Shown here: positions 1-64,000 of the stretch, piece after piece
How positions within the stretch are numbered: the stretch's first letter is position 1
Layout of the letters: each line of letters starts with the position of its first letter
Assembly: GCF_900142065.1 (NCBI RefSeq)
Contig: NZ_FSRJ01000003.1
Location: 1-64,000, forward strand
Length of the DNA stretch: 64,000 bases
Direction: 5' to 3'
Origin: Agromyces cerinus subsp. cerinus
Lineage (GTDB): Bacteria; Actinomycetota; Actinomycetes; Actinomycetales; Microbacteriaceae
Program-made: the position numbers and the translations under genes
Notes under the pieces: generated by a model
The model's database searches: none
What the model was told of the DNA's origin: nothing
The model's input: the letters and a program-made list of their open reading frames with translations, nothing else

Positions 1-95
1 AATCCTCCCCCCACCAAACGATGGGGTCGGGGTTCAATAATTTGGCATTGAACATAGTGCACGCTGTTGAGTTCTCAAGGAACGGACGCACCCGA
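1..95 (-). promoter_or_regulatory. Probable rRNA operon leader (upstream of a 16S gene lying left of the window)
   Basis: Read on the minus strand, positions 78-67 give TTGAGAACTCAA followed by CAGCGTGCAC. This is the actinobacterial boxA-like antitermination sequence that precedes 16S rRNA and also occurs in the 16S-23S spacer. A small hairpin (CCCCA/TGGGG) lies at 10-25. The rRNA gene itself would lie left of position 1 and is not visible, so the assignment rests on the leader motif and on the promoter-like site at 289-318. An internal spacer is less likely because no 16S sequence lies to the right. Confidence 0.6.
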
Positions 96-288
96 CACAC
101 CAACCCGAAACAGGCCGCACACCGGAGCTCTTCGTTCTCATCCGGCCATCCCACCAGGGACGCATCCGAACGCTTCAAACACAAGAAGACGAAACAACTT
201 GGTTTGGGATCTTCGTGCCAACTTGAGGAGGAGAACCAGACGCTTTCCAGCAATCCCGCTCTGCGCTCCTGTGGGGCAACGAAGGACA

Positions 289-318
289 ACAATACGAGGA
301 AACCCGAGCAGTGCGCAA
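289..318 (-). promoter_or_regulatory. Candidate rRNA promoter
   Basis: On the minus strand TTGCGC (318-313) is separated by 18 nt from TATTGT (294-289). TTGCGC-type -35 boxes with TAnnnT -10 boxes are familiar for actinobacterial rRNA promoters. The site would start transcription about 200 nt upstream of the boxA-like leader motif and read toward the left edge. No biochemical evidence is visible; other promoters may lie further right. Confidence 0.45.
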
Positions 319-350
319 ACCCTGCGTGCATCCCGGGCGTGTCGCACCCG

Positions 351-653
351 TGACCCCAGAAAACACACGAAGGCCGTCGCCGCGGTCGCTCGCAAACGTG
401 CGGCACCTTGACGGAGGTCCAACGGCCTCAGGATCGGCGAGACATGCCTGCAAAGGAACTGGTTGAAGAAGGCCGATACCAAGGACGGTGCCCCGCCCCC
501 GGAGTCACGGCGCGCAGACGCCCCGGTTACGTGAAGCGAATCGGCGAGTCCGGCTCTTCGAGCAGGGGAACGAGGCGCTTCGCCGGCCCGCGGCGTTGTG
601 AGCGAGGCCCCGACCCACGACCTCCTCACCGCGGAGGGGTCACTCCACATCGT
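351..653. other. Non-coding stretch between the rRNA leader and the FAD monooxygenase 3' end
   Basis: No open frame here looks like a real protein. Long frames crossing it run through the antisense of the monooxygenase and are arginine/alanine-rich shadows. It probably contains additional upstream rRNA regulatory DNA and the terminator of the polyketide cluster. A weak hairpin CCTCC/GGAGG at 621-637 lies just past the monooxygenase stop. Nothing else was recognised. Confidence 0.4.
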
Positions 654-1826
654 CTACAGCCAGCGCATCGTGAACGCGCGCGCAAGTACTGCCCGGAGCG
701 GCGGCACGGCGAGCGTGCGCACGGCGGCGTTGCGAACCCGCAGTCGCGCCCCCGCGGCCGGCGCCCCCATGCGCATGTTGAACGCGGCCTGACGGATGGC
801 CCGCGCCGCCGACGCCCGGCGCGTGCGGTCGTAGCGCTCGAACGCCTCGTAGGGCGCGCCCGACTCGATCGCGTGCTCGAGCTCGCGATCGAGGAGCAGG
901 GCGTCGAGCCAGCCGAGGTTCATGCCCTGCCCGCCGATGGGGCTGATCTCGTGGGCGGCATCGCCGGCGAGGGCGACGCGGCCACGGTGCATCCGCTCGG
1001 CCAGGTGCTGCCGCGCCTCGAACACGCTCGGCTCCCCCGCCGCCTCGGGGTCGAAGCGGCCCTCGACGCGCGACGCGACGATCGTCGCGAGCTGCGACGC
1101 GACGGCCTCCCGAGGAGGTCGGCGCACCCAGGCGACCCAGCGGCGTCTCCCGCCCGGGAGCGGGAACGACTCGACGACGCCCGCGGGCTCGAAGTGGAGC
1201 AGCGCCGTCGACGGCTCACCCGTGTCGTCGCGCGTGTCGCCCATCACGTAGTGCGCGCGGCCGGGCTTCGACGCCCAGCCGATGCCCACGAGGTCGCGGA
1301 TGCCGCTGCGCACGCCGTCGGCCCCGACGACGTAGCGGGCGAGCACCGTGACCGTCTCGCCGCCACGGTCGCCGGTCACCTGGACGTGCGTGCCGAGGTC
1401 GCGGAGCCCCCGCACCTCCACGCCGGGCGCGAGCGCCCCGGGAGCGAGGTCGGCGAGCCGGCGTTCGAGCATCGCCTCGGTCTCGAGCTGCGGCAGCGAC
1501 CACACCGACCCTGCCCTCGCGAACGACATCGAGCCGAGCACTCGGCCTTCGCACGTGACGCGTCCGTCGCGGATCTCGACGCCGGAGGCCCGCGCCTCGG
1601 CCTCGAGTCCGACCCGGCCGAGCGCGCGCAGCCCCGGAGGGTGGATGCCGATCGCCCGCGAGCGCCCCGATCGCTCGGTGCGCCGCTCGAGCACCGCGAC
1701 ATCACGACCGCGCTGCGCGAGCAGGCACGCGAGCAGCAGCCCGACCGGGCCCCCGCCCACGATGACGACGTCGTGCATGACGTCGGGCGCGACGTCATGC
1801 TGCGGGGCGGCGGATGCCTCAGGCAT
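654..1826 (-). CDS. FAD-dependent monooxygenase of the type III PKS cluster
   Basis: This 390-residue protein has an N-terminal dinucleotide-binding motif VVIVGGGPVG near residue 18 and the FAD-binding GDAAHEISPIGGQGMNLG motif in the C-terminal half. Both are diagnostic of aromatic-ring hydroxylases of the PHBH/UbiH type, which insert oxygen using FAD and NAD(P)H. The chosen ATG at 1826 overlaps the methyltransferase stop by 8 nt; an internal ATG 16 codons later (MHDVVIVGG) is an alternative. It is the last gene of a three-gene unit with a methyltransferase and a type III polyketide synthase, so oxidation of the phenolic polyketide product is a reasonable inference. The true substrate is unknown. 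Confidence 0.88.
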   Translation of the reverse strand: MPEASAAPQHDVAPDVMHDVVIVGGGPVGLLLACLLAQRGRDVAVLERRTERSGRSRAIGIHPPGLRALGRVGLEAEARASGVEIRDGRVTCEGRVLGSMSFARAGSVWSLPQLETEAMLERRLADLAPGALAPGVEVRGLRDLGTHVQVTGDRGGETVTVLARYVVGADGVRSGIRDLVGIGWASKPGRAHYVMGDTRDDTGEPSTALLHFEPAGVVESFPLPGGRRRWVAWVRRPPREAVASQLATIVASRVEGRFDPEAAGEPSVFEARQHLAERMHRGRVALAGDAAHEISPIGGQGMNLGWLDALLLDRELEHAIESGAPYEAFERYDRTRRASAARAIRQAAFNMRMGAPAAGARLRVRNAAVRTLAVPPLRAVLARAFTMRWL

Positions 1827-2553
1827 CCGCTCCCCAGACCACCTCGAGCCGCGAAGGGAACGCCCGGCGCACGCCCCAGCCATCGGGCAGCACTGGCGCG
1901 AGCTCGCCCGCGGTGTGACTGCGGCGGATGGAGGTGAGGCCGTCGGGGCGGATGTACGAGCCCGCGAGCAGGTTGCCCGAGAACGGCAGCGTGCCGAGCC
2001 AGAATCCCGCGTAGCCGAGCCGCGTGCGCTCGATGTCGCCGTGCACCGCGAGTCCGCCGGGACCGAGCAGGCGCTCGCTGTCGCGCAGCAGCGCCCCGAA
2101 CTCGTGGCCGCCGAGGTGGTGCAGCACGTGGTTCGAGACCACGAGGTCGAAGTGCTCGCCCTCGTCGACGAGGTCGCCGCTCATGGCACGCCGGAGCGTC
2201 AGGCCGGGCGTCGGCGGCCGGGCCGAGGCCCACGCCATCGCCCGCGCGTCTGGATCGATCGCGGTGATCTCGAGACGCAGGCCGTCTTCGCCCGCCCATC
2301 GCAGCAGGCGACGCGGCAGGTCGGCGCTGCCCGAGCCGATGTCGAGCAGCCGTGTACGCCAGACCGGCGAGAGCCGCGGCCGGATCCACCGCGCGTAGAC
2401 GGCGCGCTCCCCCGAGACGACGGCGTTCACGAGCCGGAAGCGCTCGTACGTCTTCGCGAGCATCACGGGGTCGGCGTCGGGGCCGTCCATGAGCTCCTGC
2501 ACGTCGGCGTCACGCGCCCCCAGCCCGATCGGCGACACCGGCGCCACGCTCAC
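1819..2553 (-). CDS. Class I SAM-dependent methyltransferase of the type III PKS cluster
   Basis: The 244-residue product carries motif I LLDIGSGSADLP at residues 69-80, an acidic motif II (AIDPDA, about 98-103), and a VVSNHVLHHL segment typical of class I Rossmann methyltransferases. The start is taken as GTG at 2553, which overlaps the PKS stop as GTGA and so suggests translational coupling; a GTG two codons downstream is possible. The position between the PKS and a flavin hydroxylase suggests O- or C-methylation of the PKS product, by analogy with phenolic-lipid clusters in Streptomyces that pair a PKS with a methyltransferase and a hydroxylase. The substrate is inferred only from the neighbours. 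Confidence 0.88.
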   Translation of the reverse strand: MSVAPVSPIGLGARDADVQELMDGPDADPVMLAKTYERFRLVNAVVSGERAVYARWIRPRLSPVWRTRLLDIGSGSADLPRRLLRWAGEDGLRLEITAIDPDARAMAWASARPPTPGLTLRRAMSGDLVDEGEHFDLVVSNHVLHHLGGHEFGALLRDSERLLGPGGLAVHGDIERTRLGYAGFWLGTLPFSGNLLAGSYIRPDGLTSIRRSHTAGELAPVLPDGWGVRRAFPSRLEVVWGADA

Positions 2554-3692
2554 ACCCGAACGGTCAGGAGCGCCGACTCGACCGTCAGCCCAGGCCCGAA
2601 CGCCATGGCGGCGACCCGGTCGCCGTCGACGGCGGCATCCGAGTCGAGGATGTGCCGCAGCACGAACAGCACCGTCGCGCTCGACATGTTGCCGTAGTCG
2701 CGCAGGGTGTCGCGCGCCGGCACGAGCTGCGCCTCGGTGAGGCCGAGCCGCGACTCGACCTTGTCGAGGATGCTGCGCCCGCCCGGGTGGATCGCCCAGT
2801 GCTCGATCGCCTCGCTCGACCCTTCGCCGGCGAGCGCCGCCGCGAGCGCCTCGTCGTGCGCGAAGAGCGGCTCGAGCGCCCCGGTGATGTGCTCGTCGAT
2901 GATCGCCGGAATGGCGTTCGAGAGCACCATCTCGAAGCCGTGGTCGCCGATCTTCCACGCCATGTCGCCCTCGCCGACCGGCGTGATGCGGGTCGCGAAG
3001 CGGTCGAGGTCGAAGGCCCGCTCGCCCGGTTCGGTCGGCCGCGCCGTGACGATCGCCGAACCCGCGCCGTCGGCGAAGAGCGACGAGGCGACGATCGTGT
3101 CGGGGTCGTTCGACGCGCGCAGGTGCAGCGTGCAGAGCTCGACCGAGACGACGAGCACGACCGCCGAGGCATCGGCCTTCGCCAGCTGCGACGCGATGCG
3201 CAGCGCCGGAATCGACGCATAGCAGCCCATGAACCCGAGGTGGTACCGCTCGACGCCGGGGTTCAGGCCCAGATCGCGGGCGATCATGAAGTCGGGGCCG
3301 GGCGCGTAGAAGCCCGTGCACGAGACGGTGATGACATGCGTGACATCGGATGCCTCGATGCCCGGCGTCGCCTCGATGGCGGCGCGACCCGCCTCGACGT
3401 AGAGCCGCGTGGCGTGCTCGGCGTAGAGCTCGTTGCGCACCTTGGTGCCCGGCAGCAGCAGCTCTCCCGACTCGGCGTCGAAGAACACCGGGTCTTCGGG
3501 ATGCGCGTCCCAGCGCAGCTCTTCGAGCACCGAGTGCCGGCGTTCGATGCCCGAGACGTTGAACGAGGTGGCGACGATCCGCTGGCCCAGCCGGCCGAGG
3601 CCGGGCTGGGCCGCGAACACGTCGCGCACCTCGTCTTGCACGAGCACCGTCGCCGGTACCGCGGTGGACAGTCCCCTCAGGGTGACGGTCAT
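2550..3692 (-). CDS. Type III polyketide synthase (chalcone/alkylresorcinol synthase family)
   Basis: This 380-residue protein has the full catalytic triad of the family: Cys125 in VSCTGFYAPGPD, His302 in AIHPGGRS and Asn335 in YGNMSSAT. The C-terminal GFGPG-like loop reads AFGPGLT at 364-370. Such homodimeric enzymes condense an acyl-CoA starter with malonyl-CoA extenders to make resorcinols, pyrones or related phenolics. The length matches the family. Asn and the YGNMSS context separate it from HMG-CoA synthase and thiolases, and it has no acyl carrier domain. It heads the unit with methyltransferase and monooxygenase. Starter specificity cannot be read from the sequence. Confidence 0.93.
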   Translation of the reverse strand: MTVTLRGLSTAVPATVLVQDEVRDVFAAQPGLGRLGQRIVATSFNVSGIERRHSVLEELRWDAHPEDPVFFDAESGELLLPGTKVRNELYAEHATRLYVEAGRAAIEATPGIEASDVTHVITVSCTGFYAPGPDFMIARDLGLNPGVERYHLGFMGCYASIPALRIASQLAKADASAVVLVVSVELCTLHLRASNDPDTIVASSLFADGAGSAIVTARPTEPGERAFDLDRFATRITPVGEGDMAWKIGDHGFEMVLSNAIPAIIDEHITGALEPLFAHDEALAAALAGEGSSEAIEHWAIHPGGRSILDKVESRLGLTEAQLVPARDTLRDYGNMSSATVLFVLRHILDSDAAVDGDRVAAMAFGPGLTVESALLTVRV

Positions 3693-3759
3693 GACTCAGC
3701 GCCGGCAACCGAGCGGATGCCGTGACAGGACTCGCATGAGGCTCGCAGCCGCCGGCCGG

Positions 3760-4104
3760 TCAGGCGAGCAGCTTCGCCTTGGCGGCAGCGAACTCTTCTG
3801 GCGAGAGGATGCCCTGCTGCTGCAGCGCGGCGAGCTTCTGCAGCTCGGCGACCACGTCGACGGCCGGCGCCGCGGGAGCCGCGGGGGCTGCCGCCTGCTG
3901 CTGCGCGACGGCCTGCTGGGCCGCGGCATTCATCTGCGCCTGCTGCTGCTGCGCCTCGTACTGCTGCTGCTCGTACTGGTCTTGGGCCTTGGCCTGCTGG
4001 TGTCGCTGCACGCTGCCGCTGACGGCGGTGGCGGTGCCGGCAACGACGGCGGTACGAGCGGCCATGCCGATCAGTCCCGGGCGTCCCATTCTCCTGAGTG
4101 GCAT
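3760..4104 (-). CDS. Small SHOCT-domain protein with Gln/Ala-rich linker
   Basis: The 114-residue product begins with a short hydrophobic glycine/alanine segment (about residues 10-30), continues with a low-complexity Gln/Ala stretch (about 35-75), and ends with a SHOCT motif, ELQKLAALQQQGILSPEEF, a short helical module found at the C-terminus of many bacterial proteins. SHOCT modules are thought to mediate oligomerisation; no enzymatic role is apparent. It starts only 3 nt after the stop of the DUF6325 gene and is almost certainly co-transcribed with it. Confidence 0.8.
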   Translation of the reverse strand: MPLRRMGRPGLIGMAARTAVVAGTATAVSGSVQRHQQAKAQDQYEQQQYEAQQQQAQMNAAAQQAVAQQQAAAPAAPAAPAVDVVAELQKLAALQQQGILSPEEFAAAKAKLLA

Positions 4105-4107
4105 GAT

Positions 4108-4536
4108 CTACTCCCCTTCGGCTTCTGCGAGCGCGGCGTTCACGACGGGTGCCGGAATGCGTTCGGTCTGCAGCACGAGTCCGCCCGACTGGGCGAACCT
4201 CGATGCCAGTCGCTTCGCCCACACGAGCTCGATCGCGAGCAGTGCGCCCGAGGTGCCCGGCGGAATGCCCTGGGCGAGCTCGTGGGCGTCTTCTTCGGCG
4301 ACGAGGCCGATCGCCTCGAGCTCGACCGTGCCGAACCCGTACTCGTCGCTCACTTCTTCGAATTCGGTGATCAGCACCGAGCCGTCGAGCTCGCGCGAGA
4401 TCACGAGGAAGTCGAGCAGCCGGATCTCACCGCCCTCGACCAACTCGCCGATCGCCTCGAGAGTGCCCGGGTCCGGCCGGTCTCCCTCGAACCCCACCAG
4501 ATACAGCTCCACAGGGCCGTATTCGAACTCCGCCAT
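4108..4536 (-). CDS. DUF6325 family protein
   Basis: This acidic 142-residue protein opens with MAEFEYGPVELYLVGFEG and contains a segment about control of a small hydrophobic core (GELVEGGEIRLLDFLVISRE). That arrangement matches the DUF6325 family common in actinobacteria, often next to SHOCT proteins, as here. No catalytic residues or membrane segments are visible. Its function is unknown; the pairing with the SHOCT gene 3 nt downstream suggests that the two products act together. The start ATG at 4536 is the first in frame after the upstream gene and fits the family N-terminus. Confidence 0.75.
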   Translation of the reverse strand: MAEFEYGPVELYLVGFEGDRPDPGTLEAIGELVEGGEIRLLDFLVISRELDGSVLITEFEEVSDEYGFGTVELEAIGLVAEEDAHELAQGIPPGTSGALLAIELVWAKRLASRFAQSGGLVLQTERIPAPVVNAALAEAEGE

Positions 4537-4607
4537 GGTCTCCCCAATCTCACGTGGTTGCAGACTACGCGCGCGCAGGCCCCGTGCGCCAGAGCGGCGC
4601 GGTGAAT

Positions 4608-4635
4608 CCCCGGCGAACCTCAGGTTCGCTCGGGG
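4608..4635 (-). terminator. Hairpin at the AI-2E transporter stop codon
   Basis: CCCCG-g-CGAACC and GGTTCG-ct-CGGGG pair around a TCA loop at 4620-4622 that holds the stop codon of the AI-2E gene on the minus strand. There is no T-run, so it may act as a processing or pausing stem between the transporter and the DUF6325 gene rather than as a classical terminator. Confidence 0.45.
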
Positions 4636-5867
4636 TGCGGGTCGCCCGAGAGCCTTCTGAGCGCGACCGCCCCTCGGTCGGGTTCGAGCAGCAGCGCACG
4701 CACGAGCAGCGTCAGCGGGATGCAGAGGATCGCCCCGATGGGGCCGATCACGAGCGTCCAGAACACGACGGAGAAGAACGTCAGCGTGAGGCTCAGGCCC
4801 ACTGCGTCGCTCACGAACTTCGGCTGCACCAGCACCTGCAGCACGACGTTGATGACGCAGTACGCGGCCACCACCGCGAGCGCGAGCGGCCATCCGCCGA
4901 CCACCAGCGCGAGCACGGCCGGAGGGATCAGGCCGATCACGAAGCCGATGTTCGGGATGAAGTTCGTGACGAACGCGAGGATCGCCCACACGATGGGGAT
5001 CGGCACGCCGATCCACCAGAGGAACAGGCCGTCGAGCACGGCGACGACGAGCCCGAAGCTCGCGTTCACGACGTAGTAGCGTCGCACGCCCGAGAAGTAG
5101 CGCGTGCCGATCGTGTCGCCCGTCGCGGTGCCGAAGACCCGGTCGCCCCGGCTGAGGCTCGAGGCATCCGCCGCCATGAAGATGACGTACGCCAGCACGA
5201 AGAAGAACGCGGTCGCGGCGCCGAGCACGGCATCGGCGACGCCTGCGGCGAAGCCGAGCAGCGTCTTCGGGTCGATCGCGGCGGCCGCCGACGACGCGGC
5301 TTCGCTCGTCATGCCGAGCGAGGTCAGCCAGTCGTACACGGCCTGCACGGTCGTCGTCAGCTCGTCGGCGTAGTCGGGCAGCAGGCCGATGAACTGCGCG
5401 GATGCCACGACGAGCAGCGTGCTGAGGATCGCGAGGATCAGGTACGCGACCACGATGACCGCCGTCGTCGCGAGCCAGCTCGGCCAGCCGCGACGCTCGA
5501 GCGGTCGGCGCACCGGGTGGGCGATGATCACCACGACCGCGGCGACCGCGGCGGGGGCGAGGATGTCGCGGGCGAACCACACCCCGGCGAAGACGATGCA
5601 CGCGGCGGCGATCGTGATGAGCACCCGGGTGCCGTGGGCGAGGCCGCCCGCGGCGACGCGGACCGACGGCGAGGGCGGCTCGACCGCCGGGCGCTGCCCC
5701 TGCACGGGCTCGGCGACGGCCGTGCCCGCGGCTGCGGCCGTCGGTGAGGCAGGCGTGCCGGCGGGAGGCCGGGTCGACGACTCGGTCGTCGCCCCGAGCG
5801 GGGATTCGACCGTCGCCCCGGTCGGCGCCTCGTCTGCGGAGGGGCCCGGCCCCGCGGCATCCGTCAT
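4620..5867 (-). CDS. AI-2E family transporter (PF01594-type membrane protein)
   Basis: The 415-residue protein has a Pro/Ala-rich cytoplasmic N-terminal tail of about 75 residues followed by about eight hydrophobic helices. The region FVTNFIPNIGFVIGLIPPAVLAL is the conserved core of the AI-2E/PerM-type transporter family. Members export small molecules or ions; some are Na+/H+ antiporters, and the family name does not prove autoinducer transport. Its ATG at 5867 overlaps the stop of the GAP-family gene by one nucleotide (TGATG), so the two are translationally coupled. It is the third gene in a SulP-GAP-AI-2E unit. Confidence 0.88.
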   Translation of the reverse strand: MTDAAGPGPSADEAPTGATVESPLGATTESSTRPPAGTPASPTAAAAGTAVAEPVQGQRPAVEPPSPSVRVAAGGLAHGTRVLITIAAACIVFAGVWFARDILAPAAVAAVVVIIAHPVRRPLERRGWPSWLATTAVIVVAYLILAILSTLLVVASAQFIGLLPDYADELTTTVQAVYDWLTSLGMTSEAASSAAAAIDPKTLLGFAAGVADAVLGAATAFFFVLAYVIFMAADASSLSRGDRVFGTATGDTIGTRYFSGVRRYYVVNASFGLVVAVLDGLFLWWIGVPIPIVWAILAFVTNFIPNIGFVIGLIPPAVLALVVGGWPLALAVVAAYCVINVVLQVLVQPKFVSDAVGLSLTLTFFSVVFWTLVIGPIGAILCIPLTLLVRALLLEPDRGAVALRRLSGDPHPERT

Positions 5868-6538
5868 CAGAAGCTCCCGATTCCCTTGCCGATCATCACC
5901 ACGCCGATGACGAGGAGGAGCACCGCCATGACGGTCGCGTTGTTCTGCACGAGCCAGCCGCGCAACGACTCGAGCGGCGCCGCCATCTTCGTGGAGGCGA
6001 CGAGGTAGGCGATCACGGGCACCGCGACCGAGCAGGCGGCGATGATCACGAAGATCACGATCACGAGCGTGATCTCGCCGCCGTTCAGGCCGGCGGTGCC
6101 GATGAGCACGCCGGCGCCGGCGGCCATGAGCAGGTTCTTCGGGTTGACGGCGGAGAGCAGGAAGCCGAGCACCGCACCGCGCATGGTCGTCATCGAGTCG
6201 ATCGCCGACATCCACTTCGGCAGCGCCGCCGCCTCGCCGTCCTTCGGCCGGCTGCGCCACTGCTTCAGGGCGAGGAAGAGCAGGCCCGCGCCGAGGAGGA
6301 GCTTGATCACGCCGGCGATCGGCTTCGCCGCATCCGGATCCTGCTCGGGGATGATCGAGGCGAGCAGCGTGAACACGACGACCGCGACGACGATGCCGAG
6401 CACCCAGCCGATGAGGAAGCCGACGCTCGTGCCCTTCGCCTTCGGCGAGAGCAGCATGAGGATCGCCGCGATGATCGGGATCGGGCTGATCGCGATGCCG
6501 AGTGCGAGCGGAAGGATTCCGCCGATGACCTCGCCCAT
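5867..6538 (-). CDS. GAP family membrane protein (Sap, sulfolipid-1-addressing-like)
   Basis: This 223-residue protein has about six membrane helices and matches the GAP/Sap family: an N-terminal GGILPLALGIAISPIPIIAAILML helix, a central NPKNLLMA motif and a final hydrophobic helix. Mycobacterial relatives help export glycolipids, which is the only functional hint; the substrate here is unknown. The start ATG at 6538 fits the family N-terminus. It lies 38 nt after the SulP gene and overlaps the AI-2E gene by 1 nt, so all three are probably one transcript. Confidence 0.85.
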   Translation of the reverse strand: MGEVIGGILPLALGIAISPIPIIAAILMLLSPKAKGTSVGFLIGWVLGIVVAVVVFTLLASIIPEQDPDAAKPIAGVIKLLLGAGLLFLALKQWRSRPKDGEAAALPKWMSAIDSMTTMRGAVLGFLLSAVNPKNLLMAAGAGVLIGTAGLNGGEITLVIVIFVIIAACSVAVPVIAYLVASTKMAAPLESLRGWLVQNNATVMAVLLLVIGVVMIGKGIGSF

Positions 6539-6576
6539 GGGTGTGTACTCCTGTCTGGCGGCAACGCCGCCGTCGT

Positions 6577-8229
6577 CTACTGCTGCGGCGTGCTCGAGAG
6601 CCCCGCGATCGCGGCGCGATTGGTGTCGAAGATGCGGCGGTCGCCGAGCAGGCCGAGATCGGTCAGTCGCTCGCGCGCATCGGGCCGCACCCGGCTGAAC
6701 TCGAGCTCGATGCTGCGTGCGTCGAGCCACGCGACGAGCGCGGTGAAGCTCTCTGCACCGGTCACGTCGACGTCGGTGACGGCCTCCATGTCGATGACGA
6801 CGTGCTGCACCGTGCCCTCGGGCACGGCCTTCACCGCCTTCTTCACGGCGTCGTCGAACACCGAGCCGTTGGCGAAGAAGAGCGGCGCCGCGAGCCGGAT
6901 CACGATCACGCCGGGCGCCGTCATGGTGCCGACGGGCGCCTCGCCGAGGAGGCTCTCGGCCGGCGAGTCGCCGGCGGCGAGCACGTCGATCGGCGGGTTC
7001 GCCGCGCGCTTGGCGAGGTTGATGAGGGCCAGCACGAACGCCACGACGATGCCCGCGATCGAGCCGACGAAGAGCGTCACGAGGAAGCAGACCGCGGCGA
7101 TCGCGAACTCGAAGCGGTCGACCCGCCACAGCATGCGGAAGTCCCTGATGCCGAGCAGCGGCAGGATCGCGACGCCCACGATGGCACCGATCGCAGGCGA
7201 CGGGATGTCGGCGAGCAGTGCGGTGCCGAAGAGCAGGAGCAGGAGCGTGCCGACCGCGAGCACGAGCGACGGCAGCTGGGTTCGCGAGCCCGCCTGGTCC
7301 ATCGCCGCGGTGCGCGAGGTCGAGGAGCCCATGGCGAAGCTGCCGCTCGCACCCGCTGCGACGTTCGCGACACCGAACGCGAAGAGGTCGCGGTTCGGCC
7401 GCGTCGTGTAATTGTTCTTCTCGCCGTACGACCGGGAGACGAGCAGGCCCTCGGCCGTGGTGACCATCGTGAGCGCGATCGCCGACGGCACGAGCATGAG
7501 CCACATCGACCAGTCGATGACCGGCCAGGTGAACGCCGGCGGCCCTGCCGGCACCTCGCCGAGCACGTCGACGCCGGCGTCGTCGAGATCGGCGAGCACG
7601 ACCACGACCGTCGCCACGATCAGCACGATGAGCGCCCACGGCACGAGCCGCAGGAACCGCTGGCCGACGATCAGCACGGCGACCGAGACCGCCGCGATGA
7701 GGAGCGACCACGGGTTCGTCGTGCCGAGGCCGGTCACGAGGCCGACGACCTTGTCGACGAACTCGCCGCCCGAGTCGATCTTCACGCCGAGCATCTTCGC
7801 GATCTGGCTGACGAGGATGTCGAGCGCGAGGCCGCCCACGAAACCCACGAGGATCGGCTTCGAGAGGAAGTTCGCGATGAAGCCCAGCTTGAACACCGAC
7901 ATGAGCACGAAGAGGATGCCGCAGATGATCGCCTGCGCGAGCGCGAGCGTCGCGTAGTCGGCGCTGCCGGCGGTCGCGAGCCCGCCGATGGATGAGGCGA
8001 CGAGGGCGGCTGCCGCGGCATCCGGCGACACGATCAGCTGACGCGACGACACGACGAGCGCATAGACGATGGTGGGCACGATGAGCGCGTAGAGGCCCGC
8101 GGTCGGCGGCAACCCGGCGATCTGCGCGTAGCCGATGTTCAGCGGAATGGCGATCGCGAGCAGGGTGACACCGGCGGTCAATTCGCGCGCGATGTTCTTC
8201 CTGTTGAGCCCTGCCAGCGGTTTCTGCAC
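6577..8229 (-). CDS. SulP family anion transporter with STAS domain
   Basis: The 550-residue protein has the SLC26/SulP core (roughly residues 15-410) with the family signature around NVAAGASGSFAMGSSTSRTA, and a C-terminal STAS domain (about 430-545) containing VIDMEAVTDVDVTGAESF. SulP proteins move sulfate, bicarbonate or other anions across the cytoplasmic membrane, commonly by proton or sodium coupling. No carbonic anhydrase or sulfate assimilation gene is nearby, so the substrate is open. It is the first gene of the unit with the GAP and AI-2E proteins. Confidence 0.92.
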   Translation of the reverse strand: MQKPLAGLNRKNIARELTAGVTLLAIAIPLNIGYAQIAGLPPTAGLYALIVPTIVYALVVSSRQLIVSPDAAAAALVASSIGGLATAGSADYATLALAQAIICGILFVLMSVFKLGFIANFLSKPILVGFVGGLALDILVSQIAKMLGVKIDSGGEFVDKVVGLVTGLGTTNPWSLLIAAVSVAVLIVGQRFLRLVPWALIVLIVATVVVVLADLDDAGVDVLGEVPAGPPAFTWPVIDWSMWLMLVPSAIALTMVTTAEGLLVSRSYGEKNNYTTRPNRDLFAFGVANVAAGASGSFAMGSSTSRTAAMDQAGSRTQLPSLVLAVGTLLLLLFGTALLADIPSPAIGAIVGVAILPLLGIRDFRMLWRVDRFEFAIAAVCFLVTLFVGSIAGIVVAFVLALINLAKRAANPPIDVLAAGDSPAESLLGEAPVGTMTAPGVIVIRLAAPLFFANGSVFDDAVKKAVKAVPEGTVQHVVIDMEAVTDVDVTGAESFTALVAWLDARSIELEFSRVRPDARERLTDLGLLGDRRIFDTNRAAIAGLSSTPQQ

Positions 8230-8315
8230 CGGTACCCCCTCCGTCTGCTCAGAACGACACTAGCGAGCGGATGCCTCGCGGTACCGCTCGTGGAACGCCG
8301 CGTAGCGGCGCCGCG

Positions 8316-9623
8316 TCAGTCGGCGGCGACCGGAGGCGATGGAGTCGACGCCGACGCGGGATCCTGCTTCGGCGCGGCGATGCGGAACTCGGGGGCGCCG
8401 GACACGAGGAGCCAGGCGGGCAGCACGATGATGCAGAGCATCGGCAGGATCGTGATGTCGCCCGCGATCGCGACGGCGACGAATATCGAGATCCATCCGT
8501 CGCGGGTCACGACGAGGAGCACGCCGACCACGGCGCATCCGACGGCCAGGCCGAGCGGAAGCGACGGGATCAGGGCATGCCCGAGCATGCCGAGCGCCAC
8601 GCCGATGAAGGTCGCCGGGAAGACCCGACCGCCGCGGAACATCGCGCTCGCCGCGACGAGCAACGCGACGATCTTGATCCCCGCCATCGCGGCGAGCTGG
8701 CCCGCGTCGTACTTGTCGGGGTCCTGCAGCAGCTCGCCGACCTGATCGAGGCCCTTGAACATCGTGATGGGCCCGCCGAGCAGGCCGAGGAGTCCGAGCA
8801 ACAGGCCGCCGGCCGTCGCGACGATCACGGGATACCGCAGTGAGTGCATCGCCCGGTAGACGATCGGGAACGCTGCGAGCATCGCGAGTCCGATGACGAC
8901 CGCACCGACCGCCACGATGGTGCCGGTGAGCAGGTCGAGCGCCTGCGGAGCCCCGTAGACGGGGATGTCGAACGCGAACGCCGGCTGACCGAGCAGGCGC
9001 ATCGTGAACGAGCCGGCCCCGGCGGCGGCGAGCGGGAGGAAGAGCCGATCCCACAGGGCGCCGCCGGACTTCAGGGCGGCGACGATCCCCGTGAAGACGA
9101 GGGCCGCCGCCACCGGCGTGCCGAACAGCGCGCCGATCGTGCCGGACGCGGCGAGCAGCACGGTGAGCTGCATGGGCACGGAGGGCATCAGCCGCGCGAC
9201 CATCGCGACCATGATGGCCGTGTTCACGGCGATGATCGGGTTCTCGGGGCCGAGGCTCACTCCGCCCGCGAGGGCCAGCACCGTGACGATGACGAGGCTC
9301 GGCAGGTTCCCCAGCGGTTGCGGCGGCTCGACGAGCTCGGTCGTCGCCGAGTCGGAGCCGCCGTGCCCGGGCATGAACTGCAGCACGAGCCCCACCGCGA
9401 GACCGGTGAGGGTGAGCACGAGCACGATCCACCACCCCGACGGATCGACGCCGAGCGCACCGGGGATGCCATCCCACAGCGCCGAGTCGAGCACGGCCGC
9501 GACGCTGTTGAGCGCCCAGAGCACGAGCGCGGAGAGGACGCCGATCGCGAGTGCCGGGACGGCGAGGATGAGGAGTCGCTTGGGCGTGACCTCGGGGTCG
9601 CGCGGCGGGATGGCGAGGCTCAC
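8316..9623 (-). CDS. ClC-type voltage-gated chloride channel/antiporter family protein
   Basis: This 435-residue membrane protein has about ten hydrophobic helices and ClC motifs: a GHGGSDS segment near residue 85 (selectivity loop equivalent to GSGIP), GGVSLGPENPI near residue 120 (equivalent to the GREGP motif) and the FRGGRVFPA segment near residue 330 (equivalent to GxFxP). Departures from canonical motifs place it in the actinobacterial ion-channel branch whose transport mode (channel or H+ antiporter) is unclear. Its ATG lies 2 nt after the MscS stop, so both channels are made from one mRNA, which suggests a shared role in osmotic or ionic homeostasis. Confidence 0.87.
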   Translation of the reverse strand: MSLAIPPRDPEVTPKRLLILAVPALAIGVLSALVLWALNSVAAVLDSALWDGIPGALGVDPSGWWIVLVLTLTGLAVGLVLQFMPGHGGSDSATTELVEPPQPLGNLPSLVIVTVLALAGGVSLGPENPIIAVNTAIMVAMVARLMPSVPMQLTVLLAASGTIGALFGTPVAAALVFTGIVAALKSGGALWDRLFLPLAAAGAGSFTMRLLGQPAFAFDIPVYGAPQALDLLTGTIVAVGAVVIGLAMLAAFPIVYRAMHSLRYPVIVATAGGLLLGLLGLLGGPITMFKGLDQVGELLQDPDKYDAGQLAAMAGIKIVALLVAASAMFRGGRVFPATFIGVALGMLGHALIPSLPLGLAVGCAVVGVLLVVTRDGWISIFVAVAIAGDITILPMLCIIVLPAWLLVSGAPEFRIAAPKQDPASASTPSPPVAAD

Positions 9624-9625
9624 GG

Positions 9626-10447
9626 TCAGATCCTGTCTGCAGGGGTGAGGGGCGTGGCGGGCACATCGCTCGTGACCACTGCGTCGAATGAACGGGACGC
9701 CAGCGCGTCGGCGACGGCATCGACGACCGCGGAGCGCACGGCGACGCCGTGCAGCGGGTGGTGCCAGAACTGGAGGTGGAGCACGGTGCGCGTCGGCGTG
9801 CGTGCGATGGTGCGGATGACGAGCGGCTCATGACGATGCACTCCCGTCGCGGCGGTGGCCGCGTCGACGGCGGCCGAGCCGGCGTCGTCGACGGACGGCC
9901 CGCCGGGGGCGTTCGCGAGCCGCACCTCGACGGTGCTGCGGCGTGCACCGTGGGCGGAGTTGTTCACGAGCGGGTTCTGCAGCACGTCGGCGTTCGGCAG
10001 GTGCACGGTCTGCCCGTCCACGGTGCGCACGACGACCGCGCGGCCGTTCAGCTCCTGCACGATCCCGACGGTGCCGTCGCTCTCGATCTCGTCGCCGATC
10101 GCGATCGGCCGGCGGGTCTGCAGCACCACGCCCGCGGCGAAGTTGTCGGCGATGCCGCGCAGCACCAGCACGAGCACGACGCCGACGATGATCGCGACGG
10201 CGATGAGCGGCTGGATGGACGCACCGAAGAAACTGAGCGCGATGCCGACGCCGAGCAGGATGATCGCGTAGTTCACGACCCGCACGATGAGCGTCTGCAT
10301 CGCCGGAGTGAGCGCGGGCACCTTGGCGAGGAGGCTGCGGGTGGCCTTTCGGGCGAGCACGGCGAGCACCCAGGTCGCGATCGCCGTGAGCGCGGCGAAG
10401 CCGAGACTCCATCCATCGATGTCGAGCGATGCCACCCAGTCCGCCAC
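9626..10447 (-). CDS. Small-conductance mechanosensitive channel (MscS family)
   Basis: The 273-residue product has three N-terminal membrane helices and the MscS beta domain, with VVLVLVLRGIADNFAAGVVLQ as the pore-lining helix and adjoining loop, followed by RRPIAIGDEIE and VRTVDGQTVHLPNADVL. MscS proteins open on hypo-osmotic shock and release solutes. The start is taken as GTG at 10447 because GGGAGGGG stands at ribosome-binding distance; longer forms lack this. It is co-transcribed with the ClC-type gene 2 nt downstream. Confidence 0.9.
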   Translation of the reverse strand: MADWVASLDIDGWSLGFAALTAIATWVLAVLARKATRSLLAKVPALTPAMQTLIVRVVNYAIILLGVGIALSFFGASIQPLIAVAIIVGVVLVLVLRGIADNFAAGVVLQTRRPIAIGDEIESDGTVGIVQELNGRAVVVRTVDGQTVHLPNADVLQNPLVNNSAHGARRSTVEVRLANAPGGPSVDDAGSAAVDAATAATGVHRHEPLVIRTIARTPTRTVLHLQFWHHPLHGVAVRSAVVDAVADALASRSFDAVVTSDVPATPLTPADRI

Positions 10448-10625
10448 GGTTCCCCTCCCGATGCGAGAGTACCGGCGCGGGCGCCTCGCCGCGGGGATGC
10501 ACGCCGTCACGCAGTCACGGCCGCAGCAGCGCGCCATGTGGACGTGCGAGCACGCCACGCGATAGGTTCACCTCAGCGGCGCTCTATGGGGGGCGTTCAT
10601 TCACAGTGAAAGGCTGCACACGCAC

Positions 10626-11033
10626 ATGAGTTTTTGGGAAAATTTCTGGGAGCTGATCTGGTGGTTCGTCTGGGCGTTCGCGTTCATCGCCTACCTCTTC
10701 GCGCTCTTCGCGATCATCGGCGACCTGTTCCGCGACCAGAAGCTCAACGGCTGGTGGAAGGCGGTGTGGATCATCTTCCTGATCTTCGTGCCGTTCATCA
10801 CCGCGCTGGTGTACCTGATCGCCCGCGGCAACGGCATGGCCGAGCGCTCGCAGAAGGAGTACAAGCAGGCGCAGGCCGCGACCGACGCGTACATCCGTCA
10901 GACCGCCGGCTCCGCCAGCCCGTCCGATGAGATCGCGAAGGCCAAGGGCCTCCTCGACTCCGGCAGCATCACCCAGCAGGAGTTCGACCTCCTGAAGGCC
11001 AAGGCGCTCGCGCACCCCACGCAGACCGTCTGA
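10626..11033 (+). CDS. PLDc_N and SHOCT domain membrane protein
   Basis: This 135-residue protein has two membrane helices in its first 70 residues (a Trp/Phe-rich helix, then [26 protein letters not shown]), the PLDc_N (phospholipase D nuclease N-terminal) domain, and ends with a SHOCT module, [20 protein letters not shown]. The catalytic PLD part is absent, as is usual for these small proteins. Function is unknown. A clear paralogue sits at 56843-57238. It is monocistronic, with a strong terminator 20 nt after the stop. Confidence 0.85.
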
Positions 11034-11052
11034 TTCCAGACCTGCAGCTGAG

Positions 11053-11080
11053 AGGGTCGGATGCTTCGGCATCCGACCCT
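11053..11080 (+). terminator. Rho-independent terminator after the PLDc_N-SHOCT gene
   Basis: AGGGTCGGATGC and GCATCCGACCCT form a perfect 12-bp stem closed by a TTCG tetraloop, followed by TTTCG. The loop and stem are ideal for an intrinsic terminator; the T-run is short, as usual in GC-rich actinobacteria. Confidence 0.88.
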
Positions 11081-11145
11081 TTCGCGTCTCCGGCACGCGT
11101 GCGGCGAGCTTCGGCTACCGGACGGGAACTGACCGGATGGGTCCG

Positions 11146-11151
11146 TAGCGT
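11146..11151 (+). promoter_or_regulatory. -10 box for a leaderless epoxide hydrolase transcript
   Basis: TAGCGT lies 7 nt before the ATG at 11159, so transcription would begin at or next to the start codon. No purine-rich ribosome-binding site is present. A good -35 box is not obvious. Confidence 0.5.
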
Positions 11152-11158
11152 CGCTTGC

Positions 11159-12313
11159 ATGACTCACGACAGCACCGAGATCCGACCCTTCCGCATCGAC
11201 ATCCCCCAGGCGCAGCTCGACGACCTGAACCGCCGCCTGGCCGACACGCGCTGGCCCGACGAACTGCCGGGCGTCGGTTGGTCGTACGGCACGCCGACGG
11301 GCTACCTGCAGGGGCTCGCCGACCACTGGCGAACCACGTTCGACTGGCGCGAGCACGAAGCGGCGCTCAACGGGTTCCCGCAGTTCACGACGACGATCGA
11401 CGGCCAGAACGTGCACTTCCTGCACGTGCGCTCCCCCGAGCCCGATGCCATGCCGCTCCTCATCACGCACGGGTGGCCGGGCTCGATCGTCGAGTTCATG
11501 AAGATCATCGGACCGCTCACCGACCCGCGCGCCCACGGCGGCGACCCTGCCGATGCCTTCCACGTCGTCGCCCCGTCGATGCCGGGCTTCGCGTTCTCGG
11601 GCCCGACCCACGAGGCCGGCTGGGACATGTCGCGGATCGCGCGAGCCTGGGCCGAGCTCATGGACCGGCTCGGCTACGAGCGCTACGGCGCCCAGGGCGG
11701 CGACACCGGCGCGGTCATCTCGCCGATGCTCGGACGGCTCGCCCCGGAGCACGTCGTCGGCGTGCACGTGAACGGCAGTCTCGGGTTCCCCTCGGGGGAT
11801 CCTGCGGAGTTCGCGGAGATGAGCGAGACCGAGCAGGCACGCCTCGCCGCCATGCAGCGGCAGATGGAGGAGGGCTCCGGCTACGCGGTCATCCAGTCGA
11901 CGCGGCCGCAGACGATCGGAGTCGGGCTCTCTGACTCGCCAGCCGCTCAACTCGCGTGGATCGTGGAGCGGTTCGCGGAGTGGACCGACCCCGCAGCCGA
12001 ACTGCCCGAGGACGCCGTCGACCTCGACCAGCTGCTCACGAACGTGAGCGTCTACTGGCTCACCGGCACCGCGACGTCGGCCGCCAGGCTCTACCGCGAG
12101 GGTCGCGCCAGCTGGGGTCGGGAGACTCCGCCGAGCCGCGTCCCGTCAGGGGTCGCGGTGTTCCCCGGAGACTTCGGAATCCGCGTGGTCGCCGAGCGCG
12201 AGAACAACGTGGTGCACTGGTCCGAGTTCGATCGCGGGGGCCACTTCCCGGCCATGGAGGTTCCCGATCTCCTCGTCGACGACGTCCGCACCTTCTTCCG
12301 CGGACTCCGCTGA
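11159..12313 (+). CDS. Epoxide hydrolase (alpha/beta hydrolase, EHN domain)
   Basis: The 384-residue protein starts with the epoxide hydrolase N-terminal domain ([24 protein letters not shown] near residue 10) and continues into an alpha/beta hydrolase fold with oxyanion-hole HGWPGS (104-109), nucleophile Asp182 in AQGGDTGA, and the catalytic His362 in RGGHFPAME. Such enzymes open epoxides to diols through an alkyl-enzyme ester. The start at 11159 is chosen because a TAGCGT -10 box ends 7 nt upstream, which implies a leaderless message. It is convergent with the DUF998 gene, 9 nt away. Physiological substrate unknown. Confidence 0.9.
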
Positions 12314-12322
12314 GCGGGCCGT

Positions 12323-13510
12323 CTACTGCTGCGGCGACGCCACCCGGGCGGCCTGCGGGACCGGCGTCGCCGCGACATCCGTCGTCGACTGCCCGTGCAT
12401 CGCGCCGGTGTTGCGGAGGAAGACGATGATCCAGCTGAAGATCAGCACGGCTGCGACGAGCTCGACCGCGGTGAGGTTGTAGTACCCGGTCGCGAAGAAC
12501 ACGGCGAGCAGCACGATCACGCCGACGTAGACGTACCCGAGCAGGATGAACACCTTCGGCATCGACGGGATGAACCAGCGCAGCCCGATCACGAGCACGG
12601 CGTAGGCGACGGCCATGCCCGTCGCGACCGTGTTGTGCAGGCCGAAGAACTGGTCGACCGGGAAGATGCCGACGCAGGCGAGGAAGATGCCGATGAGGAT
12701 CATGCCGACGCGCACGATGGTGCGACCGCGCAGCTCGGCGCGCGTCGTCGTCGGCACCGCAGCCGTCGCATAGCGCGCGATGGTCGTGACGATCACGCCG
12801 GCGATGATGAGGGTCAGGTTGAAGGCGAGCGCCGAGATGTCGTTCGTCATGCCGAGCGCGCTCAGGTTCATCTGCCACCAGAGCGGATCGCTCGAGCTCA
12901 GCATGCTCGCGAGGGCGCCCACCACGAGGAAGAGGGCGAGCACGAACGAGAGCAGCATCGGCGTCAGGTGCGCCGCGGAGAGGAACACCGCGTAGGCGGT
13001 GACGGCCATGCCCACGCCCGCGAGCACGGCGCCGGGGATCGTGAAGACGACCGCGCCCTGGAAGCTCTGCTCGAGCAGGTCGGCGAGCCCGATCCAGCCG
13101 AGCAGCGCGATGAAGGCGTGGGCCAGTGCGATGGCGGTGAGGTCGAACCAGTGGATGCGCGCACCCGGCGCGTCGAGGCCCGGCAGCACGGCATCGGCGA
13201 AGCCCGCGGCGCTGCGCGTGCGCAGCGAGAGACGGCCGAGCAGGAAGGCGATGAGGGTGGCGATCGCCGAGCCGAATGCGACGAACTCGCCGAGCGAGCC
13301 CTTGCCGGCGATCGGCAGGTCCTTGCCCATGAACACGAACCAGGCGACGAGGCCACCGACGACGAAGACCGCTGCCCCGATGAGCAGGGCGATCGACTCG
13401 AGCGACTCGGCGTTCGCCGCCGGATGCCGCAGCACGCGCCCGATCGACGTCGGGGCGGGTGCGACGGGCGACGCCGAAGGGAAGTCGATGGTCGTGGTGT
13501 TGCGGCTCAC
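12323..13510 (-). CDS. DUF998 family multi-pass membrane protein
   Basis: The 395-residue protein has about ten hydrophobic helices spread over residues 40-370, with a hydrophilic N-terminus and a Gln/Ala-rich C-terminal tail. The pattern with a VDQFFGLHN segment resembles the DUF998 family; its function is unknown. The start is taken as GTG at 13510 because GAGGAG lies 6 nt upstream. No neighbouring gene shares its transcript clearly: the DUF2017 stop is 119 nt upstream and the convergent epoxide hydrolase ends 9 nt downstream. Confidence 0.7.
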   Translation of the reverse strand: MSRNTTTIDFPSASPVAPAPTSIGRVLRHPAANAESLESIALLIGAAVFVVGGLVAWFVFMGKDLPIAGKGSLGEFVAFGSAIATLIAFLLGRLSLRTRSAAGFADAVLPGLDAPGARIHWFDLTAIALAHAFIALLGWIGLADLLEQSFQGAVVFTIPGAVLAGVGMAVTAYAVFLSAAHLTPMLLSFVLALFLVVGALASMLSSSDPLWWQMNLSALGMTNDISALAFNLTLIIAGVIVTTIARYATAAVPTTTRAELRGRTIVRVGMILIGIFLACVGIFPVDQFFGLHNTVATGMAVAYAVLVIGLRWFIPSMPKVFILLGYVYVGVIVLLAVFFATGYYNLTAVELVAAVLIFSWIIVFLRNTGAMHGQSTTDVAATPVPQAARVASPQQ

Positions 13511-13629
13511 TGGCGCTCCTCGAGATGTGCACCGCGCGCGGGGCCGGCTGTGCCGGCGGCGACGGGGTGTTCCGGCATCAGCATGCCAGATGCCACCCGT
13601 GCCCCAGGAGCGACCCGCCCCTGCGACGC

Positions 13630-14121
13630 TCAGCCCTTGATCGGGTCGAGCACCTCGAGCATCGAGCCCTGCACGAACCCGGCCCATTCGTAGGCGGCGC
13701 GCAGGTAGTCGTCGCGCGTCTCGTCGGCATCGGCCTCGTCTTCGTCGACGATGCCGACCCGCTCGGCGAGGATGAGCCGCAGGTCGGTGAGGAAGGTCAG
13801 CCAGCCCCACGCCTCGGACTGGTCGAGCTCGATCTGCACGACGCCGCCGTGATCCTCGACCGCGGTGGCATCGCGCACCCGCTGGGCGGCCTGGCGCTTG
13901 CCGTCGACGAGGCTGTCGCGCGTGTAGCGGGTGTAGTCGTGCGCGGCATCGTGGTCGTCGGGGTACGCGTTCGGCAGCAGCCTGCCGAGGGCTGGGTCGT
14001 CGGCCTCGCCGAGCAGGAGCACCGAGTCGACCTGGTCGGCGAGCTCCGAGAGCAGCATCGCCTCTTCGGTCTCGAGCACGATGCGCACGCCCTCGCCGCC
14101 GCCCAGCCCTGCGACGATCAC
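13630..14121 (-). CDS. DUF2017 family protein
   Basis: This acidic 163-residue protein begins near VIVAGLGGGEGVRIVLETEE and has the family pattern LLPNAYPDDHDAAHDYTRYTRDSLVDGK. DUF2017 genes follow clpS in many actinobacteria, and here the GTG start at 14121 overlaps the clpS stop as GTGA. That coupling suggests a link with ClpS-dependent proteolysis, but no biochemical function is established. No membrane segment or catalytic motif is visible. Confidence 0.82.
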   Translation of the reverse strand: MIVAGLGGGEGVRIVLETEEAMLLSELADQVDSVLLLGEADDPALGRLLPNAYPDDHDAAHDYTRYTRDSLVDGKRQAAQRVRDATAVEDHGGVVQIELDQSEAWGWLTFLTDLRLILAERVGIVDEDEADADETRDDYLRAAYEWAGFVQGSMLEVLDPIKG

Positions 14122-14408
14122 GGCTCGACCCGCTCGACGGTGGCCTGCAGCCCGTAGCCGTGCATCGCCTGCGCATGCCGCTCCATGGCTTCGCGGTTGC
14201 CGGTGGCCACGGCGGCGCGCCCCTCGGTGTGCACGAGCAGCATGAGCCGCTCGGCCTCCGCACGCGCGAAGCCGAAGTAGCTGCGGAAGACGTAGCTCAC
14301 GTAGGTCATGAGGTTCACGGGGTCGTCCCACACGACCGTGCGCCAGGGCAGCTCGACCGAGGCGCGCACGGCGCCTTCGGTGTCGAGATGCTCGAGCGTC
14401 GAGGTCAT
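14118..14408 (-). CDS. clpS: ATP-dependent Clp protease adaptor ClpS
   Basis: The 96-residue protein has the ClpS core: PWRTVVWDDPVNLMTYVSYVF, with the DDP motif that lines the N-degron pocket, and LMLLVHTEGRAAVATGNREAMERHAQAMHGYGLQATVE. ClpS binds the ClpA/ClpC N-domain and delivers N-end-rule substrates. The ATG at 14408 overlaps the DUF817 stop (ATGA), and the DUF2017 gene follows with another overlap, so the whole series is translationally coupled. Length and motifs match actinobacterial ClpS. Confidence 0.95.
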   Translation of the reverse strand: MTSTLEHLDTEGAVRASVELPWRTVVWDDPVNLMTYVSYVFRSYFGFARAEAERLMLLVHTEGRAAVATGNREAMERHAQAMHGYGLQATVERVEP

Positions 14409-15355
14409 GCTCCAAGCCTGACACGATGTGCGCCCGCCCGCACCCCGTCGGCGTCGGCGGATGCCGGCGGACGCGGCGGGTACACGAGCGTCACCAGCAC
14501 GACCGAGATGATCATCAGCAGGAACCACGACACGAGCTTCGACGGCGACACGAGGTGCCAGCCGTCGAGCTGGTCGGGGTAGAGCCAGGCGCCCGCCCAC
14601 GTGCCGATGTTCTCGGCGAACCAGATGAACAGGGCGACGAGCAGGAAGCTCGCGAGCACCGGCATGCGCGGGGTGCGCCGCCAGACGCGGAAGTGCATCA
14701 CCGTCGGCCACCACACCACGACGACCGCCGCGACCAGCACCCAGCGCAGGTCGACGACGAAGTGGTGCGTGAAGAAGTTCGCATAGATCGCCACGGCGAC
14801 GACGACCGTGATCCAGCGCCGCGGGTACCGGGTGAACCCGAGGTCGAAGAGCCGGTACACCCGCACCATGTACGAGCCGACGGCCGCGTACATGAAGCCC
14901 GTGAAGAGCGGCACCCCGGCGATGCGCAGCACCCCGTCGCCGTCGTACGACCACGAGCCGACGTCGGTCTTGAAGATCTCCATCACGGTTCCCGTGATGT
15001 GGAACAGCACGATGACCCAGAGCTCGCGCCCCGACTCGAGACGCGTCGCGACCATCACGACCTGGATCACCACCGCGGCGATGGTGAGCGCGTCGTTGCG
15101 CGCGAGCACCGCGTCGTCGGGGTACCAGAGCCGCGCTGCGACGATCACGGCGAGCAGGGCCGCGCCGAACACGCAGGCCCAGGCCTGCTTCGCGCCGAAC
15201 ACGAGGAACTCGATGAGCCCGGCACGGATGCCGCGCTCCGACGCTCCCGCGAGCAGGCGATGCGCGCCGCGGTCGAGGGCCCGTTCGACCGGGGTGAGCT
15301 GCCGCTCGTGCCGGCTCGTGACGCCCTGCGCGGGGCCCGCTCCCCCGTCGGTCAC
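14405..15355 (-). CDS. DUF817 family integral membrane protein
   Basis: This 316-residue protein has about eight hydrophobic helices and DUF817-like motifs such as LIEFLVFGAKQAWACVFG, HITGTVMEIFKTDVGSWSY and VWLAENIGTW-like FIWFAENIGTWAGAWLYP. The family is uncharacterised. The GTG start at 15355 overlaps the methyltransferase stop (GTGA), and its own stop overlaps clpS (ATGA). The gene therefore sits in the middle of a coupled four-gene operon; no reason for pairing a DUF817 protein with ClpS is apparent from sequence. Confidence 0.85.
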   Translation of the reverse strand: MTDGGAGPAQGVTSRHERQLTPVERALDRGAHRLLAGASERGIRAGLIEFLVFGAKQAWACVFGAALLAVIVAARLWYPDDAVLARNDALTIAAVVIQVVMVATRLESGRELWVIVLFHITGTVMEIFKTDVGSWSYDGDGVLRIAGVPLFTGFMYAAVGSYMVRVYRLFDLGFTRYPRRWITVVVAVAIYANFFTHHFVVDLRWVLVAAVVVVWWPTVMHFRVWRRTPRMPVLASFLLVALFIWFAENIGTWAGAWLYPDQLDGWHLVSPSKLVSWFLLMIISVVLVTLVYPPRPPASADADGVRAGAHRVRLGA

Positions 15356-16473
15356 GCCGCCCGCCGTGAGGCCGTGACCGTGAACTTCGGGTTCCGGGCG
15401 ATCTGCCGGGTGCGCCCGACGACCCGCTCGAGGAGCGGCCGGTACCCGAGGTGCGAGTTCCACACGCACCAGAGCTCGCCTCCCGGGGCGAGCACGCGCG
15501 CGGCATCGGCGAAGAGGTGGGCGGCGATGCCGGTCGAGAGCGCCGCGTCGCTGTGGAACGGCGGGTTCAGCACGATGAGGCGCTCGCTCGCGTCGGCGAG
15601 CTCTTCGAGGCCGTCGGCCCTGGTGACGTGCACGCGGTCGGCGACCCCGTTGGCCTCGGCCGTCAGCCGAGCGGATGCCGCGGCCGACGCCGAACGATCG
15701 GTCGCCGTCACCCGCAGCCCGGGTCGCGTTCGCGCGAGCCACGACGCCACGACGCCCGTGCCGCACGCGAGATCGACGGCGGCCGCGGCATCCGGAACCG
15801 CGTCGCCGAGCTGATCGAGCAGGAACCGGGTGCCGATGTCGACCCCGGTGCCGGCGAAGACGCCGCCGTGCGCGACGACGGTGAGGCCGAGATCGTCATG
15901 ACGGGTGCTGCGCGGCCATCCGGGTTCCGTCGAGGGACGGGGCTCGCGCGCGAGGAGCACGCGCGACTTCTGCCGGGCGCGGCTCACGTCGAGTCGCCCG
16001 AAGCCGCCTCCGAGCACGTCGTTCATCGCGAGCGACATGTGCTTGATCCTGCCGCCCGCGACGACGACGACCTCGGGGTGCGCGTGCGCGGCGACGAGCT
16101 GCGACACCTCGTCGAGCCGGTCGAGCGATCGCGGCAGGCGCATGAGCACGAGCCGCGCGTCAGCGACGAGCTCCGGCCCGAGCGGCACGGTTCGCACCTC
16201 GCCTTCGAGGCCCAGCCGTGCCGCGTTCTCGGCGAGCGCGCGCTCCCCCGTCACCAGGTCCTGATGCACGCGGACGGACCGTGCGCCGGCATCCGCCGCG
16301 GCGAGCGCGAGCGCGCCGTAGGAGTCGTCGACGACGACGATCTCCCCGGCCCCCGCCTCTCGGATGAGCGTCGTCGCCTCGTCGAGGATCAGCCGATCCG
16401 CGGCATCCGATGCCTCGAGCCCCGGGCCCTCGACATCGGGGTGGCGCCGCAGGGAGCCGAGGTCGAAGGGCAT
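15352..16473 (-). CDS. RsmC/RlmG-type class I methyltransferase (probable rRNA guanine N2)
   Basis: The 373-residue protein has two Rossmann-like halves, as in RsmC and RlmG. The degenerate N-terminal half runs to about residue 185. The catalytic half has AVDLACGTGVVASWLA (motif I) and LIVLNPPFHSD, the NPPF motif of N2-guanine rRNA methyltransferases. By family it would methylate a ribosomal guanine; the site cannot be named from sequence. It heads the overlapping operon with DUF817, clpS and DUF2017. The ATG at 16473 is preceded on the minus strand by TACGCT 6 nt upstream, so the message may be leaderless. Confidence 0.85.
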   Translation of the reverse strand: MPFDLGSLRRHPDVEGPGLEASDAADRLILDEATTLIREAGAGEIVVVDDSYGALALAAADAGARSVRVHQDLVTGERALAENAARLGLEGEVRTVPLGPELVADARLVLMRLPRSLDRLDEVSQLVAAHAHPEVVVVAGGRIKHMSLAMNDVLGGGFGRLDVSRARQKSRVLLAREPRPSTEPGWPRSTRHDDLGLTVVAHGGVFAGTGVDIGTRFLLDQLGDAVPDAAAAVDLACGTGVVASWLARTRPGLRVTATDRSASAAASARLTAEANGVADRVHVTRADGLEELADASERLIVLNPPFHSDAALSTGIAAHLFADAARVLAPGGELWCVWNSHLGYRPLLERVVGRTRQIARNPKFTVTASRRAA

Positions 16474-16538
16474 GCCCCAAGCGTACGACGCGTCAAACCG
16501 ATGGCGGCGCCCTCTCCCGCTCGCGGCATCCGCCGGAC

Positions 16539-16558
16539 TAGCCTGTCGATTGTCGACA
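16539..16558 (+). promoter_or_regulatory. Promoter and palindromic operator candidate of the P-type ATPase gene
   Basis: A TAGCCT -10-like box (16539-16544) is followed immediately by the perfect inverted repeat TGTCGA-TTG-TCGACA (16544-16558), which would cover the transcription start. The ATG follows at 16577. This arrangement suggests repression by an unidentified dimeric regulator; no regulator gene is adjacent. Confidence 0.5.
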
Positions 16559-16576
16559 CGACTTCCGGGGGTTTGC

Positions 16577-19324
16577 ATGACCATCGAGACTCAGAACAGC
16601 GCACCACAGGAGCACGTCGTCGAATGGTGGGCGCTCGCCCCCGACGACGTGATCGTGCAGGCGAAGACGGAATCGTCACGTGGGCTCACCTCGGCAGAGG
16701 CCGAGAAGCGCCTCGCCGAGGCCGGGCCCAACGCCCTGCAGAGCGCGCCACCGCCGAGCGTCTGGCGCATCGCGCTCAGCCAGGTGCTCGAGCTCATGAC
16801 GCTGATGCTCATCGCGGTGACGATCGTGTCGCTCCTCATCGGGCAGGTCACGACGGCGATCATCGTGGCGATCCTGGTGCTCTTCAACGTCATCACGGGC
16901 ACCCAGCAGGAGGTGAAGGCCCGCCGCAGCGTCGACGCGCTCGCGAAGCTGCAGACGCCGAAGGCGCGGGTCATCCGCGATGGCGTCCTGCTCCAGATCG
17001 ACGCGACGGGGCTCGTGCCCGGCGACATCGTCGAACTGGAATCCGGCGATCTCGTGCCGGCCGACGGCCGCATCCTCCGATCGGCGAACCTCGAGACGCA
17101 GGAGTCCTCGCTCACCGGCGAGTCCCTGCCGATCCCGAAGGGCCCGGCCGAGAACACCACGGGCACCGCGCTCGCCGACCGCACATCGATGGTGTTCCAG
17201 AACACCTCCGTCACCCGCGGCACGGCGCGCATCGTCGTCGTCGAGACCGGCATGCGCACCCAGATGGGTCGCATCGCCTCCTTGCTCACGCAGGTCGGCG
17301 ACAAGAAGTCCCCCCTCCAGCTCGAGCTCGACGGGCTCACGAAGGTGCTCGGCATCATCGCCTGGAGCGCGGTGCTCGTCATCGTCATCATCGGCTTCGT
17401 GCGCGGCCAGAGCCTCGACGAGCTGCTCTTCCTCGCCACCGCCGTCGCGATCTCCGCGATCCCGACCGGCCTGCCGGTGTTCGTGCAGAGCCTGCTCGCC
17501 TGGGGCGCCTCGAAGCTCGCGAAGGAACGCGCGATCGTCACGTCGCTGAACGACGTCGAGACGCTCGGCGCGACCAGTGCGATCTGCTCCGACAAGACCG
17601 GCACGCTGACGCTCAACATGATGACGGTGCGCACGGCCTGGTTCGGCAGCAACACCTACCGCGTCACGGGCGAGGGTTACTCGTTCGAGGGCCAGGTGCT
17701 CGGCACCTCCGACGAGCCGCTCGACGCCCCGACGCTCGGACTCGCGATCGGGCTGCCGAACGATGCGACGGTGTCGTCCGACGGCGCCGTGGTGGGCGAC
17801 CCCACCGAGGCCGCACTCGTGGTGCTCGCCGCGAGGCTCGGCATCGATGCCGACCAGGCGCGCAAGGACTATCCGCGTCTCGCCGAAGTCCCGTTCGACT
17901 CGGACTACAAGTTCATGGCCACCCTGCAGCGCATCCCCTTCCGCGGCGAGCAGCGACTCGTGCTCATCGTGAAGGGCGCCCCCGACGTGGTGCTCGGCCG
18001 CTGCACGACGATGCTCGACGAGAAGCGCGAGGTCGTGCCCGTGGCGTCCGACTCGGCGACCACGGAGCTCGAGCGCATGTCGGCCACCGGGCTCCGCACG
18101 CTCGCGATCGCAGCCCGGTTCCTCGACGACGCCGACGAGGGCCGCATCGCGGCCGACCCGATGACCTGGGTCTCCGAGTTGGTGCTCATCGGCATCGTCG
18201 GCATCGTCGACCCGCTGCGCACCGAGGCGAAGGACGCCGTCGCCGTGGCGCACAACGCCGGCATCGACGTGCGCATGATCACGGGCGACCACGCCGTGAC
18301 CGCCGGGGCGATCGGCGCCGAGCTCGGACTCGGCACCGGGGCCGTGAGCGGCGCCGACCTCAAGGAGATGAGCGACGAGGAACTCGCGCGTCGCCTGCCC
18401 GACCTGCACGTGTTCGGCCGGGTCACGCCCGACGACAAGCTGCGGCTGGTCCGCCTCCTTCAGGCCGACGGCGCCATCGTCGCGATGACCGGCGACGCCG
18501 TGAACGACGCTGCGGCGATCAAGCAGGCCAACATCGGCGTCGCGATGGGCTCGGGATCCGAGGTGACGAAGCAGGCCGCGAAGCTCGTGCTCACCGACGA
18601 CAACTTCGCGACCCTGGTGCACGCCGTCGAGATCGGCCGCATCGTCTACTCGAAGATCACCGCGTACCTGCGCTTCCAGATGACGCAGTTGCTCAGCCTG
18701 ATCATGCTGTTCCTCGCCGCGAGTGCGTTCTCGATCGCCGAGGGCGTCGCACTGTTCCCAGCCCAGGTGCTGTTCATCAACTTCTTCGTGGCCCTGTTCG
18801 CGGTGTTCGCGATCGCCGCCGACGCGAACCCGCCCGGCATCATGAACCACCCCCCGCGCGACCCGAAGGTCGGCGTCGTCAATCCCGTCTCGCTCGTGGA
18901 GTGGCTCGTCTACGGCGCGGTCATCTTCCTCATCGCGCTGGTGCCGCTCGTCTGGGGGCCTGATGTGCCGAGCCCGTCCGAGCCGACCGCGTCGATGACG
19001 ATGGCCTATGTCGTGCTCGGCTTCGCCACCGTGCTGAGCGCCCTGCTCATGCGTCGCACCCCCGAGTCGGGCCTGCTGGCGCCCATCGCGGCTGTGGCGA
19101 AGATCCTGGTCTGGCCGGTCCTGCTCATCATCGCGTCGACCGAGATCGGCGTGCTCCAGCGGATGCTCGGCACGGTGTCGCTGACGGGCTGGCAGTGGCT
19201 GGAGTGCATCGGGCTGACCCTGATCCTCCTGGTCGTCGTCGAAGGCGACAAGTGGTTCCGCCGGCGTCGGCTCGCGAGCCGTCAGGCCGACGTGGGTGTG
19301 GCCGCGACCACCGGCATCCGCTGA
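16577..19324 (+). CDS. P-type ATPase, cation-transporting (P2-like) with variant motifs
   Basis: The 915-residue protein has all P-type parts: a cation ATPase N-terminal domain, an actuator with LTGES, phosphorylation site DKTGT (Asp339), an N domain with KGAPD, and about ten membrane helices with a C-terminal helical region. Two hallmark motifs differ: the helix-4 PEGLP reads PTGLP, and the usual TGDGVNDAPAL reads TGDAVNDAAAI. Overall order matches P2 (Ca2+/Na+/K+) pumps, and the Glu loss in helix 4 argues against a typical Ca2+ pump. The ATG at 16577 follows the operator-like palindrome at 16544. It is divergent from the RlmG-like gene. Ion specificity is unknown. Confidence 0.88.
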   Translation: MTIETQNSAPQEHVVEWWALAPDDVIVQAKTESSRGLTSAEAEKRLAEAGPNALQSAPPPSVWRIALSQVLELMTLMLIAVTIVSLLIGQVTTAIIVAILVLFNVITGTQQEVKARRSVDALAKLQTPKARVIRDGVLLQIDATGLVPGDIVELESGDLVPADGRILRSANLETQESSLTGESLPIPKGPAENTTGTALADRTSMVFQNTSVTRGTARIVVVETGMRTQMGRIASLLTQVGDKKSPLQLELDGLTKVLGIIAWSAVLVIVIIGFVRGQSLDELLFLATAVAISAIPTGLPVFVQSLLAWGASKLAKERAIVTSLNDVETLGATSAICSDKTGTLTLNMMTVRTAWFGSNTYRVTGEGYSFEGQVLGTSDEPLDAPTLGLAIGLPNDATVSSDGAVVGDPTEAALVVLAARLGIDADQARKDYPRLAEVPFDSDYKFMATLQRIPFRGEQRLVLIVKGAPDVVLGRCTTMLDEKREVVPVASDSATTELERMSATGLRTLAIAARFLDDADEGRIAADPMTWVSELVLIGIVGIVDPLRTEAKDAVAVAHNAGIDVRMITGDHAVTAGAIGAELGLGTGAVSGADLKEMSDEELARRLPDLHVFGRVTPDDKLRLVRLLQADGAIVAMTGDAVNDAAAIKQANIGVAMGSGSEVTKQAAKLVLTDDNFATLVHAVEIGRIVYSKITAYLRFQMTQLLSLIMLFLAASAFSIAEGVALFPAQVLFINFFVALFAVFAIAADANPPGIMNHPPRDPKVGVVNPVSLVEWLVYGAVIFLIALVPLVWGPDVPSPSEPTASMTMAYVVLGFATVLSALLMRRTPESGLLAPIAAVAKILVWPVLLIIASTEIGVLQRMLGTVSLTGWQWLECIGLTLILLVVVEGDKWFRRRRLASRQADVGVAATTGIR

Positions 19325-19379
19325 GCCCCGTTCTCGGCTGGGTGCGGCTCTCGGCGGGGTTTGCTACCCTCGGTGCCGC

Positions 19380-20108
19380 ATGCAGGACGCACGAGCCGGG
19401 GGACGACGGGCGGCGCGACGGAAGGTCGCGACGCCCGTGACGCGTCCCCGGGCCGGAGTGCGCTCGCAAGCGCACCGACCTCGGCGATCGCTCGCGGCGG
19501 CCGCCGTGCTCTCGGTCATCGGCCTCCTCGCCGGGTTCGCCATCGCGCCGCTGCCCCAACCCGGCGACGCGCTCCCCTACGCCGCTGCAGACACCCCGCA
19601 CCGCGGCGACGTGCAGTCGCTCGACGTCGCGTCGGACGTCGCCGCCCCGGCGGTCTCGCACGAGTCCTACGTCGCGACGACCGGCGCGCAGACGCTGGTC
19701 GCCGGCGGCACCAACGTCGACTGGTCCAAGCTCGTGCTCGTCGAGGGCGGCTGGCCACTGACCGAGGAGAACGTCACCTTCATGATGCGCTGGATGCGTC
19801 AGGAGAACGGCGCCGACAACTGGTGGAACCGCAACAACCCGCTGAACAACGGCCAGGGTTCCGGCGGTGGATCCGGTCTCGGCAGCTACGCGACCCTCGT
19901 CGAGGCCGCGTACTACGCCGCCGAGAACCTGCAGTCGGGGCGCTACCCCGAGGTCGATGCGGCGCTCGCCCGCGGCGACTCGGCCGATGCCACCGCGCAG
20001 GCGATCTGGGCGTCGGCGTGGGCGTCGAGCCATTACGGCTACGGCACCCACTGGAGTTCGCGCCCCTACGAGGTCATCGAGGCGCCCGCCTCGGCCTGGG
20101 GTCGCTGA
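19380..20108 (+). CDS. Secreted protein, possible cell-wall-acting domain
   Basis: The 242-residue protein has an Arg-rich start, a membrane helix or signal peptide (about residues 36-60), and a C-terminal domain (about 115-240) with MMRWMRQENGADNWWNRNNPLNNG and a Gly/Ser loop, followed by SYATLVEAAYYAAENLQSGRYPEVDAAL. The Trp/Asn-rich start and helical layout suggest a lysozyme-like or glucosaminidase-like fold, but I cannot name the family and no catalytic residue can be assigned with confidence. A TACCCT box lies 10 nt before the ATG. The gene ends inside a 31-bp tandem repeat shared with the hspR 3' end. Confidence 0.75.
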   Translation: MQDARAGGRRAARRKVATPVTRPRAGVRSQAHRPRRSLAAAAVLSVIGLLAGFAIAPLPQPGDALPYAAADTPHRGDVQSLDVASDVAAPAVSHESYVATTGAQTLVAGGTNVDWSKLVLVEGGWPLTEENVTFMMRWMRQENGADNWWNRNNPLNNGQGSGGGSGLGSYATLVEAAYYAAENLQSGRYPEVDAALARGDSADATAQAIWASAWASSHYGYGTHWSSRPYEVIEAPASAWGR

Positions 20109-20162
20109 ACCCGGCCACTCGCGCTCCAGGGGTCGCTGAACCCGGCTACTCGCGCTCGAGGG
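20101..20162. repeat. 31-bp tandem duplication across two convergent gene ends
   Basis: Two consecutive 31-nt units (20101-20131 and 20132-20162) share GTCGCTGAACCCGGC-ACTCGCGCTC with three substitutions. The first unit contains the stop of the secreted-protein gene (plus strand), and the second contains the stop of hspR (minus strand, 20146-20148). The duplication thus joins both 3' ends. Confidence 0.9.
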
Positions 20163-20568
20163 GTCGCCACACGACGACCGCGTTCTCGCGTCGCACGCGG
20201 GTGCCCGCCTTCAGCGAGATGACCTCGCCGGCTGCCCCGGCCGCGAAGACGCGCCGGCCCGGCCGGTTCAGCATCTCGTCAGCGAGCGCGCCCTCGAGTT
20301 CGCGCACCCGGGCGCGCAGCGTCGCCACCTCGTCTTCGAGGCCGAGCACCCGGCGGATTCCTTCGAGGCTCACGCCCTCGCTCGAGAGCTGCGCGATCTC
20401 GCGCAACTGCACGACATCGTGCATCGAGTAGCGACGCGACTTGCCCGCGGTGCGGGTCGGTGAGACGAGCCCGAGCCGGTCGTACTGGCGCAGCGTCTGC
20501 GGGTGCATGCCCGCGAGCTCGGCGGCGACGGAGATGACGAAGAGCGGGCTCCTCTCGTTCATCTCCAC
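20146..20568 (-). CDS. hspR: Heat-shock repressor HspR (MerR family)
   Basis: This 140-residue protein has the MerR-type winged helix (FVISVAAELAGMHPQTLRQYDRLGLVSPTRTAGKSRRYS, about residues 10-48), a coiled-coil (about 75-100) and a variable tail with AGEVISL. HspR binds HAIR operators and represses dnaK operons with DnaK as a corepressor. The gene is last in dnaK-grpE-dnaJ-hspR, beginning 3 nt after the dnaJ stop, and two HAIR sites lie upstream of dnaK, so autoregulation is expected. An internal ATG two codons later is possible. Confidence 0.93.
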   Translation of the reverse strand: MEMNERSPLFVISVAAELAGMHPQTLRQYDRLGLVSPTRTAGKSRRYSMHDVVQLREIAQLSSEGVSLEGIRRVLGLEDEVATLRARVRELEGALADEMLNRPGRRVFAAGAAGEVISLKAGTRVRRENAVVVWRPLERE

Positions 20569-20571
20569 CGC

Positions 20572-21567
20572 CTAGCCCTTCGCCTTCGCGAGCAGGTCGT
20601 CGCGTGGGTTCTCGTCGGGCAGCAGCGCGGCGAACTCCTCGAGCTTCGCCTCGGCCTCCTTGGAGAGGTGCGAGGGAACGGCGACCTGCACGACTGCGAG
20701 CAGGTCTCCGGTGCCCTTCTGCGTCTTCACGCCACGGCCCTTCACGCGCAGCACCCGGCCGCTCGGCGTGCCGGGCGCGACCCGCACCTTGACGGGGTCG
20801 CCGCCCAGGGTCGGCACCTGGATGGTCGCGCCGAGCGCGGCCTCGGTGAACGTGACGGGCACGGTGACCCGGAGGTTCAGGCCGTCGCGCTCGAAGACCG
20901 GGTGCTTGCGCACGGTCACGGTCAGCACGATGTCGCCGGGTTCGCCGCCGTCGGGCGAGGGCTGGCCCTTGCCGCGCAGGCGGATCTTCTGCCCGTCGGC
21001 GACGCCCGCCGGAATGCGCACCGTGATCGGCTTGCCCTCAGCGCTCTGCAGGGTGATCTGGTCGCCCTGGGTGGCGGTGATGAAGTCGAGCGTCGTCGAC
21101 GCCGTGACATCCCGGCCCTTGGTGGGGCCGCCGGTGCCGCGGTAGCCGCCCGTCGGCTGGCCGAAGCGGCCGCCGCCGAAGAGCCCGCCGAGCAGGTCGT
21201 CGTAGTCGCCGCCCTGCTGGAACGTGTATGACTGGCCGCGGCCCCCGCCGCCCTGGCCGAACATGCCGCCGAAGACGTCTTCGAAGCCGCCGGCGCCGCC
21301 GGCACTGCCGGGCGCCGTGAACCGGGCGCCGGAGCCCATGGCCCGCACCGCGTCGTACTCCTTGCGCTGCTCGGCATCGGCGAGCACCGAGTGCGCCTCG
21401 CTGATCTCCTTGAACTTCGCCTCGGCGGCAGCGTCACCGGGGTTGGAGTCGGGGTGGTACTTGCGCGCGAGCTTGCGGTACGTCTTCTTGAGTTCCGCGT
21501 CGCTCACGTCTTTGGAGACGCCGAGCACCTTGTAGAAGTCCTTGTCGAACCAATCCTGACTGGCCAC
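20572..21567 (-). CDS. dnaJ: DnaJ/CbpA-type Hsp40 co-chaperone (no zinc finger)
   Basis: The 331-residue protein has a J domain with the HPD motif (KLARKYHPDSNPGD), a Gly/Phe-rich linker, and two C-terminal beta domains. The four CxxCxGxG zinc repeats of type I DnaJ are absent, so it is a type II (CbpA/DnaJ1-like) co-chaperone that stimulates DnaK ATPase. The start is GTG at 21567: the AGGAGG ribosome site (21579-21574) sits 6 nt upstream, whereas the GTG at 21573 abuts it. It lies between grpE and hspR in the heat-shock operon. Confidence 0.93.
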   Translation of the reverse strand: MASQDWFDKDFYKVLGVSKDVSDAELKKTYRKLARKYHPDSNPGDAAAEAKFKEISEAHSVLADAEQRKEYDAVRAMGSGARFTAPGSAGGAGGFEDVFGGMFGQGGGGRGQSYTFQQGGDYDDLLGGLFGGGRFGQPTGGYRGTGGPTKGRDVTASTTLDFITATQGDQITLQSAEGKPITVRIPAGVADGQKIRLRGKGQPSPDGGEPGDIVLTVTVRKHPVFERDGLNLRVTVPVTFTEAALGATIQVPTLGGDPVKVRVAPGTPSGRVLRVKGRGVKTQKGTGDLLAVVQVAVPSHLSKEAEAKLEEFAALLPDENPRDDLLAKAKG

Positions 21568-21625
21568 CGGCACCTCCTCTCTCGTATCTGTCTGAAGTCT
21601 GTCTTGAGTCTGTCTGAAAACCGTG

Positions 21626-21671
21626 TCGGCCGGCCGGCGACATCCGCGAACGGATGCCGCGGGCCGGCCGA
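21626..21671 (-). terminator. Long imperfect hairpin between grpE and dnaJ
   Basis: CATCCG/CGGATG around a CGAA loop (21647-21650) extends through mismatches into GCCGGCC/GGCCGGC arms. It lies just past the grpE stop and could attenuate read-through into dnaJ or stabilise the upstream mRNA. There is no T-run. Confidence 0.45.
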
Positions 21672-21678
21672 GTCGGGT

Positions 21679-22266
21679 CTACTGCGGGGTCTTCACGACG
21701 ACCTTCGCTGCGCGGAGCAGCGTGCCGCCGAGGGTGTACCCGGTCTCGACGACGTCGGCGATCGTGTCGATCTCGACGTCGGCCGACGGCTGCTGGAAGA
21801 TCGCCTCGTGCCGCTGCGGGTCGAACGGCTCGCCGACCGCGCCGAACGCGGTGAGTCCGAGCTTCTCGACCGAGCCGCGCAGCTTCGCCGCGATGGTCGC
21901 GAACGGGGCGTCGCCCTCGAGGTCGCCGTGCTTCTCGGCACGGTCGAGGTCGTCGAGCACGGGCAGCAGCACGGCCACGGCCGCGCCGACGGCGCGCTCC
22001 CGCTCGAGTTCGCGGTTGGCCTCGGTGCGCTTGCGGTAGTTGGCGTACTCCGCGGTGATGCGCTTGAGGTCGGCGAGGTGCTCGTCGCTCGGATCCTGCA
22101 CCTCGGCGTTCGCCGCGTTCAGGATGTCGTCGACCGTGAGCACCTCGTCGTCGTCGACCTCGAGGCCCTCCCCCTCGGGGGCGACGGATGCCGCGGCATC
22201 CGTCGCCTCGTCGGTGGAACCGGCGTCGGGTTCGGGGACTTCGGGAGTCTCCTTCTCGTCTGCCAT
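21679..22266 (-). CDS. grpE: Nucleotide exchange factor GrpE
   Basis: This 195-residue protein has an acidic N-terminal tail (to about residue 60), a long coiled-coil with ITAEYANYRKRTEANRELERE, and the C-terminal beta domain with PFDPQRHEAIFQQP and VVETGYTLGGTLLRAAKVVV. GrpE exchanges ADP for ATP on DnaK. It begins 2 nt after the dnaK stop, which indicates a single transcript. Length and motifs are typical for actinobacteria. Confidence 0.96.
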   Translation of the reverse strand: MADEKETPEVPEPDAGSTDEATDAAASVAPEGEGLEVDDDEVLTVDDILNAANAEVQDPSDEHLADLKRITAEYANYRKRTEANRELERERAVGAAVAVLLPVLDDLDRAEKHGDLEGDAPFATIAAKLRGSVEKLGLTAFGAVGEPFDPQRHEAIFQQPSADVEIDTIADVVETGYTLGGTLLRAAKVVVKTPQ

Positions 22267-22268
22267 GG

Positions 22269-24134
<1,866 letters not shown>

Positions 24135-24257
24135 GTGTTTCTCCTTCTCCCCGCCCGCCTGCCCGGGCCGCGCGGGAGCACCGCACGACTCATCGAGCAA
24201 CGAGCCGGATACCGGTCCGACCCTTGCTGGCCCGCAACCGAAGTACCTGAGGCAAGA

Positions 24258-24278
24258 CTTGAGCCTTGCCGACTCAAG
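24258..24278 (-). promoter_or_regulatory. HAIR operator 1 for HspR
   Basis: CTTGAGC-N7-ACTCAAG matches the HspR-associated inverted repeat (CTTGAGT-N7-ACTCAAG) with one change. It overlaps the predicted -10 region of the dnaK promoter, so bound HspR would block RNA polymerase. Confidence 0.88.
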
Positions 24279-24305
24279 CTTCTCAACACCCCGTGAACGT
24301 GTCAA
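24277..24305 (-). promoter_or_regulatory. Probable dnaK promoter
   Basis: On the minus strand a perfect TTGACA (24305-24300) is followed after 17 nt by GAAGCT (24282-24277), a poor -10 box that overlaps HAIR 1. The two HAIR sites flank the -35. The exact start site cannot be fixed. Confidence 0.5.
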
Positions 24306-24320
24306 GTCGAGGCGGTGAAA

Positions 24321-24341
24321 CTTGAGTGTACTTGACTCAAC
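24321..24341 (-). promoter_or_regulatory. HAIR operator 2 for HspR
   Basis: CTTGAGT-N7-ACTCAAC has a perfect left half and one mismatch in the right half of the HAIR consensus. It lies upstream of the TTGACA box. Its centre is 63 bp from that of HAIR 1, six helical turns, so HspR may bind both on the same DNA face. Confidence 0.82.
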
Positions 24342-24446
24342 TCACAGCGGGTGTCCAGTATTCCCCTGTTGGGGCTACCGGCGGCGACCGCTGATCCCTA
24401 GAGTTTCGCGCAGTGCGCCACGTGGAGACGACGAGGGGAAGCGACC
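24342..24446. other. Intergenic remainder between dnaK regulatory region and M1 peptidase
   Basis: Together with the HAIR region this completes the 312-nt gap at 24135-24446. It holds a TAGAGT box (24397-24402) that could serve the M1 peptidase, and a GAGGGGA ribosome site ahead of its GTG. Nothing else was seen. Confidence 0.4.
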
Positions 24447-25973
24447 GTGAACCGGAGACGAATGCAACTGGTGGGCGGCCTGACGGTCGCACTCGCGGTG
24501 ATCGGAGGCCTCGGTGCGACCGGAGCGGTCGCCGCCCCCGGATCACCGGGCGGCCCGCGCTATACGGCGGGCGCGCAGGGTGCGGGCGACGCGTACTTCC
24601 CGAACGCCGGCAACGGCGGGTACGACGTGCAGCACTACGACCTCGGCGTCACCTACACGCCGCCCGCGGCCGCGCCTGCGCCGCTCATCGGGCAGTTCGA
24701 GGGCATCGCCACGATCGACCTCGTCGCCACGCAGGACCTCGACCGGTTCAACCTCGACCTCCGCGGCATGACGGTCGGCTCGGTGACGGTGAACGGCAAG
24801 CCCGCGACATCCGTCGCGCCTCCGGCGCCCGGGGCCGTGGTCGACGGCGCCGCGTACTGGCACGTGCAGAACGACGCCGAGCGCGTCTGGGAGCTCACCG
24901 TGCAGCCCCGCCCGAAGCTCAAGGCCGGCCAGACCGCCCGGGTGGTCGTCGAGTACGGGGGCCCGACGACGCGACCGCTCGACATCGAGGACGCGCTCTA
25001 CGGGTGGGTGACCACGCGCGACGGCGCCATGGTGGCCAGCGAGCCGGAGGGCTCGATGACCTGGTACCCCGTCAGCGACCACCAGACCGACAAGGCGAGC
25101 TACAGCTTCGCGATCACCGTGCCGGAGGGCAAGTCCGCCGTGGCGAACGGCATGCAGCCCCGGCCCGAGGTCACGGCCGACGGCTGGACCACCTGGTACT
25201 GGGACGCCCCCGACCAGCAGGCCAGTTACCTGACGACGGCATCGGTGGGCGACTTCGACGTGCGGGACACCTATTTCTCGGCGAGCGGCGTGCCGATCAT
25301 CGACGCGGTCGACACGAAGCTCTCGCCCGCGCGACTCGCGACCACGAACGCGAGCCTCGCGCGACAGGCCGCGATGATCGACTTCTTCGAGAGCCGGTTC
25401 GGCCCGTACCCGTTCACCTCGTTCGGGGCGATCGTCGACAACGACACGGTCGGGTACGCCCTCGAGACGCAGACCCGCCCGGTGTACTCGAGCCAGGCCG
25501 GCCAGGGCACGGTCGCGCACGAGCTCGCGCACCAGTGGTTCGGCGACGCGGTGAGCCCCGAACGCTGGCAGGACATCTGGCTCAACGAGGGCTGGGCCAC
25601 CTACGCGACCCGCATGTGGACCGAGGAGAACGGCGGGACCACTGCGCAGCAGGCCTACGACAACTGGTACAACCAGACTCGCCCTGCCTCGTACTGGCAG
25701 CTCCAGATCGGCGACCCGGGCGCGCTCGGGCTGTTCCAGGGCCCGGTCTACGACCGCGGCGCCGGTACCCTGCACGCGCTCCGCGTCGAGCTCGGTGACG
25801 AGGCGTTCTTCGCCGGCACCCGGCTCTGGCTCGAGCGCTACGACGACTCGGCCGCGACGGCCGACGACTTCCAGGCCGTCTTCGAAGAGGTCTCCGGAGC
25901 CGACCTCGACGACTTCTTCCAGACCTGGCTGTACGAGCAGGCGAAGCCGCCGGCCACCTGGACCACGCCGTAG
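24447..25973 (+). CDS. Secreted M1 family metallopeptidase (aminopeptidase-like)
   Basis: The 508-residue protein has a signal peptide (cleavage near AVAA, residue 30), the M1 N-terminal beta domain, and the zinc site His358-Glu359-Leu-Ala-His362 with third ligand Glu381 in NEGW, 18 residues on. The exopeptidase GAMEN motif is replaced by GAIVDN (residues 327-332) before GYALETQTRPVYS, so exopeptidase behaviour is uncertain. The C-terminal ERAP-like domain is missing, as in short actinobacterial relatives. The GTG start at 24447 has GAGGGGA upstream. It probably trims peptides outside the cell. Confidence 0.9.
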   Translation: MNRRRMQLVGGLTVALAVIGGLGATGAVAAPGSPGGPRYTAGAQGAGDAYFPNAGNGGYDVQHYDLGVTYTPPAAAPAPLIGQFEGIATIDLVATQDLDRFNLDLRGMTVGSVTVNGKPATSVAPPAPGAVVDGAAYWHVQNDAERVWELTVQPRPKLKAGQTARVVVEYGGPTTRPLDIEDALYGWVTTRDGAMVASEPEGSMTWYPVSDHQTDKASYSFAITVPEGKSAVANGMQPRPEVTADGWTTWYWDAPDQQASYLTTASVGDFDVRDTYFSASGVPIIDAVDTKLSPARLATTNASLARQAAMIDFFESRFGPYPFTSFGAIVDNDTVGYALETQTRPVYSSQAGQGTVAHELAHQWFGDAVSPERWQDIWLNEGWATYATRMWTEENGGTTAQQAYDNWYNQTRPASYWQLQIGDPGALGLFQGPVYDRGAGTLHALRVELGDEAFFAGTRLWLERYDDSAATADDFQAVFEEVSGADLDDFFQTWLYEQAKPPATWTTP

Positions 25974-26019
25974 GCGGCCGCCACGGGCAACGGGTCCGCG
26001 CCTGACGGTCGGGCCCGGA

Positions 26020-26025
26020 TAGTGT
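26020..26025 (+). promoter_or_regulatory. -10 box for a leaderless DUF3995 transcript
   Basis: TAGTGT ends 7 nt before the ATG at 26033, so the mRNA would begin at the start codon. No ribosome-binding site is present. Confidence 0.5.
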
Positions 26026-26032
26026 GGGGCGC

Positions 26033-26479
26033 ATGCGCGGTGCTTCCGGGGTGGTGCTGGCGTCGAGGGCGGTCGCGGCCGTCGGACTCGTGAGCGTCGG
26101 GGTACTGCACGGCATCTGGGCGGGCGGCTCGAGCTGGCCCGCGAAGAGCCGAGCCGAGCTGGCGGACGCGACGGTTGGATCGACCTCCGTCGAACCGGCA
26201 CCCATCGCGACCGCGGTGGTGGCGGTGATGGCGACGGCGGCCGGCATCGTCGCCGGCGGAGCGCTGGGCGACCGTCCGATCGCGGTGCTCGCCCGGCGCG
26301 CCACCGGGTCGGCGTTGCTGACCCGAGGCGCGGCCGGTGGCGTCGTCGCATGCAGGGTGCTCGGCCTGCCGGACCCGAGCGAGCGGTTCCGCAGGTTCGA
26401 CGCACGCTTCTACCGGCCGCTCTGCCTCGTGCTCGGGGTCGCGGCGCTGGTCGGAGCTCGTCGGAGCCCGTCGGACTGA
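26033..26479 (+). CDS. DUF3995-type small membrane protein
   Basis: The 148-residue protein has about four hydrophobic stretches (about 5-30, 57-80, 95-110 and 125-142) and the SVGVLHGIWAGGSSWPAKSRAELADAT segment typical of DUF3995 proteins. These are uncharacterised inner-membrane proteins. A TAGTGT box 7 nt before the ATG argues for this start over a GTG three codons upstream. It is followed 19 nt later by a lipoprotein gene. Confidence 0.75.
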   Translation: MRGASGVVLASRAVAAVGLVSVGVLHGIWAGGSSWPAKSRAELADATVGSTSVEPAPIATAVVAVMATAAGIVAGGALGDRPIAVLARRATGSALLTRGAAGGVVACRVLGLPDPSERFRRFDARFYRPLCLVLGVAALVGARRSPSD

Positions 26480-26498
26480 CGGTCGATATGCTCGCGAC

Positions 26499-27056
26499 AT
26501 GACCCGACGTCCTGCACTCGGAAGCGCCCTGATCGCTGCCGTCTCACTCGCCCTGCTCAGCGGATGCACGGCGACCGACGACCCCGCGCCGTCGCCGACA
26601 TCGCCCCCGACGGCCTCGTCGGCCCCGAGCGCGTCGCCGGAACCATCGCCGACCCCGAGTGCCGTCCCGGCCGCGACGTGCGACACCGTGCTCGCTGCAG
26701 AGGGCTCCCAGAAGCTCTCGGACGACGGCCTCGAGCCGCTCCCCACGCCGAAGGTGTTCGATGCACTCGCGGTTCGGATGGTGGAGGCGGACGGCATCGC
26801 CTGCGCGTGGGGCAAGCCGAGCACCGACATCACGCTGACGGTCGTGCAGGTCGGCGTCGCGCCAGGCGATGCAGGCGCCTGGTCGGACGCCCTCGCGGAG
26901 ACGGGATACGTCCTCAGCGACGACCCGGTGCCCGGCGCGTACACCGGGCCGGTGGAACCGGGCAGCGGCATCAGCCCAGTCGCCGTGCGCGCCGATGGAT
27001 CGCTCACCTTCGTCAGCGCTCCCACGTTCGCGTCGATGCTGGCGCCCGCGGCGTAG
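26499..27056 (+). CDS. Lipoprotein with DDGL and C-W-KP motifs (paralogue of 31306)
   Basis: This 185-residue lipoprotein has a signal with LLSGC (Cys23), a Pro/Ser/Thr-rich linker (about 25-58), and a folded domain with CDTV, DDGL, IACAWGKPSTD and FVSAPTFASML. The same order of motifs occurs in the lipoprotein at 31306-31869, so the two are paralogues of an unrecognised family. A TATGCT box ends 6 nt before the ATG, which suggests a leaderless mRNA. Function unknown; it is probably anchored on the outer face of the membrane. Confidence 0.82.
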   Translation: MTRRPALGSALIAAVSLALLSGCTATDDPAPSPTSPPTASSAPSASPEPSPTPSAVPAATCDTVLAAEGSQKLSDDGLEPLPTPKVFDALAVRMVEADGIACAWGKPSTDITLTVVQVGVAPGDAGAWSDALAETGYVLSDDPVPGAYTGPVEPGSGISPVAVRADGSLTFVSAPTFASMLAPAA

Positions 27057-27082
27057 CCGTCGGGCGGGGCCGGGGCCGCGCC

Positions 27083-28666
27083 TCAGCCGAGCATCGTCCC
27101 CTCGGCCGACTCCGAGGGCTTCGGGTCGGGGAGCCGGCGCATCCTGAACGCATTCGCGATGCCGAGGAGACCCGCGAGGATCGGCACGAGCAGGGCGATC
27201 TGCAGCGCGATGAACCGCGAGTCGGTGTTGATGCGCAGGATCTCCTCCTGCACCTCGGGTGTCTGGTCGACGAGCAGCGCCTCGAGTCCGGTGTTCGTCA
27301 TGATCTCGGCGTCCTCTTCGAGCACGGTCGAGACCTGCTGCTGCTCGTCGGCGCTCAGCACCGAGCTCGCCTCGGCACTCGCGGTGAACGTGAAGGCGAG
27401 CGTCGCGAGCATGATCGCGCCCGCGAAGGCGAGACCGAACGAGAGACCGAACGAACCGGCCGCCGAGTTCACGCCGGCCGCCTCGCTGACCCGCTCGTCG
27501 GAGATCGGCGAGAGCGTGTAGTTGTTCAGCTGCGAGACGAGCAGTCCGAGCCCGCAGCCCGCGATGATGAGCGGAATCGTGAGGTACCAGCCCGAATCGG
27601 CGATCGGCACGATCGGCACGAGGATCGTGATGCCGATCACGACGAGGGCGAATCCCCACAGGATGATGCTCGCCGGACGTCGCTTGAGGCCGCGCCCGGC
27701 CAGCACCGCGACGACGAACATGCTGAGCGAGAGCGGTGCGATCGAGAGCCCCGCCTGCAACGCGTTGTACTCGAACACCATCTGCAGGTAGATGGGCAGC
27801 ACGATCATCGTGCCGCCGAGCGCGATCTGCTGCAGCAACTGCCCGCTCGCCCCCGATCGGAACATCTTCGACTCGAAGAGGGTCGGGTCGAGCAGCGTCG
27901 GCTTTCCGCGCCGCTTGCGACTGCGCAGCCAGAACACGAGGAGGCCGAGCCCGAGCACGCCGATGCCGATGATCAGGCCGACGTAACCGCCGCCCTCCTG
28001 CCAGACGAGGATGCCGGTGACGACGCCGCCCATGCCGACGATCGAGAGCAGGGCGCCCACGAGGTCGATCGATCGCTCACCGTGGTACGGCACGTCCTTC
28101 ACGAGGCCGATGCCCGCCAGCACGACCGCGATGATCACCGCCTCGAGCGCGAAGCCGACCCGCCAGGAGAGGAACGTCGTGATGAATCCGCCGATGAGCG
28201 GTCCGACAGCGGCGGCGATGGCGGCGGATGCCCCGACCAGCGCGTACACCCGCTTCTGGTGCGCGCCCTCGAAGTTGCCGTGGATGAGCGACTGCATCGC
28301 GGGCAGCAGCAGCGACGCGCCGATGCCGCCGATGAACGCCCAGAAGATGATGATCGCCGGGAGGTCCTGCGCGAAGACCATCGCGATCGCGCCGATCGCG
28401 TAGCCGAGCAGGCCCAGGATGTAGGCGAGCTTGCGACCGATGAGGTCGCCGGTCTTGCCGCCGATGAGGATGAACGCCGCCGAGACGAGCGCCTCGAGGG
28501 CGATCGCCCCCTGCACGCCGCTCACCGTGGTGTCGAGATCGTGCACCACCGCCGAGATCGACACGTTCATGAGCGAGGTGTCGACCACCAGCACGAACAT
28601 GGCCATCGCGAGCAGGAAGGCGAGACGTCCGTTGAACCGCCCCCCGGGGGCCCCATTCGGTTCCAT
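27083..28666 (-). CDS. MFS transporter, DHA2-like, 14-helix drug-type
   Basis: The 527-residue protein has about fourteen membrane helices and MFS motifs: LVVDTSLMNVSISAVVHDLDT in helix 1, GGKTGDLIGRKLAYI (motif A) near residue 70 and SAAIAAAVGPLIGG (motif C) near 148. Those features mark it as a proton-driven exporter of drugs or metabolites. The last long loop (about 430-490, rich in Glu/Val) is extracellular before a final helix. It is closely similar in layout to the transporter at 59769-61391. No regulator is adjacent. Confidence 0.88.
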   Translation of the reverse strand: MEPNGAPGGRFNGRLAFLLAMAMFVLVVDTSLMNVSISAVVHDLDTTVSGVQGAIALEALVSAAFILIGGKTGDLIGRKLAYILGLLGYAIGAIAMVFAQDLPAIIIFWAFIGGIGASLLLPAMQSLIHGNFEGAHQKRVYALVGASAAIAAAVGPLIGGFITTFLSWRVGFALEAVIIAVVLAGIGLVKDVPYHGERSIDLVGALLSIVGMGGVVTGILVWQEGGGYVGLIIGIGVLGLGLLVFWLRSRKRRGKPTLLDPTLFESKMFRSGASGQLLQQIALGGTMIVLPIYLQMVFEYNALQAGLSIAPLSLSMFVVAVLAGRGLKRRPASIILWGFALVVIGITILVPIVPIADSGWYLTIPLIIAGCGLGLLVSQLNNYTLSPISDERVSEAAGVNSAAGSFGLSFGLAFAGAIMLATLAFTFTASAEASSVLSADEQQQVSTVLEEDAEIMTNTGLEALLVDQTPEVQEEILRINTDSRFIALQIALLVPILAGLLGIANAFRMRRLPDPKPSESAEGTMLG

Positions 28667-28745
28667 GGCTCACTGAACCACATCCCGCCTCCCAGCGGAA
28701 GTGCCTGTTCACGGCCGGTTCTCCTGCAGGCGCTACCATGCGGCC

Positions 28746-29372
28746 ATGTTGAAGCCGTCCCCCGACGACACCGCGGGCCACGTCGTGCACCTGATCGATC
28801 GAATCGATGCCGCAGCCCACGCGCCGGAGTCGCTGCTGCTGCCGAAGCGGATGCGCACCGCCGGCCGGGTGATGTTCGCACTCGTCGGCCTGGTCACGAC
28901 GGTCGGCGCCATCGCGGCGCTCGTGCTGCTCTGGACCGACGGGACCCCGGGCTGGTGGTTCAACCTGATCTTCACCGTCATGATCTGCGGCATCCCGGTC
29001 GCAGTGTGGGCGATGCTGATCGGCTCGATCCAGGAGGCCGGCGTCGAGCGCGCGATGCAGGAGACCTGGCAGGAGCACCGGCGCCGCGCTCGGGCCGAGC
29101 ACGGCAGCGTGGCGGATCGGCGCATCGCGCTCTCCGACGACGGCTCGGTCTCCTCCTTCGACCTCGTCGTGACGCTCGGGCCCGGGGAGACGCTGGCCGG
29201 GAGCTGGCGGCCGCGCACCTCGTCCGGCCGCCCGTTGCTGCAGACGCAGGTGCCGGGAGTCGGCACCGCAGCGCGAGTCTGGCGCATCGTCGACGCCGAC
29301 GGCGATCCGGGAGCGAGCCCGGTCGTCATCGAGGTGGCCGATCCGACGATCGTCGTGCAGCAGCGGGCGTGA
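28746..29372 (+). CDS. Membrane protein of unknown function
   Basis: The 208-residue protein has a short N-terminal soluble part, two membrane helices (about residues 40-62 and 72-95), and a C-terminal soluble domain of about 110 residues rich in beta strand pattern (RRIALSDDGSVSSFDLVVTLGPGETL). No family was recognised. The ATG is preceded by TACCAT 6 nt upstream, which indicates a leaderless mRNA. Confidence 0.7.
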   Translation: MLKPSPDDTAGHVVHLIDRIDAAAHAPESLLLPKRMRTAGRVMFALVGLVTTVGAIAALVLLWTDGTPGWWFNLIFTVMICGIPVAVWAMLIGSIQEAGVERAMQETWQEHRRRARAEHGSVADRRIALSDDGSVSSFDLVVTLGPGETLAGSWRPRTSSGRPLLQTQVPGVGTAARVWRIVDADGDPGASPVVIEVADPTIVVQQRA

Positions 29373-29453
29373 CGGATTCGCCGGGCCCGGGCGGCCCGCG
29401 CGGTCTCGTGCGAACCGGTGATGCCCGAGGCCCTCGCCGCGCGCATCGATCGG

Positions 29454-30059
29454 TCAGCGACGCGGCGCCGACTCCCGGTCGACCGCGGTCTCGACGAGCG
29501 CGCGCATCGCCGTCGGGATGCTGGACTCCTCGAGGGCGTCGATCATGAGCGGTGCGAACTGCGCCTTGCGCCCTGCGTGGGTGCCGAGGAACCGCCGGAG
29601 CTGCGCATCGGTCGCCCGCACGCGCTGCGCCGGCTGGTGCTGGAACCCGCGGAACCGGGCGAGCTCGCCGTGCTCGCCGAGCAGCTGCTGCATGCGCTCG
29701 ACGCCGAGCGCACGGATCAGCTCGCCCTCGAGGTCGGGGTCGCACGCGAAGAACCCGAACCCGGCGAGCTCGTCGAGCGTGGTCGCCGAACCGAGGCCGG
29801 CGTCGTCGACGGCGCGCCGCACGTACGCGATCTCGGCCGCGTCGAAGAGCCCGAGCACGCGCTGGCGCGGGCGCAGCTCGGCGAGCGCTCCGAGGTGACG
29901 GTGCAGGTTGGTCACGCCGCCCATCGAGACCACGCGCACCCCGGCCGCGGCGAGATCGTGCCCCAGTCGCGCAGCGAGCGCCTCGACCGCGAGGCGGTCA
30001 CTGTCGCCCTCGACGAGCAGCACGGTACCGGATGCCTCGTGCTCCGCGTCGCCGTCCAT
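29454..30059 (-). CDS. Stand-alone TOPRIM domain protein (OLD-like)
   Basis: The 201-residue protein contains a single TOPRIM domain: VLLVEGDSDRLAVEALA (catalytic Glu plus Asp), VVSMGGVTNLHRHL, and RVLGLFDAAEIAYVRRA. The pattern is that of the OLD-family nuclease TOPRIM domain, yet the ABC ATPase half is missing. It may be a nuclease or ligand-binding protein; the role is unproven. TAGGGT lies 7 nt before its ATG, so it is another leaderless candidate. The gene converges with the membrane protein at 28746 and diverges from the RIO kinase leader. Confidence 0.8.
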   Translation of the reverse strand: MDGDAEHEASGTVLLVEGDSDRLAVEALAARLGHDLAAAGVRVVSMGGVTNLHRHLGALAELRPRQRVLGLFDAAEIAYVRRAVDDAGLGSATTLDELAGFGFFACDPDLEGELIRALGVERMQQLLGEHGELARFRGFQHQPAQRVRATDAQLRRFLGTHAGRKAQFAPLMIDALEESSIPTAMRALVETAVDRESAPRR

Positions 30060-30197
30060 GGCGCCGACCCTACCCCGCAGCAGCCCGCGCAGTGAAGCAC
30101 GGGTCTGGACGTGGCGCGCGAACGCACCTAGACTGCCGGAGCTGCGTCATTCGCGTGGCATCCGCTCCGGTGCATCCGGTGAAGAAAGGAGTCGATC

Positions 30198-30257
30198 ATG
30201 GCTGTCGTTGTCGTGAACCTCCACGTTCCCTTCACTTGCGAGGCCTCCACCCGCTAA
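30198..30257 (+). CDS. Putative leader peptide (19 aa) of the RIO kinase gene
   Basis: AAAGGAG stands 6 nt before this ATG, a better ribosome site than most genes here. The frame encodes MAVVVVNLHVPFTCEASTR with four successive valine codons (30204-30215), then TAA. It ends 37 nt before the TTG start of the RIO kinase, in a stretch that folds into two alternative hairpins. This looks like a translated regulatory leader peptide rather than a functional small protein. I know of no named family. Confidence 0.5.
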   Translation: MAVVVVNLHVPFTCEASTR

Positions 30258-30287
30258 GCGGCCCGGTGGCCTCCGCGACCTTCGGAG
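30238..30287 (+). promoter_or_regulatory. Candidate translational attenuator of the RIO kinase
   Basis: Hairpin A pairs the 3' part of the leader frame (30238-30254) with 30258-30276 (arms include AGGCC/GGCCT and CACC/GGTG). Hairpin B pairs CTCCG (30271-30275) with CGGAG (30283-30287) and hides the GGAG ribosome site of the kinase. A and B share 30271-30276, so they exclude each other. Ribosome movement on the leader frame would select between them. This is deduced by eye; energies were not computed. Confidence 0.45.
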
Positions 30288-30294
30288 ATCCACC

Positions 30295-31200
30295 TTGCAC
30301 ATCACCTCGTCTCTCGACGAATCCGCCGTCGTGCGTGCGCACGCGGCATCCCATGCCTTCACGACCCCGCGATTCGACGCGGGCGATCTCGCCTTCCAGA
30401 CCGTGGAACCGGGCGAGGGCCAACGCTGGTCGACCTGGCCGGCCACCACTCCGCTCGAGCGCGGGCCGCAGCCGCGACCCGATTGGCTCGTCACTGATGC
30501 CGCGGCGATCGACACCGAACTCGGTGTCGTGAAGACCGGCAAGGAGGCCGACCTCTTCCTCATCGAACGCGCCGTACCCGACGCCGAGCCCGGCACGCTC
30601 GGCAGGCACGTGCTGCTCGCCGCCAAGCGGTACCGCGGCAGCGAGCACAGCGACTTCCACCGCTCGACCGTCTACACCGAGGGGCGCACCACCCGCCGCA
30701 GTCGCGACGCCCGCGCCCTCGCGAAGGGCACGACATTCGGCCGCGAGGTCGCGCGCGTGCAGTGGGCGGCCGCCGAGTTCGAGGCGCTGACGCGACTCAC
30801 CGAGCTCGGGGCGGCCGTGCCGTACCCGGTGCAGGTGAGCGGCACCGAGGTGCTCATGGAGTTCATCGGCGACGGCCGTGTCGCCGCTCCGCGTCTCGCC
30901 CAGGTTCGCGCCACCCCCGACGAGTTGCGCGAGCTGTTCCACCAGGTCATCGAGTTCATGCGCACGCTCGCCCGCTCGGGACTCGCGCACGGCGACCTCT
31001 CGCCGTACAACCTGCTCGTGCACGACGGCCGCATGGTCGCGATCGACCTGCCGCAGGTGGTCGACGTGGTGTCGAATCCGCAGGGCTTCGACCTGCTGCA
31101 TCGCGACTGCCGCAACGTCTGCGACTGGTTCACCCGGCAGCGGCTCGAGTGCGACGCCGAGCAGCTGTTCGGCGAGCTGATCGCCGAGGTCTACAGCTGA
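30295..31200 (+). CDS. RIO-type serine/threonine protein kinase
   Basis: The 301-residue protein has RIO kinase motifs in order: P-loop VVKTGKEADLF (78-88), the ATP-binding Lys111 in AAKRY, catalytic HGDLSPYN (232-239; Asp234) and metal-binding AIDLPQ (249-254; Asp251). Bacterial RIO kinases are poorly studied; archaeal and eukaryotic relatives act in ribosome maturation. The start is a TTG with GGAG about 7 nt upstream. A 19-codon leader frame and two mutually exclusive hairpins precede it, so its translation may be regulated. The target is unknown. Confidence 0.88.
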   Translation: MHITSSLDESAVVRAHAASHAFTTPRFDAGDLAFQTVEPGEGQRWSTWPATTPLERGPQPRPDWLVTDAAAIDTELGVVKTGKEADLFLIERAVPDAEPGTLGRHVLLAAKRYRGSEHSDFHRSTVYTEGRTTRRSRDARALAKGTTFGREVARVQWAAAEFEALTRLTELGAAVPYPVQVSGTEVLMEFIGDGRVAAPRLAQVRATPDELRELFHQVIEFMRTLARSGLAHGDLSPYNLLVHDGRMVAIDLPQVVDVVSNPQGFDLLHRDCRNVCDWFTRQRLECDAEQLFGELIAEVYS

Positions 31201-31269
31201 GCCGTGTGCGTTCGGGGGCCGGCCTCTCAGGGCTACCCCTGAACGCGGGTCACGATTCGAGCACATCCG

Positions 31270-31298
31270 TTGCGAATAGGAAGATATGTTCCTATTCT
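31270..31298 (+). promoter_or_regulatory. Promoter and perfect palindromic operator of the 31306 lipoprotein gene
   Basis: TTGCGA (31270-31275), a 17-nt spacer and TATTCT (31293-31298) form a strong promoter; the ATG follows 7 nt later, which implies a leaderless mRNA. The spacer and -10 overlap a perfect inverted repeat GAATAGGAA-GATATG-TTCCTATTC (31274-31297). A repressor bound there would occlude the promoter. The cognate regulator is not identified. Confidence 0.7.
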
Positions 31299-31305
31299 CT
31301 GTGGC

Positions 31306-31869
31306 ATGGCATCTCGAACCGAATTCCTCGCGGCGATCGCCGCCGGTGCACTCGCCCTCGTCCTCACCGGATGCGGCGCGAGCGCACCCGATTCCTCCGC
31401 CTCCGGCGCGACCGCAGAGACCGTGGCGAGCGTCGAACCGTCGGCGCCCGCGGCCGAGACGCCGGCCGATCCTCCGGCCGCCGGGCCGAGCTGCGACACC
31501 GTGTTCACCGACGCCGAGTACACGCGCATCGCCGACGACGGTCTCAGCCTCAAGGAGGAGGACCCGTACCTGCTCGGCCCCGTCATGGAGCGCATGGCCG
31601 ACGAGGGTGCACTCATCTGCGTCTGGACGAAGCCGAACAGCGACGTCTCGGTCTGGTACGCGCGACTCGAGGTGGGCGACCAGGGCCAGGCATGGCTCGA
31701 CGAACTGCAGGCCGAAGGCTGGCTCGAGGACACCCACCAGGGCGACGGCAGCTACCAGGCCCCGGCGGACTACGACGCGAACTACCAGCCCTCCGTGATG
31801 CTCGAGTCCGGCGTGCTGCATTTCGCCAGCTACAACCCGCTCCTCCGAGAGGTGCTGGAACTGCAGTAG
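31306..31869 (+). CDS. Lipoprotein with DDGL and C-W-KP motifs (paralogue of 26499)
   Basis: The 187-residue lipoprotein has a lipobox LTGC (Cys23), an Ala/Pro-rich linker and a domain with CDTV, DDGL, LICVWTKPNSD and LEVGDQGQAWLDELQAEGWL. These correspond to CDTV, DDGL, CAWGKPSTD and WSDALAETGYV in the 26499 lipoprotein. The ATG is placed at 31306 because the promoter's -10 box ends 7 nt upstream. It stands just after the RIO kinase gene but has its own promoter and a perfect operator palindrome. Function unknown. Confidence 0.83.
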   Translation: MASRTEFLAAIAAGALALVLTGCGASAPDSSASGATAETVASVEPSAPAAETPADPPAAGPSCDTVFTDAEYTRIADDGLSLKEEDPYLLGPVMERMADEGALICVWTKPNSDVSVWYARLEVGDQGQAWLDELQAEGWLEDTHQGDGSYQAPADYDANYQPSVMLESGVLHFASYNPLLREVLELQ

Positions 31870-31872
31870 CCG

Positions 31873-31891
31873 ACCCGGCTCGTCGCCGGGT
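31873..31891 (+). terminator. Hairpin after the lipoprotein gene
   Basis: ACCCGGC-TCGTC-GCCGGGT forms a perfect 7-bp stem 4 nt past the stop. It is followed by a mixed TGCTTCC sequence with no clear T-run, so termination strength is uncertain. Confidence 0.5.
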
Positions 31892-32016
31892 GCTTCCGGG
31901 TTTCGCCCGCGGCAACGCGCGCCCGACGCGGTACAGTGCACGAGATCGACGCGGATCGGCCATGGCCGGGAGGCGGCGTCACTCACCGTTCACCCGAGAC
32001 CGGAAGACTCCCAGAC

Positions 32017-33444
32017 ATGACCGTTCCCCCCGGCCCGCCGACCGAGGATTCAAGCTCAGGCACACCCGTCCCACCGGCCGCAGCCAACAGCGGCGCGATC
32101 GGAGTGATGGGACTCGATCTGCAGGAGGGGCGGGTCATCCCACGCCGCCAGGTCGTCTCGTGGGCACTGTGGGACTGGGCCACGCAGCCGTTCAACTCGG
32201 TCATCCTCACCTTCGTGTTCACGGCGCTCTACCTCACGAGCGACACCTTCCTCGACCCCGCGGTCGCCGCGCTGGGCGAAGACGACCCCGCGTACGAGCA
32301 CGCGATCGCCCAACTGGCGAGCGGGCTCGGCTGGGCGATCACCATCGCCGGCATCCTCATCGCCCTCCTCGCTCCCGTCCTCGGTCAGCGAGCGGATGTC
32401 GCGGGACGGCGCAAGGTCTGGCTGGGGGGCGCGACCGCGGCGCTGGTGCTCTGCATGCTCGCACTCTTCTTCGTGCAGGGCTCGCCCGCCTACTTCGTGC
32501 TCGGCGTCTCGCTCATCGCAGCCGGCACGGTCTTCAGTGAGATCGCCGGTGTGAACTACAACGCGATGCTCGTGCAGGTCTCAACCCGGCGCACGGTCGG
32601 AAAGGTGTCTGGTCTCGGGTGGGGGCTCGGCTACATCGGCGGCATCGTCGCACTCGTGCTCGTCGTGGTCGCGACCGCGTTCGACTGGTGGGGCATGCCG
32701 ACGGACGACGGGCTGGCCTTCCGCGTGATCGCGGTCGGATGCGCGATCTGGACGCTGATCTTCGCCTGGCCGGTGCTCGTGTACGTGCCGGAGGCACCGC
32801 CGGCTCCCGGCCGCGAACGGGTCTCGTTCTGGCGGAGCTACGTCGTGCTCTACCAGGACATCGTCGCCCTGTGGCGCAACACCCGGCCGACGTTCTGGTT
32901 CCTGCTCGCGAGCGCCGTCTTCCGCGACGGGCTCGCCGGGGTGTTCGCATTCGGTGCGGTGATCGCGGCCGTCGCCTTCCACTTCAGTTCGAACGACGTC
33001 ATGATCTTCGGCATCGCCGCGAACCTTCTCGCGGGCGTCTCGACCATCGTCGCCGGGCGGTTCGATGATCGCTTCGGCCCGCGCGCGGTGATTCTCACGG
33101 CGCTCGGCGGCCTGGTCGCTGCCGGCCTCCTCGTCTTCTTCCTCCACGACTCCGGCAAGCTCGTCTTCTGGGTGTTCGGGCTCGTGCTCACCCTCTTCGT
33201 CGGCCCCGCACAGGCGGCCTCGCGGTCGTTCCTGGCCCGCGTCACCCCCGCCGGTCGGGAGAGCGAGATCTTCGGCCTCTACGCGACCACCGGGCGCGCC
33301 GCGAGCTTCCTCTCGCCGATGCTGTGGTCGGCGTTCATCCTGGTGTTCGGCGCTACGTACTGGGGCATCCTCGGCATCGTGATCGTCGTCGCCGCGGGGC
33401 TCGTGCTCATGCTGTTCGTGCGGGAACCCGAACGTACGCCCTAG
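32017..33444 (+). CDS. MFS transporter, UMF1/Atg22-like family
   Basis: The 475-residue protein has a Pro/Ser-rich N-terminal tail of about 45 residues and about twelve helices. It carries the UMF1 signature WALWDWATQPFNSVILTFVF and GKVSGLGWGLGYIGG (helix 4-5 region), which mark this branch of the MFS. Substrates of bacterial UMF1 proteins are mostly unknown; amino-acid or small-solute export is possible. A TACAGT box occurs around 31932. It converges with the TetR gene. Confidence 0.87.
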   Translation: MTVPPGPPTEDSSSGTPVPPAAANSGAIGVMGLDLQEGRVIPRRQVVSWALWDWATQPFNSVILTFVFTALYLTSDTFLDPAVAALGEDDPAYEHAIAQLASGLGWAITIAGILIALLAPVLGQRADVAGRRKVWLGGATAALVLCMLALFFVQGSPAYFVLGVSLIAAGTVFSEIAGVNYNAMLVQVSTRRTVGKVSGLGWGLGYIGGIVALVLVVVATAFDWWGMPTDDGLAFRVIAVGCAIWTLIFAWPVLVYVPEAPPAPGRERVSFWRSYVVLYQDIVALWRNTRPTFWFLLASAVFRDGLAGVFAFGAVIAAVAFHFSSNDVMIFGIAANLLAGVSTIVAGRFDDRFGPRAVILTALGGLVAAGLLVFFLHDSGKLVFWVFGLVLTLFVGPAQAASRSFLARVTPAGRESEIFGLYATTGRAASFLSPMLWSAFILVFGATYWGILGIVIVVAAGLVLMLFVREPERTP

Positions 33445-33468
33445 GCGAGCGCGCCGACGAGGTAGCGA

Positions 33469-34113
33469 TCAGTCGCCCGCCCGCGCACGCAGGCGGGCGA
33501 CGATCTCGTCGAGTGTTCGGCTCACGATGCGGGTCATGTCGACCGCGTCGGGGTTCAGGAGCCACTGCACCTGGAGGCCGTCCATGACGGCGATGAGCGC
33601 CGAGGCCGAGTCGGAGAGCTCCTCGGGGTCGGTGTTGCCGGTGACCTCACCGAGCACGCCGGCGATCTTCTCGCGCAGCACGTCGAGGCGCATCTGGAAG
33701 TACTCGTGCGCCGGGTGCCCGTCGGTGACCGACTCCCCCGAGAGCACGGAGTAGGCCTGCACGACGCCGCGGCGATGCGTGTTCTCCTCGACGGTGTCGA
33801 TGAGGTGCTGCAGGAACGCCGGGCCCTCGGTCTGCGCACGTGCGGGCACGCCGGCGACCTCCTCGCCGTCGCGGTACTTCAGCATCGCGACGAGCAGCCC
33901 CTCCTTGCTGCCGAAGTGGTGCAGCACGCCGGCATGGGTCATGCCGGCCTGCTCGGCCACCTCGACGAGTGCGCCCTTGTTGTACCCGCGGGCGCCGAAG
34001 ACGTTCATCGCGGCCTTCAGCACGGCCTCGCGGCGCTCGGTCGTGCGGGCCTGCGGGCGCAGGGCGCGCTCGGCGGCCGGCTTGCCGCGCGCGTCGTCAT
34101 GGTCTGTGGCCAC
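33469..34113 (-). CDS. TetR family transcriptional regulator
   Basis: The 214-residue regulator has an HTH with MNVFGARGYNKGALVEVAEQAGMTHAGVLHHFGSKEGLL (about residues 35-75) and an all-helical ligand domain. The start is taken as GTG at 34113 because GGAGGG lies 8 nt upstream. A perfect 9-2-9 palindrome (34228-34247) in its own promoter region suggests autorepression. No target operon is adjacent other than itself; the MFS gene is convergent. Confidence 0.87.
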   Translation of the reverse strand: MATDHDDARGKPAAERALRPQARTTERREAVLKAAMNVFGARGYNKGALVEVAEQAGMTHAGVLHHFGSKEGLLVAMLKYRDGEEVAGVPARAQTEGPAFLQHLIDTVEENTHRRGVVQAYSVLSGESVTDGHPAHEYFQMRLDVLREKIAGVLGEVTGNTDPEELSDSASALIAVMDGLQVQWLLNPDAVDMTRIVSRTLDEIVARLRARAGD

Positions 34114-34227
34114 GGGGTTCCCTCCTGTGCGGATGCCTCGCAGCCCCGCGTCTCGCTCGATTGCAGCATTCCACGGCGACGCAGGCATTGCCCACCATCT
34201 GGCGTTCTCGAAACGTTACCACCCCAA

Positions 34228-34247
34228 CTTACTGACAGGTCAGTAAG
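34228..34247 (-). promoter_or_regulatory. Perfect palindrome, probable TetR operator
   Basis: CTTACTGAC-AG-GTCAGTAAG is perfectly symmetric and contains the TTAC/GTAA half-sites usual for TetR-type operators. It lies 115 nt upstream of the TetR start codon on the same strand. A TAACGT box between it and the gene could be the -10. Confidence 0.7.
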
Positions 34248-34352
34248 TAAGCCAGCATGGCCGCAGTCCCTCGACGATGAGACACGAACGGAGTGCAGGC
34301 GTGAGCCGTCGACGTGCCCGCGGAGCTCTCGGTCGGTTGAGGCCGGCGCCGA

Positions 34353-35081
34353 CTAGTCGCGCGGCCAGTCGGCGATGAACCGCGAGAGCAGACGCGCGAA
34401 CTCGGCGGTCTCCTCGGGGGTGAATGCGGCGAGCGCGGTCTCGACGGCGCCGCGGCGCGTGTCGCGAGCACTCTCGAGCAGCTTGCGGCCGGACGCCGTG
34501 AGCACGAGTGCGCTGCGCCGGGCATCGGATGGGTCCGCCTCGCGGCGCACATGCCCCGCCTCGACGGCGGCCTGCACGAGCCGGCTCGCCCGCGGCTGAT
34601 CGACGCCGATCGCCTCGGCGAGCTCGCTCACCGACGGCGGGTGCTCCGCACCCTCGAGGGCATCGAGCAGGCGGAAGCGCGCCGCGTGCGCGAGTGCGTG
34701 CCGGCCGGGCCCGCCACCGGGGCCTCGGCCGCGACCTCGGCCGCTCCAGCCGTCAGGACCGCCGCGCCCGCCTTCGCGCCGGCCCCGATGGTCGTCGTGC
34801 CCCAGAGCGTCGCCGTGCTCGTGGGGGTCGTGGTCGGGGCGCCCGGGATGCTCCCCCGGCCAGTGCCCGTCACGCCCGTGCCCGTGCCCGTGATCGCCGC
34901 CGTGCCCCTCGTGGCCCTCCTGACCGAAGTGCTCGGCACGTCGTTGCAGCCGCCGGCGCTCCTGGTCTCGGCGCATCGTCACCAGGGCCTGCTCGATCAG
35001 CGTGATCGGGTCGTTCGAGGCCGGCCCCTCGGCTTCCGACCCTGAGCGTTCTCCGGGAGGGACTTGACTCGATGCGTTCAT
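34353..35081 (-). CDS. MarR family regulator with His-rich linker
   Basis: The 242-residue protein has an N-terminal helix (about 20-45), a linker of about 80 residues extremely rich in His, Gly and Asp (HEGHGGDHGHGHGRDGHW and similar), and a C-terminal MarR winged helix (SVSELAEAIGVDQPRASRLVQAAVEAGHVRREADPSDARR). The His/Asp content suggests binding of Zn, Ni or Co. The ATG at 35081 follows a TACAAT box by 7 nt, consistent with a leaderless mRNA; ATG 35090 overlaps that box. It is divergent from another His-rich winged-helix protein at 35254. Confidence 0.83.
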   Translation of the reverse strand: MNASSQVPPGERSGSEAEGPASNDPITLIEQALVTMRRDQERRRLQRRAEHFGQEGHEGHGGDHGHGHGRDGHWPGEHPGRPDHDPHEHGDALGHDDHRGRREGGRGGPDGWSGRGRGRGPGGGPGRHALAHAARFRLLDALEGAEHPPSVSELAEAIGVDQPRASRLVQAAVEAGHVRREADPSDARRSALVLTASGRKLLESARDTRRGAVETALAAFTPEETAEFARLLSRFIADWPRD

Positions 35082-35120
35082 GTATGTCATTGTACATATA
35101 CATGCTACAGTGCATGCAAT
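35082..35120. promoter_or_regulatory. Divergent promoter/operator between the His-rich regulators
   Basis: The minus strand has TTGCAT (35119-35114), a 19-nt spacer and TACAAT (35094-35089). The region from 35080 to 35103 is an imperfect palindrome whose arms are ATGTAT and ATACAT. It resembles a MarR-type operator placed over the promoter. AT content is much higher than in the flanks. Confidence 0.55.
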
Positions 35121-35253
35121 TGATCGGGTGCTCCACCCGGGTCGAAGCGAACGCCGACTGAGGCGCCGCCGCCCGAGCGCACCCGCCCTCTGCGGGCGAG
35201 CCTCCAGCGCCGCCTGCGACACCGACGCGCACCGCGTCACGAAAGGAACACCC

Positions 35254-36006
35254 ATGACCACCCCTGACAACACTCAGTACACCGACCACGACTCCGCGAG
35301 CCCCCGCCCCTTCGGCTTCTGGCTCCGGGTCATCGACCGCCGCCTCGACGAGGCGATGCGCGACCTCTTCGCCGAAGAGGGCATCACCCGGCGCGACTGG
35401 CGCCGACTCAACCTCATCGCCGGCACCGTCGCCGACCCCCGCATGAGCGAAAAGCTCGCAGCGCGCCCCGAGCGCATCGAGCCCCTCGTCGAGCGCGGCT
35501 GGGTCGAGGGCGAGCCCGGCGCCTGGCGCCTGACCGAGGCCGGCGAGGCCGCCCGCGCCTCATTGCACGAGCGCGTCGCAACCCTCCGCGCGAAGGTCGC
35601 CGGGGCCGTCAGCCCCGAGGACTTCGCCACGACCATGGCCTCGCTCGAGGCGATCGCCGGCGAGCTCGGCTGGGTCGAGGGCGAGCGGATGCCGCGTCGA
35701 CACCACCGCGGCTTCGGCCGCCGTCAGCACGGTGAGGGCTTCGACGGGCGTGAGGGCCTCGGCCCCCGCGACGGCGAGGGCTGCGGTCGGCGACACGGCG
35801 ACTCGCACCGCCACGGCCACGGCCACGGCGAGAGCCACGGCCGATGCGACCACGGCCGCGGCCACGGCGCCGCCCGCAATGACGTGCACGTCCACGTGCA
35901 CGTGCACGGCGACGCCGGTCAGCACGGCCACCCGCACGAGCGCGGCGACCACGGGCACGACGGTCACGCACGCAGGCACGACGGCCGCGGCCGTAACCGC
36001 GCCTGA
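35254..36006 (+). CDS. Winged-helix protein with His-rich C-terminal tail
   Basis: The 250-residue protein has an N-terminal part resembling a MarR/PadR-like helix bundle (FGFWLRVIDRRLDEAMRDLFAEEGITRRDWRRLNLIAG, with RPERIEPLVERGWVEGEPGAWRLTEAGEAAR as winged helix). Residues about 150-250 are dominated by His, Gly, Asp and Arg (HRHGHGHGESHGRCDHGRGHG, VHVHVHVHGD). Metal binding is likely. It is divergent from the His-rich MarR gene and shares its promoter region. GAAAGGA lies before the ATG. It may be a metal-buffering partner or a second sensor. Confidence 0.78.
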   Translation: MTTPDNTQYTDHDSASPRPFGFWLRVIDRRLDEAMRDLFAEEGITRRDWRRLNLIAGTVADPRMSEKLAARPERIEPLVERGWVEGEPGAWRLTEAGEAARASLHERVATLRAKVAGAVSPEDFATTMASLEAIAGELGWVEGERMPRRHHRGFGRRQHGEGFDGREGLGPRDGEGCGRRHGDSHRHGHGHGESHGRCDHGRGHGAARNDVHVHVHVHGDAGQHGHPHERGDHGHDGHARRHDGRGRNRA

Positions 36007-36025
36007 TCATCGCCCCATCCACACC

Positions 36026-36056
36026 ACGAGGGACCCGCCACCGGCGGGTCCCTCGT
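36026..36056. terminator. Bidirectional terminator
   Basis: ACGAGGGACCCGCC-ACC-GGCGGGTCCCTCGT is a perfect 14-bp stem between two convergent genes, the His-rich winged-helix gene and the permease gene at 36083. It can end transcription from both sides, although T-runs are minimal. Confidence 0.85.
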
Positions 36057-36082
36057 CTGTCGCGGCATCCGCTCGGTCGCCC

Positions 36083-36883
36083 TCAGCGCCGCTCTGCCTC
36101 CGAGCCCGAGAGCCGCTGCGCGATGTAGATCGGGATGATCGACACGAGCACGAGCACCACCGCGATCACCGACACGATCGGCGCCTGGTTCGGCCGGAAC
36201 ATGTTGTTCAGGATGAAGATGGGCAGCGTCGTCACCCCCGACCCCGCCGTGAACGTCGTCACGATGATCTCGTCGAACGAGAGGGCGAAGGCGAGGAGGC
36301 CACCGGCGAGGAGCGCCGAGCGCAGCTGCGGGAAGGTCACGAGCCGGAACGTCGTCCACACCCCGGCGCCGAGGTCGGCGGAGGCCTCCTCGAGGTTCGT
36401 GCCCTGCCGGCGGAGCCGCGCGATCACGTTGTTGAACACCGTGACGATGCAGAAGGTCGCGTGCGCGATCACGACCGTCCAGATCGAGAGCGGCACCCCC
36501 ATGATGGTGCGGAAGAAGTTGTTGAGCGCGATGCCGGTGATGATGCCGGGCAGCGCGATCGGCAGGATGACGAGCAGGCTGATCGCCTCGCGCCCGAAGA
36601 ACTCGAAGCGCTGCAGGGCGAGCGAGATGAGCGTGCCGAGCGCGAGCGAGATGATCGTGGCGATGATCGCGATCTGCACGCTCGTCGCCACCGCCTCCAT
36701 GGCGCCGGCACTCTGGAACGCGCGGCCCCACCACTCGAGCGTGAAGCCGGGCGGCGGCCAGGTCAGCGACGTCGACGTCGAGAACGAGTTCACCAGCACG
36801 ACGAAGAGCGGCACGTAGACGACCAGCAGGATCACGCCGGTCACGATGCCGAGCGTCGTGCGTGAGAGTCGGGAGAGTCGCAT
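36083..36883 (-). CDS. Spermidine/putrescine-type ABC permease (PotC-like)
   Basis: The 266-residue protein has six membrane helices and the EAA loop EEASADLGAGVWTTFRLVTFPQLRSALLAG (about residues 165-195), the contact site for the ATPase. Sequence style (WWGRAFQSAGAM, FTAGSGVTTLPIFILNNMFRPNQ) is that of PotC-like importers. It is the last gene of an operon with potB-, potD- and potA-like genes. Substrates in this family include polyamines, but relatives import other small cations, so the exact substrate is open. Confidence 0.9.
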   Translation of the reverse strand: MRLSRLSRTTLGIVTGVILLVVYVPLFVVLVNSFSTSTSLTWPPPGFTLEWWGRAFQSAGAMEAVATSVQIAIIATIISLALGTLISLALQRFEFFGREAISLLVILPIALPGIITGIALNNFFRTIMGVPLSIWTVVIAHATFCIVTVFNNVIARLRRQGTNLEEASADLGAGVWTTFRLVTFPQLRSALLAGGLLAFALSFDEIIVTTFTAGSGVTTLPIFILNNMFRPNQAPIVSVIAVVLVLVSIIPIYIAQRLSGSEAERR

Positions 36884-36892
36884 CCGTCGCCC

Positions 36893-37792
36893 CTAGAGGT
36901 TGTCGAGCGCGCCGGTGCGACGCACGAGGAAGAGGTAGCCGAAGATGATCACGATCGGGATGAGCGCGATCGCCGAGGCGAGGGGCAGGTTGTTCGCCGC
37001 GCCGACGTTCGTGTAGACGAGGTTTCCGAGCATCTGGTTCGCGCCGCCGACGATGTTCACCGTGATGTAGTCGCCGAGCGAGAGCGCGAAGCTGAAGATC
37101 GTGCCGGCGATGATCGCCGGCAGCACGAGTGGGAACACCACGAGGCGAAGCGTCGGCCAGGTGCGCCCGCCGAGGTCGGAGGAGGCCTCCAGCAGCGAGT
37201 CGGGCACGCGCTCGAGGCCCGCGTAGATCGGCAGGATCACGTAGGGCAACCACAGGTACGACAGCGTGATGATCGTCGCGGGCAGTCCGTAGCCGGGCGT
37301 ACTGCCGCCGAACGGCGCCAGCAGCCACTCGAGGATGCCGTCCTGCGAGAGCACCGAGCGCCATGCGTAGGCCTTCACCAGGTAGCTCGCCCACAGCGGC
37401 GTGAGCACTGCGATGAGCAGGATCCGCTGCATCCGCGGCGTGGCCACCTTCGCCATGAAGAACGCGATCGGCAGGGCGAGCGCCACGTCGATGAGGGTCA
37501 CGGCGAGCGCGACGCCCAGGGTGCGCAGCGTCACGGTCTGGTACAGCGAGCCGGTGACGACCTCGATGATGTTGTCGAGCGTGAACTCGGTCGTGATCTC
37601 ACCGGTGAAGCTGTCGACCGACCAGAAGGCGGTGACGAGCAGCAGCACGAGGGCGACGATGTAGACGATGCCCAGCCAGAACAGCGGCGCGCTGAGCAGC
37701 AGCCCGAGCCGGGCGCGCGGGTGCGTGCTGAGGAAGACGGAGACCCGACGAGCCGGGGTCTCCCGCGGTCGGGGCACGGTCGCGTGCGTCAA
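36893..37792 (-). CDS. Spermidine/putrescine-type ABC permease (PotB-like)
   Basis: This 299-residue permease has six helices after a 25-residue polar N-terminus and the EAA motif LEASSDLGGRTWPTLRLVVFPLVLPAIIAG near residue 205. PotB-like permeases pair with a PotC-like partner, here 9 nt downstream. The gene follows the binding-protein gene after an 84-nt gap that holds a strong hairpin. Confidence 0.9.
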   Translation of the reverse strand: MTHATVPRPRETPARRVSVFLSTHPRARLGLLLSAPLFWLGIVYIVALVLLLVTAFWSVDSFTGEITTEFTLDNIIEVVTGSLYQTVTLRTLGVALAVTLIDVALALPIAFFMAKVATPRMQRILLIAVLTPLWASYLVKAYAWRSVLSQDGILEWLLAPFGGSTPGYGLPATIITLSYLWLPYVILPIYAGLERVPDSLLEASSDLGGRTWPTLRLVVFPLVLPAIIAGTIFSFALSLGDYITVNIVGGANQMLGNLVYTNVGAANNLPLASAIALIPIVIIFGYLFLVRRTGALDNL

Positions 37793-37825
37793 ATGCGTGT
37801 CCTGTCAGGTCGGAAGAGACGGATG

Positions 37826-37867
37826 CCGCGGGCCGAGGCGTTCCCGAGGGGTGACCTCGGCCCGCGG
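37826..37867 (-). terminator. Strong intercistronic hairpin between binding protein and permease genes
   Basis: CCGCGGGCCGAGG pairs perfectly with CCTCGGCCCGCGG (13 bp) around a 16-nt loop, directly past the binding-protein stop. Such stems commonly stabilise upstream binding-protein mRNA and let fewer transcripts reach the permeases. A partial terminator role is likely. Confidence 0.75.
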
Positions 37868-37876
37868 TGGGGCGGA

Positions 37877-39058
37877 TCAGCCCTTGATCTCCTGCCACGC
37901 CTGCGTCCACGCGGCGTAGTCGGTGCACTTCACGTCGGTGCGTCCGTCGAGGCACTCCTCGATCGGCGTCGACCAGTACCAGATCTGCGACGCGTAGTCG
38001 GCGTCGCCGGCGTGGTAGGCCTCGCAGTCCTCGCGGTACTCGCAGGCCTCGTCACTCGAAGGCGCCTCGCCGAAGTACGACGTCGCCGCCGCGTTCGCCT
38101 CGGGGCTCGCGATGTAGTCGAGCCACGCGTACGCGCAGTTCGGGTTCTTCGACTCTGACGCGATCATCCAGGTGTCGGACCATCCGGTCGTGCCCTCTTC
38201 GGGCAGCACCACATCGGTCGTGACACCCTCGCCCTCGAGCACGTTCTCGATGACCTGCCAGCTCGTGCCGACGACCGTGTCGCCGGTCGTGAAGGCCTGG
38301 ATCTCCTTGAGGTAGTCCGACCAGTACTCGCCGATGTTCGGTCGCTGCTGCTTCAGCAGGTCGACCGCCGCGGCGAGCTGCTCCTCGTCGAGGGCGTAGG
38401 GGTTCTCGATGCCGAGCTCGGGGTTGTGCGCCATCAGGTAGACGGCCGCGTCGGCGATGTAGATCGGCGAGTCGTAGGCGGTCACCTTGCCGGCGTACTC
38501 GCCCGACTTGTCGAACACGACGTCCCACGAGGTCGGCGCGGTCGGGAAGACCTCGGTGTTGTACATGAGCAGGTTCGCGCCGTAACCGTGCGGCACGCCG
38601 TAGGGCACCCCGTCGACCGAGTTCCACGACTGGTCCTTGAGGAACGGATAGATGTTCTCGTAGTTCGGGATGAGGTCGGTGTTGACGGGCGCGACGTCGC
38701 CGGCGGCGACGAGCCGCAGCGAGGCGTCACCCGAGGCCGACACCACGTCGTAGTCGCCGGTCTTCATGAGGTTCAGCGCCTCGTCGGAAGTGCCGAAGGT
38801 CTTCGTGGTGACCTCGCAGCCGGTGTCCTCCTCGAAGGGCGTGACCCAGTCGACGGCGGGATCGTTCGAGCCGTCCTCGACGTAGCCGGGCCACGCGAGC
38901 AGCGCGACCTGGCCTTCCATCTCGCCGAGTTCGGTGGCGGCCTCGCCGCCGTCGGACCCGCCGCCGGAGCTCGTGCCGCAGGCGGTGAGCATCGCGATCG
39001 AGGCGATCGCGAGGCCCACGGTGACGCCGCGGCGCGCCGTGTGCGTGGTGCGCTTCAT
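37877..39058 (-). CDS. Polyamine-type substrate-binding lipoprotein (PotD-like)
   Basis: The 393-residue protein has a lipoprotein signal with LTAC (Cys27) and a two-lobed binding-protein fold. GDYDVVSASGDASLRLVAAGDVAPVNTDLIPNYENIYPF and the NPNCAYAWLDYIASPEANAAATSYFGEAP region match PotD/spermidine-binding proteins. Acidic and aromatic residues typical of polyamine sites cannot be assigned without alignment. It is in the same operon as the ATPase (upstream) and permeases (downstream). Confidence 0.9.
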   Translation of the reverse strand: MKRTTHTARRGVTVGLAIASIAMLTACGTSSGGGSDGGEAATELGEMEGQVALLAWPGYVEDGSNDPAVDWVTPFEEDTGCEVTTKTFGTSDEALNLMKTGDYDVVSASGDASLRLVAAGDVAPVNTDLIPNYENIYPFLKDQSWNSVDGVPYGVPHGYGANLLMYNTEVFPTAPTSWDVVFDKSGEYAGKVTAYDSPIYIADAAVYLMAHNPELGIENPYALDEEQLAAAVDLLKQQRPNIGEYWSDYLKEIQAFTTGDTVVGTSWQVIENVLEGEGVTTDVVLPEEGTTGWSDTWMIASESKNPNCAYAWLDYIASPEANAAATSYFGEAPSSDEACEYREDCEAYHAGDADYASQIWYWSTPIEECLDGRTDVKCTDYAAWTQAWQEIKG

Positions 39059-39130
39059 GGTTCTCTCCTCTTCCTGGTGATGCAGTGCGTTTCCTGGTGA
39101 TGCCGTGTGGTGCTGGTCGATGGCGAGGCC

Positions 39131-40180
39131 TCAGCCGGAGATCCCCGGCAGCGCCTCGATGCCGAGGGGCACGACGTCGTCCTCATGCCACGAGACGACG
39201 ACCCGGTCGCCGCGCTCGTCGTCGTGCATGCGGTCGCGATCGTTCTGCTCGAGCACGCTCACCCGCGTGCCGTCATCGAGGTCGACGACGAGTCGCACGC
39301 CGCTGCCGAGGTAGATGGCCTCGACGACCGTGCCCGGCACGTCGACGACCCCGGGCTGGTCGAGTCCGCCGCGGGAGACCGTCATCTTCTCGGGACGCAC
39401 GGAGTGGTGCCCGTCCCGCCCGAGGATCGTGCGCGAGCGCTCGACGTCGAACAGGTTCGAGGTGCCGACGAAGTCGGCGACGAAGCGCGAGCGGGGGCGC
39501 TCGTAGAGCTCGGCCGGGGTGCCGAGCTGCTCGATGCGACCGTCGTTGAAGACCGCGATGCGGTCGGAGAGGGTCAGGGCCTCCTCCTGATCGTGCGTGA
39601 CGAAGATGAACGTGATGCCGAGCTCGCGCTGGATCTCCTTCAGTTCGACCTGCATCTGCTCGCGCAGCTTGAGGTCGAGGGCGCCGAGCGGCTCGTCGAG
39701 CAGCAGCACCTTCGGCTGCACGACGGTCGCACGCGCGAGGGCGACGCGCTGGCGCTGGCCACCCGAGAGCTGCGACGGCTTGCGCCCGGCCATCTGCTCG
39801 AGCCGCACGGAGGCCAGGGCGCGGAGGGCCCGCTCGTTGCGTTCCTTCCGCCCGAGTCCGCGCACCCGAAGCCCGTAGGCGACGTTGTCGAGCACGCTCA
39901 TGTGGGGGAACAGCGCGTAGTCCTGGAACACGGTGTTCACGTCGCGGTCGAACGGCGCGCGCTTGGTGACATCCTGCCCGAAGAGTTCGACCGTGCCCCC
40001 GGTCGGCTGCTCGAAGCCGGCGATGAGCCGCAGCACCGTGGTCTTGCCCGACCCCGACGGGCCGAGCATCGAGAAGAACTCGCCGGCCGCGATCTCGAGG
40101 TCGACGTGATCGACCGCGGTGACCGCCCCGAACTCCTTGGTGAGTGCGGTGAGGCGGATGGCCGGCTGCGTCTCGGTCAT
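39131..40180 (-). CDS. Polyamine-type ABC transporter ATP-binding protein (PotA-like)
   Basis: The 349-residue ATPase has Walker A GPSGSGKTT (40-48), signature LSGGQ (138-142), Walker B VLLLDEP (158-164), an H-loop in FVTHDQEEAL, and a C-terminal TOBE-like domain (about 270-349) with SVRPEKM. The start is ATG at 40180 because AAGGAG lies 6 nt upstream; the ATG at 40186 abuts that site. It is the first gene of the operon ATPase, binding protein, permease, permease, and is divergent from the GntR gene. Confidence 0.93.
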   Translation of the reverse strand: MTETQPAIRLTALTKEFGAVTAVDHVDLEIAAGEFFSMLGPSGSGKTTVLRLIAGFEQPTGGTVELFGQDVTKRAPFDRDVNTVFQDYALFPHMSVLDNVAYGLRVRGLGRKERNERALRALASVRLEQMAGRKPSQLSGGQRQRVALARATVVQPKVLLLDEPLGALDLKLREQMQVELKEIQRELGITFIFVTHDQEEALTLSDRIAVFNDGRIEQLGTPAELYERPRSRFVADFVGTSNLFDVERSRTILGRDGHHSVRPEKMTVSRGGLDQPGVVDVPGTVVEAIYLGSGVRLVVDLDDGTRVSVLEQNDRDRMHDDERGDRVVVSWHEDDVVPLGIEALPGISG

Positions 40181-40206
40181 TGACATCTCCTTCGATGCGG
40201 ACCATA

Positions 40207-40268
40207 AACATCTGAAACCAGATGTTCGTCTGTCCAGAATCATATGACTCCAGATGTAAATGTCCAGA
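40207..40268. promoter_or_regulatory. Operator region between the ABC operon and the GntR gene
   Basis: AACATCTG-AAAC-CAGATGTT (40207-40226) is a perfect 8-4-8 palindrome. CCAGATGT recurs at 40218 and 40250 (32 bp apart) and TGTCCAGA at 40231 and 40261 (30 bp apart), about three helical turns each. The array is placed to control both divergent genes and is the obvious candidate target of the adjacent GntR regulator. Confidence 0.7.
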
Positions 40269-40321
40269 CCCCCGTGTTACGGTCGTGTCACGGATTCGCC
40301 AGCACAGACGCGGGAGGTCGG

Positions 40322-41116
40322 ATGCCGCAGGCCACCAGCCGCTCCGATGCGACGCGCGCCGTCGTGTTCTCACCCCTGGAGGGCGCCGGTCGCGCAGAGC
40401 TCGTCGAGCAGCGCCTGACGGATGCGATCGTCGCCGGCGTGCTGCGCGACGGTGAACGGCTCCCCAGCGAGTCCGACCTCGCCAAGAGCCTCGGCGTCGC
40501 CGTCGTCACCGCCCGGGAGGCCCTCGTCGCCCTGCGCGACAAGGGGCTCGTGCTCACCCGGCGCGGGCGCGACGGCGGCAGCTTCGTGACCCACGACCGC
40601 GACGCCTCGATGCGGATGATCGACGCCCGCGTGCGCGCCCTCAGCCGCATCGAGCTGCGCGACCTCTCGCTGCACTACGCCGCGATCGCCGGCATGGCGG
40701 CCGAGGTCGCGGCCGATCGGGCGAGCGACGACGACCTCGCGAGCCTCGTCGAGGTCGATGCGCGCGCCGACCTCGCAACCCCGGGCGGCGCCCGGCGCGC
40801 CGTCGGACGGTTCCAGCTCGAGATCGCCGCGGTGAGCCAGTCGCCCCGACTCGTGCACGAGGAGCTCCGCCTGCAGGCGGAATCCGGCCCGCTGCTCTGG
40901 CTGTGCCTGCGCGAACAGGCGTATCGTGACCGCAGTAGGCAGGCACGGGTCGAGGTGATCGAGTCGATCCGCGGTGTCGACCCGGCACGCGCACGACGTG
41001 CGACCACCGAACACATCGCATCCGCCACCGAGTGGCTCATCGACGAGAAGGCCCGGCTCGAGTCCCCCGAGCAGGGTCGGCAACCGGCACCGGGTGCCGA
41101 AGACCGGAAAGGCTGA
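40322..41116 (+). CDS. GntR/FadR-family transcriptional regulator
   Basis: The 264-residue protein has a GntR winged helix (LVEQRLTDAIVAGVLRDGERLPSESDLAKSLGVAVVTAREALVALRDKGLVLTRRGRDGGSFV) and an all-helical FCD-like effector domain. GGGAGG lies upstream of the ATG. It is divergent from the polyamine-type ABC operon, with palindromes between, and followed 4 nt later by a Cache-domain protein gene. A role as ligand-responsive repressor of the transporter is the simplest reading. Confidence 0.88.
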   Translation: MPQATSRSDATRAVVFSPLEGAGRAELVEQRLTDAIVAGVLRDGERLPSESDLAKSLGVAVVTAREALVALRDKGLVLTRRGRDGGSFVTHDRDASMRMIDARVRALSRIELRDLSLHYAAIAGMAAEVAADRASDDDLASLVEVDARADLATPGGARRAVGRFQLEIAAVSQSPRLVHEELRLQAESGPLLWLCLREQAYRDRSRQARVEVIESIRGVDPARARRATTEHIASATEWLIDEKARLESPEQGRQPAPGAEDRKG

Positions 41117-41120
41117 GGCC

Positions 41121-41909
41121 ATGACCACCACTGTCGCCAACGCTGCCGACACGATCGCCCACCGCATCGCCGCGACGATCGACCCGTTGTTCGCGCTGAT
41201 CGACACGTGGCGCGACGAGCTCGAGGCGCGCCTCGCCGAGGTCGCCGAGCCGAACGCCGCAGACCTCGACCCGGTGATCGCCGCTCTGGTCCGCCCCGCA
41301 CTCGACGACTCGAGCGGCCTCATCACCGGCGCGGGCTTCGTGGCCGCGCCGGGCTTCCTGCCCGACGCGCCCTGGCACCTCGCCTGGTGGCTGAGCGGCA
41401 CGAACACCTTCCGCGCCAATGCCGACGGCGGCGTGCGCCGACTCGACGCCGAGAGCGACCCCGACGCCGAGCAGTTCCGCGACTACACGACGCTCGAGTG
41501 GTGGCGCACCCCGGCGCGCACCGGCACCCGGCATCTGACGGGCCCGTACGTCGACTACCTCTGCACCGACGACTACACCGTCACGATCACCACGGGCGTG
41601 ATGGTCGACGGCGAGATGGCCGGCGTGGTCGGCACCGACGCGTACGTCGCCCGCATCGAGCAGGAGCTGCTGCCGGTGCTGCGCGAGTCGGGGCATCCGT
41701 GCACGCTCGTGAACGCCTCGGGGCGCATCGTCGCGTCGACCGACTCACGTCACGCGACCGGCGCGCTGCTCAGGCTCGATGGGCTCGCTTCGGTGCTCGC
41801 ACCCCTGCACGAGCATGAGGGGCAGGCTGCCGCCGCGGTACTGCCGGGCGGACAGTTCGTCGTGCCGTGCGGCGACACGACGCTCGCGCTCGTGTTCGAG
41901 ACGGCCTGA
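41121..41909 (+). CDS. Cache (PDC)-domain protein
   Basis: This 262-residue protein lacks a signal peptide or membrane helix. It has a dCache/PDC-like pattern: FVAAPGFLPDAPWHLAWWLSG, LEWWRTPARTGTRHLTGPYVDYLCTDDYTVTIT and GVMVDGEMAGVVGTDAYVARIEQELLPVLRE. Cache domains normally sense extracellular amines or amino acids; this one seems cytoplasmic. It is co-transcribed with the GntR regulator and faces the polyamine-type importer, so it may bind the same ligand. Similar stand-alone Cache proteins occur next to GntR genes in other actinobacteria. Confidence 0.8.
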   Translation: MTTTVANAADTIAHRIAATIDPLFALIDTWRDELEARLAEVAEPNAADLDPVIAALVRPALDDSSGLITGAGFVAAPGFLPDAPWHLAWWLSGTNTFRANADGGVRRLDAESDPDAEQFRDYTTLEWWRTPARTGTRHLTGPYVDYLCTDDYTVTITTGVMVDGEMAGVVGTDAYVARIEQELLPVLRESGHPCTLVNASGRIVASTDSRHATGALLRLDGLASVLAPLHEHEGQAAAAVLPGGQFVVPCGDTTLALVFETA

Positions 41910-41933
41910 CGGGCTCGAGCCGCGGGCTCCGGC

Positions 41934-42593
41934 TCAGGCGGCGAGGTCGTCCACGTCGGTCAGGCGAGCGAGCTGCGCGTCATCCGCCCCGGCACTGCGC
42001 AATCGCGTGACGAGCGCGCGACGCGCGAAGACGTAGGGCTGGTTCGATCCGCCGAGGAGCGAGCGGGTGTTGGCGGCGTCGAGCAGCGCGGTCGCCTCGA
42101 AGGCGAACTGCTCGGGGTCCTCGTCCGCGCCGACCTCGCCCTGCGCGACGGCGTAGCCGAACGAGGCGGCGATGTAGCCGTTCCATTCGGCGAGCGCCGC
42201 GGCGAGCGCGTCGCGCACTGCACCCGGCTTGGCGTCGAACTCAGTGGTGGTCGCGGCGAAGAAGCATCCGCCCGCGAAGACGCGGCTTCGGGAGTACGCG
42301 ATCCAGCCGTCGAGCAGTGCGACGATGCGACGGATGCCCCGGGGCTCGACCCTCGCCGGCTCGATGACGGTCGCGACGAAGCGCAGCCGGGCCGCTTCGA
42401 CGGCGGCGAGCTGCAGGCGTTCCTTCGTGCCGAACAGGGTCGCGACGCCGCTCTTGCTGACGTGCGCGGCGTCGGCGAGACGGCCGATCGACAGGCCGTC
42501 GAGGCCGTCGACCGACGCGAGGTCGACGGCGTGCTCGAGCACGAGGCGCCGCGACGCGTCGCCCTTCAGCCGTCGCCCGTCGGTCTCGATCAT
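41934..42593 (-). CDS. TetR family transcriptional regulator
   Basis: The 219-residue regulator has an HTH with LASVDGLDGLSIGRLADAAHVSKSGVATLFGTKERLQLA (about 28-65) and a TetR_C-type helical domain with FAGGCFFAATTTEFDAKPG. It is divergent from an alpha/beta hydrolase gene. Two near-palindromes with TTCGTA half-sites lie between them, so it probably represses both itself and the hydrolase. The ligand is unknown. Confidence 0.9.
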   Translation of the reverse strand: MIETDGRRLKGDASRRLVLEHAVDLASVDGLDGLSIGRLADAAHVSKSGVATLFGTKERLQLAAVEAARLRFVATVIEPARVEPRGIRRIVALLDGWIAYSRSRVFAGGCFFAATTTEFDAKPGAVRDALAAALAEWNGYIAASFGYAVAQGEVGADEDPEQFAFEATALLDAANTRSLLGGSNQPYVFARRALVTRLRSAGADDAQLARLTDVDDLAA

Positions 42594-42603
42594 GTCTTGA
42601 TTG

Positions 42604-42644
42604 TACGCACGATCGTTCGTATAGTATGCGTACGACCGTTCGTA
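42604..42644. promoter_or_regulatory. Two TetR operator candidates
   Basis: TACGCACGATCGTTCGTA (42604-42621) is an 18-bp palindrome with one mismatched pair, and TACGACCGTTCGTA (42631-42644) is a 14-bp one with one mismatched pair. Both end in CGTTCGTA, and their right ends are 23 nt apart. They lie between the TetR start and the hydrolase start and overlap likely promoters. Confidence 0.65.
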
Positions 42645-42669
42645 TTGTCAGGAATCGTCAGGAGACCCG

Positions 42670-43572
42670 ATGTCAGCAGCATCCGCCATCGCCACCGGAG
42701 TCCGCGCAGCATCGCGCGTCTCCCCCGAAGCCGGCGCGGCGCTGGCGCTACCGCTCTTCATGCGCGTCGGCCGCCGCACCCCGGTCGCCGCCACCGACCT
42801 CGCGACGCATCAGGCCGCGCGACGCGGCACCGTGCGCATCCCCGGCATCCGCGGCACGGGTGTCGACGTCGTCACCTACGAGTGGGGCGCCGGCGAGCGC
42901 ACGGTGCTGCTCGCGCACGGGTGGCAGTCGCGCGCGAGCGTGTTCGGCCCGCTCATCCGCGAGCTCAGGAGCGAGGGCTTCCGCGTGCTCGCCTTCGACG
43001 CGCCGGCCAACGGCGACTCCCCGGGCCGCGGCACCTACCTCGTCGACCACCTCGACGTCATCGCCGAGCTCACGCGCCTCGAGGGCCCGTGGCATGCGCT
43101 CGTCGGCCACTCGTTCGGCTCGCTCGCCGCGCTCGTGGCGACGCACGACGGCACCCCGACGACCCGGGTCGTCGGCATCGCCGGCGCCGCCGACCCCCGC
43201 ATCTTCATCGACGGGTTCGGCGAGATGCTCGGCCTCGACCGGCGCACCCGCGACGCGCTCGCGGCACGGTTCGCCGACCGCGTCCTCACAGAAGAGCCCG
43301 ACCCGTTCGAGCGCTACTCGGCGGTGCGGCATCCGCTGCCCGGCGCCACGCCGCTGCTGCTCGTGCACGACCGCGGCGACCGGCGCGTGCCGTTCACCGA
43401 GTCCGAGCGACTGCTCGAGGCGAACCGCGGTCATGCCCGACTGCTCGCGACCGAGGGGCTCGGTCACAACCGGGTGCTCCGGGCCGATGCCACGCTCGAC
43501 GCCGTGATGGAGTTCCTGACCTCGAGCGACCTGTCGAGCGTCGAGCCCGAGGCGACGCGCGCGACCGCGTGA
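42670..43572 (+). CDS. Alpha/beta hydrolase
   Basis: The 300-residue enzyme has oxyanion motif AHGWQS (82-87), nucleophile elbow GHSFGS with Ser148, a candidate acid in VHDRGDRRVPF and the catalytic His in EGLGHNRVL. These complete a serine hydrolase triad. No signal peptide is visible. Substrate unknown. It is controlled most likely by the divergent TetR gene. AGGAGA lies 7 nt before the ATG. Confidence 0.87.
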   Translation: MSAASAIATGVRAASRVSPEAGAALALPLFMRVGRRTPVAATDLATHQAARRGTVRIPGIRGTGVDVVTYEWGAGERTVLLAHGWQSRASVFGPLIRELRSEGFRVLAFDAPANGDSPGRGTYLVDHLDVIAELTRLEGPWHALVGHSFGSLAALVATHDGTPTTRVVGIAGAADPRIFIDGFGEMLGLDRRTRDALAARFADRVLTEEPDPFERYSAVRHPLPGATPLLLVHDRGDRRVPFTESERLLEANRGHARLLATEGLGHNRVLRADATLDAVMEFLTSSDLSSVEPEATRATA

Positions 43573-43604
43573 CCGTGCGACGTGTGACCGCGTGACGGTC
43601 GGCA

Positions 43605-43621
43605 CGGCTCGATGAGAGCCG
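43605..43621. terminator. Short hairpin between convergent genes
   Basis: CGGCTC-GATGA-GAGCCG forms a 6-bp stem between the hydrolase stop and the TetR stop. Just before it GACCGCGTGAC occurs twice (43563 and 43586). Termination is possible but the stem is short. Confidence 0.4.
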
Positions 43622-43634
43622 AGGGCTGACGCGG

Positions 43635-44198
43635 TCAGCTCGTGATGAGGGCGAGCAGTACGGCCAGGCGATCCTCGCCGTCACCCGGAACCCGCCCAGA
43701 GCGCTGCAGCATCGTCAGGCCGTGCAGGCTCGCCCACAGCACCTCGGCGAGCGTGTCGGGCTGCTCGGTGAAGGGCGCCACCGCGGCGCGGATCTCGGAG
43801 AAGCCCGCGACCAGTTGCGGCAGGGTGCTCGCGTCGGCGAATGCGAGGCCGGTGCCGCGCACGAACATCGCGTCGTACATCGCCGGATGCGCCGCCGCAT
43901 AGCCCAGGTAGGCGCGACTGAGCGCCTCGAGCGCCTGCTCCGGGTCCGACGCGCTCGCACGAGCCTGCGCGAGAGCATCGGCGATCTCGACGAAGCCGTC
44001 GACGGCGACCGCATCGATCACGGCGTCCATCGACTCGAAGTGCGAATAGATCACCGGCTGCGTGTAGTCGATCGCGTCGGCGAGACGCCGTGACGTGACC
44101 GCCGACCATCCCTCGGCCTCGGCGAACTCGCGCGCAGCAGCGAGGATCGCCAGGCGTCGCTGCTCGCGCCGCCGTTCCATGCGTTCACTCGTCGCCAC
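43635..44198 (-). CDS. TetR family regulator (WHG-type)
   Basis: The 187-residue regulator has an HTH with FAEAEGWSAVTSRRLADAIDYTQPVIYSHFESMDAVIDAV, where YTQPVIYSHF is typical, and a C-terminal domain with YLGYAAAHPAMYDAMF and VLWASLHGLTMLQRSGR, as in the TetR WHG group. The start is GTG at 44198; an ATG six codons on is possible. It is divergent from the DUF4267 gene at 44268. GAAAGA/TCTTTC repeats in the intergenic region may be its operator. Confidence 0.87.
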   Translation of the reverse strand: MATSERMERRREQRRLAILAAAREFAEAEGWSAVTSRRLADAIDYTQPVIYSHFESMDAVIDAVAVDGFVEIADALAQARASASDPEQALEALSRAYLGYAAAHPAMYDAMFVRGTGLAFADASTLPQLVAGFSEIRAAVAPFTEQPDTLAEVLWASLHGLTMLQRSGRVPGDGEDRLAVLLALITS

Positions 44199-44220
44199 GA
44201 ACCGAGACTATCGCGAGATC

Positions 44221-44252
44221 GAAAGAGATGCTAGCGTCACTATAAATCTTTC
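44221..44252. promoter_or_regulatory. Divergent promoter with GAAAGA/TCTTTC repeat
   Basis: GAAAGA (44221-44226) and TCTTTC (44247-44252) are inverted copies around a TATAAA -10-like box (44241-44246) reading toward the DUF4267 gene. On the minus strand GATAGT (44212-44207) is 8 nt from the TetR GTG. The arrangement fits joint repression by the TetR product. Confidence 0.5.
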
Positions 44253-44267
44253 AGCGAAAGGAATCCC

Positions 44268-44660
44268 ATGGATCTCGCACAGTTCACCCCGGCGACCTGG
44301 ATCGGCGCCTCCCTCGCGCTCGTGGTCGCGGCAGGCATCATCTGGGTCGGCATCTCGTACCTCGTCTCGCCGACGGCCACCGGGCAGGGCTTCGGATTCA
44401 CGAGCGCGATCACGCCCGAGGTGACGCCGTGGCAGCACATCAAGGGCCCGCGCGACATCGTCTCGGGACTCGTCGTCGTGGCGATGCTCGTGTTCTTCGG
44501 TCCGGCGGCGGCGGCCGTCATCCTGCTCGTCGAAGCGCTCATCCCGATCGGCGACGCACTCATGATCATGCGCAACCACGGCCGGCCGGCGGTCGCGCTC
44601 GGCGTCCACGCCTCGACGGCGACGGTGATGATCGTCGCGGCCGTGCTGCTGTTCTTCTGA
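44268..44660 (+). CDS. DUF4267-type membrane protein
   Basis: The 130-residue protein has four hydrophobic helices and the family pattern SYLVSPTATGQGFGF, TPWQHIKGPRDIVSGLVV and EALIPIGDALMIMRNHGRPAVALGVHASTA. DUF4267 proteins are small membrane proteins of unknown role. An AAAGGAA ribosome site precedes the ATG. It is divergent from, and probably controlled by, the TetR (WHG) gene. Confidence 0.85.
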   Translation: MDLAQFTPATWIGASLALVVAAGIIWVGISYLVSPTATGQGFGFTSAITPEVTPWQHIKGPRDIVSGLVVVAMLVFFGPAAAAVILLVEALIPIGDALMIMRNHGRPAVALGVHASTATVMIVAAVLLFF

Positions 44661-44673
44661 GCGCCGGAGTGGC

Positions 44674-45279
44674 TCAGTCGCCCCGCGAGCCGGCGTCGGT
44701 GACACCGACATCCGTGCGGTGGAACTGGTGGAACGACCGCGACGCCGTCGGCCCGCGCTGGCCCTGGTAGCGGTTCGTGTACTCGGCCGAGCCGTAGGGC
44801 CGCTCGCTCGGCGACGACAGGCGGAAGAAGCACATCTGGCCGATCTTCATGCCCGGCCAGAGCTTGATCGGCAGGGTCGCGACGTTCGACAGCTCGAGCG
44901 TGACGTGCCCGGTGAAGCCGGGGTCGATGAAGCCGGCGGTCGAGTGCGTGAGCAGGCCCAGGCGACCGAGCGAGCTCTTGCCCTCGAGGCGGGCGGCGAC
45001 GTCGTCGGGCAGGGTCACGGCCTCGTACGTCGACGCGAGCACGAACTCGCCCGGGTGCAGGATGAACGCCTCGTCGGGCCGCACCTCGATGAGGTGCGTC
45101 AGCTCGGGCTGGTCCTCGGCCGGGTCGATGAAGGGGTACTTGTGGTTGTCGAAGAGCCGGAAGTACCGGTCGAGGCGCACATCGATCGACGAGGGCTGGA
45201 TCATGCCCGGTTCGTACGGATCGAGCCCGATGCGGTTCGCGTCGAGTTCGGCCCGGATGTCACGATCTGAGAGCAGCAC
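44674..45279 (-). CDS. dcd: dCTP deaminase
   Basis: The 201-residue enzyme begins [43 protein letters not shown] and has the [10 protein letters not shown] and [20 protein letters not shown] motifs of dCTP deaminases. It supplies dUTP for dTMP synthesis. Actinobacterial forms may be bifunctional with dUTPase activity; this cannot be decided from the sequence. The start is GTG at 45279, with TACGCT 6 nt upstream, which indicates a leaderless message. The next gene upstream is a lipoprotein 61 nt away. Confidence 0.95.
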
Positions 45280-45340
45280 GCTGCCAGCGTAGCAACGCAG
45301 CTCCCACACGACGGTCGAGGTACGGGGCGACTCGAGCCGC

Positions 45341-46189
45341 TCAGTGCGGCGAACGGAACGCCTCGTCGGGCAGCAGCGCCGTCTCGCCACTGCATCCGAG
45401 CTCGCCCGGCTGCAGCAGGATGTCGGGCACGTACAGGCGCTCGACGACCCCGTCCTCGCTTCGCACCAGGAGGCAGTCGTGGGCGTCCCGCATCGCGAGG
45501 CCGATCCGGTCGCCCTCGCGCGCCACCTGCACCTCGGCGATCGGCGGCCCGTCGGGCGCCTGCGGCAGCTGGGCCGCGATGGCCGCCGCGATCTCTTCGG
45601 CCGATGCGTCGGCGGATGCCGCGAGCACGGCGATCGCGACCGACTCGGCCTGCTCGGGGATCACCGCGCGGGCATCGGCGGGAGGTACCACCGCGGCGAG
45701 CGGGCTCGGGCAGTCGACGGGGCTCGCGCCGCCGTCGACGAGACCCCACCGATCGAACTCGAGGCGGACGCAGTAGTCGCGCTGGGGCGCACCGTCGACG
45801 GATGCCTCGGTGAGGCGGCTCCCCAGCACGAGGGCGCCGACGGGCTCCTGCCACGATGCGTCATCGTACGGTTCGATGCCCACGAGCAGGAACGGATCGG
45901 CGTGGTCGCGCGAGCCCGACTGCCACCCGGAGCCCTGCTCCGGTTCCACGCCCGTGCCCGGCAGTTGGAACCCGATGCGGCGGGCGTACTCGGCGATGCC
46001 GTCGGCCGGTGCCTCGAGGCCGGAGGACTGCGAGATGAACCCTGCCTCACCCGCCGCCGCGAACGCCTGTTCGTCGAGCTGTCGTTCGAGGCGGCCTCGC
46101 TCCGCAGGCAGCGACGAGCACGCCGCGAACGAGACGACGACGGCGCACGCACCGACCAGGAGAATGAGACGGTTCCGATGCTCCCTCAT
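45341..46189 (-). CDS. Lipoprotein of unknown function
   Basis: The 282-residue lipoprotein has a signal with FAAC (Cys24) and a mixed domain with two cysteine-containing stretches ([43 protein letters not shown]). The paired cysteines probably form disulfides outside the membrane. No family was recognised. The ATG at 46189 is chosen because it directly precedes the signal peptide; upstream codons add no recognisable signal. It is followed by dcd on the same strand. Confidence 0.75.
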
Positions 46190-46313
46190 GGGTCGAGCCT
46201 GCCGCATCGGCGATGCCGTTGACGGCACTTATCGCGCCGAATCGTGCGGGCGGGTAGCGAAGCGCATCGAGACCGTTGATACGATGAGACCGCCGCATCC
46301 TCGGATGCCGCAT

Positions 46314-46387
46314 GCGGATGTAGTTCAATGGTAGAACTTCAGCTTCCCAAGCTGATAGCGCGGGTTCGATTCCCGTCATCCGCTCCA
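46314..46387 (+). tRNA. tRNA-Gly (anticodon CCC)
   Basis: The 74-nt sequence begins GCGGATG and ends CATCCGC-T-CCA, a complete acceptor stem with encoded CCA. TCAGC-TTCCCAA-GCTGA is the anticodon arm with CCC at the centre, and GGGTTCGATTCCC-like T arm follows. The 3' half overlaps the 3' end of the GH3 gene in antisense. Confidence 0.96.
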
Positions 46388-48684
46388 CATGTCATCGGGC
46401 CGGCGAGGGCGACCACGCGGAAGCGCGCGCGCTGACAGGTCGCGGCCAGCGACGAGGGCCCGACCCGGAGTTCGAACTCGCCCGGCTCGACAACACGCCG
46501 GCCGCTCGCGTCCACGATGGTCAGGTCCGCCACAGGGACAGCGAAGTCGACCGTCGTCCGTTCACCGGGAGCCACGTCGATCTGTTGGAACGCTTTCAGC
46601 TCCTGGTCGGCCCAGCTGACCGAGGTGACGAGATCGCTGACATACAGCTGAACGGTCTCCCGCACCAGTCGCGATCCGGTGTTCACCACTTCAATCGACG
46701 CGTTCACGCAATCGTCGACCCCGACGTCTGCGGACGCGAGCTGCACAGGACCGTATTCGATCGTGGAGTACGACATCCCCTCACCGAACACGAAGGCGGG
46801 CTCTTGGGTGAGGTCTGCGTACCGATCGCCGTGCTGTCCGCGCACCTGGTTGTAGTAGGTGGGCTGCTGCCCGACGTGACGGGCGAACGAGATCGGAAGC
46901 CGTCCGCTCGGTTCGCATTCGCCGAGCAGAACCTCCGCCAGGGCCCTGCCACCTTCCATCCCGGGGCTGCCCACCCAGAGCAGGGCATTCGCGTTCAGCG
47001 CCGACGCGGGCAGAACCATCGGCTTCGACGCCATCAGCACGACCACCAAGGGAACTCCCGTCGCTGCGAGGGCGTCCAGCAACGCGATCTGACCGCCCAG
47101 CAGCTCGAGCGTCGCGGTCGAACGACCTTCACCGACGAGATCGATCGTGTCGCCGACAACGCAGACGATCACATCCGCCGAACGGGCGCACGCGACGGCC
47201 TCCGCGAGCTGACGTTCGTCCACGGGAACCGACGTGGCCACACGAGGCCGCGGCTGACCGTCGGGGAAGTGCTCGCCGGCGGGATCGGGCATGAGCGCGA
47301 CGATCTCCGCGCCCCGCGCGTATTCGACGACGCATCCAGCGGGGGCGCGTTCACGCAGCCCGTCGAGCACCGTGCAGATGAGATCCCGCGGCTGTCCCTC
47401 GAGCCATCCGGCCTGGCCCGATCCGCCCGCCCAGTCACCAAGCTGGTTCTGGGCATCGTCCGCGAGCGATCCGACGACAGCGATTCGCGCGGGACCGCGC
47501 CGCTCGTCGTCGGCCAACGGCAGCGTCCCGTCATTGCGCAGCAGGGTGACGGAGCGACGCGCGATCTCGAGGTTCACCTCACGATGGGCATCGCATCCGA
47601 TCGTCACCGCGATGGCCTCCTCGTCTGGGACACGCGGGTTCTCGAACAGCCCGAGCTCGAACTTCAGCCGGAGTATGCGGGCGACCGCACGATCGAGATC
47701 GGCTTCCCCGATCAGTCCGCGTCGGAACGCCTCCTGTGCCCCCGCGAAGAAACCCGGGGTCGCCATGATGACGTCGTTGCCTGCGCGGACCGCGGCCGCT
47801 GACGCTTCGACATGACTCGAGTGGACCCGCTGCTCCCAGACCATCCGGCCGACGTTGTCCCAGTCGGTCACGAGTGTTCCGGTGAAACCCCACTCGCCGC
47901 GCAGGACGTCGCCCAGTAGCCAGTCATCCATCGTGATCGGCACGCCGTCGATGGACTGATAGCCGAGCATGAAGCTCGCGCAGCCCTCGCGCGCCACACG
48001 CTCGAACGGCGGAAGGAACCAGCTTCGCAACTTCCTGCGCGACAGGTCGCCTTCGCTCGCATCCCGTCCGCCCTGGGTCTCGGAGTAGCCCGCGAAGTGC
48101 TTCGCCGTTGCGAGGATCGCGGAGGTGTCCGCCAGCCCACGCCCTTGGTATCCCTTCACCATCGCCGACGCGAGTTCCCCGATAAGGTACGGATCCTCGC
48201 CGAACGTCTCCCCGATCCGCCCCCATCGCAGGTCTCGTGCGATGCAGAGAACCGGCGAGAACGTCCAATGGATACCCGTCGCCGCTGCCTCGACCGCCGT
48301 CGAACGCGCAACCGCCTCCAGCAGGGTCGGGTTCCACGACGCGGCCATCGCCAGCTGTGTGGGGAAGATGGTCGCCCCCTCCCAGAACGAGTGCCCATGG
48401 ATGCAGTCATCCGCCACCAGGATGGGGATCCCGAGCCGAGTGCTCGCGACCAGCTCGTGCGCCAGACGCAGCCGGTCCGACGACGCGTGCAGCAGCGATC
48501 CGACATGCATGTCCAGGATCGAACGCTCGAGATCGTCCCGGGCGTCCAACTGCATCATCTGCCCGATCTTCTCGTCGAGCGTCATCCGGCCGATCAGATC
48601 GGCCACGCGGTCAGCGACGGGCAGTCGTCGATCTCGATAGTCGAGTGTCTCGGTCTGCCCGGTGCGCGCCCCCGAGCCCGTCAA
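46339..48684 (-). CDS. Glycoside hydrolase family 3 beta-glucosidase-type protein
   Basis: The 781-residue protein has the GH3 N-terminal barrel with AKHFAGY (Lys195-His196) and the nucleophile Asp274 in LVTDWDN, a C-terminal sandwich domain, and a fibronectin-like domain (FGEGMSYSTIEYGP onward). It cleaves terminal beta-glucosides or xylosides; no signal peptide is seen, so it acts in the cytoplasm. The start is TTG at 48684, overlapping the GH1 stop as TTGA. The last 17 or so residues (ADDGNRTRAISLGS) are encoded by the antisense strand of tRNA-Gly, so the natural stop seems lost. Confidence 0.88.
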   Translation of the reverse strand: MTGSGARTGQTETLDYRDRRLPVADRVADLIGRMTLDEKIGQMMQLDARDDLERSILDMHVGSLLHASSDRLRLAHELVASTRLGIPILVADDCIHGHSFWEGATIFPTQLAMAASWNPTLLEAVARSTAVEAAATGIHWTFSPVLCIARDLRWGRIGETFGEDPYLIGELASAMVKGYQGRGLADTSAILATAKHFAGYSETQGGRDASEGDLSRRKLRSWFLPPFERVAREGCASFMLGYQSIDGVPITMDDWLLGDVLRGEWGFTGTLVTDWDNVGRMVWEQRVHSSHVEASAAAVRAGNDVIMATPGFFAGAQEAFRRGLIGEADLDRAVARILRLKFELGLFENPRVPDEEAIAVTIGCDAHREVNLEIARRSVTLLRNDGTLPLADDERRGPARIAVVGSLADDAQNQLGDWAGGSGQAGWLEGQPRDLICTVLDGLRERAPAGCVVEYARGAEIVALMPDPAGEHFPDGQPRPRVATSVPVDERQLAEAVACARSADVIVCVVGDTIDLVGEGRSTATLELLGGQIALLDALAATGVPLVVVLMASKPMVLPASALNANALLWVGSPGMEGGRALAEVLLGECEPSGRLPISFARHVGQQPTYYNQVRGQHGDRYADLTQEPAFVFGEGMSYSTIEYGPVQLASADVGVDDCVNASIEVVNTGSRLVRETVQLYVSDLVTSVSWADQELKAFQQIDVAPGERTTVDFAVPVADLTIVDASGRRVVEPGEFELRVGPSSLAATCQRARFRVVALAGPMTCGADDGNRTRAISLGS

Positions 48685-49886
48685 CGAGCTGCGATCGGGA
48701 GAGAACTGCTCTGTGCGATGGCACCCAGCCATGCCAGGCTCGGCTTCGGCGTGCGCTCGAAGGTTGCGCGATCCACCGCGATGAGGCCGAACGTGGGCGT
48801 GAACGATCCCCACTCGTAGTTGTCCAGCAGCGACCAGTGCAGGTAACCGCGCACATCGCACCCGTCGTCCATGGCATCGCTCATGGCGACGAGCGCCCCG
48901 CTCGTGTAGGCGACCCGGCGTTCGTCATCGGACGTGGCGATGCCGTTCTCTGTGACCATCATCGGGACGCCGCCGGTGACCTCCCACGTGTGGCGCAGCG
49001 CATGCCCGAGCGCCTCCGGGTAGTACTCCCACCCGGTCAGAGTGACGTCCGTGCCCTGCGGCCACGCCTGCGGGCCGTAGCCGCGGTCATCGTCCGTCGG
49101 TCCGATCACCGTGCGCAGGTACGACTGCACTCCGATGAAGTCATCGTCCCGCGCCTGTTCGAGGAAGAAGTCCTCTCGCCAGTACTGCCATGCATCGCGC
49201 TGAGTCTCCCAGCCCGGCATCGCCTGGTACACCTGGTTGGCGACGGTCCATCCCACCTTCGCGTCGGGAAGCGCCTCGTGGAGGACATCGACCGCCGCGC
49301 GATGTGCAGCGGCGATCGCACGGGCCACCACAGGATCCGGATCGTCGGGATAGTTGACCCCGGTACCCGTGTCGACGGTGGTCTCCAGGTTGGTGACCAG
49401 CATGTTCGGTTCGTTGATCGTGATGACCCACGAGACATCCGTCAGGATGCTGCTGGCGATGCGCGCGAAGTTCGCGAACACGGTCGCACTGTCGGATGCA
49501 GCCCATCCGCCGCGAGCCCGCCACCAGCGGGGGAAGCTGAAGTGATGCAGCGTGACGATCGGTTCCACGCCGAGCTCGCGGCACGTGTCGATCATGCGCC
49601 GGTAATGCGCGAGCTGAGCCAGCGAGACGACACCCTCCTCCGGTTCGATGCGCGCCCACTCGATCGAGAACCGATAGGCGCGGAGACCTGACGCGGCGAG
49701 CAGGGCGATGTCCTCCGGGTAGCGGTGGTACGAATCGCAGGCGTCACCCGAGGGCTCCGAGACCGTCGCCCGCGGGTGGTATTCATCCACCCAGTTCGTC
49801 GAGTTCACGTTGCCGCCCTCGATCTGGTGGGCGGCGGTGGCCGCTCCCCACAGGAATCCTTCGGGGAAGTTGGTGGTACCGGTCAT
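48681..49886 (-). CDS. Glycoside hydrolase family 1 beta-glucosidase
   Basis: The 401-residue enzyme has the GH1 signature start FPEGFLWGAATAAHQIEGG, acid/base Glu159 in TINEP, and nucleophile Glu313 in VTENG. It hydrolyses beta-glucosides with retention. At 401 residues it is slightly short compared with the usual 440-480, but both catalytic motifs are intact. It lies between the permease genes and GH3 in one transcript; GH3 follows with an overlap. A hairpin separates it from the permease gene. Confidence 0.94.
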   Translation of the reverse strand: MTGTTNFPEGFLWGAATAAHQIEGGNVNSTNWVDEYHPRATVSEPSGDACDSYHRYPEDIALLAASGLRAYRFSIEWARIEPEEGVVSLAQLAHYRRMIDTCRELGVEPIVTLHHFSFPRWWRARGGWAASDSATVFANFARIASSILTDVSWVITINEPNMLVTNLETTVDTGTGVNYPDDPDPVVARAIAAAHRAAVDVLHEALPDAKVGWTVANQVYQAMPGWETQRDAWQYWREDFFLEQARDDDFIGVQSYLRTVIGPTDDDRGYGPQAWPQGTDVTLTGWEYYPEALGHALRHTWEVTGGVPMMVTENGIATSDDERRVAYTSGALVAMSDAMDDGCDVRGYLHWSLLDNYEWGSFTPTFGLIAVDRATFERTPKPSLAWLGAIAQSSSLPIAAR

Positions 49887-49911
49887 CGGTCTCCTCAGTT
49901 TCTGTGTTCTG

Positions 49912-49930
49912 CGGAGCCACTACGGCTCCG
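49912..49930 (-). terminator. Intercistronic hairpin before the GH1 gene
   Basis: CGGAGCC-ACTAC-GGCTCCG is a perfect 7-bp stem in the 125-nt gap between the second permease stop and the GH1 start. No T-run follows, so it is more likely an mRNA-stability element or weak terminator. Confidence 0.5.
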
Positions 49931-50011
49931 GATGAATGGGATGCGGCTGCCCACACGGTGCGGACGTGGCCGCGGTGATTCAGTGGACCCGGTCGGGCAC
50001 CGGCTCGATGG

Positions 50012-50899
50012 TCACTTGATGCCTGTCATGGTGATTCCTTGGATGAAATGCCGTTGCATGGCGACGAACAGCACGAGTACCGGGATCACGATCAGGAAGG
50101 ACCCGGCCATCTGCAGTCCGAAGTCCGTGCCATGACCTCCCGACTCCGCCGAGAAGAGCGCGAGCGACACCGGGAGCGTGTACATCGAGTCGTCCTGGGC
50201 GATGATCAGCGGCCAGACGAAGCCATTCCACGAACCCATGAAGGTGAAGATCGCCAGCGTCGCCAGCGGAGCCCTGCACAGGGGCAGCACGATCTGGAAG
50301 AAGATCCGGAAGTCACCCGCGCCGTCGATGCGTGCCGCATCGAGCAGTGCGTCCGGGATCTCGAGCATGAATTGCCGCATCAGGAAGACGCCGAACGCGC
50401 CGACCATGCCAGGCAGGATGAGCCCCCAGTACGTGTTGACCATGCCGAGGTTCGCCACCAGCACGAACTGCGGGATGAGCATCACGATCCCCGGCACGAA
50501 CAGGGTTGCGAGCACGACGACGGTGATCGCCTTCTTGCCCGGGAAATTCATCTTCGCCAGTGCCCAGCCGACCATCGACGAGAGCAGCAGCGTCGCGAAG
50601 ACGGTGACGAGCGCGACGATGACGGAGTTCAGGAACGGTCGCAGGATGTCGAACTCGAAGAGCCACGCCTTGAAGTTGTCCAGTGTGGGCGCTTGCGGCC
50701 ACCAGGTGATCGGTCGGGCCAGCAGCTCGGCATTCGACTTGAAGGACCCGAGCACCATCCACACGAACGGCAGGATCGTCGCCGCGAGTCCCATCGCCAG
50801 AATCGCCAGAATGATCAGATTGCCCCACCTGATCGGGCGCCGTCGCCGGCTGACGGCTGCCGGCGCACCGGCGTCTGCTCGTCGCTCAACTGTGGTCAT
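50012..50899 (-). CDS. Carbohydrate ABC transporter permease (MalG-like)
   Basis: The 295-residue permease has six helices after a polar N-terminal tail and the EAA motif DAARIDGAGDFRIFFQIVLPLCRAPLATLA near residue 200. ALSM-type architecture (SMVGWALAKMNFPGKK; GIVMLIPQFVLVANLGMVNTYWGLILPG) is typical of MalG-like sugar importers. It starts 1 nt after the first permease stop. The ATPase subunit is not encoded in the window and may be shared (MsiK-like). Confidence 0.92.
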   Translation of the reverse strand: MTTVERRADAGAPAAVSRRRRPIRWGNLIILAILAMGLAATILPFVWMVLGSFKSNAELLARPITWWPQAPTLDNFKAWLFEFDILRPFLNSVIVALVTVFATLLLSSMVGWALAKMNFPGKKAITVVVLATLFVPGIVMLIPQFVLVANLGMVNTYWGLILPGMVGAFGVFLMRQFMLEIPDALLDAARIDGAGDFRIFFQIVLPLCRAPLATLAIFTFMGSWNGFVWPLIIAQDDSMYTLPVSLALFSAESGGHGTDFGLQMAGSFLIVIPVLVLFVAMQRHFIQGITMTGIK

Positions 50900-50900
50900 G

Positions 50901-51857
50901 TCAGGTCCTCTGCCGGAAGAAGCGGAATTGCACGATCGCAAGGATGCCGATCAGCGCGAAGAGCACGTAGGCCCCCGCGGCGCCGACCGAATAGTTGCCG
51001 TACTTGAACTGGTTGTAGACCTGCAGCGCGACCGACGTCGTCGAGTCGAGCGGACCGCCCTCGGTCATGACGAACGGCTCATCGAAGAACTGCATGTAGC
51101 CGGTGGTCACGAGGATCGCGTTCAGCAGAATGGTCGACATCATCATCGGAATCGTGATGCGGAAGAGCTTCTGGGCGGCGTTCACACCGTCGAGGGCGGC
51201 CGCCTCATGGACGTCGCTCGGGATGCCCTGGAGCCCAGCGAGGAAGATCACCATCGACACCCCGATGTTGCGCCAGATCGCCATGATCGTGATGGCCAGG
51301 AGTGCGGTATTCGGATCCGAAAGCCAGTTGGGTCCAGTGACTCCGAACCATCCGAGGATCGTGTTGAACACCCCGGTGTTCTGGTACATGATCCGCCACA
51401 CGATCGCGACCGCGACGATGGTGGTGATCACCGGCGTGTAGTAGCCCACACGGAAGAAGGTGGCCACTCTACGACCGACCGAGTTGAGCATGACAGCGAG
51501 CACGAGCGCGATGAACAACGTCGTCGGCACTCCGATCGCGACGAAGATCAACGTGTTGAGCAGCGCGCGTTGAAACGTCTCGTCCGTCAGCACCGTGACG
51601 AAGTTGTCGAACCCGACGAAATCCACGTTGAGCGGGGTGCGGATGTCGCGCGCCCTGAGGTCGGTGAACGACATCACGAGCGAACTCACGAGCGGGATGA
51701 GGCCGAACACCCCGAACGTCAGGACGAATGGCGAAACGAAGATCCAGGCGATCAGACTCGAGCGCCGCCGCTGGGCGGCCAGGGAACCCACCTTCCCCGG
51801 CCGCCGCTGGGCGGCCAGGGAACCCACCTTCCCCGGCCGCCGCTGGGTGATCGTCAC
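50901..51857 (-). CDS. Carbohydrate ABC transporter permease (MalF-like) with tandem repeats
   Basis: The 318-residue permease has six helices and the EAA motif EAAALDGVNAAQKLFRITIPMMMSTILLN. Its N-terminal cytoplasmic tail contains RRPGKVGSLAAQ twice, encoded by a 36-bp tandem repeat. The start is GTG at 51857 overlapping the binding-protein stop as GTGA. It partners with the MalG-like protein downstream. Sugar import for the adjacent glucosidases is the likely role. Confidence 0.92.
   Translation of the reverse strand: MTITQRRPGKVGSLAAQRRPGKVGSLAAQRRRSSLIAWIFVSPFVLTFGVFGLIPLVSSLVMSFTDLRARDIRTPLNVDFVGFDNFVTVLTDETFQRALLNTLIFVAIGVPTTLFIALVLAVMLNSVGRRVATFFRVGYYTPVITTIVAVAIVWRIMYQNTGVFNTILGWFGVTGPNWLSDPNTALLAITIMAIWRNIGVSMVIFLAGLQGIPSDVHEAAALDGVNAAQKLFRITIPMMMSTILLNAILVTTGYMQFFDEPFVMTEGGPLDSTTSVALQVYNQFKYGNYSVGAAGAYVLFALIGILAIVQFRFFRQRT
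51765..51848. repeat. 36-bp tandem repeat in the permease N-terminus
   Basis: CCGCCGCT begins units at 51765, 51801 and 51837, an exact 36-nt period; the first two units are identical and the third is partial. In frame it encodes RRPGKVGSLAAQ twice, so the repeat changes only the length of the cytoplasmic tail. Confidence 0.95.
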
Positions 51858-53146
51858 CAGCCGAAGCCGATCGCGGTCGCCTTCGTCTGAATCTCCTTCG
51901 CGGCGTCCGCCGCCGACATCGTGCCGCGCGCGACCATTTCGGAGTACTTGCTGATCAGATCCGACACCTGGGACCACGTGGGGTAGTTCGGCGTCGCCAC
52001 GGTGTCATTCATCTGCTGCATCAGCGTGCTCGTGACGGGGTTGTCCTGGATCGGCTGATAGCCGGCGGCGCCCGTGTTCGCAGGAAGCTCGCCCTGAAGG
52101 TCGTACCACCCCTCCTGCTGCTGGGTCTTCCCCATCCACGACACCAGGGACCAGGCGGATGCCTTGTTCTTGGATGCCGAGAAGACGCCGAGGTTGCCCC
52201 CGCCGATGTACTGGTCGCCGTTGCCCGCAGGGCCCTTCGGCGCTACGGCGTAGCCGACGGAGTCCATCGTGAACCCGGCGGGCGCGGTTCCCTTCTCGAT
52301 CTGGTCCTTGTAGATGTCGAGCATCCACGGACCCGAGATGAACATCGGGGTGCCGCCGTTCTCGAACGTCGCGTCGGTGGATGCCTCGATCGGCGCCTCT
52401 CCGCGCGTGAAGTACCCGGCGTAGTAGTCCAGCGCGCTGATGAACTCCTTGGTGTCGATCGTCCACTGCTTGCCGTCGGTCATGGACCCGCCCGCCTGGG
52501 CGACGAAGGGCACGATCACCTGCGCGGGCTGCTCCGTGGGCCTCGGAAGGCTGAGCCCATAGGTCCCACCCGGACGCGACTCGAAGGCGGCCGCCATCTT
52601 CTGCATCTCCTCCCACGTGGTCGGTGCGGACAGGCCGAGCTGGCTCGCGATGTCCTTCCGGTAGAAAAGGAATCGCGTCTCCACGTACCAGGGCATCGCG
52701 TAGAGCACGTCCTTGTCGCCCGTGACGGAGTCGACGGCCGCGGGGTAGAAGTCGCTGTCGTCGTAGACGCCTCCCGGCAGCTCGTCGAACGCGCCCATGC
52801 CGATCGCGGTCGCGGTCTGGTCCGCGCCGGTCATGATGATGTCCGGCCCCTTCCCTGCCGCAGTGGCCGTCTGGAGCTTCGTGATCACCTGGTCCCACGG
52901 GACATCCGTCACCGTCAGCGATGCCTCCGGGTTCGCCTCGAGCCACGCCAAAGCGAGCTTCTGGAGGTTGTCCGCGTGGCCGCCCGCGGTCCACACCTGG
53001 ATTTCGCCGGATGCCTGCCCTGCAGGCGCGGGTCCGCCGGCGGCGCCATCCGATGTACCGGCGTCGCCGCCACGTCCGCAACCACTGAGGACTAGGGCTG
53101 CGGCGACGGCTACCGCTGTGGCCCGAGCTACTGTCAACCTGCGCAT
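51854..53146 (-). CDS. Carbohydrate ABC transporter substrate-binding lipoprotein
   Basis: The 430-residue protein has a lipobox LSGC (Cys near residue 23) and the extracellular solute-binding family 1 pattern: IQVWTAGGHADNLQKLALAWLEANP, PWYVETRFLFYRKDIASQLGL, FENGGTPMFISGPWMLDIYKDQIEKG and GGGNLGVFSASKNKASAWSLVSWMG. It binds a sugar or oligosaccharide, here probably a beta-glucoside, to deliver it to the permeases. The start is ATG at 53146 because GGAG lies 5 nt upstream. It is the first gene of the operon. Confidence 0.92.
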   Translation of the reverse strand: MRRLTVARATAVAVAAALVLSGCGRGGDAGTSDGAAGGPAPAGQASGEIQVWTAGGHADNLQKLALAWLEANPEASLTVTDVPWDQVITKLQTATAAGKGPDIIMTGADQTATAIGMGAFDELPGGVYDDSDFYPAAVDSVTGDKDVLYAMPWYVETRFLFYRKDIASQLGLSAPTTWEEMQKMAAAFESRPGGTYGLSLPRPTEQPAQVIVPFVAQAGGSMTDGKQWTIDTKEFISALDYYAGYFTRGEAPIEASTDATFENGGTPMFISGPWMLDIYKDQIEKGTAPAGFTMDSVGYAVAPKGPAGNGDQYIGGGNLGVFSASKNKASAWSLVSWMGKTQQQEGWYDLQGELPANTGAAGYQPIQDNPVTSTLMQQMNDTVATPNYPTWSQVSDLISKYSEMVARGTMSAADAAKEIQTKATAIGFGW

Positions 53147-53176
53147 ACTCACTCCGTTGTGTTTCGATAGTCATCT

Positions 53177-53188
53177 TCGAAATTTCGA
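53177..53188. promoter_or_regulatory. LacI-type operator candidate
   Basis: TCGAAATTTCGA is a perfect 12-bp palindrome between the divergent binding-protein and LacI genes. GTCATC (53170) and GATGAC (53187) form an overlapping wider repeat, and further TTTCGA/TACGAAA halves flank it. It would cover the promoter of the sugar operon. Confidence 0.65.
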
Positions 53189-53313
53189 TGACACATTACG
53201 AAAGAGCATAAGGTCAGCGTCGGAGGCTGTCCACTCATCCTCGGCATCTTTTGGCCGCAGTTCCGTCGCCAAGTTTGCTAGGATTTTCGGAAAGTCACCG
53301 CTAAGGAGCCTGG

Positions 53314-54303
53314 ATGGCCACGCAGCTAGCGCAGATCGCAGCAGAGGCCGGGGTGTCCGTCCCCACCGTCTCCAAAGTGCTGAACGCGAGGGCGGATGTC
53401 TCGCCGACGACGCGAGAACGTGTGACCGCTGTCCTCGAGCAGCATGGTCTCGCGATCCGACCTCGCCCGCGTGCGACCACCGGCCTCCTCGATGCGCGCA
53501 TCGTCAACTTGGACGGCGCGTGGGCCGAAACAGTCGTACGCGGTGCCGCCGCTGCCGCTCGACGGCACGACAAGGACCTCGTCCTCACCGTCGACCCGGA
53601 CCCAGACGACTGCGACGGCTGGGTTCGGCGGGCATTGGCACGTGGCACGGATGGACTTGTGAGCTTCGTCGCCGTGCCGAGCGAAGACGCTCGGCGCGGA
53701 CTTGCCGACAGCGGTGTCCCGCTTGTCGTCGTTGATCCGCTGCACCGAGTGCCCGATGGCACAATGTCGATCTCCGCCACCAACTTTCAGGGCGCATTCG
53801 ATGCGACCAACCACCTGCTGGCGCTCGGGCATCGGCGAATCGCCACCGTCACCGGCCCATTCGACCAGGACAACGCGATCGCCCGATTCGCAGGGTTTCA
53901 AGCCGCGATGCTGCAATCCGGACAGCCTGTCGATCCCGGACTGGTCGATCGATCCGGCTACGGGATCCCTCACGGGTACGACGCGATGCGAGCACTACTG
54001 GACGAAGCGGACCCGCCGACCGCCATCTTCGCCGCGAGCGACGACAGCGCCCTCGGCGCGATCCGAGCCATCCGCGAGCGCGGGCTGCATGTCCCCGACG
54101 ATATTTCCGTGATCGGGTTCGACGACCTGCCGTTCTCACAGTGGACGGATCCTCCGCTGACTACGATCCGTCAGCCGCTGGCCGAGATGGGCGATGCCGC
54201 CGTCGAACTGCTGATCCGGATCCGGGCGGGGCTGGCGCCGACCGCGCACACCGAATTGTCGACCCGGCTGATCGTGCGCTCGTCCACCGCACGCCTGGGT
54301 TAG
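53314..54303 (+). CDS. LacI family transcriptional regulator
   Basis: The 329-residue regulator has the LacI HTH (QLAQIAAEAGVSVPTVSKVLNARADVSPTTRERV) and hinge, and a periplasmic-binding-like effector domain ending with GFDDLPFSQWTDPPLTTIRQPLAEMG. It is divergent from the sugar uptake operon and most probably represses it, with release by the imported sugar. AAGGAG lies 6 nt before the ATG. Confidence 0.93.
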   Translation: MATQLAQIAAEAGVSVPTVSKVLNARADVSPTTRERVTAVLEQHGLAIRPRPRATTGLLDARIVNLDGAWAETVVRGAAAAARRHDKDLVLTVDPDPDDCDGWVRRALARGTDGLVSFVAVPSEDARRGLADSGVPLVVVDPLHRVPDGTMSISATNFQGAFDATNHLLALGHRRIATVTGPFDQDNAIARFAGFQAAMLQSGQPVDPGLVDRSGYGIPHGYDAMRALLDEADPPTAIFAASDDSALGAIRAIRERGLHVPDDISVIGFDDLPFSQWTDPPLTTIRQPLAEMGDAAVELLIRIRAGLAPTAHTELSTRLIVRSSTARLG

Positions 54304-54510
54304 CTCTCCCTCCCCGTGGTGTTGGTGAACGCGGGCCGAGGGGACCGTGCCACCGATGCCGGTGTGGGGTCTGAATTCACGCGCGCAGCGCGCGGAAACG
54401 GAGAGTCGCCGCCAATTGTGGCGATAGCGTTGGGATTTCGCCCGCAGACGAGTGCTCAGGACTCCTTCCGCCTCGCTCGGTCGAGCTTTTCAAAGAAGAG
54501 AGCAGACCTG

Positions 54511-54879
54511 ATGTCAGATTCCTCGAACGCCCCCGAACCGGACTTCGACTCGGGCCCCTGGGCGACGATCGCATCGGGCATGAAGGTGCACACCAAGCGC
54601 GGTCGCCTGGTCATCTCCGAAGGTCACCTCGGCCTGCTTCGCGAGAACGGGGACCTGATCGACAGCGCGCCGGTCTCGGCCGTGCAGGTCAAGAAGGGCT
54701 TCACCTACTCGATGAGCTCGATCCCGACGATCATCGTGAACAGCACCAAGTACAAGGTGATGGTCTCCTACGAGCTCTCCCTCGAGCGTGGACTCGGCGA
54801 CGAGCAGGCCAAGGAGATCCAGGCCGAGGACAACGAGAAGCTGTTCGCCGTCGTCCGCGGCCTCGGCGGCAAGGCATAG
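54511..54879 (+). CDS. Small acidic/basic protein of unknown function
   Basis: The 122-residue protein has a strand-rich pattern (ASGMKVHTKRGRLVISEGHLGLLRENGDLIDSAPVSAVQVKKG) followed by a helix (DEQAKEIQAEDNEKLFAVVRGLG). The pattern could be a small PH-like fold but no family was recognised. It overlaps the next gene by 1 nt (TAGTG), so the pair is translationally coupled. The region upstream contains a GATAGCGTT promoter-like box. Confidence 0.7.
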   Translation: MSDSSNAPEPDFDSGPWATIASGMKVHTKRGRLVISEGHLGLLRENGDLIDSAPVSAVQVKKGFTYSMSSIPTIIVNSTKYKVMVSYELSLERGLGDEQAKEIQAEDNEKLFAVVRGLGGKA

Positions 54880-55703
54880 TGGTCGGTTCCCGCTCTCGCG
54901 CCACCCGGCACGAGCTGGCGCAGATGTTCTGCGACGAGCGGGGCTATCGCTTCCGCGACCGCATCGTCAACCTCCCGGTCTCCGGACTCCTGTTCCGGAG
55001 CTCGAAGAACGTGGTCATGACGGGCGTCGTCGATGCGCTCGACGCCGCCGCACCGTTCATCTTCGCCGGGGTGTCGGCGCGCGGACGGCGACTGCGGGGC
55101 CTGAAGCTCATCATGCTCCCGTTGCCGCGCCCGGTGCCGAACATGGTGCTGCTCAGCGCGACCGGGAACGTCCTGAAGCACCTCGGCATCGCGCTGAAGG
55201 AGTCCCAACGCCTCACGGTGGAGGGTACCTTCCAGAGCGTCTTCACGCTCTACTGCCCCGCGGAGTACGAGCGCGACGCACTCTACGTGTTCACCCCCGA
55301 CCTCATGGGTCGGCTCATGGATGCCGCCGCGGGCTGCGACATGGAGATCGTCGACGACCGGGTGCTGATCTACGCCCCGCCGCATGCGTTCTCGAAGCCG
55401 GGACAACTCGACGCACTGCCCGGCCTGGCGCAGTACCTGCACGAGAAGTTCGAGCGCCAGACTCGCCGCTACCGCGATGAGCGCCGCACCGACGAGGCGC
55501 TGGACGACCCCTTCAGGCGCGCGCAGGTCACCACGAGCCGGGGAACCGAGGAGCGGCATCTGGTCGGTGCCTCGGGCCGTCGCCTCCGCACGCGCACCAC
55601 GGCATGGCAGAAGGTCGGAATCACCGCCGCCGCGACCCTCGCGCTGTCGGCGGCGCTCTACTGGATCGGAATGGTCGCCACGGCGATGTTCGCCGCAGCC
55701 TGA
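54879..55703 (+). CDS. Membrane-tethered protein of unknown function
   Basis: The 274-residue protein is soluble apart from one C-terminal helix (ITAAATLALSAALYWIGMVATAMFAAA). The segment LTVEGTFQSVFTLYCPAEYERDALYVFTPDLMGRLMDAAAG weakly resembles DUF3137-type domains. A basic region (RQTRRYRDERRTDEALDD) precedes the helix. It begins with GTG that overlaps the previous stop. The tail anchor places it at the inner membrane face; the role is unknown. Confidence 0.72.
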   Translation: MVGSRSRATRHELAQMFCDERGYRFRDRIVNLPVSGLLFRSSKNVVMTGVVDALDAAAPFIFAGVSARGRRLRGLKLIMLPLPRPVPNMVLLSATGNVLKHLGIALKESQRLTVEGTFQSVFTLYCPAEYERDALYVFTPDLMGRLMDAAAGCDMEIVDDRVLIYAPPHAFSKPGQLDALPGLAQYLHEKFERQTRRYRDERRTDEALDDPFRRAQVTTSRGTEERHLVGASGRRLRTRTTAWQKVGITAAATLALSAALYWIGMVATAMFAAA

Positions 55704-56101
55704 CCATCGAACGACTGGCGCCGCCGACCGCGATGACCGCGCGACATTCGCGACACGACATCCGCACGCGCGCGCGTCGACCCCCGTATGGGGGTGTTCG
55801 TAGTGGTAATCTCGTGCCACCACCACGACCGGCGGCGACTGCGATTCGGGTTCGCAGCCTCCTCAGTACCGGTCGTGTTGGCCGGGCGAGGAGCAGAAGG
55901 GGGCCAACCGCTTCCCGTCCCTGAGTGACGCGTGCGCTCGTGCGTACGCCATCGATGCGACCGCGACCCTACCCGCGTTGGCCATCGATGGCCGGGCTGG
56001 TGAGACCCCTTCACCGGCCCGGCGGCCCGAACCGTGCACGACGGTGACCGGGCACGCGGCACGCGCTGGCCTGTGTCGGCGGCCGGGTGCAGACTGGCAG
56101 C
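55704..56101. other. 398-nt gap with a structured region; no protein gene
   Basis: No plausible coding frame is seen on either strand. The central part (55824-55908) holds three stems and is listed separately. The rest is GC-rich with the palindromic CCCCCGTATGGGGG at 55785 and a CGTGCGCTCGTGCG stretch near 55930. Confidence 0.5.
55824..55908 (+). ncRNA. Candidate structured RNA
   Basis: Three stems occur in order on the plus strand: P1 CACGACCGG (55824-55832) with CCGGTCGTG (55869-55877), P2 nested CTGCGA (55839-55844) with TCGCAG (55852-55857), and P3 GTTGGCC (55877-55883) with GGCCAAC (55902-55908). P1 and P3 abut. No known RNA family was recognised, and the strand is not proven. It may be a 5' regulatory element for the SRAP gene or a small RNA. 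Confidence 0.4.
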
Positions 56102-56806
56102 ATGTGCGGACGATTCGCGAACGACGCCAAGATCGACGAACTCATCCAGGAGTTCGTCGCCGAGGGCGGCGACTACCGCGACTGGCGACCCCAGTTCTCC
56201 ATCGCGCCGACCGAGGTCGTGCCGATCGTGCGGGAGCGCAAGAACAGCGAGACCGGCGAGGTCAGGCGTTCGGTCGACCCTGCGGTGTGGAACTTCCGCC
56301 CGTCGTTCATGAAGGAGTCGAAGCGCCCGCAGTTCAACACGCGCATCGAGACGGTCGCCACCAACGGGTTGTGGAAGGGCGCCTTCGCGTCATCCCGCTG
56401 CCTCGTGCCGATGCGCGGCTACTACGAGTGGACCGGCGAGCCCGGCAGCAAGCAGGCCTGGTTCCTGCACGGCGACGAGCCCCTGCTCGCCGCGGCCGGC
56501 ATCTACACGGCGCGCAAGGTCGGCGACGAGTGGGAGGTCTCGACGTCGATCATCACGCGCGAGGCTCGGGATGCCTCGGGCGAGGTGCACGACCGCATGC
56601 CCGTCTTCCTCGACCGCGACGCATGGAACGACTACCTCGCGCCCGTGAAGCTCGACGAGGCCAGCAAGGCCGAGATGCTCGCGCTCATGACGGCCGAGTC
56701 CGAGCGCGTCGCCGCCTCGATCTCGAACTACGAGGTCGACCGGCGGGTCAACAACTCACGAGCGGTCGACCCGGCCGACCCCACGCTGATCGAGCCGCTC
56801 GGCTGA
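56102..56806 (+). CDS. SRAP domain protein (YedK/HMCES-like abasic-site protein)
   Basis: The 234-residue protein starts MCGRF, so after removal of Met the catalytic Cys2 is N-terminal. PQFSIAPTEVVPIV, FNTRIET, the RGYYEW Glu and VHDRMPVFL (catalytic His) complete the SRAP active site. YedK/HMCES proteins covalently trap abasic sites in single-stranded DNA through a thiazolidine link. The ATG at 56102 is fixed by the need for Cys at position 2. No SOS box was recognised upstream. Confidence 0.95.
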   Translation: MCGRFANDAKIDELIQEFVAEGGDYRDWRPQFSIAPTEVVPIVRERKNSETGEVRRSVDPAVWNFRPSFMKESKRPQFNTRIETVATNGLWKGAFASSRCLVPMRGYYEWTGEPGSKQAWFLHGDEPLLAAAGIYTARKVGDEWEVSTSIITREARDASGEVHDRMPVFLDRDAWNDYLAPVKLDEASKAEMLALMTAESERVAASISNYEVDRRVNNSRAVDPADPTLIEPLG

Positions 56807-56807
56807 C

Positions 56808-56837
56808 GACGGCGCGACCCGCACGGGTCGCGCCGTC
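56808..56837. terminator. Bidirectional terminator
   Basis: GACGGCGCGACCC-GCAC-GGGTCGCGCCGTC is a perfect 13-bp stem between the convergent SRAP and PLDc_N-SHOCT genes. It can serve both; T-runs are short. Confidence 0.85.
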
Positions 56838-56842
56838 CCGTC

Positions 56843-57238
56843 TCAGTACTTGCCGCCGAGCGCCTTGTTCTTCAGCGCCTCGAACTCGCCGTCGGTGATG
56901 AGCCCCTGCTCGCGCAGCGACTGCGCCTTGGTGATCTCCTCGGCCGGATTCGCGAACGACATCGAGCGGATCTCGTCCTCCGAGTACTCCTGGTACTCGA
57001 CCTGCTTGCGGGCCGAGCGCTCGGCCATCCCCCTGCCCCTCGCGATGAGGTAGACCAGCGCCGTGACGAACGGCACGAAGACGAGGAAGATCACCCACAG
57101 CGCCTTGAACCAGCCGTTGAGCGAGTGGTCGCGGAAGATGTCGATCAGCACGTACACCAGCACGAACAGGTACGCCACGTAGGCGAAGATCCAGAAGCAG
57201 AACCAGAACCAGTCCCAGATGCTGTTGAGGAAGTACAT
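56843..57238 (-). CDS. PLDc_N and SHOCT domain membrane protein (paralogue of 10626)
   Basis: The 131-residue protein has a Trp/Phe-rich helix, then [33 protein letters not shown], nearly matching the 10626 protein, and a SHOCT end EEITKAQSLREQGLITDGEFEALKNKAL. Domain order and spacing are the same in both copies. Function unknown. The ATG at 57238 is supported by AAAGGCGA upstream. Confidence 0.86.
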   Translation of the reverse strand: MYFLNSIWDWFWFCFWIFAYVAYLFVLVYVLIDIFRDHSLNGWFKALWVIFLVFVPFVTALVYLIARGRGMAERSARKQVEYQEYSEDEIRSMSFANPAEEITKAQSLREQGLITDGEFEALKNKALGGKY

Positions 57239-57381
57239 TGGCGATCGCCTTTCGACCGAGCCGGCATCACCGGCGAGCAGAGTCGGCACCGAGACGGCGC
57301 CATTTGGTCCTTCTGCCGTCAACCTAGCGCAGGCAGTGCCTCAGAGGACTGAGGCACGCGAGACCGCATCGATCGCGCCGT

Positions 57382-58179
57382 TCACGTCGTCTTCGGGGGC
57401 ACCGGACTACCCGGGCGATGCGCCGGAAGGGCGTACGACGGAAGCCCGCGGCGACGGATCAGCCACTCGGCGACGAGGAGGTTCGGGATCCAGCAGAGGA
57501 AGGGCACCGCTGCGTAGGCGTTGTCGAACGCGGCTTCGAAGTCGAAGTCTCCGCCCGGCAGCGCCTGCGCGCCGAGCAGCACGCCGATCCAGAGCCGCAG
57601 CGTGACCGCCGCGTAGGTCAGGGCGAAGTTGCGCATCATCCAGGCGCGGTGGCTCGCGACATCCCCCGCCCTGATCGATCGGTAGGCGCGCAGTCCGGTC
57701 GCGATCCACAGCACGGCGAGGGCACCGAACCCGAAGAACCCGACGAGGCCGGCCGAGTTGAACGGGGCCATCACGAGACCGGCGACGCCGGCGGTCAGCA
57801 CGGCGACGAGGTACCCGCGGCCGGTCCAGCGGTGCACACGCGGATGCCTCGTGCGAAGCCCTCGCCAGAACTGCAGCGGCCCGACCACGAGTGCGACGCC
57901 GCCCGCGACGATGTGCACGTAGAAGGCGAGCTGCACGAACGCAGGGCGGCCGTCGTAGTTCGGGGCGAGACCCGCGCCCTCGTCGGCGAGCGCGGCGAGC
58001 GATGCGGTGAGATAGGGCACGACGGCGTAGACGGCGATCGCCAACGACGACAGCAGCACCCACGTCCATGCCGCACGCGTAGCGATCGAGCCACCGGCGC
58101 GGGAGGTCGGCGTGCCTCTTCCCTCCGCTCGCCGGGAGTCGGGGATGGATGCGGCCTGGGTTCTCGTGCCTGCGCTCAT
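57382..58179 (-). CDS. DUF2306-type membrane protein
   Basis: The 265-residue protein has an Arg/Ser-rich N-terminal tail and about six helices. FYVHIVAGGVALVVGPLQFWRGLRTRHPRVHRWTGRGYLVAV has the conserved histidines of DUF2306 proteins, and SHRAWMMRNFALTYAAVTLRLWIG is the second family motif. Conserved histidines suggest heme or quinone contact, but no function is established. The start may alternatively be the ATG at 58191. Confidence 0.83.
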   Translation of the reverse strand: MSAGTRTQAASIPDSRRAEGRGTPTSRAGGSIATRAAWTWVLLSSLAIAVYAVVPYLTASLAALADEGAGLAPNYDGRPAFVQLAFYVHIVAGGVALVVGPLQFWRGLRTRHPRVHRWTGRGYLVAVLTAGVAGLVMAPFNSAGLVGFFGFGALAVLWIATGLRAYRSIRAGDVASHRAWMMRNFALTYAAVTLRLWIGVLLGAQALPGGDFDFEAAFDNAYAAVPFLCWIPNLLVAEWLIRRRGLPSYALPAHRPGSPVPPKTT

Positions 58180-58265
58180 GCGGCCCAGCATCGCGACCGG
58201 CACGGCGCGCCGTCATCGGGCGCTCCCCCGGATCCCGACGGGTGGTAACCCCCCAGCGGGAGCAC

Positions 58266-59735
58266 CTACACCTCGGAGGCCGCCTCCAGCCGACCCGATT
58301 CCACGGCCGCGACGAACGCCCGGTAGTCACGTTCGTTCTGGTCGGCGTACGCCACCGCGAAGTCGGCGATCGCCTCATCGAAACGGTCGCTGCCGCCGAG
58401 GTATCCGGCGATCGCGACCCGGTCGCCCGAACGGGCGTGGGCTCGCGCGAGCGTCTCGCCGCAGACCCGCGCGTACAGCTTGGCGCCCGACGGCACGCTG
58501 GTCTCGATGTCGAACGACCCCTTCCAGTCGTGCAACTGGCGCAGGTAGAAGTCGCGATCGACCCCGTCGTGGCCGGCGGCGCGCTGCCAGCCGAGGAAGA
58601 TGTCGCTTGCCGCCTGCATCGTGCGTTGCCCGCGAACGACGCGTTCGCCGTGGTGGTCGTACGCACTCGGTGCGAGGAAGCGCTCGAGCACGGACGCCTG
58701 CGCCTCCTTGGCCTGGAGGAGCAGCGGGTCCTCATCGTCACGGCCGCGCAGCAGCACGATCCACGCCCTCGTGCCGACACTGCCGACACCCACGACCTTG
58801 CGGGCCATGTGCAGGTAGGTGAACTCCTCGAGCGGATGCCTCGCCAGCGGCAGCGTCGTGCGATAGTCGCGCAGCAGCTCGCGCATGGCCAGCTCGTCAT
58901 CGGCGCGCGTGCGGCCGAACGGCGCGAGGTCTTCGACCGGCACGATGAGCGGCGGGTCCGCGGCGATGCGGAGTTCGCCGTCGACGACGCGCACGAGCTT
59001 CGAGAAGGCCTTCATGCTGTCGCGCGTCCTCGCCTTCGCGAGGATCGAATCGGTGCGCTTGACCTGCTCCTTCTCGGCATGGCCGGAGAGCCGCTCGGTG
59101 CGCACCCACTCGGCGAGCGTGTCGGCGTCGAGCCGGTCGTACCAGGCATCGAGCACGCGGGACTCGGCGGCCCGATGCATCCGCTCGCGATAGCCGCGCA
59201 CCGCCGCGACCGTCACCTCACGGCCTTCGTCGCGGGAGAATCCGCGCGCCCGGGAGCCGATCTCGAAGCTCGCCGCGAGCCGCTTGAGGTCCCACTCCCA
59301 CGGCCCCGGCAAGGTCTCGTCGAAGTCGTTGATGTCGAAGACGAGCTTGCGCTCCGGGGAGCCGAAGACGCCGAAGTTCGACAGGTGCGCGTCGCCGCAG
59401 ATCTGTACCGTGATGCCGGAGTCGGCCGTGCTCGCGAGATCGGCCGCCATGATCAGCGCCGCCCCGCGATAGAACGTGAACGGCGAGACCATCATGCGCG
59501 CGTGCCGGATCGGGATGAGCTCGGCGACCCGGTTCGTCGCCTGCTCCTCGAGCAGCGCCACCGGGTCGGGCCGATCGGCCGCGGGAGCCCAGTCGGCGTG
59601 GTCGGGCCGCGGCGAGCGCCGACGCGCGGCGCGCCCCCACTCGGCTCGGGCCGCGAAGTCGGTCGGGTCCGGCGGCGGCGCGGCGGGCCCGCCTGCCGTG
59701 CCGGTGGCATCGGATGCCTCGTGGTGTGCCTTCAT
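58266..59735 (-). CDS. DUF2252 family protein
   Basis: The 489-residue protein has the DUF2252 hallmarks PFTFYRGAALIMAADLAS, QICGDAHLSNFGVFGSPERKLVFDINDFDET and GVGSVGTRAWIVLLRGRDDEDPLLLQAKEA. The GDAHLSNFG and DINDFDE motifs resemble the catalytic and metal-binding loops of protein-kinase-like folds. The activity is unknown. The gene follows the MFS gene on the same strand after 33 nt and could be co-transcribed. Confidence 0.92.
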   Translation of the reverse strand: MKAHHEASDATGTAGGPAAPPPDPTDFAARAEWGRAARRRSPRPDHADWAPAADRPDPVALLEEQATNRVAELIPIRHARMMVSPFTFYRGAALIMAADLASTADSGITVQICGDAHLSNFGVFGSPERKLVFDINDFDETLPGPWEWDLKRLAASFEIGSRARGFSRDEGREVTVAAVRGYRERMHRAAESRVLDAWYDRLDADTLAEWVRTERLSGHAEKEQVKRTDSILAKARTRDSMKAFSKLVRVVDGELRIAADPPLIVPVEDLAPFGRTRADDELAMRELLRDYRTTLPLARHPLEEFTYLHMARKVVGVGSVGTRAWIVLLRGRDDEDPLLLQAKEAQASVLERFLAPSAYDHHGERVVRGQRTMQAASDIFLGWQRAAGHDGVDRDFYLRQLHDWKGSFDIETSVPSGAKLYARVCGETLARAHARSGDRVAIAGYLGGSDRFDEAIADFAVAYADQNERDYRAFVAAVESGRLEAASEV

Positions 59736-59768
59736 GGTGCTCCCCCGTTCCTCGTCGTGCCCCTCGGT

Positions 59769-61391
59769 TCACGTCGCCGGCGGGGCATCCGCTTTCTCGG
59801 ACTTCCGACCCATGACCTCGGTGGGGATGCCCCGCGAGAAGAAGAGTGCGAAGAACGCGATCACGATGAGCGCGAAGAACGCGGTGTGCAGCGAGGAGAT
59901 CTGCGAGTCGGTGTAGATGCGGGTCAGCTCGGCACTCTCGGTCTCGTCGAGGCCGGCCTCCTTCGCGATGTCGGCGACATCGGCAGCCGGGAGGATCGCC
60001 ACACCGGATTCGGTCTGCTCGCTGACGAGCGCCTTCGTCTCGGCCGAGAGCTCGCTCGACGAGACGCCGAGGGCGAAGGTCGAGGCGAGCGCCCCGATCA
60101 GCACCGAGCCGATGAGCGCGGTGCCGAGCGAGGAGCCGAGGTTCTGGAAGACGCCCTGCAGGCCGCCGACCTCGCTGGTCTGCGACTCGGAGACGCTCGA
60201 CATGTTGACGTTGCCGAGCTGCGAGGCGAGGAGGCCGAGCGCCGCGCCCGCGACGAACATGCCGAAGCCGAACGCGAAGTTCTGCAGCTCGAGGTCGACC
60301 GAGGCGAGCAGCAGGATCGAGCTCAGCACGAGCGCGATCTGGCCGATGCGCACGATGCGCCGTGGCGACCAGAGTCGCGACAGGCGCGTGCCGACGATCG
60401 AGAAGAGGATGAGCGAGATCGAGAGCGGGAAGATCTTCAGGCCCGTCTCGAGCGCGTCGAGGCCGAGCGTCATCTGCAGGTAGACCGGCACCATGAAGAA
60501 GAGGCCGGCCGTGATCGCGTACTGCGCTCCGAGCACTGCGAGGCCACTGCGGAGCCGCGCGATCCGGAACAGCTCGACGTCGACGAGCGGCTGCCGCCCG
60601 GCGGCGGAGAGGTGGCGTTGGCGGCGCACGAAGAGCGCCAGGAGTCCCGCGCCCGCCACGATCAGCCACGCGCAGAGCGAGATGCCGAGCGGCGCGATCT
60701 CGACGCCGCCGATCTCGGGCGAGTGCAGCGGCGTGATCCAGCCCCACGTCTTGCTCTGCAGCATGCCGAGCACCACGAAGACGAGGCCGACCGCCGAGAG
60801 CAGCACGCTCCAGACGTCGATGTGCGCGACCTGGCGCGCGGTGCGGTCGTGGATGACCCGCGTGAACAGCACGACGAAGAACATGATGACGACCTCGCCC
60901 ACGAACACGTAGCGCCAGCTCGCGTAGGTCGTCAGAAAGCCGCCGATCAGCGGGCCGGCGGCGACCGCGGCGCCCGACACCGCGCCGATGACCGCGAACG
61001 CGGTGATGCGGTCGGTGCCCTCGTAGTTGTCGGCGATGAGCGCGGCGACCGCGGGGATCACGAGCACCGCGCCGACGCCCTCGATGATCGACCAGCCGAG
61101 GAAGAGCACCTGCACGTTCGGGCTGAGCGCGGTCATGAGCGAGCCGAGCGCGTAGATGCACGAGCCGATGACGAACGCCCGGCGTCGCCCCCACACGTCG
61201 CCGAGCTTCGCGCCGAGCAGCATGAGCGCCGCCATCGTGAGCGTGTAGAACGTGATCGCCGCCTGCATGGCGGTGACCGTGGTGTCGAGGTCGACGACCA
61301 CGGTCGAGATCGACACGTTCATGACGGTGCCGTCGAGCACCATCACGAACTGCGCGGCCCCGAGGATCGCGACCACCGACCATTTCTTCAT
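59769..61391 (-). CDS. MFS transporter, DHA2-like, 14-helix drug-type
   Basis: The 540-residue protein has about fourteen helices, FVMVLDGTVMNVSISTVVVDLDTTVTAMQ in helix 1, GAKLGDVWGRRRAFV (motif A) and GAVSGAAVAAGPLIGG (motif C). The last extracellular segment (about 430-500) and final helix mirror the 27083 transporter, so the two are paralogues. The ATG at 61391 is chosen for its GGGGG upstream; a GTG at 61466 would add 25 residues. It probably exports toxic compounds. The DUF2252 gene follows. Confidence 0.9.
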   Translation of the reverse strand: MKKWSVVAILGAAQFVMVLDGTVMNVSISTVVVDLDTTVTAMQAAITFYTLTMAALMLLGAKLGDVWGRRRAFVIGSCIYALGSLMTALSPNVQVLFLGWSIIEGVGAVLVIPAVAALIADNYEGTDRITAFAVIGAVSGAAVAAGPLIGGFLTTYASWRYVFVGEVVIMFFVVLFTRVIHDRTARQVAHIDVWSVLLSAVGLVFVVLGMLQSKTWGWITPLHSPEIGGVEIAPLGISLCAWLIVAGAGLLALFVRRQRHLSAAGRQPLVDVELFRIARLRSGLAVLGAQYAITAGLFFMVPVYLQMTLGLDALETGLKIFPLSISLILFSIVGTRLSRLWSPRRIVRIGQIALVLSSILLLASVDLELQNFAFGFGMFVAGAALGLLASQLGNVNMSSVSESQTSEVGGLQGVFQNLGSSLGTALIGSVLIGALASTFALGVSSSELSAETKALVSEQTESGVAILPAADVADIAKEAGLDETESAELTRIYTDSQISSLHTAFFALIVIAFFALFFSRGIPTEVMGRKSEKADAPPAT

Positions 61392-61550
61392 CTGACCCCC
61401 GCCTTCCGATGACGCGGCGTGGAACGTGCGGTCGGTCGGGCCTTTCGACTCCGACGGCTTCGGCACGGTGCAGCCGAGGTCAGTATGCCACCGGATGCCC
61501 CGGCGCGGGCGTGTTTGCGCCGGTACGAGACGGTGCGTCGTGGTCGGCCG

Positions 61551-62399
61551 TCAGGCCGGCACGGAGCTCGCCATGAACGGCTCGTAGTGGTACCCCTCGG
61601 TACCGAGGATCGCGACCGTCGACTCGGGCACCTCGAGGAAGGCGCCGGGCAGGTCGTTGAGCGGCTCGGAGACCACGACGCGCGCCCGCTGGCCGAAGAG
61701 CTTCAGGCGCGGGACATCCGGGTACATCTCCTGCAGCGTCGGGATGTCGACGGAGTGGAAGAGCGTGCGCGACCGACCTTCGGAGGAGTACCGGAATGCC
61801 CAGATCGTCGCACCGTCGGCGAGCGCGATCGTCCCCTGCATCGGGTAGTCGATGCCGTGCTTACGACCGGTCTCCTCGACGAACTGCACGGCCTTCGTCA
61901 TGCCCGCGACGGGATCTTCCTGCAGGCCGAAGGTGAGGGCGAGGTGGAACAGCACCTCGGAGTCCGTCGTGCCCAGGATGTGCGGATAGAGGGCGGGGTC
62001 GACCGCGAAGGTGAGGTCGCGCTTCATCTCGTGGAAGCCGTGGATCACGCCGTTGTGCATGAACAGCCAGTTCAGGTACCGGTACGGATGGCAGTTGGTG
62101 CGCTGGATCGGCGGCCCGGCCGCCGCCCGCACGTGGCTGAAGAACAGCGGGCTCTCGACCGCATCCGTGATCTCGCGCAGGTTCTCGTCGTTCCACGCCG
62201 GTTCGACGCTGTGGAACATCGACGGCAGGCTGCCCACGGTGGAGTCGGCGGGATACCAGCCGAAGCCGAATCCGTCGCCGTTGACCGTCTCGGCGCCGAG
62301 CGGCGAATCGAGCGACTGCGCGACGAGCGAGTGCTGCGCGTCGAGAATCACAAGTGATGCCTGGAGCGGTTCTCCTGCGTAAGCGAGCCAACGACACAT
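61551..62399 (-). CDS. Class II glutamine amidotransferase
   Basis: The 282-residue protein starts MCRWLAYAG, so Cys2 is the N-terminal nucleophile after Met removal. NGDGFGFGWYPADS, FFSHVRAAAG and FMHNGVIHGFHEMKRDL are GATase II motifs. Its overall layout resembles YafJ/EgtC-type amidohydrolases. No ergothioneine genes are nearby, so the reaction is unassigned. The start at 62399 is fixed by the catalytic Cys. Confidence 0.9.
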   Translation of the reverse strand: MCRWLAYAGEPLQASLVILDAQHSLVAQSLDSPLGAETVNGDGFGFGWYPADSTVGSLPSMFHSVEPAWNDENLREITDAVESPLFFSHVRAAAGPPIQRTNCHPYRYLNWLFMHNGVIHGFHEMKRDLTFAVDPALYPHILGTTDSEVLFHLALTFGLQEDPVAGMTKAVQFVEETGRKHGIDYPMQGTIALADGATIWAFRYSSEGRSRTLFHSVDIPTLQEMYPDVPRLKLFGQRARVVVSEPLNDLPGAFLEVPESTVAILGTEGYHYEPFMASSVPA

Positions 62400-62519
62400 G
62401 GGACTCAACCCCCTCGTCCGGCATCTGAGTCCGGACGCCGCCAGCCTAGTGCCGCCCCGACGATTCCTCACCTGCTGCGTGCGAGTTGCCCTCCCCGAGG
62501 GCGGAGGCCGTCGCCGCGC

Positions 62520-63827
62520 TCAGCCCTCGGGCGCCGGTTCGGCCGCGGGATCCGGTGTGGGACACGTGGCCAGTTCCGTCATCTTGGTCGTCGCCTGCTC
62601 GAGCGACCACGGCAGCTCCACGAGCGGCTGCTCGTGCTCCGAAGCCGCCGGCGCCTTGGACGCGAGGGATGCGAGTGCGAAGGCCGCCTCCCGGACGAAG
62701 GCGCCACCGGAGGTCGAGTTGTTCAGTGCGATGACGACGGTGAGCCCGGTCTCGGGATCGGTGAACGCGGCCGTCAGCGCGCCGGGTGACTCGCCGGCGA
62801 GACCGCGCATCGGACCGTACTCCGCACCACCGAGCCCCCAGCTCTGCCACGCGGGAGTCTCGCCGCCCAATGGAATGGGGGTCCACTGCTTGCGGGCCGT
62901 GGCCTCGTCCAGCAGCGCACCGGTCGCGAATGCGGCGCTGATGCGACGTGCGTCGTCGAGACTCGACACCGCACCCGCCGCGGCGCCGCCCATCGAGCTC
63001 GACTGATCGGTGTCGTCGCGGATGACCGCGCAGTCGGCCGTGCCGTTCGGGGCGAATGCGGCGGAGTAGGCGCCGAGGGCGCCGTCGAGCTCGGTGTCGC
63101 TCGGCGCCGGCAGCGACGTGTCCTCGAGCCCGAGCGGATCGAGGACGTACTGCTCGGCGAGCTCGTTCCACGTGCGGCCCGTGCTGCGCTCGAGCGCCAT
63201 CGACAGCAGGAGCACCCCGGTGCGCGACTCCGCCCACTGCTCGCCCGGAGGGCCGACGCGCGGCAGCGCGAGCCCGCTCGAGAGCAGCTCGTTGGCCGGC
63301 CAGATGCGCTCGGGATTCGTCACGAAGTGGCTCTTCAGCCCCGGGTAGTAGTCGGCGACGCCCGAGGTGTGGGCGCAGAGCTGACCGAGCGTGATGCCGT
63401 CGAGACCGGGCACCCAGTCGACGTAGGTCGAGACCTTGTCGTCGAGGGCCACCTTGCCGTCTTCGACGAGGCGCAGCAGCACCGTGCAGGTGACCTCGCT
63501 CGTGAGCGGCCCGAGGTGGAACTCGGTGTCGGTGCTGACCGGTTCGGACTTCTCGCCGAAGTCGACCGTGCCCGAGGCACCCGTCCACTCGCCCGACCAC
63601 GGAGACCATGCACCGGCCACGCCGCCGCTCGAACCGCTGAGCCTCACGGCTTCGTCGAGCACGGCCTGCAGTTGGTCGGAGAGGTCGTTGCCGAACTCGG
63701 CGTCGACGGGTTGGAGCGCCGCCAACGGGTCGACGGTGCCGCCGGTGCATCCGGACAATCCGAGTACTCCGACGAGCAGTACGGCGAGCAATCCCCGCCT
63801 GCGTGCGACCTTGGTCTGGCCAGCCAC
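62520..63827 (-). CDS. Lipoprotein with degenerate class C beta-lactamase fold
   Basis: The 435-residue protein has a lipobox LSGC (Cys27) and the serine beta-lactamase-like layout: FHLGPLTSEVTCTVLLRLVEDGKVALDDKVSTYV, LCAHTSGVADYY, and a PLGLEDTSL segment. The SxxK motif is gone: the expected Ser and Lys are Pro107 and Ser110. YxN is replaced by Ala199-Glu-Ser201, and the HxG region reads GLAGESPG. Loss of all three argues for a non-enzymatic binding role. The -10-like TACAAT (63863-63858) lies upstream. Confidence 0.85.
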   Translation of the reverse strand: MAGQTKVARRRGLLAVLLVGVLGLSGCTGGTVDPLAALQPVDAEFGNDLSDQLQAVLDEAVRLSGSSGGVAGAWSPWSGEWTGASGTVDFGEKSEPVSTDTEFHLGPLTSEVTCTVLLRLVEDGKVALDDKVSTYVDWVPGLDGITLGQLCAHTSGVADYYPGLKSHFVTNPERIWPANELLSSGLALPRVGPPGEQWAESRTGVLLLSMALERSTGRTWNELAEQYVLDPLGLEDTSLPAPSDTELDGALGAYSAAFAPNGTADCAVIRDDTDQSSSMGGAAAGAVSSLDDARRISAAFATGALLDEATARKQWTPIPLGGETPAWQSWGLGGAEYGPMRGLAGESPGALTAAFTDPETGLTVVIALNNSTSGGAFVREAAFALASLASKAPAASEHEQPLVELPWSLEQATTKMTELATCPTPDPAAEPAPEG

Positions 63828-63946
63828 CTAGCTCCCCTCAGCCGTGTGTCCGGTGAAATTGTAACCCGGCCAGGGGGCGATACCCGGACGGGGCGTGCCG
63901 CGACCCTGAAGCCGGAGGTGTTCCGCGGTGGCCGGCGCGCAGCAGA

Positions 63947-64000
63947 TCAGCGCTGCGGCGCGGTGATCTCGCGGTCGGCCCCCGACATGAATCGCTCGAC
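63947..64000 (-). CDS. 3' end of an unidentified gene (partial)
   Basis: The last 54 nt hold a minus-strand frame ending in TGA (63949-63947) that reads VERFMSGADREITAPQR. Codon use fits a real C-terminus. The rest lies beyond the right edge, so no product can be named. Confidence 0.5.
   Translation of the reverse strand, partial: VERFMSGADREITAPQR

Follow-up and report, generated by a model that had tools for sequence, protein, structure and literature searches.

The window, by which we mean the whole 64,000-nt stretch of the Agromyces cerinus subsp. cerinus contig that was analysed, contains a RIO-type kinase gene preceded by a short leader ORF and two alternative hairpins (Table 1). The kinase matches the Pfam RIO1 model with an E value of 5.7e-37 and 127.6 bits against a curated cut-off of 22, which bears out the original prediction of a TTG-started RIO kinase; the NCBIfam PA4780-type model gives 155.1 bits, below its cut-off of 350, and RIO1/RIO3 proteins of solved structure are relatives of the protein. 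Residues H232 G233 D234 L235 S236, Y238 N239, I250 D251, P253 Q254, and G82 K83 E84 are invariant in 20 kinase sequences. They correspond to HGDLSxYN and IDxPQ, which we take to be the catalytic motifs of RIO1-family kinases, and to GKE, presumably a loop. With these conserved and the RIO domain above its cut-off, the gene falls into the RIO1 family, and on sequence grounds its product is a bacterial protein related to the RIO kinases that mature ribosomes. In a tree of 102 kinases, which leaves out 48 of the 150 loci described below for having too little kinase sequence or missing the anchor pattern (including the family f26 and Glycomyces types), the window kinase groups with that of Agromyces subbeticus.

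Divergent from the leader, on the minus strand, lies a gene for an OLD-like TOPRIM-domain protein (Pfam PF20469; 29454-30059). An MFS transporter gene (UMF1-like by eye; 31936-33444) is found near the kinase, likewise in the related loci L005, L006, L009, L011, and L014, and its function is possibly linked with that of the kinase. The region is flanked by two lipoprotein-like genes (26337-27056 and 31270-31869) with C-terminal halves that are alike by eye, and these look like paralogues.

Table 1. Features of the leader-kinase locus, in coordinates of the window
Feature	Position	Strand	Content or predicted role	Basis
Possible leader-kinase promoter	30105-30134	+	CTGGAC - 18 nt - TAGACT	By eye, weak
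Leader ribosome site	30185-30191	+	AAAGGAG; GGAG at 30188-30191	Read from sequence
Leader ORF	30198-30257	+	ATG at 30198 to TAA; 19 codons + TAA; MAVVVVNLHVPFTCEASTR	
Hairpin A	30236-30278	+	Strands 1 and 2; would stop strand 2 from reaching the kinase ribosome site	
Strand 1	30240-30248	+	GAGGCCTCC; anti-sequestor formed by the final leader codons; partner of strand 2	
Strand 2	30265-30274	+	GGTGGCCTCC; common to hairpins A and B	
Hairpin B	30265-30294	+	Strand 2 paired with strand 3 and CCACC; would sequester the kinase ribosome site	
Strand 3	30284-30287	+	Kinase ribosome site GGAG	
RIO1-family kinase	30295-31200	+	TTG start at 30295; 301 aa	ORF and Pfam RIO1

The 19-codon frame with an AAAGGAG site and four consecutive valines that had been noted at the outset is present as described, the valines being codons 3-6, and a gap of 37 nt separates it from the kinase start. 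A CTCC within the leader (30219-30222) can pair with the GGAG of the leader ribosome site. The promoter in Table 1 is regarded as weak because a consensus promoter scan found no promoter-like site for the leader-kinase transcript. A consensus scan for intrinsic terminators (a G+C-rich hairpin followed by a T run) found none in 29900-31400, and terminator-based attenuation was rejected on this result.

Both hairpins that had been proposed downstream were found. Hairpin A, placed at 30238-30276, has a predicted folding energy of -21.0 kcal/mol (-23.7 kcal/mol for 30236-30280), with GAGGCCTCC paired with GGTGGCCTC (30265-30273). Hairpin B, placed at 30271-30287 (-4.7 kcal/mol), had been drawn too short: pairing of GGTGG.CCTCC with GGAG..CCACC extends it to about 30265-30294 and -14.7 kcal/mol. 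The GGAG of the kinase lies inside B, as had been claimed, and the two hairpins are mutually exclusive, as had also been claimed, because both use GGTGGCCTCC. These are the folding energies of the two states that the original prediction had suggested computing. The stability of the 131-nt region is ordinary for its composition (z -0.68), and the naked folds are near balance, the winner varying with the chosen ends (B in the minimum free energy folds, A at 0.89 in a slightly longer stretch); the case therefore rests on the relatives. No Rfam family was matched in 30060-30420 at E<=5 or in 18 related loci, the sole Rfam match in the whole window being a tRNA, and a known RNA family was rejected on these results.

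Relatives of the kinase were collected from 150 Microbacteriaceae genomes (30 with a relative, weak matches included), from 398 Microbacteriaceae genomes in a second search (65), from 296 genomes of the class (53, nine of them Microbacteriaceae), and from a genome collection that contributed its 80 best among at least 584 named loci, so that the sample leans to close relatives. The named loci span Agromyces, Microbacterium, Leifsonia, Frigoribacterium, Nocardioides, Kribbella, Streptosporangium, Glycomyces, and others. The 203 pooled upstream regions gave 150 non-redundant ones, 91 from Microbacteriaceae and 59 from other Actinomycetia. Ahead of the kinase, 90 of the 91 and 55 of the 59, respectively, have a short leader ORF equipped with a ribosome site. 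Under a uniform rule, a leader ORF with a 4-base ribosome-site match is found in 141 of 150 loci compared with 21% of shuffles, one with a match of at least 5 bases in 124 (5% of shuffles), and one with a 6-base match in 73 (1% of shuffles); since shuffles also yield such ORFs (21%, or 5% under the stricter rule), a few of the 145 leaders may be there by chance. The five loci without a leader are L024, for which the kinase match covers the second half of the kinase only, and L201, L205, L206, and L208. In L205, a WhiB7-type promoter lies directly before the leaderless kinase, as if for a leaderless transcript, which makes this locus a natural case of leader loss. Conservation of the leader and of the pairing in relatives, the lack of which the original prediction had named as one ground for refutation, was found both in these ORF counts and in the covariation set out below, and this comparative evidence confirmed that the arrangement of leader and hairpins is more than chance.

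The reading frame of the leader is tied to the hairpins. Strand 1 was sought in the last 33 nt of the leader ORF plus 3 nt beyond, a search that fitted 73 of the 87 distinct Microbacteriaceae leaders and missed 14, of which some fit another register by eye and at least one (L041) seems decayed. In L041, from Microbacterium resistens, the leader and strand 2 look decayed and the kinase is kept; here regulation may have been lost. Strand 1 is in phase with the leader ATG in all 73 scored leaders, at a distance that takes five values between 36 and 48 nt, and the leader stop ends 15, 18, or 21 nt past the start of strand 1. A ribosome terminating at such a stop would have strand 1 within its footprint. 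The sister Microbacterium strains L040 and L053 have a leader cut to 14 codons, and the strand 1 that they keep overlaps the new stop (TGAGGCC). The distance from leader stop to kinase start ranges from 29 to 76 nt among the 87 distinct leaders.

The encoded peptide is free to vary. In comparisons that use non-independent sequence pairs, the synonymous share of leader changes is 0.25 observed versus 0.26 expected for Microbacteriaceae, 0.44 versus 0.36 for Kribbella/Streptosporangiales, 0.17 versus 0.30 for the MAA.. leaders of family f26, and 0.06 versus 0.29 for the Nocardioides type, the last from two pairs only. Purifying selection on the Microbacteriaceae leader peptide was rejected, as there is no synonymous excess. 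As judged from these sequences, it seems to be the travel of the ribosome along the leader that matters and not the peptide made.

Covariation in hairpin A was computed for the 66 of the 73 fitted leaders whose gap does not exceed 52 nt. Of 592 cells, 94.9% are paired, and 15 carry double changes against 4.0 expected (0 of 500 shuffles, which, like the swap tests below, ignore relatedness among loci). No shifted register reaches the covariation score of hairpin A; at an offset of -2 the number of double-change cells is 14 versus 15, but only 33% of the cells are paired. One pair switches from C-G to G-C in two sequences, and in all eight sequences with GACCTC in strand 2 the A stands opposite a T in strand 1. 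The outer arm of hairpin B favors its own partner (-6.76 versus -5.47 kcal/mol, 44 loci, 0 of 10000 permutations, with the wrong GGAG assigned in one row, L064), and in L018 and L020 strands 1, 2, and 3 are altered together. The covariation in relatives that the original prediction had proposed to look for is therefore present in all three strands.

Pairing of the leader tail with the intergenic sequence is stronger for cognate than for swapped partners (-23.06 versus -21.80 kcal/mol, 1 of 5000 permutations), and the leader head, used as a control, has no cognate-specific pairing with the gap (4983 of 5000). The leader ribosome site pairs in a cognate-specific manner with the leader body in 56 diverse loci (0 of 5000) and shows no specificity for the gap (694 of 5000). 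In a folding-based test of the tail, 35 of 56 diverse Microbacteriaceae loci gave p<=0.05. Many of these loci went into a covariance model of the switch, which was run on 150 Microbacteriaceae genomes and gave 42 matches. By their coordinates, 20 of these lie before the kinase; the other 22 have E values no stronger than 4.8e-6, and the five of them that were inspected by eye show no leader of this kind. Strong matches thus occur before the RIO kinase only, and those at kinases are no independent test because the same loci built the model.

The effect of ribosome position was modelled by folding in 70 loci. With the whole leader free, hairpin A is formed at 0.52 and B at 0.43; with the leader free from codon 13 on, corresponding to a ribosome stalled near codon 8, the values are 0.64 and 0.32; and once a ribosome occupies the leader stop, B reaches 0.94. 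The kinase site is unpaired at 0.15-0.16 with the tail free versus 0.007 with a ribosome at the stop. For the window alone, A is at 0.89 in the naked full stretch and B at 0.995 with a ribosome at the stop. Even when hairpin A is forced, the modelled kinase site is just 0.21 unpaired on average; the "on" state is therefore relative, and the switch may be gradual. Because the last codons of the leader are the anti-sequestor, the kinase site should close when a ribosome gets as far as the leader end. The folds with a ribosome at the stop and with a free tail accordingly predict that a finished leader would close the site and that an early stall, or the absence of a ribosome, would open it.

The locus has a conserved leader ORF with a ribosome site and exclusive pairings, one of which hides the kinase ribosome site, and we consider it likely that it is a translational attenuator that reports whether ribosomes finish the short leader ORF. 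In the mechanism that we favor, strand 1 would pair with strand 2 and thereby keep it off the kinase ribosome site. Ribosomes that translate the leader to its stop would cover strand 1, so that strand 2 would pair with strand 3 and the kinase would go untranslated. Stalling before the leader's midpoint, or no initiation, as under translation inhibitors or starvation, would leave strand 1 free; hairpin A would then form during transcription, and the kinase site would become more open. The signal would be general translation failure rather than one amino acid. The proposal that ribosome position switches the kinase holds insofar as the structures are exclusive and the leader chooses between them in prediction. 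Computation supports the ORF, its frame, the three covarying strands, and the two-state fold; we infer the polarity, the inducing conditions, and the service of the kinase in translation stress.

Outside the Microbacteriaceae, the arrangement recurs with other sequences. The leaders of family f26 (MAAHSRRRAV...) have no peptide or strand-1 sequence in common with the window; their leader end TTCCCACCGCC pairs with GCGGTGGGGACCTCC, and GCGGTGGGGACCTCC pairs with GGAGACCACCG. Further three-strand versions of different sequence are found in Glycomyces and Nocardioidaceae loci. The tail-pairing test gave p<=0.05 in 20 of 33 non-overlapping loci outside Microbacteriaceae, a count that keeps loci with a wrong ORF (e.g., L075, L086, L150, L152, L160, L161, and L202), that falls to 17 passes once the wrongly assigned L150, L152, and L202 are removed, and that includes 10 near-copies of family f26. 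An early SRRR or WRR is seen in the family f26 leaders L159, L162, L164, L189, L191-L196, and L200, and resembles the macrolide stalling motif R/K-X-R/K mentioned in PMC12121999.

Nocardioides, Kribbella, and Streptosporangiales have a different layout, with a leader that extends across the ribosome site and start of the kinase. The kinase start is in the +1 frame of the leader in 37 of 37 scored loci (two were skipped), and a single long hairpin hides both ribosome sites. Among 20 diverse Nocardioides-type loci, the pairing tests gave 0 of 5000 permutations for the upstream arm with the kinase site and 3 of 5000 for the leader site with the leader body; no pairing reached significance for the Kribbella type, for which only four loci were diverse enough. 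A ribosome modelled at codon 10 changes the unpaired fraction of the kinase site from 0.19 to 0.25 in the 20 Nocardioides-type loci and from 0.06 to 0.25 in the four Kribbella-type loci. The overlapping class should behave like erm or toiL, though this modelled opening is small.

The original prediction had likened the locus to erm and had proposed valine starvation among its tests. A valine attenuator, in which pausing at valine codons with uncharged tRNA switches the kinase, would explain the four valines of the window leader and the presence of valine within codons 2-13 of 80 of the 87 distinct leaders. Yet four valines in a row occur in five of the 87 and three or more in eight, threonine is almost as frequent as valine (76 of 87), no residue is universal, the leader has no synonymous excess, and the kinase is no enzyme of amino-acid biosynthesis. 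Valine sensing was thus not borne out; no conserved run of regulatory codons was found, and we rejected this attenuator as highly improbable on the codon and substitution data. The comparison with erm fared better, in that the leader does appear to control a hidden site, but it is apt in part only, as the leader end is the anti-sequestor and a finished leader should close the site, and an early stall could open it. Positive control of the erm/toiL kind, with a stalled leader ribosome breaking the structure that hides the kinase site and leader loss meaning "off", suits the overlapping leaders of Nocardioides, Kribbella, and Streptosporangiales. It is an unlikely explanation, since in the window class the competing strand lies in the last leader codons, where a ribosome favors the closed state (B 0.94), and an early stall alone would open the site; nor does the model open the kinase site by much in overlapping leaders with a ribosome at codon 10.

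An unconserved peptide together with conserved hairpins could be expected of a protein-independent RNA switch or thermosensor to which the ORF is incidental. We think this very improbable, because strand 1 stays in frame in 73 of 73 leaders at distances that differ by multiples of three, the stop stays within 15-21 nt of strand 1, and leader ribosome sites are far above chance. Highly improbable, too, is simple translational coupling or re-initiation, whereby terminating leader ribosomes hand the 30S subunit to the kinase start: a stop-to-start distance of 29-76 nt would permit it, but that distance varies widely and the covarying anti-sequestor pairing would be needless.

A WhiB7-like protein, the hallmarks of which we take to be an RGRPRK hook and EPWGVWGGE, was detected in all six non-Microbacteriaceae genomes examined and in none of eight Microbacteriaceae genomes, where all 19 WhiB-family matches were viewed. 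The Microbacteriaceae locus L251 comes from a genome with a divergent Wbl protein that has an AT-hook-like RGRGRPR tail and is without the WhiB7 core motif. In WblC/WhiB7 promoters, a GAAAWY box stands three bases ahead of the -35 element (PMC7157823), and we scanned for AAWYNNNTTGV, a shortened rendering of GAAAWY plus the -35. This box is found upstream of the kinase in 45 of 59 non-Microbacteriaceae loci (0 of 59 on the reverse strand) and in 0 of 91 loci of the Microbacteriaceae, the window's own family. In the 43 of the 45 box loci that have a scored leader, the -35 lies 74-112 nt before the leader start (median 81).

As far as the motif and 14 genomes indicate, with both the promoter and the protein present outside the Microbacteriaceae, the kinase there has the appearance of a WhiB7-controlled gene behind a ribosome-sensing leader, and within the family the leader may be the sole stress sensor of the kinase. 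The WhiB7-type promoters point to a putative role of the kinase in translation stress, and recurrence of the leader across actinobacteria suggests a place for the kinase in how cells respond when protein synthesis is blocked. Somewhat short of an even chance, and thus tentatively, actinobacterial RIO kinases might be dedicated translation-stress effectors, driven by WhiB7 and fitted with a ribosome-sensing leader in many lineages, and with the leader switch as sole stress sensor in Microbacteriaceae without WhiB7. If this were true, the bacterial RIO counterpart would act on, or guard, drug-stalled or damaged ribosomes.

In trp-type attenuation, the position of the leader ribosome picks between exclusive RNA pairings, and completion of the leader is the repressed state. 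The window leader is alike in that the ribosome's position on a short leader would pick exclusive pairings and completion would repress; it differs in having a hidden ribosome site and not a terminator, in the absence of a codon run, and in its kinase target. Actinobacterial examples of leader-peptide attenuation appear in PMC1262725. The cysteine and leucine leader peptides described there are likewise short leader ORFs, and in LEU elements it is the codon run of the leader that base-pairs with the downstream gene's ribosome site (PMC1262725); these leaders carry runs of regulatory codons, whereas the RIO-kinase leaders do not.

In erm and toiL/topAI, too, a uORF controls access to the next gene's ribosome site, and broad sensing of translation stress is the likely use (PMC12121999); E. 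coli toiL is proposed there to act by stalled-ribosome release of a hidden site. A stalled ribosome releases the hidden site in erm, whereas in the window class the 3' end of the uORF is the anti-sequestor and a finished leader should repress. Of the two layouts, the overlapping one seen in Nocardioides and Kribbella comes nearer to toiL. The whiB7/wblC uORF resembles the RIO-kinase leaders as an actinobacterial uORF that senses several translation inhibitors (PMC7157823 and PMC12121999), and the promoter motif suggests membership of the same regulon outside Microbacteriaceae. It differs in that PMC7157823 describes the control of wblC as transcription attenuation, whereas the step predicted here is translation initiation, and in that no WhiB7 was found in the eight Microbacteriaceae genomes checked.

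Our literature search, which covered mainly open-access papers, found no description of leader control of bacterial RIO kinases. A survey of prokaryotic kinases (PMC1262709) reportedly mentions RIO1. The leader ORF, the anti-sequestor, and the hidden ribosome site each belong to kinds already known, and the combination, the target, and the recurrence with different sequences are new as far as we have found. The putative switch, together with the WhiB7-type promoters, gives a handle on when the kinase would be needed, namely on translation failure. The idea of the ribosome as sensor appears to have been kept for one gene while RNA sequence, peptide, and even layout changed, and such a kept regulatory idea helps to find switches that sequence similarity misses. 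The kinase of Aeromicrobium sp. 9AM (L060), a genus that we take to belong to Nocardioidaceae, is 67% identical to that of the window and is preceded by a window-type switch without a WhiB7 motif, which suggests that kinase and leader were transferred together.
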